From positions 1 to 20,591 of the IMG/VR virus record IMGVR_UViG_3300020470_002869: 20,591 nt of DNA; one strand, 5' to 3'. The stretch's first letter is position 1; every line of letters begins with the position of its first letter. The stretch comes from a virus. The notes under the pieces are model-generated. The model had not been told where the DNA came from and ran no database searches. It saw only the letters and a program-made list of their open reading frames with translations. The position numbers were made by a program, and so were the translations under genes. Shown piece by piece: positions 1-20,591 of this stretch.

Positions 1-477
1 AAATTACAGTATGATTACCAACTTTGGATTGACTCGGATATTGTCTTTGACACAAACAAGTTCTGGCAGTTATGTGATCTTGCAGTTCCTGCTGAAGGTG
101 AGGAGAGAGGTATTACTGCTGGTTGGTATGCTACAGAAGATGGCAAGACTACATCTGTCGCACACTGGTTAGAGGAAGATGATTTCCGTAGTAATGGTGG
201 AGTTATGAATCATGAGACTGTTGATTCTATGGCCAAGCGTAAGAAACCATTCACCGTAGACTACACAGGTTTCGGTTGGGTGATGATTAAGAAAGGTGTT
301 TTTGAACAACTTGAGTATCCTTGGTTTGCTCCTAAGATGCAGGTCTTTGAATCTGGTGCTGTTCAGGACATGTGTGGAGAGGACGTTAGTTTCTGTTTAG
401 ATGCTAAAGAGGAAGGGTATGATATCTGGTGCGATCCTCGGATTCGTGTCGGTCATGAAAAAACTCGTATTATCTAA
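1..477 (+). CDS. Glycosyltransferase-like protein, GT-A fold (5' end outside window)
   Basis: The frame is open from base 1 to a TAA at 475-477, giving 158 residues of a protein whose start lies upstream. The visible part begins inside what looks like a GT-A nucleotide-sugar-binding domain. WIDSDIVF at residues 9-16 carries a DxD-type motif (D11, D13), which in this fold binds the metal and sugar nucleotide. Near the end, CGEDVSFC (125-132), a GYDIWCDP stretch and GHE (151-153) fit the usual second half, with an acidic catalytic or acceptor-side motif and a late metal-binding His. The ATG at 205 is internal, because the homologous DxD part lies before it. The likely role is adding sugar to a virion protein, DNA or host surface molecule; the substrate cannot be read. 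Such genes do occur near baseplate genes in T4-like cyanophages. Fold assignment is fairly sure, function less so. Confidence 0.72.
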   Translation, partial: KLQYDYQLWIDSDIVFDTNKFWQLCDLAVPAEGEERGITAGWYATEDGKTTSVAHWLEEDDFRSNGGVMNHETVDSMAKRKKPFTVDYTGFGWVMIKKGVFEQLEYPWFAPKMQVFESGAVQDMCGEDVSFCLDAKEEGYDIWCDPRIRVGHEKTRII

Positions 478-505
478 CGTGTCTCGAAAAAAACTCGCTA
501 ATCAT

Positions 506-510
506 GGAGG
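506..510 (+). promoter_or_regulatory. Strong ribosome-binding site for the 48-residue gene
   Basis: GGAGG lies 7 bases before the ATG at 518, a near-perfect Shine-Dalgarno sequence and spacing. It decides the start of this small gene. It stands out because genes 25, 6, 8 and the giant gene in this window have no comparable site. Confidence 0.8.
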
Positions 511-517
511 TTAATCA

Positions 518-664
518 ATGGCGAAAATAGGTGGAGGTCTCTTAGGAGGTTCATACGTCGAAGCAAGACCGAAAAAAACTCGTCAGGGAATGGGTAAACA
601 CACTAAATATGCCGCTTCTTCTCGCAACAGTGCTAAAAAACGCTACCGAGGACAAGGCAAATAA
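518..664 (+). CDS. Small, highly basic conserved-type phage protein (48 aa)
   Basis: The reading frame runs from ATG at 518 to TAA at 662-664 and encodes MAKIGGGLLGGSYVEARPKK followed by a basic tail ending KKRYRGQGK. It has 13 Lys/Arg and a single Glu, a glycine-rich first dozen residues, and no membrane segment or cysteine. Support comes from the strong GGAGG site 7 bases upstream, a clean stop just before a hairpin terminator, and its place between two genes that leave the space free. I believe similar small proteins occur at this position in other T4-like cyanophages, but that is from memory. The composition suggests binding to nucleic acid or to an acidic protein surface; no function is known to me. 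Its last codons overlap a late-promoter-like box. Confidence 0.78.
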   Translation: MAKIGGGLLGGSYVEARPKKTRQGMGKHTKYAASSRNSAKKRYRGQGK

Positions 665-667
665 ATA
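660..667 (+). promoter_or_regulatory. Possible late promoter box (AATAAATA)
   Basis: AATAAATA matches the NATAAATA form described for late promoters of T4-like cyanophages. It overlaps the stop codon of the 48-residue gene. With T4 spacing, transcription would begin near 673, inside the hairpin at 671-688, and would reach the 63-residue gene at 710. An AT-rich octamer can arise by chance, and the extended sequence shared by the other two boxes (TTCCTT before the box) is absent here. Confidence 0.35.
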
Positions 668-670
668 CAA

Positions 671-694
671 GGGACTCTACGGAGTCCCTTTTTT
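671..694 (+). terminator. Rho-independent terminator with UACG tetraloop
   Basis: GGGACTC (671-677) pairs perfectly with GAGTCCC (682-688) around the loop TACG, and six T residues follow at 689-694. The C(UACG)G closing pair is the UNCG type, which gives unusually stable RNA hairpins. It lies 6 bases after the stop of the 48-residue gene, so it would end transcription of the glycosyltransferase/48-residue segment. If the box at 660-667 is a true promoter, the same hairpin would sit at the 5' end of that transcript instead. Confidence 0.85.
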
Positions 695-709
695 AATAGC
701 AATAAGAAA

Positions 710-901
710 ATGAACGATTTTTTAGACAATCTCGCTAACCATCAACACCAAAAGATGCTTCGTGAGATTAATAATGACGCAATAACCCCTAAAAAGAGGG
801 ATACAATGGTCCAAAATGACCTCTATGAGCGTCATGAGGGGGATTTTGAAGATGATGGCTTAGATTATGACACTGATCCTATGACTTTGACTGAATTTTA
901 G
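710..901 (+). CDS. Small acidic hypothetical protein (63 aa)
   Basis: The frame runs from ATG at 710 to TAG at 899-901. The product has 16 Asp/Glu against 6 Lys/Arg, with the acidic residues concentrated in its second half (GDFEDDGLDYDTD). The first half is polar and Asn/Gln/His-rich. It has no cysteine, signal peptide or membrane segment. The only ribosome-binding signal is a weak purine stretch (AATAAGAAAA) touching the ATG. It fills the space between the terminator and the gene 25 promoter with no competing frame, which supports it being real. I do not recognise the family. The charge pattern is what one sees in small phage proteins that bind basic partners or mimic DNA, but that is only a thought. 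Confidence 0.6.
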   Translation: MNDFLDNLANHQHQKMLREINNDAITPKKRDTMVQNDLYERHEGDFEDDGLDYDTDPMTLTEF

Positions 902-904
902 TAA

Positions 905-922
905 TAATTCCTTAATAAATAA
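905..922 (+). promoter_or_regulatory. Late promoter upstream of gene 25
   Basis: TAATTCCTTAATAAATAA contains the box AATAAATA at 914-921. The identical 18 bases recur at 17684-17701 ahead of gene 8, which makes chance unlikely. With T4 spacing the start would fall near 927, leaving about 16 bases before the gene 25 ATG at 943 and no room for an ordinary ribosome-binding site. In T4 and its relatives such boxes are read by RNA polymerase carrying the gp55-type sigma factor; neither that factor nor its co-activators are encoded in this window. Confidence 0.7.
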
Positions 923-942
923 CTTATTATAGTGTAAATTTC

Positions 943-1344
943 ATGCCTTTACAAAGGGTAAGCCAAGGATTTAAGGATATTAGTATGACATTCCAGAGTA
1001 ATCCTCTGAATGATGACCTTATTGCGCTTAAAAATGAGAATGCAATTGCTCGTTCTATACGAAATATTGTATTTACCCTCCCTGGAGAGAAATTTTTTAA
1101 CCCATCTTTTGGATCTCGCATAAGTGGATCACTTTTTGAGAATATAGATGACATTACTGGTGATGTTATTAATGATGAAATTAAAAATTCTATCAATAAT
1201 TGGGAACCAAGGGTGGATTTAATTGAAGTTATAACAATTCCTGACCCAGATAATAACTCATATAATGTAAGTGTTGAATATGAAATTATTGGAGCAGACG
1301 TTCCACCTCAACAATTAGAATTCGTGTTGCAACCAAACAGATAA
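943..1344 (+). CDS. 25: Baseplate wedge subunit gp25
   Basis: This 133-residue protein is close to the length of T4 gp25 (132). gp25 belongs to the GPW/gp25 family; it sits in the inner baseplate wedge with gp6 and gp53 and helps trigger sheath assembly and contraction. The family core is plain: IARSIRNIVFTLPGEKFF (about 36-53), then NPSFGSRISGSLFEN (54-68), the hallmark G-E-[KR]-x-F-x-P-x-[FL]-G...LFEN pattern, and NWEPRVDLIEV near residues 86-96. The start at 943 gives the expected length and follows the late promoter; the Met at 985 would cut off a conserved-looking amino-terminal stretch. No clear ribosome-binding site is seen. Its stop is separated by one base from the gene 6 start, so the two are probably translationally coupled. 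Confidence 0.95.
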   Translation: MPLQRVSQGFKDISMTFQSNPLNDDLIALKNENAIARSIRNIVFTLPGEKFFNPSFGSRISGSLFENIDDITGDVINDEIKNSINNWEPRVDLIEVITIPDPDNNSYNVSVEYEIIGADVPPQQLEFVLQPNR

Positions 1345-1345
1345 A

Positions 1346-3319
1346 ATGCCCTTAGTTAATTTTTCTAACCTGGATTTTGACCAGGTTAAGACAACTCTCA
1401 GAGAATATTTACAAGCAAACTCGGAATTTACTGATTATAACTTCGAGGGATCGAATTTATCGTCCGTTTTAGATGTTCTGGCATACAATACCTACATTAC
1501 TTCTTATAATGCCAACATGGTGGCAAATGAATGTTTCATTGATAGTGCTACTTTAAGAGAAAATGTAGTCGCATTAGCAAGAAATATCGGATATTTACCT
1601 CGTTCAAGGACGGCTGCAAGAGCAACCGTTAGTTTTTTCGTAGATTGTTCAAGTATTTTACCTGTTCCCGTCTCGTTAACCCTTAAAAAGGGTCCTGTTG
1701 CTGCAACATCGGGTACTTTTGGCAATTCTTCGTTAGTTTTCTCGATTTGTGAGGATATAACAGTCCCTGTTACAGATGGAACTGCAAGATTTAACGATAT
1801 TTACATTTATGAGGGTACTCTTTTAACCTCAACCTTCACAGAATCGTCTGCAAACCCAAATCAACGCTTTATTTTACCAAATTCTGGTATTGATAGCACT
1901 TTAATTAAGGTAAATGTTGCAGATAACCAATTTGCAACCAATGAAGTCACTTATGATTACCAAAATAACCTCTTTGCGATAGATTCTACCTCAAAAGTCT
2001 ATTTTTTACAAGAAATTGAAGACGAAAGATATGAAGTTTTCTTCGGAGACGGTGTTTTTGGCAAAAAACTAGAAGAAGGCAATTTTGTAACCGTAAATTA
2101 CATCGTTTCTAATGGAGATGGTGGAAATGGGGTTCAAAATTTCCAATTTGCCGGAAAATTGGTCTATACAAGGAGTGGAATTGAGTATAATGTCACTTCT
2201 GGCATTTCTTTGATCTCAACTGGACTCCAATCTTCGGGTGGACAAGAAATTGAAGCTGTAGATTCGATTAAAAAGTTTGCTCCTCGTGTTTATGCGTCTC
2301 AAAATCGCACTTTGACGGCAAATGACTACGAAACACTGATTCCAACCCGAATTTATCCCGAAACTGAGTCAATTTCCGTTTTTGGAGGTGAAGATTTAGT
2401 TCCACCTCAATATGGAAAGGTCTTTATTAGCATAAAACCCAAATCTGGCGATTTTTTACCAAATTTGGTCAAAGAAAACATTAAAAGGCGTTTGAAAAAG
2501 TATGCAGTAGCTGGAATTGTTCCAGAAATCCTTGATTTGAAATATTTGTATATTGAAGCACATTCTAAAGTCTATTATAACAGTAATCTTGCTCCTTCTG
2601 GTGCAGATGTCTCTAGCATCGTTCAAAATAACGCAAATAAGTATGCTGAGTCAACTGAGTTAAATAGATATGGTGCTAGATTTAAATACAGTAAATTCTT
2701 GAACATTATTGACCAAAGTCAAGAAGGAATTACTTCAAATATCACAACTATTGATATGAGAAGGGATATGAGAGTCGCATTAAACTCTTATGCAGAATAT
2801 TCTATTGGTTTTGGTAATAGATTCTATATTCATGATATGGAAGGATATAATATTAAAACTTCGGCATTTTTTGTATCAGGAATCAGTAATCCTTGTTATG
2901 TTGGCGATCTTCCTAATACAAATAGACAAAGTGGATCATTATTCTTCTTTACTGTTCCTACAATCAATTCTACCTCTCCAACTATCATTAGAAGGAATGT
3001 AGGTACTATAGATTACACTACTGGAGTGATATCATTGAATCCAGTTAATATTATAGGTGGAAAAATAAAAGATGGTCAGACAATTGTTGAAATTCAGGCC
3101 ACTCCATATTCAAATGATGTTATTGGATTACAGGATCTTTATTTGCAACTAGATATAAGTAAGAGCACCTTTGAAACCGTTGTTGATGAAGTTTCTTCTG
3201 GACTCGACCCATCGGCATCAAATTACGTTGTGACCTCTAGTTATCCTAACGGCAATTTAGTACGCTCTGGTGGGCGTTCTGACGCTACTACAACCGCTAC
3301 TACAGCGACTACCTACTAA
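1346..3319 (+). CDS. 6: Baseplate wedge subunit gp6 (baseplate J-like family)
   Basis: At 657 residues it is nearly the same length as T4 gp6 (660). gp6 dimers link neighbouring wedges and form the continuous inner ring of the baseplate. The amino-terminal part shows the typical helix-rich stretch with YNTYITSYNANMVANE and ENVVALARNIGYLPRS (about 45-90). The central part carries NDYETLIPTRIYP (326-338) followed by a VFGGED motif and PPQYGKVFISIKP, the signature of the gp6/baseplate J family. The ATG comes one base after the gp25 stop. The last dozen residues are a Thr/Ala-rich tail (DATTTATTATTY) that I would not expect to be structured. The gene uses TCG for serine at least 12 times, far more often than the giant gene after it. 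Confidence 0.94.
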   Translation: MPLVNFSNLDFDQVKTTLREYLQANSEFTDYNFEGSNLSSVLDVLAYNTYITSYNANMVANECFIDSATLRENVVALARNIGYLPRSRTAARATVSFFVDCSSILPVPVSLTLKKGPVAATSGTFGNSSLVFSICEDITVPVTDGTARFNDIYIYEGTLLTSTFTESSANPNQRFILPNSGIDSTLIKVNVADNQFATNEVTYDYQNNLFAIDSTSKVYFLQEIEDERYEVFFGDGVFGKKLEEGNFVTVNYIVSNGDGGNGVQNFQFAGKLVYTRSGIEYNVTSGISLISTGLQSSGGQEIEAVDSIKKFAPRVYASQNRTLTANDYETLIPTRIYPETESISVFGGEDLVPPQYGKVFISIKPKSGDFLPNLVKENIKRRLKKYAVAGIVPEILDLKYLYIEAHSKVYYNSNLAPSGADVSSIVQNNANKYAESTELNRYGARFKYSKFLNIIDQSQEGITSNITTIDMRRDMRVALNSYAEYSIGFGNRFYIHDMEGYNIKTSAFFVSGISNPCYVGDLPNTNRQSGSLFFFTVPTINSTSPTIIRRNVGTIDYTTGVISLNPVNIIGGKIKDGQTIVEIQATPYSNDVIGLQDLYLQLDISKSTFETVVDEVSSGLDPSASNYVVTSSYPNGNLVRSGGRSDATTTATTATTY

Positions 3320-3334
3320 GAAATATAAACACCA

Positions 3335-6300
3335 ATGGCAGATAAAAGAGTCCAGTTTAGTAACATAGTTCAAAATCAGCTACCTAATTATGTTAGGGAT
3401 GATTTTCCACTGGTTTCTGAATTTTTAAAGTCTTATTATCAGGGACAGGAATATGAAGGTGGTCCAATTGATCTTATTCAGAATATTGATCAGTATGTAA
3501 AGGTTAGTGAGCAAACTAATCTTATCACTTCTACGACTCTAGATGCTGATCTTACCATATATGATACAACTATCCCAGTTCAGGCATATCCTAATGGAAC
3601 GAATGGATTCCCTGATTCTTATGGATTAATAAAGATTGATGATGAGGTTATAACTTATACAGGAAAGACAGATACTTCATTTACAGGATGTGTTAGGGGT
3701 TTTGTTGGTATTACCTCTTATAAAGCAGAAGCAGATCCACAACAGCTAGTTTTTAGTGATTCTACTGCTGCAACTCATGAAGGTAATCTTTATGACTCCA
3801 CAACGGGTAAAAGAATTCGTGATGGAGTTAAAATTCAGAACCTTAGCAATCTTTTTCTTACTGAATTTTTACTAAAGACCAAAAATCAACTATTACCTGG
3901 ATTAGAGGATAGAAAACTAACTAAAGACTTAGATCAGAACGTCTTTATTAAACAAGCAAGTAGTTTTTATTCTAGTAAGGGTACAGATAGATCTTTTGAG
4001 ATTTTATTTAAAGCATTATACAATAAACACGTTGAAATCATAAGACCAAAGGATTTTCTGTTTACTCCCTCAAATGCCAATTTTAGAGTTACTAATGATT
4101 TGGTAGTTGAACCTTATGAAGGTGATCCAATGGATTTGGATCAGTCTACTTTATATCAGGATGAATATCCACGCAGTCCTGGAGTTATAAAGGCATATGG
4201 ACCTGTTACCAACATAGAGAAGATTAATGTTGCAATAGGTGAGACTTATTACCGCATGAGTTTAGATGCTGGTTATAATAGGGATTTAAGAGTTGATGGT
4301 GCAGTTTATGGAGCATTTTCTGTTCATCCAAAAACTAGAGTAATTGGTGATGTATCAATTGGTGCATCATTTATTGATGTTGACTCAACTGTTGGATTTG
4401 CTCATTCTGGAAATTTAGATGTAGTTTATAGTGATTCAACTGCTGGAATTGTTTCTTATACATCTAAATCCGTTAATGAATTCTTTGGAGTTAGTAATGT
4501 AGTTGGAATTATCTCGGATAAGTCATCTGTTGGCATTGATACTTATGCATATGGAACGGCTTTTGGTGGTGATGACGTAATTAAGGTAAAAGTTACCTCT
4601 ATTTTAAGTAAATTAGATTATCCGGATAATACTTACAATTATTCCAGAAATGATACTGCAAGAATTAAGAGTTTAGGTGTTAGAGATAAGAAATTTAAGT
4701 CTAGAGATTGGTTCTATAACTGTGCTCCTGTTTATAAGGTTCATAGTATAGTATTACTTGATGCTTCTGACTGGACATATAAAGTTAACTTATTTAAACT
4801 TCATTATTTCAAGAAAGGTGACTCAGCATCTATTACTGGACCTGATGGTGTAGATAAGGCCACCACAGTTATTGATATAACTTCATCTACTTCTTTCACC
4901 ATTAAGGGTCAAGGAGTTCTTGATGTTAGCAATACTTATACATTTAAGAATAATATATTAAAAACTCTAACCAATAATTTCCCAGGAACTCAAATATATT
5001 CGACAAATGTTCAAAATACTTACAAAAATGGGGACAGTTTATTAATTGCCTCCTCATCTATACCATCTTATAATGCTCAAGCACTGAATACTACTGATAG
5101 AAAAATTACTTTTAGTGGTGCTTTTGTTGGAGATGAGTTTAAAATAACAACTACTACGGATCATGGATACCGTACTGGAGAGGCTATCTACTATAGACCT
5201 CAAACAGACACTCAAAGTTATGTTGATAATGTAACTCTTGAAACAAAATATAGGACAGTAATAGTATCTCAGTTATTTGATGAGGGTCTGTATTATATTA
5301 AGAGAGTTGAGGGAAGTACAACAACTGTAAAATTTGCTAAGAGTAGAACAAATATCTATAACGGAATATTTGTTTCTCTTGATAATTCTGTTACTGTAAC
5401 TGATAATAGTATTGAACCTTATGAATTTAGGAATAAAGGATTACATTCTCAAAGACTTTTAAGAGAAGTTAACCCTTCTCATAATGATGGTGAGATTGTT
5501 AAGACAGAACCAGGTGCAACTGGTATTTTAATTAATGGTGTTGAGGTTTTAAACTATAAATCTAATGATTTAGTCAAATATGGAAGAATTGAAGAGATTG
5601 AGGTTACCTCTCCTGGATCTAACTATGATCTGATTAATCCTCCTGTTTTAAACGTCTCAGATGCCACTGGAGTGGGTGCAACAGGATATGCTGGACTTAC
5701 TGGATCATTAAGTGGAATTAGGGTTATAGATCCTGGTTTTGATTATGAAGAAACTCCAAGAATTAAGATTTCTGGTGGTAATGGTCAAGGTGCAACGGCT
5801 GCTGTTAATACTAAGTTAACAACTCATAAACCTTTATTCAATTCTGAGGGTGCAGCAGGATATATTGGTCTTACCACTAATACTATTGGATTTGGTACTT
5901 TCCATAAATTCAGAAATGCTGAAAAAGTCATTTATATTACTAGTGGTCAACAAGGAGTTGGTGGAATTACAACAGAAGCAGTATATCACGTTTCTACATT
6001 ATCTAATACAACTGTAAAACTTCATAAGAATGAAAGTGATGCATTAGCAGGAATTAATACTATTAGTCTAACTTCTTATGGTATTGGTCAACATTCATTA
6101 CAATCCTATAAAAAGAAATCTATATTAGAATCAATTAATATAACCAATTCAGGATCTGGGTATCAAAATAAGAAATTAACAGCTCTTGCTACTGGAATTA
6201 GTACATCTAAGAATTCTGTTAATATTGATAAGCATCGTTATAAGAATGGAGAAATTGTAACTTATACATCTAGTGGAACTGTAATTGGTGGATTATCTGC

Positions 6301-9300
6301 TTCTAATCAGTATCAAGTTATTGTTGTAGATGATAATAACTTTAAATTAGCAAATGCAGGAGTTGGTGGTACAGATGCTTCTAATTACAAAAATGGAGTT
6401 TATGTAGATTTCACTAGTTCTGGATCTGGGATTCATTATTTCAATTATCAACCCATTACAGTAACTCTAACTGGAAAAGTTGGAATATCCTCAATTGGTA
6501 ATGAGACTTTTGAGGCTACTGTTCAACCAGTTTTCAGAGGTCAATGTACTTCTGTTCATTTAGAGAATAGTGGTGTTGGATATGGATCTTCTGAGATCGT
6601 TAATTTTGACCGTCAACCTGATGTAACTTTAATACCTGGAGCTCTAGGGCAATTATCACCAATTGTTAGTGATGGAAAAGTTGTTGAGGTATTGGTATTA
6701 AATTCTGGTAAGCAATATCTTGGTCCTCCTGATTTAGAAGTTACTGGAGACGGTAAGGGTGCTGTTCTTACCCCAGTGCTTGAAAATGGTACTATTACTT
6801 CAATTAAAGTTCTGGAAAGTGGTATTGGATATACCCAACAGAATACAAGTGTTAGTGTTGTAACCCCTGGATCTGGTGTTCAGTTTAATAGTATTCTTCA
6901 ACCTTGGAGACTTAACTTAGTTAAGAAGAATTGGGATAGTTTTGCTGATGATGATGGATTTATTACTGAAGGACGTAACATAGCATTTGAATTACAATAT
7001 ACCCATCTTTATGCACCCAGAAAACTAAGAGAATCTGTTTATGCACGAAACTCTGATGGTGCTGTTTTGTATGGTCAAGCAGACTTAAAGAGAGTTGCTA
7101 GTGTTGAAGTTGCATCTACTGACCATTCACCAATAATTGGATGGGCATATGATGGAAATCCAATCTATGGACCATATGGATATGTTGAAAAGGCTGGTGG
7201 TGTTATAGCCGCAATGAAGACGAGTTATCGGATAAAATTAAAAGATAATCGTCCTCCACTTACCGCATTCCCTGAAGGATTCTTTATTGAAGATTACTCT
7301 TATGTTAGGGTAAAGGATGATACTTACCTAGATGAAAATAATGGAAGATTCTGCATAACTCCTGAATATCCTGAAGGAACTTATGCTTACTTTGCTACTA
7401 TCAATGATATTACTGCAGATACATCAGGTCCATTTAATCAGTTTAGAAGACCAGAATTCCCATATTTGATTGGAGACAGTTATCATTCTGTACCAAATAA
7501 CTTTAATTATAAATTTACTTCAAATCAAGAATCGGTAGTTCTTCAGCATACTGATTGGTTAAGGAATATTGATCCTTACAATTTGATGGAAGGGAATTTG
7601 GAGTATGAATATCTTCCTATACCAAATAAACTAAAACAAACAATTGATATTAAAGCAATAAGTGCTGGATCAATTGATGAGATTGGTATTAGTACTGGAG
7701 GATTCTTATATCGTGTTGGAGATACTGTAGTATTTGATAATGTAGAAACTCAAGGGTCTGGAGCATCTGTTAAGGTTTCTAGAGTCAAAGGTAAACCCAT
7801 AAGTTCTGTAAGTGTTGCTTCTAGTACTATTACTGGGGTTGAAGTTTATCCTACTGGAGGGGATGGTGAATATAACATTGTTTCCGCAAGTCCTCACCAA
7901 TTCCTGGATAATGATTTGGTAACAATTAGTGGATTATCTACTACTTCATCTAAAATTGGTGGAACTTATAATGCTGGTATTACTACTGTTGCATTTGCGT
8001 TAGTTGGAGTTGGTACTAGTTCTGTTGGTGTTGCATCTGCTCTTTCTACTGGAATAGTTACTCACTTCAATGTTGATGGTGATTTAGCTCGGATAAGAGA
8101 GAATGATGTTATAGGTATTGGTACAGAAGAGATTAAAGTCTTAAATGTTGAATCACACTTATCCCGTATTAGAGCCTTAAGATCTATTAATGATGTTGGA
8201 ACTGCTCATACAGTTACTTCTGTTTTAACTTTAAAACCTCGACAATTAAAAGTTGATGCTGGATTTAAGACTGATTATCAGTATCGTGTAAATAAAGAAC
8301 TTTATTTTAATCCTGTTGAATCAGTTGGTTTAGGAACTGCATCAGGAGTTGGTATTGGTACAACTATATTCATTTCAAATCCTGGAGCAGGATTAACTCA
8401 AAGGTTTATTCCTACAAGAGCAATTTACATCAGAAATCATGGATTAGAAACTGGTGATCAATTAACATATTCAATTAATGTTGGTGCTGGTATCTCTTAC
8501 ATGCATGATACTGTGGATGGATCTGGAGTATCTACTTTAGAAGATGATACTACTTTATATGCTGCTAAGATAAGTAATGATTTAGTTGGATTATCTACGG
8601 TTGTAGTTGGATTAGGTACAACCACCACATTTGTGGGAATTGCAAGTACAGAACAAGTTTCTTCGACCATGTATTTTGTGGGTGTAGGAACTGGTGTATA
8701 TCATAGTCTTAAGACTAACTATAGCGCAATTACTGCTGAAATTAATAGAAATTTAGTTACAGTATCCACTGGTGAAACCCATGGATTAGAAGGTTCTAAT
8801 TCTGTGTGGGTTGATGTTAATCCATCAGACACTGGTATCAATACTGTTAAGTATAGTGATTTTAATAGAAGGATTTTAGTCAATCCACAAAACTTTACCG
8901 CAGCAGGAGTTAACACTTCAACTAATGCGATAACTATTGCCAATCATGGATTTGTTGGTGGTGAAAAGATTGTTCATACAGCAACTACTCCCGCAGCTGG
9001 TCTTTCTGATAATGGAATGTATTTTATTGTTAAAATTGATAATAATACATTCAAGTTAACTAATAATTACTATCAATCCAATCGATTAACGCCAACTATT
9101 GTTGGAATTACTAGTGCATCTGCTGGAACCATTAATCCAGTTAACCCACCAGTAAAACTTTATAAGGATTCTTCTGTTACATTCGATCTTTCCGATTCTT
9201 CTTTGGCGTATGTTCATGCTGGAACAAATTATCCTGCATATGAGTTGAATTTCTATATTGATGAGAACTATACTGATATATGGGATAAAGTTGGTATTGA

Positions 9301-12300
9301 TAATAAGTTTAAAGTTCAAAGATATGGAACTGTTGGTGTAACTGCTGATGCAAGAATTATTCTAACCGTTGATAAAGATACTCCAGAGACTTTATTCTAT
9401 AAACTGGATCCAATATATGAAAGCGATATTCCCCCTTATAAGACTGAAGTTCTTGTAGATAAAGAGGTTGATTCTTGGGCGGAATTACAAGCACAAGAGA
9501 GTATCTATAATGGTTATCAGGTAATTGGTGTAGGTGCAACTAATACCTTTACTTACAGTATTAAGAAAACTCCTGAAAAGACTACTTATACTCCTGGACC
9601 AACGCAACTTTCTTATGAAACTAATGCAACAAAAGCATATGGTGGTGCTGCTAGATTTGAGATTAAGAATTCTGGAACAAATTATTATTCTCTTCCTGGA
9701 TTTACGACCATTACATCATCTGATGGATATGGTGCGGTTCTTGATATATCCAGTAAGTCTATTGGTAGAATCATAAAGACAAAAATTAGTAATCCAGGGT
9801 ATAACTTCCCAACAGATACAACAGTAAGACCAGATGTTGAATTGGGTATTCTTGCTACAATTAGTCCTTATTATTCCTTTGATCAGATTGGGATAAATTC
9901 TGCTGGAAGAGGATATACTGCAGCACCAAAACTATTAGTATTTGATGGTAAAACCAATAAGCAAATTAAGGATGTACAATTAGAATATGATTTAGGAGAC
10001 TCTGAAGTTACTATTAGAAAGAATACTTCAGGATTAAGTCAAGCAGCTCCTACTCTTCTTCCTACTCAAAATACAAATGGTGTAGCAATTAGTACTGCTT
10101 CATATAATTCATCTACACAAGATGTAACCATTACTTTTGGTAATGTTGGATTTAGTACAGCAAATTCCTTCCCATTTGGTATTGGTGACAAAGTATTGAT
10201 TGAAGGTATAAGTGTTGGTATAGGATCTACGGGAGCTGGTTATAATTCAGCAGATTATGATTATCAATTATTCACTGTTAATGGATTAGATGCTAATTTG
10301 GGTGGTGTTGGTGCTACTATCGGATACAGTCTTGCTGGATTGTTAGATGGTAAAGTTCCTGGTGAATATAACAGTGTTAACTCTGCAGGAAGAGCAGTTC
10401 CTAAGAATTTCTTCCCATTATTTAATATAACATTAAAACCAAATGACTATCTTGATGGAGAAGAAGTAAGTCAGGGAGCTTCTGTTGGTTTTGTAGAAAA
10501 TTGGAATAGAAGAGTTGGTCTTCTTAAAATCTCATCTAGTGATGATTTTGTGGAAGGTGAATTAATTAGAGGACATTCTTCTGATACTCAAGGACTACCT
10601 GCTGAAATAAAAACCTTTGATTCTGATTTAGAAGTGAGTTCAGTCTCTAGGGTGGAGAATGGTTGGGAAACTTCTTCAGGATTTATTAATGATAATATGC
10701 AGAGAGTTCAAGATAGTTTCTACTATCAAAACTTCTCTTACTCATTAAAATCCGAAGTTGCTTTTGATACTTGGGATGATGCAGTTTCTGTATTAAACCA
10801 CACTGCAGGATTTAAGAAATTCTCTGATTATCAGTTAATGACCCCTGCAGACGCACTTACTAGTGGCGTTAATATGCCAGTTGGGTTAACAACTGACCAA
10901 ACATCATTTGAAGTAGTAAGTGATCTTTATGGAGTTGGTGATTTAAATTGTGTTAATGATTTTGATCTTGCTACAGAAAATTCCCGTAAACAAAATGGGG
11001 GACTTGTTTCTGATGAGGTAGTATTTAATAGTAGAGTTCTTACCGATTATTACGAGTCTGTTGGTAACAGAGTTCTAAGTATTGATGATATGAGTGGATC
11101 CTTTAATAGTAATCCACGTCCTACTCCATTTAGTGTTGTATCTCAATTCCCATTGAATACAAGACAATGTATGAAGTATATTACCTATGTAAGAGATAGG
11201 AGATTTGTTGGTCAAAGACAAATTATGGTTGTTGATCTTGTTCATGATGACTCCTTTGGATATATTAACCAGTATGGACAAGCAGGAACTGTATATCCTC
11301 TTGGATCATTTGACTTCTCTATTGTAGGTACTGATGGAAGACTTCTATGGTATCCAAACAACTATAAGGTTAATGATTATGATGTGGTAGCTATTGCTTA
11401 TAACCTTGACAACAATATTTTAGGAATTGGTAGCACTAGTCTTGGTTGTGCAGAAATCTTTACAAGTAGTACTGAAATTGCAAGTGGAGCAACTGAAACT
11501 CTTGTTTCTATTGGTTATACGTACAGATCTTTGAAGGTCTTAGCATCTATTAGTGGTTCTACTCATAATGAGCATGAGATGGAAGAGATTAATATCATCC
11601 ATGATGGAACTACTGTTGATGTAATGGAGTATGGTCAACTTACTTCCAATTTAGGTAACTATGTTAATGTATCTGGATTTGGAACTTTTGTACCATCCAT
11701 TTCAGGAACTGATATTAATATTGACTTTAAGGCAAATACAGGTATTGCTTGTACTGTTAATACCATTGTAGTTGGACTTAGCACTGGAGCCTATGTTGGT
11801 GTTGCAACTAATCAACTTAAGCATGTAACTCTAGAATCCAAAACCACTGCTATCGCTGCTTCTGGTACACCTGGTATTCATACAGTTGGTAGGTATTTGA
11901 CATTATCTGGTGATGATGATCATTATGATGCTGCTTACTTTATAGCACAGGTTGAAGATACAACCAATAATACCTATACAATGCAGGAGATTTTGGTTGT
12001 TGATGATTATAATACAACTTTAGGAACTACTGAATCTTATATTGTAGAATATGGTAATGTTGAAACGGTAGCTGGTTTAGGAACTTTTGGTGTCAGACTG
12101 GATACCAGTGCATCTGCTAAGTATACCGAACTTACATTTAAACCAAATCCAAGTATTGCTACTCAGGTTAAGGTGTTTATGAATGCCTTCCAAATTGAGG
12201 ATGATGATAAAGATATTATTGAATTTGATAATGGTTCAATAGAGACAATGTATAATCTCTATGAGGGTACTGATAGATCAATTAAGAGAGCATTTGATCT

Positions 12301-15300
12301 TACTCATAAGAACAATGAAATCTTTAATAAGTCTTTCACTGGTAATGACGTTCAAATTGTAGATACTACAAATAATACAATTCGTTTACCTAATCACTTC
12401 TTTGTAACGGGTGAGGAAGTTAAGTATGTTCATGCTGGTGCTGGAACCAGTATGGCAATAGGAATTGGTCTTACTGATGGATTCTCTGGTATTGGTAATA
12501 CCAATAAACTTCCAAGCAGTGTTTTTGTTTATAAAGTTAATGAAGATACTATAAAACTATCTGCTACTGCAGCGAAGTCATTAAGACGTATTCCGGAAAC
12601 TATTGGTATTACCACTGTTGGTGTTGGAACTTCTCATAGATTTGCAGCTGTTAATCAAAATGCTAAGTGTATTCTTGGTTTAGATAATATTATTCAATCT
12701 CCTGTAGTTGCAACTTCTGTAACAACTGGTCTTGCTAAGACATGTTATACAACAGATGATCTTCTTACGTTTACTGGTATTACATCCTTTATAGGTGGAG
12801 ATCTGATTAAACTGGGTGATGAGATAATGAGAATTGATGGGGTTGGTATAGGAAGTACCAATGTCATTAGAGTTCGTAGACCTTGGTTGGGAACGGCATT
12901 ACAGAGTTATCCACCTGCTACTCAGGTAACTAAGGTTAATGGAAACTATAATATTGTTGAAAATACTTTAAACTTTGTAGAAGCACCCTATGGTAATCTT
13001 CCATTAAGTACAAGTACAAACCAACCTGATGATAGAGATTGGACTGGTATTTCTACATCATCTAGTTTTGCTGGAAGAGTATTCTTAAGAGGTGGTGTTC
13101 AAGATACTTCTAATGAAACTTATTATAAGAATAAAGTTCTTGATGATATTTCTGGTCAATTTACTGGGGATAGAAGATACTTCACTTTAGAATCAGATGA
13201 TTCTAATATTACCGGAATTGCTACTGAGAATGCTGTTATTTTGATTAATGACGTATTCCAAGGACCAGCAGCAGATCTTGATTATACACTGGAAGAAAAT
13301 GCTGGTATTACCTCTATCAGATTTACCGGAACTGCAACATCTATTGCTAACGATGTTAATACTTCAAATCTTCCTATTGGTGGTGTAATTGTATCAGTTG
13401 GATCTACTGAAGGATTTGGATATCAACCTTTAGTCGCTGCTGGTGGTACTGCTACGGTTTCTACTGCAGGAACAATTAGTGCTGTTACTCTTAGCAATAC
13501 TGGATCAGGATATAGACAAGGTGTTGGTCAACTTGTTAATGTCGGAATTCAAACTCAGGCAACTAGAGGTACTAATATTGTAAGTATTGGTACTGCATTT
13601 ATTGGATCTAGTGGTGCTCTAACAGGTGTAGCCGTTACAAGCACATTTGTAAGTTATAAACCAAAAGATATTTCACATGTTGGTTATAACTCAGAAACTG
13701 GTATTAGTACTATCACAACTGCCTTTAATCATAACCTATCGGCAGGTGATGAGATTGCTCTATCAGGAATTGCATTTACCTGTGAATATGCTCCTCCTTT
13801 AGGAATTAACACTGCACTTTATGATGGTGTTGCTGGTATTATGACAGTTTATACAACTACTGCTCATGGATTGGTAGTTGGTAGTAAGACTAAGGGTAAT
13901 GTAATATTAACCGGAATGGCATTTACATGCTCTCTTGATAGTGGAGCATATCAGCATATCTATCCAAGAAATAGAGATAGGTTCTATGATACATCAATTG
14001 ATGTCATTGGAGTTGGAAATACCCTTACTGCAAACAATGCGGTATATGATCCAGTAGTTGGTATCGTTACTATTACTACTACTGTTAATCATGGATTGGC
14101 AATTAATGATAAAATTACTATTGCTGATGACTCATTAACCTTTACTTGTGCTAAAGATAATAATGAAACAGAACATAGTTATCCTAGAGCAGGAGATTAT
14201 GCAAGTGGTAAATGGTTAAATGTTTTAAGTGTTCCAGGAGCAAAGAGATTCTCTGTTAAGATTCTTGATTATACTCCTTCAACCAATACTACTGCTCATA
14301 CATTTGTTAGAGCAGCATCTTCTGGAATTACTACACAGACTGGTAATATTACAGTTAATGTAACTGCTGCTGATCCTAAGTTCCAATATGCTCATACATT
14401 TGTTGGAGTAGGTACTACAGGACCAGTTAAGAGTGGTGGTGCATATGGTCACAACTTTGTTGGGGCTAAAGCAGGAGCATTAATCAGTGGTGGTAGTTAT
14501 TTGCATTCCTTCTCAAGTGCAGTTGGTGGTGGTACATCTATTGTGGGTGTAGGTACAACAACCCCCACAGACGCTACATATGACGCTGAGACGGGTCTTT
14601 TAGTCCTTACCATACCAAATCATGGTGCGACCACTTCAAACACTGTAGGGATCGCTACAGGCGGTATTTCATTCAAGTGTTCCTTAGATGGATATGAGAC
14701 TATTCATGCATATCCTCGTCGAAGTGATCCAATCTCTGATGATTATACTATACCAATTACTGAGGTAACTGGGGATACTATTACCATTAATGTTGGAGTT
14801 TCTACTTTAGTTACATTTACTCCAAGTGCTGCCACTTATAATGGTAATACGGGTGATATGGTCTTAACGGTATCCAGTCATGGTTTACGTGGTTCTACGG
14901 ACCATACAGTAGTACATGCAGACTATAATCCTACTACAGGTATTATGACATGTATGGTTCCTAATCATTCATTTGTTAATGGTGATAGGGTTAAGTTTGC
15001 TGACGATTCTTTAACATTCACTTGTGCTAAAGATAGTCATGCAACTCAACATACTTATCCAAGAGCATCTGATCCTAAGGCTAATAAGTGGTTAGCAATT
15101 ACTGGTGTAACAACTAGTGTCTTTGAAGTTCAGGTATTAGATACAATTCCATCTACAAATACTGGTGTTCATACCTTTGTTAGTGCAACTACTAATGGTA
15201 TGGCTAAAGCAGGTGAATCTGTTCGATTAGCGAATGAAGGATTTACATTTACTTGTGAAATGGATCAACATGGAACTCAGCATTCCTATCCACGCGGTAC

Positions 15301-17686
15301 TGATCCAATGTACAATACTGCGGTATCTGTTGGTGCTACTACTGCGGATACATTAACTTTAAATGTTGGTAGAACTCCACTTAAGCAATATCCTGCTAAT
15401 ACTTCAACTTACTATCACACTACTGGTGATTTAGTAATCGGAGTTGGAACTCATAATATTACTAAGGGAGATGCTATCAAACTTGGTAGAGAGTCATTAA
15501 TCTTTACTTGTGCTAAGGATAGTAATGCTACTAGACACAGTTATCCTAGAGAGGGTGATCCAGCATATGCAGGTGTACCAGTTGCTGGTATTGTAAGTGC
15601 AACCGGATTTAGTGTTGATATTGGAGTTACTACAACAACCAATTACTATACTGGTGCTACATCATATGCTTCAGTTCAACCTGTTATCATTGCACCTAGA
15701 CCAACTGATGAAGCTGCACCTGGTGCAACAGTTCTAACAGTTCTTGGTGATAAGCAATTTGAAGTACAAACTGGTATTTCTACACGTAGACATTATTATG
15801 CAAGAGGTGGACGTGTTGATAAACCAATGGATGTAATTATTGATGATCCAGAATCTTATTCTAACTTGTCACTTGAATACAGTAGTTCTTCTTCTGGAAT
15901 CGGAACTGAAGCAACTATTGATGTGGTTGTTGGAGCAGCAAATAGTATGATTAATTTCCGGATTCAGAATACCGGATATGCTTATCAACCTGGAGAAGTT
16001 CTAACAGTTCCATATGGTGGAACTACAGGAATTCCAACCACTTCTGATTTTGGTAGTAATGAATTCCAGATTACTGTTGACACTGTTCATACTGATGAAT
16101 TTACAGGATGGACACTTGGAACTCTAGAAAAATTAGATGATGTTTCTCATCTATTTGATAGTGGAAGAACTCAGTTCCCATTAACTCTTGCAGGAACTAC
16201 TGTTTCTATTAGAGCAGGTAAGGGATCTGTTATTGATGTTCAAGATGTTCTTTTAATCTTTATTAATGATATCCTACAAGTTCCTGGTGAAGGATACAAG
16301 TTTGGTGGTGGTAGTATTATTGAATTTACTGAAGCACCTAAGTCTGGTGATACTGTTAAGATTCTATTCTATAAGGGATCTGGTGATGATGTTGATGTTA
16401 TCTTTAAAGCAATCATCGAAACAGTTAAGAAGGGTGATACTATACAACTTTATAATAATGATGATCAAGGAGATTATTGGAAGGAAAATCCAAGAGCAGT
16501 TACTCGTGTAACATCTACTGATACTGTTGATACTAATCCATACTATGGTCCAGGAAATACTTCTATAGAATCAATGCTTAGACCAGTTAAATGGTGTAGG
16601 CAGACTGAAGATAGAATTATTAATGATGTTGCAGTCGGAAAAGATAGAGAGTTGTATGAACCAGTTATTAATCCAACAGCACTTCTTATTCAATCTGTTG
16701 GAATTGGATCAACACAATGTTATGTTCAGAGTGTAAGACCATTCTTTAATCCTAAGAATGAGATTAATAATGCACCTTCTCTTACTTTCCAAGATAAGAT
16801 TAAGTTTACTATTCCTGCAGGAACCAAGACTGGTGCAGCTGCAACAGCAGTAGTTTCTGGATTAGGAACTATTTCATCCTTTGATGTTACTGAAGGTGGT
16901 AGTGGGTATTCTGCTGCTCCTAGTGTAAGTGTTGGAAAGACTACTGTTGGAGTTGGAACTACATCAGACGCTATTGGTACTGTAACGATAAGTGGTGGAG
17001 TTGTTACTGGAATTGCAGTTTCTGTAGGCGGTGCTGGTTATAGTCAAACAAGTCCTCCTCAAGTTCTTGTTGGACCACCAACTGCTAAAGAAGAAGATTG
17101 TGATGTAAGTGGATATGCAGGTGATCAAGGAACTATTGTTGGGTTCGGTACAACAACAATTAGTACTAATCCTTATATGATGTTTGACTTCTTTATTCCT
17201 GTAGATTCTTTCTTAAGAGATTCTTTAGTAATGGTAGATGCTGCAGGTGGTGGTGGAATTGTTACTGTTAGTGGAATAAGTACCGCAGATTACTTTGTAG
17301 TTGAGGGTTCTAATGTTGGTCTCGCTACAACTTCATTTACTTCTGCTTCTTACGGTATTGGTAGTACCGTAGGTACAGGAATATCATTTATAGATAATGT
17401 ATATCAAGTTAGTGATTTTGAAATAGTAAATATAAATGTTACAGGTGTAGGTTACACCGATTGTAGCAGAGTTTATGCTCGACTTACAGATACCTATTAT
17501 GGTGGATGGGTTGGTATAACCTCTTCACCTGACTTCGGATCCTATAGTTGGGGTAAGATTGATCTATCATCTAGATCTGTTTCTACTTCCTACAATGCAT
17601 ATACTTCTAACGGAGTTACTGGACTTTCTACAGGTTCGAGTGTAGAAAGATTTGCTTCTCTGAAGTTCAAGTCTTACAACGTTTAA
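3335..17686 (+). CDS. Giant virion structural protein (4,783 aa), probable gp7 baseplate-wedge counterpart
   Basis: One uninterrupted frame of 4,783 codons lies between genes 6 and 8, the place of gene 7 in T4 (gp7 is about 1,030 residues). Residues 20-56 and 204-237 resemble the conserved C-terminal part of T4 gp7 (for example FYSSKGTDRSFEILFKALYN). After this comes a beta-rich mosaic: GxGY units mainly at 755-1190; His-Gly loop units around H610, H857, H967, H1521, H1702, H1816, H1871 and H3021; a YHYH-like domain near 1250-1356; a cupredoxin-like segment near 1945-2030; a YYQNFSYSLKS segment near 2463; Cys/His YPR repeats at 3480-4076; and more GxGY units near the end. G-[VIL]-G-[ST] turns recur throughout. 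There is no signal peptide, membrane segment or obvious enzyme motif. The start at 3335 is 15 bases after gp6 and lacks a ribosome-binding site. A virion role is near certain; equivalence to gp7 is an inference from position and the first 240 residues. Confidence 0.9.
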   Translation: MADKRVQFSNIVQNQLPNYVRDDFPLVSEFLKSYYQGQEYEGGPIDLIQNIDQYVKVSEQTNLITSTTLDADLTIYDTTIPVQAYPNGTNGFPDSYGLIKIDDEVITYTGKTDTSFTGCVRGFVGITSYKAEADPQQLVFSDSTAATHEGNLYDSTTGKRIRDGVKIQNLSNLFLTEFLLKTKNQLLPGLEDRKLTKDLDQNVFIKQASSFYSSKGTDRSFEILFKALYNKHVEIIRPKDFLFTPSNANFRVTNDLVVEPYEGDPMDLDQSTLYQDEYPRSPGVIKAYGPVTNIEKINVAIGETYYRMSLDAGYNRDLRVDGAVYGAFSVHPKTRVIGDVSIGASFIDVDSTVGFAHSGNLDVVYSDSTAGIVSYTSKSVNEFFGVSNVVGIISDKSSVGIDTYAYGTAFGGDDVIKVKVTSILSKLDYPDNTYNYSRNDTARIKSLGVRDKKFKSRDWFYNCAPVYKVHSIVLLDASDWTYKVNLFKLHYFKKGDSASITGPDGVDKATTVIDITSSTSFTIKGQGVLDVSNTYTFKNNILKTLTNNFPGTQIYSTNVQNTYKNGDSLLIASSSIPSYNAQALNTTDRKITFSGAFVGDEFKITTTTDHGYRTGEAIYYRPQTDTQSYVDNVTLETKYRTVIVSQLFDEGLYYIKRVEGSTTTVKFAKSRTNIYNGIFVSLDNSVTVTDNSIEPYEFRNKGLHSQRLLREVNPSHNDGEIVKTEPGATGILINGVEVLNYKSNDLVKYGRIEEIEVTSPGSNYDLINPPVLNVSDATGVGATGYAGLTGSLSGIRVIDPGFDYEETPRIKISGGNGQGATAAVNTKLTTHKPLFNSEGAAGYIGLTTNTIGFGTFHKFRNAEKVIYITSGQQGVGGITTEAVYHVSTLSNTTVKLHKNESDALAGINTISLTSYGIGQHSLQSYKKKSILESINITNSGSGYQNKKLTALATGISTSKNSVNIDKHRYKNGEIVTYTSSGTVIGGLSASNQYQVIVVDDNNFKLANAGVGGTDASNYKNGVYVDFTSSGSGIHYFNYQPITVTLTGKVGISSIGNETFEATVQPVFRGQCTSVHLENSGVGYGSSEIVNFDRQPDVTLIPGALGQLSPIVSDGKVVEVLVLNSGKQYLGPPDLEVTGDGKGAVLTPVLENGTITSIKVLESGIGYTQQNTSVSVVTPGSGVQFNSILQPWRLNLVKKNWDSFADDDGFITEGRNIAFELQYTHLYAPRKLRESVYARNSDGAVLYGQADLKRVASVEVASTDHSPIIGWAYDGNPIYGPYGYVEKAGGVIAAMKTSYRIKLKDNRPPLTAFPEGFFIEDYSYVRVKDDTYLDENNGRFCITPEYPEGTYAYFATINDITADTSGPFNQFRRPEFPYLIGDSYHSVPNNFNYKFTSNQESVVLQHTDWLRNIDPYNLMEGNLEYEYLPIPNKLKQTIDIKAISAGSIDEIGISTGGFLYRVGDTVVFDNVETQGSGASVKVSRVKGKPISSVSVASSTITGVEVYPTGGDGEYNIVSASPHQFLDNDLVTISGLSTTSSKIGGTYNAGITTVAFALVGVGTSSVGVASALSTGIVTHFNVDGDLARIRENDVIGIGTEEIKVLNVESHLSRIRALRSINDVGTAHTVTSVLTLKPRQLKVDAGFKTDYQYRVNKELYFNPVESVGLGTASGVGIGTTIFISNPGAGLTQRFIPTRAIYIRNHGLETGDQLTYSINVGAGISYMHDTVDGSGVSTLEDDTTLYAAKISNDLVGLSTVVVGLGTTTTFVGIASTEQVSSTMYFVGVGTGVYHSLKTNYSAITAEINRNLVTVSTGETHGLEGSNSVWVDVNPSDTGINTVKYSDFNRRILVNPQNFTAAGVNTSTNAITIANHGFVGGEKIVHTATTPAAGLSDNGMYFIVKIDNNTFKLTNNYYQSNRLTPTIVGITSASAGTINPVNPPVKLYKDSSVTFDLSDSSLAYVHAGTNYPAYELNFYIDENYTDIWDKVGIDNKFKVQRYGTVGVTADARIILTVDKDTPETLFYKLDPIYESDIPPYKTEVLVDKEVDSWAELQAQESIYNGYQVIGVGATNTFTYSIKKTPEKTTYTPGPTQLSYETNATKAYGGAARFEIKNSGTNYYSLPGFTTITSSDGYGAVLDISSKSIGRIIKTKISNPGYNFPTDTTVRPDVELGILATISPYYSFDQIGINSAGRGYTAAPKLLVFDGKTNKQIKDVQLEYDLGDSEVTIRKNTSGLSQAAPTLLPTQNTNGVAISTASYNSSTQDVTITFGNVGFSTANSFPFGIGDKVLIEGISVGIGSTGAGYNSADYDYQLFTVNGLDANLGGVGATIGYSLAGLLDGKVPGEYNSVNSAGRAVPKNFFPLFNITLKPNDYLDGEEVSQGASVGFVENWNRRVGLLKISSSDDFVEGELIRGHSSDTQGLPAEIKTFDSDLEVSSVSRVENGWETSSGFINDNMQRVQDSFYYQNFSYSLKSEVAFDTWDDAVSVLNHTAGFKKFSDYQLMTPADALTSGVNMPVGLTTDQTSFEVVSDLYGVGDLNCVNDFDLATENSRKQNGGLVSDEVVFNSRVLTDYYESVGNRVLSIDDMSGSFNSNPRPTPFSVVSQFPLNTRQCMKYITYVRDRRFVGQRQIMVVDLVHDDSFGYINQYGQAGTVYPLGSFDFSIVGTDGRLLWYPNNYKVNDYDVVAIAYNLDNNILGIGSTSLGCAEIFTSSTEIASGATETLVSIGYTYRSLKVLASISGSTHNEHEMEEINIIHDGTTVDVMEYGQLTSNLGNYVNVSGFGTFVPSISGTDINIDFKANTGIACTVNTIVVGLSTGAYVGVATNQLKHVTLESKTTAIAASGTPGIHTVGRYLTLSGDDDHYDAAYFIAQVEDTTNNTYTMQEILVVDDYNTTLGTTESYIVEYGNVETVAGLGTFGVRLDTSASAKYTELTFKPNPSIATQVKVFMNAFQIEDDDKDIIEFDNGSIETMYNLYEGTDRSIKRAFDLTHKNNEIFNKSFTGNDVQIVDTTNNTIRLPNHFFVTGEEVKYVHAGAGTSMAIGIGLTDGFSGIGNTNKLPSSVFVYKVNEDTIKLSATAAKSLRRIPETIGITTVGVGTSHRFAAVNQNAKCILGLDNIIQSPVVATSVTTGLAKTCYTTDDLLTFTGITSFIGGDLIKLGDEIMRIDGVGIGSTNVIRVRRPWLGTALQSYPPATQVTKVNGNYNIVENTLNFVEAPYGNLPLSTSTNQPDDRDWTGISTSSSFAGRVFLRGGVQDTSNETYYKNKVLDDISGQFTGDRRYFTLESDDSNITGIATENAVILINDVFQGPAADLDYTLEENAGITSIRFTGTATSIANDVNTSNLPIGGVIVSVGSTEGFGYQPLVAAGGTATVSTAGTISAVTLSNTGSGYRQGVGQLVNVGIQTQATRGTNIVSIGTAFIGSSGALTGVAVTSTFVSYKPKDISHVGYNSETGISTITTAFNHNLSAGDEIALSGIAFTCEYAPPLGINTALYDGVAGIMTVYTTTAHGLVVGSKTKGNVILTGMAFTCSLDSGAYQHIYPRNRDRFYDTSIDVIGVGNTLTANNAVYDPVVGIVTITTTVNHGLAINDKITIADDSLTFTCAKDNNETEHSYPRAGDYASGKWLNVLSVPGAKRFSVKILDYTPSTNTTAHTFVRAASSGITTQTGNITVNVTAADPKFQYAHTFVGVGTTGPVKSGGAYGHNFVGAKAGALISGGSYLHSFSSAVGGGTSIVGVGTTTPTDATYDAETGLLVLTIPNHGATTSNTVGIATGGISFKCSLDGYETIHAYPRRSDPISDDYTIPITEVTGDTITINVGVSTLVTFTPSAATYNGNTGDMVLTVSSHGLRGSTDHTVVHADYNPTTGIMTCMVPNHSFVNGDRVKFADDSLTFTCAKDSHATQHTYPRASDPKANKWLAITGVTTSVFEVQVLDTIPSTNTGVHTFVSATTNGMAKAGESVRLANEGFTFTCEMDQHGTQHSYPRGTDPMYNTAVSVGATTADTLTLNVGRTPLKQYPANTSTYYHTTGDLVIGVGTHNITKGDAIKLGRESLIFTCAKDSNATRHSYPREGDPAYAGVPVAGIVSATGFSVDIGVTTTTNYYTGATSYASVQPVIIAPRPTDEAAPGATVLTVLGDKQFEVQTGISTRRHYYARGGRVDKPMDVIIDDPESYSNLSLEYSSSSSGIGTEATIDVVVGAANSMINFRIQNTGYAYQPGEVLTVPYGGTTGIPTTSDFGSNEFQITVDTVHTDEFTGWTLGTLEKLDDVSHLFDSGRTQFPLTLAGTTVSIRAGKGSVIDVQDVLLIFINDILQVPGEGYKFGGGSIIEFTEAPKSGDTVKILFYKGSGDDVDVIFKAIIETVKKGDTIQLYNNDDQGDYWKENPRAVTRVTSTDTVDTNPYYGPGNTSIESMLRPVKWCRQTEDRIINDVAVGKDRELYEPVINPTALLIQSVGIGSTQCYVQSVRPFFNPKNEINNAPSLTFQDKIKFTIPAGTKTGAAATAVVSGLGTISSFDVTEGGSGYSAAPSVSVGKTTVGVGTTSDAIGTVTISGGVVTGIAVSVGGAGYSQTSPPQVLVGPPTAKEEDCDVSGYAGDQGTIVGFGTTTISTNPYMMFDFFIPVDSFLRDSLVMVDAAGGGGIVTVSGISTADYFVVEGSNVGLATTSFTSASYGIGSTVGTGISFIDNVYQVSDFEIVNINVTGVGYTDCSRVYARLTDTYYGGWVGITSSPDFGSYSWGKIDLSSRSVSTSYNAYTSNGVTGLSTGSSVERFASLKFKSYNV
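3392..4045 (+). other. gp7-like wedge module at the amino terminus of the giant protein
   Basis: Residues 20-237 start with a helical segment (RDDFPLVSEFLKSYYQ) and end with FYSSKGTDRSFEILFKALYN followed by KHVEI. Between them is an inserted beta segment at about 60-165 (KIDDEVITYTG, then FTGCVRGF). From memory, T4 gp7 has a matching pair of segments near residues 700-830, including FYSTKG and FLFKVLYN. This is the only part of the giant protein I can tie to a T4 wedge protein. A profile comparison against gp7 would settle it. Confidence 0.6.
5600..6880 (+). repeat. GxGY beta-repeat cluster in the giant protein
   Basis: About six units occur between residues 756 and 1182, with a common pattern: hydrophobic strand, [NDE]-[ST]-[GP]-x-x-Y, a Pro-containing strand, a [GS]-x-G-x-G-A turn, then the next strand. 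Examples are VTSPGSNY, VIDPGFDY, ITNSGSGY, LENSGVGY, VLNSGKQY and VLESGIGY. Two FCCH-like units interrupt the series. Further copies lie near ISTGGFLY, IKNSGTNY, INSAGRGY, LSNTGSGY, IQNTGYAY and VTEGGSGY later in the protein, and one in gp8 (VSNQGSGY). They probably form stacked beta sheets or a beta-helix-like spacer. Confidence 0.65.
7082..7402 (+). other. YHYH-like domain within the giant protein
   Basis: Residues 1250-1356 include GWAYDGNPIYGPYGY (1269-1283), the most recognisable element of the YHYH family (PF14240). They end with ITPEYPEGTYAYF (to 1353), where the family normally has a YP-x-G-x-YHYH-like ending. Here the closing histidines are replaced (YAYF). FPYLIGDSYHS follows about 35 residues later. 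The domain occurs in bacterial secreted proteins and phage structural proteins; its role is unknown to me. Confidence 0.75.
9167..9424 (+). other. Cupredoxin-like segment without the copper-site ending
   Basis: Residues 1945-2030 begin with VTFDLSDSSL and pass through a strand and loop (ELNFYID, then VGVTADARIILTV) to TPETLFYKLDP. This resembles a widespread marine phage and bacterial beta-sandwich unit that starts with an F-D-x-S-D-S-S-L strand and ends with a L-[FY]-Y-x-C-x(2)-H-x(2)-M segment. The Cys, His and Met are missing here. The family comparison is from memory. Confidence 0.4.
10682..10876 (+). other. YYQ-x-FSY segment of the giant protein
   Basis: Residues 2450-2514 contain DSFYYQNFSYSLKS (2460-2473) and, after a short helix-like stretch, LNHTAGFKKFSDYQL (from 2487). 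Sequences of the form D-x-[FY]-Y-Q-x-[FY]-S-Y-x-[IL]-[KR]-S followed by H-x-[AG]-G are, to my knowledge, frequent in marine phage structural proteins. It marks a break between the beta-repeat half and a less repetitive segment (about 2440-2900). Confidence 0.45.
13772..15562 (+). repeat. Cys/His 'FTC ... H-x-YPR' repeat cluster in the giant protein
   Basis: Six clear copies share the pattern F-[TK]-C-x(2)-D-x(5,6)-H-x-Y-P-R-x(2)-D, with cysteines at residues 3532, 3605, 3782, 3897, 3974 and 4059. A seventh (C3483) keeps only AFTC. Examples are FTCAKDNNETEHSYPRAGD and FKCSLDGYETIHAYPRRSDP. Spacing varies from about 50 to 180 residues because each motif is preceded by a small His-Gly unit and followed by a variable strand region. 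The block at 14132-14329 is repeated at 15008-15202 with similar protein sequence throughout. Cys and His in every copy suggest a metal site or a conserved turn. Confidence 0.8.
14381..14512 (+). repeat. Short H-x-F glycine repeats in the giant protein
   Basis: Residues 3683-3726 contain three short repeats, YAHTFVG, YGHNFVG and YLHSFSS, separated by glycine-rich linkers. The last two are each preceded by SGG (KSGGAYGHNF, ISGGSYLHSF). Related HTFV segments occur near nucleotides 14297 and 15170 (PSTNT, two residues, HTFV). Confidence 0.6.
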
Positions 17687-17704
17687 TTCCTTAATAAATA
17701 AATA
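17684..17704 (+). promoter_or_regulatory. Late promoter upstream of gene 8
   Basis: The 18 bases 17684-17701 are identical to 905-922. Here AATAAATA occurs twice in overlapping register (17693-17700 and 17697-17704). The sequence includes the TAA stop of the giant gene. Transcription would start at about 17706-17710, only 9-13 bases before the gene 8 ATG at 17719, and no ribosome-binding site is present. It would let gene 8 and the genes after it be made without reading through the 14-kb gene. Confidence 0.7.
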
Positions 17705-17718
17705 AAAAGTTCCAAAAA

Positions 17719-19272
17719 ATGGCCGCTATTATAACTGATCAGATCAGAATATTAAATGCGAAGAACTTTGTCGCTGGTGTACAAACTAGCACCAATGCGT
17801 ATTATTCTTTTATTGGTCTACCCAATGCAACTGATATTCAAACAGATTGGGATACGTCTCCTCCTTCTCCCAAAGACTGTTTTGACGAGGAGAATAACTA
17901 TTGGGATTCCATTATTGCTCTGAAGAAGATTACTTCTACAGATGTAAGACAAGTAGTACCTAAAAGAGCTTGGAAGTCTGGAACTACTTACGATTACTAT
18001 CGTAGTGATTATAGTCGTTCCAATACTGCAAAAGTTTCTGGTGCAACTAACTTATATGCGGCAACATACTTTGTAATGAATAGTGATTATAGAGTTTATG
18101 AGTGTCTTCAGAACGGAACTGATCCAGATAATCCAAATGGAAAACCATCTCTTGATGAACCAACCTTTACAGATCTAGAGCCAAGAACTCCTGGAACTAG
18201 TGGTGATGGTTATATTTGGAAGTATCTTTATACAATTAAACCTGGAGATATTGTAAAATTTGATTCTACAGACTTTATTCCTGTTCCTGATGCATGGGAA
18301 ACAAATACTGACGATGCATCTGTTAGGGATAATGCTGTTGATGGATCTGTTAAGATTGTAACTATTACTGATAGGGGTGTTGGGGTTGGAACTGCCAACA
18401 GAACTTACAGTAGAGTTCCTATTAAAGGTGATGGTACTGGAGCAGAATGTACAATCGTTATCAATAACGATCAACAAGTTGAATCAGTAACTGTCTCGAA
18501 TCAGGGATCTGGTTATACTTTCGGTAATGTTGACCTTGTAAATGGTGGAGTTCCCACTGGATCTACAAGACCAACTTTTGATGTAATTATGTCTCCTCCT
18601 GGTGGACATGGTTCTGACATTTATAGTGAATTGGGTGCATATAATGTTCTTCTTTATTCAAGAATTGAGAATGATATTGAAAATCCCGATTTTATAACAG
18701 GTAACCAGATTGCAAGGGTTGGTGTTGTTGAAAATCCTAAGTCATATGGATCAACAACTAATCTAAGCCTTGACAAAGCAACTGCATTGAATGCTCTTAG
18801 ATTGAGTGGTGCTGGTTATAGTAGTGCTACTTTTACTGCTGATTCCTTTGTAACTCAAACTGTTGCTACAGGATCTACTGCAGTTGGTAGAGTTGTTAAT
18901 TATGATCAAACTACTGGTGTATTAAAGTACTGGCAAGATAGAACCATGGCAGGTTTTAACACTGTTGGTGCTGCTATTACTAACCCTGTTTATGGGTATG
19001 ATCAAATTGAATTTACAAGTTCTCCTGCTACTGGCGGAAGTTTGACTATTGTTCCTTCAACAGGATCTAATTTAGCAATTAATACATCCTTTACGGGTAT
19101 AAGTACCGTAATAAATAATAGAACGTATTATCTTGGTCAATCATTCACTAATGGTTTAGCGAATCCAGAAGCTAAAAAGTATTCCGGAAACATCATCTAT
19201 GTTGATAATAGACCATCTATTACTAGGTCTGCCAACCAAAAAGAAGATATCAAAGTTATTTTGCAGTTCTAA
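17719..19272 (+). CDS. 8: Baseplate wedge subunit gp8
   Basis: gp8 is a peripheral baseplate-wedge protein that in T4 joins gp7 and gp10. Conserved features here are VVPKRAW (79-85), YFVMNSDYRVYECL (about 116-129), GDGYIWKYLYTIKPGD (162-177) and a C terminus, YSGNIIYVDNRPSI then QKEDIKVILQF, which parallels the T4 ending (IYMENRPPI, EEINILFTF). At 517 residues it is about 180 longer than T4 gp8 (334). The extra length falls at about 205-450 and includes a GxGY repeat (VSNQGSGYTF, about 259-268) like those in the giant protein. The start is the first ATG after the promoter and yields the typical amino-terminal VAGVQTSTNAYYSFIG. No ribosome-binding site is seen. The next gene begins 6 bases after its stop. 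Confidence 0.93.
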   Translation: MAAIITDQIRILNAKNFVAGVQTSTNAYYSFIGLPNATDIQTDWDTSPPSPKDCFDEENNYWDSIIALKKITSTDVRQVVPKRAWKSGTTYDYYRSDYSRSNTAKVSGATNLYAATYFVMNSDYRVYECLQNGTDPDNPNGKPSLDEPTFTDLEPRTPGTSGDGYIWKYLYTIKPGDIVKFDSTDFIPVPDAWETNTDDASVRDNAVDGSVKIVTITDRGVGVGTANRTYSRVPIKGDGTGAECTIVINNDQQVESVTVSNQGSGYTFGNVDLVNGGVPTGSTRPTFDVIMSPPGGHGSDIYSELGAYNVLLYSRIENDIENPDFITGNQIARVGVVENPKSYGSTTNLSLDKATALNALRLSGAGYSSATFTADSFVTQTVATGSTAVGRVVNYDQTTGVLKYWQDRTMAGFNTVGAAITNPVYGYDQIEFTSSPATGGSLTIVPSTGSNLAINTSFTGISTVINNRTYYLGQSFTNGLANPEAKKYSGNIIYVDNRPSITRSANQKEDIKVILQF

Positions 19273-19278
19273 GAAATC

Positions 19279-20591
19279 ATGCCACAGCAAACCAATTTAA
19301 ACGTCGCGCCATATTTTGATGACTTTGAAGCGTCTAATGATTTCCATAAAGTATTATTCAAACCTGGTTATCCAGTCCAGGCAAGGGAGTTAACTACCCT
19401 TCAATCCATACTGCAAAATCAGATTGAAAAGTTTGGTCAACATTTTTTCAAGGAAGGTGCAAAGGTAATTCCTGGAAATACTGGATTTACTCAGCTTTAT
19501 AAGTGTGTTCAATTAAATAATAATTATCAGGGAGTACCAGTTGCTGCTTATGTAGATCAATTAGTTGGTACAAAGATTACTGGAAAGAATTCTGGTGTAA
19601 CGGCAGTTGTTGATAAAGTTTTATTGTCTGAAGATTCTGAAAGGGATAATTTAACTCTTTATATTAACTATTTGAATTCTAGTACAGCGAATAATTCTAC
19701 CGAAGTATTTGAAGATGGTGAAGAATTATTCTGTAATACTACAGTTACTTCTGGACTTCTTGGAAATAGTGCAATAGCAGCAGGAGATTCATTAGCAATA
19801 ACTATTGCAAATAATGCAACTGCTACTGGATCAGCATTTCAAATTCAAGATGGGGTATATTTTATTCGTGGAAACTTTGTTAATGTTTCTACAGAGACCC
19901 TTATACTCGATCAGTACACAAATACTCCATCATATAGAGTTGGATTATTTGTTGATGAAGAAATAATTAATGCTGATTTAGATGAGAGTCTATATGATAA
20001 TTCTCAGGGATATAATAACTATTCTGCACCTGGAGCAGATAGACTAAAGATTACTACAAAACTGTTCAAAAAATCATTAGATGATTTTGATGATAATAAT
20101 TTTGTCGAATTAGCAACAGTTCAAGATGGAAATTTAAAAAGTTTAGTTAGAAATACTGAATATAGTGTAATTGGTGATGAGTTAGCTCGTAGAACTTATG
20201 ACGAGTCTGGTGATTATTATATTAAACCTTTTGACATAACCGTTTTAAACTCTTTAAACAACAATAAAGGGAATAGAGGGGTATTTCAAGCAGGTCAATT
20301 TACATATGGTGGAGATACACCCAGTGATGATTTAGCACTTTATAGGTTCTCTCCAGGTAAAGCATATGTAAGAGGATATGAGGTAGAGACAATATCACCT
20401 ACATTCTTAGATGTACCTAAGCCAAGAACTACTAAAGAGACTAAAGATCTAAGTTTAATTTATAATACTGGTCCAACTTTAAGATTAAACAGAGCATATG
20501 GAAATCCTACGGTAGGAATTGGAAATACTTATGTGGTTACTCTTAGATCTAAGAGAGTAGGATCTGATCAAAAACAAGCAAATGGTGGAGA
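19279..20591 (+). CDS. DUF4815-type virion structural protein (3' end outside window)
   Basis: The frame is open from ATG at 19279 to the window edge, 437 complete codons. The amino terminus reads MPQQTNLNVAPYFDDFEASN and continues with FHKVLFKPGYPVQARELTTL and QSILQNQIEKFGQHFFKEG (about 22-60), the signature of DUF4815 (PF16075) phage structural proteins. GVYFIRGNFVNV (about 194-205) and FSPGKAYVRGYEVE (about 355-368) are typical later strands that pack against it. It follows gene 8 where T4 has genes 9 and 10, so a role in the outer baseplate or tail-fibre attachment is likely, but sequence alone does not show which. No ribosome-binding site stands out; translation may be coupled to gp8. 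The Tyr/Asn/Thr/Gly-rich composition resembles the neighbouring virion genes. Confidence 0.88.
   Translation, partial: MPQQTNLNVAPYFDDFEASNDFHKVLFKPGYPVQARELTTLQSILQNQIEKFGQHFFKEGAKVIPGNTGFTQLYKCVQLNNNYQGVPVAAYVDQLVGTKITGKNSGVTAVVDKVLLSEDSERDNLTLYINYLNSSTANNSTEVFEDGEELFCNTTVTSGLLGNSAIAAGDSLAITIANNATATGSAFQIQDGVYFIRGNFVNVSTETLILDQYTNTPSYRVGLFVDEEIINADLDESLYDNSQGYNNYSAPGADRLKITTKLFKKSLDDFDDNNFVELATVQDGNLKSLVRNTEYSVIGDELARRTYDESGDYYIKPFDITVLNSLNNNKGNRGVFQAGQFTYGGDTPSDDLALYRFSPGKAYVRGYEVETISPTFLDVPKPRTTKETKDLSLIYNTGPTLRLNRAYGNPTVGIGNTYVVTLRSKRVGSDQKQANGG

Follow-up and report, generated by a model that had tools for sequence, protein, structure and literature searches.

Gene content of the window

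The window, i.e. the whole stretch of DNA analyzed, is a complete IMG/VR virus record of 20,591 bp, in which all the listed genes lie on the + strand. Its main features are the following:

943..1344, +, gp25-like baseplate wedge subunit (PHROG_261, E=5e-56)
1346..3319, +, gp6-like baseplate wedge subunit (PHROG_219, E=2e-183)
3335..17686, +, giant protein of 4783 aa, at the gp7 position of a cyanophage baseplate operon (PHROG_2885, baseplate wedge subunit)
7109..7405, +, YHYH domain (PF14240, E=5.6e-25), aa 1259-1357 of the giant, outside the repeat array described below
17719..19272, +, gp8-like baseplate wedge subunit (PHROG_438, E=5e-166)
from 19279, +, further structural gene, start only

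The giant matches PHROG_2885, a cyanophage baseplate wedge subunit at the gp7 position, with E=0 and 3870.9 bits, the best stretch covering aa 1-3834. The order gp25-gp6-giant-gp8 is the T4-like 25-6-7-8 order; the cultured relatives may have one or two further genes, gp9 among them, between the giant and gp8, and the orthologues of the giant in cultured cyanophages are annotated as gp7, baseplate wedge initiator or structural protein. The giant thus takes the same place in the gene order as T4 gp7 but differs from it in size, the T4 protein being about 1000 aa long. We speak of a "gp7 position" because the giant reaches only 14.0 bits, under the cut-off of 27, with the Pfam wedge-subunit model PF23786, and because T4 gp7 is held to be absent from cyanomyophages, with VrlC in its place (PMC7029224). 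The YHYH domain has been predicted to be a Zn-binding, tail-associated hydrolase (PMC7824862). An open-ended ORF at positions 1-477 of the window matches PHROG_1574 (unknown function) and, weakly, a glycosyltransferase family; PADLOC gave no matches.

The repeated unit and its slot

The giant ORF contains six copies of the pattern F[TK]C-x2-D-x5-H-x-YPR-x2-D, with FTC or FKC at aa 3530, 3603, 3780, 3895, 3972 and 4057 (nt 13922, 14141, 14672, 15017, 15248 and 15503). When the slot region was shuffled 20,000 times, the full motif never appeared and H-x-YPR alone averaged 0.00135 per shuffle against the 6 observed, so that the six copies, first pointed out in an earlier note made from the sequence, are real. 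The same note had rightly described the protein as poor in cysteine, this residue being found 22 times in 4783 aa (0.46%). A seventh, degenerate copy, with FTC at aa 3481 (nt 13775), keeps the Cys and has lost both the Asp and HxYPR; its presence explains why the interval drawn earlier starts at 13772. In the window the motif is part of a unit that spans about 75 aligned residues, hereafter YPR unit, and all copies lie within a single variable slot:

13658..15811, +, variable slot, aa 3442-4159, optional YPR-unit array between conserved flanks (40 orthologues compared)
13679..13813, +, degenerate or truncated unit, aa 3449-3493, FTC kept, HxYPR lost
13814..14038, +, YPR unit 1, aa 3494-3568
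14039..14266, +, YPR unit 2, aa 3569-3644
14573..14800, +, YPR unit 3, aa 3747-3822
14918..15139, +, YPR unit 4, aa 3862-3935
15155..15373, +, YPR unit 5, aa 3941-4013, modelled together with unit 6
15404..15628, +, YPR unit 6, aa 4024-4098, at the canonical 85-aa spacing from unit 5

Forty orthologous ORFs retaining both flanks contain from 0 to 11 units, in slots ranging from 0 to 1725 aa, and slot length closely follows unit number (r = 0.97), with a slope of 144 aa per counted unit, a figure which includes degenerate units and linkers. All of the 115 units found in these proteins fall inside the slot, and none outside. By the motif count, the cultured phage S-SSM7 has 11 units in its slot. 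The slot is reduced to 0-1 aa in six cultured phages, Bellamy, S-B05, SynMITS9220M01, S-B43, S-SCSM1 and DSL-LC03; metagenomic orthologues were chosen for holding the motif, and the share of empty slots is therefore not an estimate for nature. The full-length P-TIM68 orthologue aligns to aa 3-3441 (38.5% identity) and 4160-4660 (45%) of the window protein, and has 93 residues without the motif in between. No YPR units are found anywhere in the genomes of P-TIM68, S-SM2 and DSL-LC03, and the array is therefore dispensable for a viable phage. The slots of P-TIM68 and S-SM2 (L160 and L166) both hold about 90 motif-free residues, perhaps a different optional module.

Recent tandem amplification was considered as the source of the array, and rejected: sibling units from the same protein resemble each other hardly more than units taken at random do (0.49 vs 0.48), and there is rough collinearity between orthologues, window units 1, 2, 3, 5 and 6 finding their best matches in units 1, 2, 3, 5 and 6 of a seven-unit orthologue (L077). 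Similarly, over the 120 nt that surround the Cys, paired copies in the window are identical at just 40-70% of bases, and so do not stem from a recent duplication at the DNA level. Since slot length tracks unit number and six slots are empty, the array is an optional, ancient and position-conserved module at one fixed site of the giant. The earlier note had recognized the array, but missed both its optional nature at a fixed site and the fact that the motif marks a predicted hairpin of a full domain of about 85 aa.

Residue conservation

Within the window Cys, Asp+3 and His+9 (counting from the Cys) are invariant across the six units, as noted earlier. Strict conservation does not extend to the His in the relatives, where Cys and Pro are near-invariant across 613 units. 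To limit the bias of the search pattern, the 302 units departing from the strict motif were examined separately; they were still found by a profile rewarding the motif, in loci holding strict copies, and the resulting figures, Cys 99.3%, Pro 99.7%, Tyr 89%, Arg 88%, last Asp 81%, Asp+3 77% and His only 46%, are somewhat generous to the motif. The His position is taken by Lys in 105 of these 302 units (34.8%), most of which retain Cys and Asp, and in some units by Gln, Thr, Glu or Ile, with the Cys still present. His and Lys units are mixed in the cultured phages P-SSM7, S-TIM4 and P-SSM2, while the single units of Syn33 and ACG-2014a keep the Cys and feature LVHPR or ISYPD instead. Outside the hairpin, units are very divergent.

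The presence of Asp+3 is associated with that of His or Lys at +9 (odds ratio 25), and the presence of Arg+13 with that of Asp+16 (odds ratio 30). The two associations persist when similar sequences are down-weighted, and are partly confounded, as subfamilies losing several motif residues together can inflate the ratios.

These observations bear on the functions that had been suggested for the conserved residues, namely metal binding, a disulphide or some other link. A Cys/His metal site is unlikely because Lys so often replaces His, and so is an intra-unit disulphide, as the motif Cys is the only one in 525 of 587 units and no second Cys position recurs. Links within the chain that depend on a partner unit do not fit either: the Cys persists in the single-unit arrays of Syn33 and ACG-2014a, and a partner in cis is therefore unneeded. 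It is more likely that the conserved residues stabilize the hairpin than that they form a Cys/His metal site or an intra-unit disulphide.

Predicted fold and comparison with known domains

Unit 6, modelled by AlphaFold2 with 111 aligned units, is predicted (pLDDT 92.9, pTM 0.79) to consist of beta strands apart from two short helical turns; a model of units 5 and 6 together gave lower values (pLDDT 81.5, pTM 0.62). DSSP assigns the stretches -4..-1 and +8..+11, between which the Cys-x2-Asp turn lies, to strands, and covariation among units between -3 and +10, and between -3 and +8, fits their antiparallel pairing in a single hairpin register. Such pairing would bring Phe-2, Cys0, His+9 and Tyr+11 onto one face of the hairpin.

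When the single-unit model was compared to the PDB by Foldseek, the phi92 endosialidase was retrieved with probability 0.89-0.91 and a TM-score to the query of 0.51-0.58, along with the FCCH domain of E1 (2v31) and EndoNF (probability 0.57-0.69). Every E-value was 0.3 or higher, and 0.33 or higher for the endosialidase, but the top matches are consistent with one another. Endosialidases were also among the best structure matches of the two-unit model. In a viral library the best match was gp7 of S-SSM7 (1.2e-15). The YPR unit is predicted to be an all-beta barrel module, probably of the general shape of the endosialidase barrel and of E1 FCCH. Profile comparison with the plain barrel-like stretches found elsewhere in the giant gave only a 23-column match, with a probability of 44%.

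The endosialidase beta-barrel (PF12195; EndoNF/K1F, phi92) may resemble the unit in its all-beta fold, and is found in phage adhesion proteins; in the K1F enzyme it has been described, in a preprint, as a polysialic-acid binding site and a hotspot of host discrimination (PMC12632334). The two differ in that endosialidases are trimeric enzymes with one barrel per chain, while YPR units form tandem arrays. Moreover, the C...HxYPR hairpin was not found by sequence in the barrel, the unit profile retrieving no endosialidase chain at E <= 10, and PF12195 does not match the window units; among relatives its best E-value is 3.5e-5, and the L012 protein scores 14.8 bits against a cut-off of 35. The FCCH domain of ubiquitin E1 (PF16190), of similar general shape by Foldseek, is a domain of a cellular enzyme without the conserved hairpin motif, in contrast to the YPR unit, which is a virion repeat. 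The Pfam scan found no PF16190 match in the window protein; in related phage units the best E-value is 5.1e-4, and only L012 passes the cut-off (29.9 vs 29.5 bits).

Ig-like domains are mobile, optional modules common to unrelated phage virion proteins, whose close relatives may be without them. They differ from YPR units in fold and sequence, and YPR units reach up to 20 copies per ORF. Optional Ig-like domains are referred to in a study of crAss-like phages, which reports variable tandem arrays of BACON domains in tail proteins, with position-conserved units in one lineage, and proposes a role in host binding (PMC6949934). Like these, the YPR array is a variable series of tandem beta-domains in a tail protein; unlike them, it is made of another domain, not matched by the BACON model in the Pfam scan of the window protein, and sits in a slot inside a cyanophage baseplate protein. 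By its organization, the YPR array may be regarded as analogous to phage Ig-like or BACON arrays.

Distribution of the unit

Searching by tblastn with the repeat region retrieved 377 phage records, all named Synechococcus, Prochlorococcus, cyanophage or marine virus, while 329 phage records were found with the unit consensus. A scan for the DNA pattern identified at least 120 stretches in viral contigs and 27 in genome contigs, mostly marine MAGs. A plasmid search gave no matches. Most of the matches in genome contigs lie in marine MAGs or single-cell genomes, and are probably mis-binned or co-captured phage DNA. A bacterial origin of the units was considered: the Nonlabens and the Prochlorococcus assemblies involved both carry a T4 gp23 capsid gene.

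A profile built from the six copies, as suggested in the earlier note, could be extended to 725 unit matches in related loci. In these proteins the commonest spacing between consecutive units is 85 aa (55 pairs), followed by 86 (23) and 87 (18). Besides the orthologues of the giant, other giant proteins of the tail-fibre type are filled with YPR units, up to 20 per ORF.

That no named family covers the motif, as had been supposed, was borne out by the searches: neither Pfam nor NCBIfam has an entry for the motif or the unit, PHROG_1276 covers it as "unknown function", and a PDB sequence search gave only chance-level matches (iota-carbonic anhydrase, E 0.0015-0.005 without a significant stretch, and CTP synthase). 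No account of the motif was found in the literature. The YPR unit is thus undescribed, while the principle that virion proteins can carry small beta domains in an optional array is known.

Proposed role of the array

We propose that YPR units are barrel modules, held in their fold by the conserved residues, of an optional baseplate arm that makes weak contacts with the host surface; as a whole, this explanation is given a probability of about 47%. Each motif would be the signature of one all-beta module of about 85 residues with a single Cys, in which the FTC and HxYPR strands would pair as a hairpin, its conserved side faced by Cys, Phe and Tyr. Asp+3 with His/Lys+9, and Arg+13 with Asp+16, are probable charge pairs, so the conserved residues would serve to hold the fold. 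Modules would be arranged head to tail at the fixed insertion slot of the gp7-position giant, and also in other giant tail-fibre proteins; the resulting arm, optional and variable in length, would be exposed on the outside of the baseplate, where its most likely function is to lengthen or multiply the weak contacts made with the host surface. This last function is a best guess, and a plain spacer is nearly as likely.

A pure spacer, i.e. an inert arm that determines how far the baseplate or an attached fibre can reach, with no binding and with residues conserved for folding only, appears somewhat unlikely. It would fit well with the presence of 0-11 copies at a single site, the linear increase in length, the divergence of units outside the hairpin, and the fact that no conserved surface patch was identified on them. 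However, the units are old and keep their order by position, rather than being recent, interchangeable copies, and in tail-fibre giants they adjoin lectin-like domains.

A further proposal is that the lone Cys stabilizes the mature virion covalently, through disulphides between chains, a Cys-Lys/His link or some other modification. In its favor, the Cys is, with Pro, the most durable residue of the motif, even off the strict pattern, and is predicted to lie on the same hairpin face as His/Lys+9; but each unit usually has only one Cys, which persists where a single unit has no partner in cis, and survives the replacement of His by Gln, Thr, Glu or Ile. Cross-linking by the Cys is possible but unsupported, and we consider it improbable as an account of the array. 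Least probable is the binding of Zn or another metal by Cys0, Asp+3 and His+9 of each unit, which are invariant in the window and within one predicted hairpin, since Lys, a poor metal ligand, so frequently stands in for His, and Asp+3 accompanies His or Lys alike, as in a charge pair; this reading is replaced by the simpler one of residues holding the fold.

Taking the preferred reading, fold-held modules contacting the host, one step further, YPR units might constitute a new family of barrels binding cyanobacterial surfaces, and the slot could serve marine T4-like cyanophages as a natural host-range cassette, in which the number and order of units would set adhesion range or reach; we regard this extension as speculative and rather doubtful. 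Ocean sequence data abound in giant baseplate and tail-fibre proteins of T4-like cyanophages, most of them annotated just as "structural protein". A defined repeat domain, the order of its units, and a fixed slot that occurs in nature with none, one or eleven of them make one such giant testable, and cultured phages differing in the slot allow comparison of adsorption and virion structure.

Other giants bearing YPR units

Laminin_G_3/ConA-like lectin domains are found in two giants bearing YPR units, at aa 398-528 of L012 and aa 811-934 of L137. Both proteins also contain helical stretches matching the Phycobilisome model PF00502 (cut-off 22.2 bits), at aa 608-657 of L012 (26.2 bits) and aa 1471-1509 of L137 (22.2 bits), which may represent either mimicry or a chance helical match. 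The L137 giant is encoded in contig NZ_RMVE01000006.1 of Nonlabens xiamenensis; it may derive from contamination or from a T4-like phage that infects a non-cyanobacterial host, the assembly of this flavobacterium isolate being the one that also encodes the T4 gp23 capsid protein.
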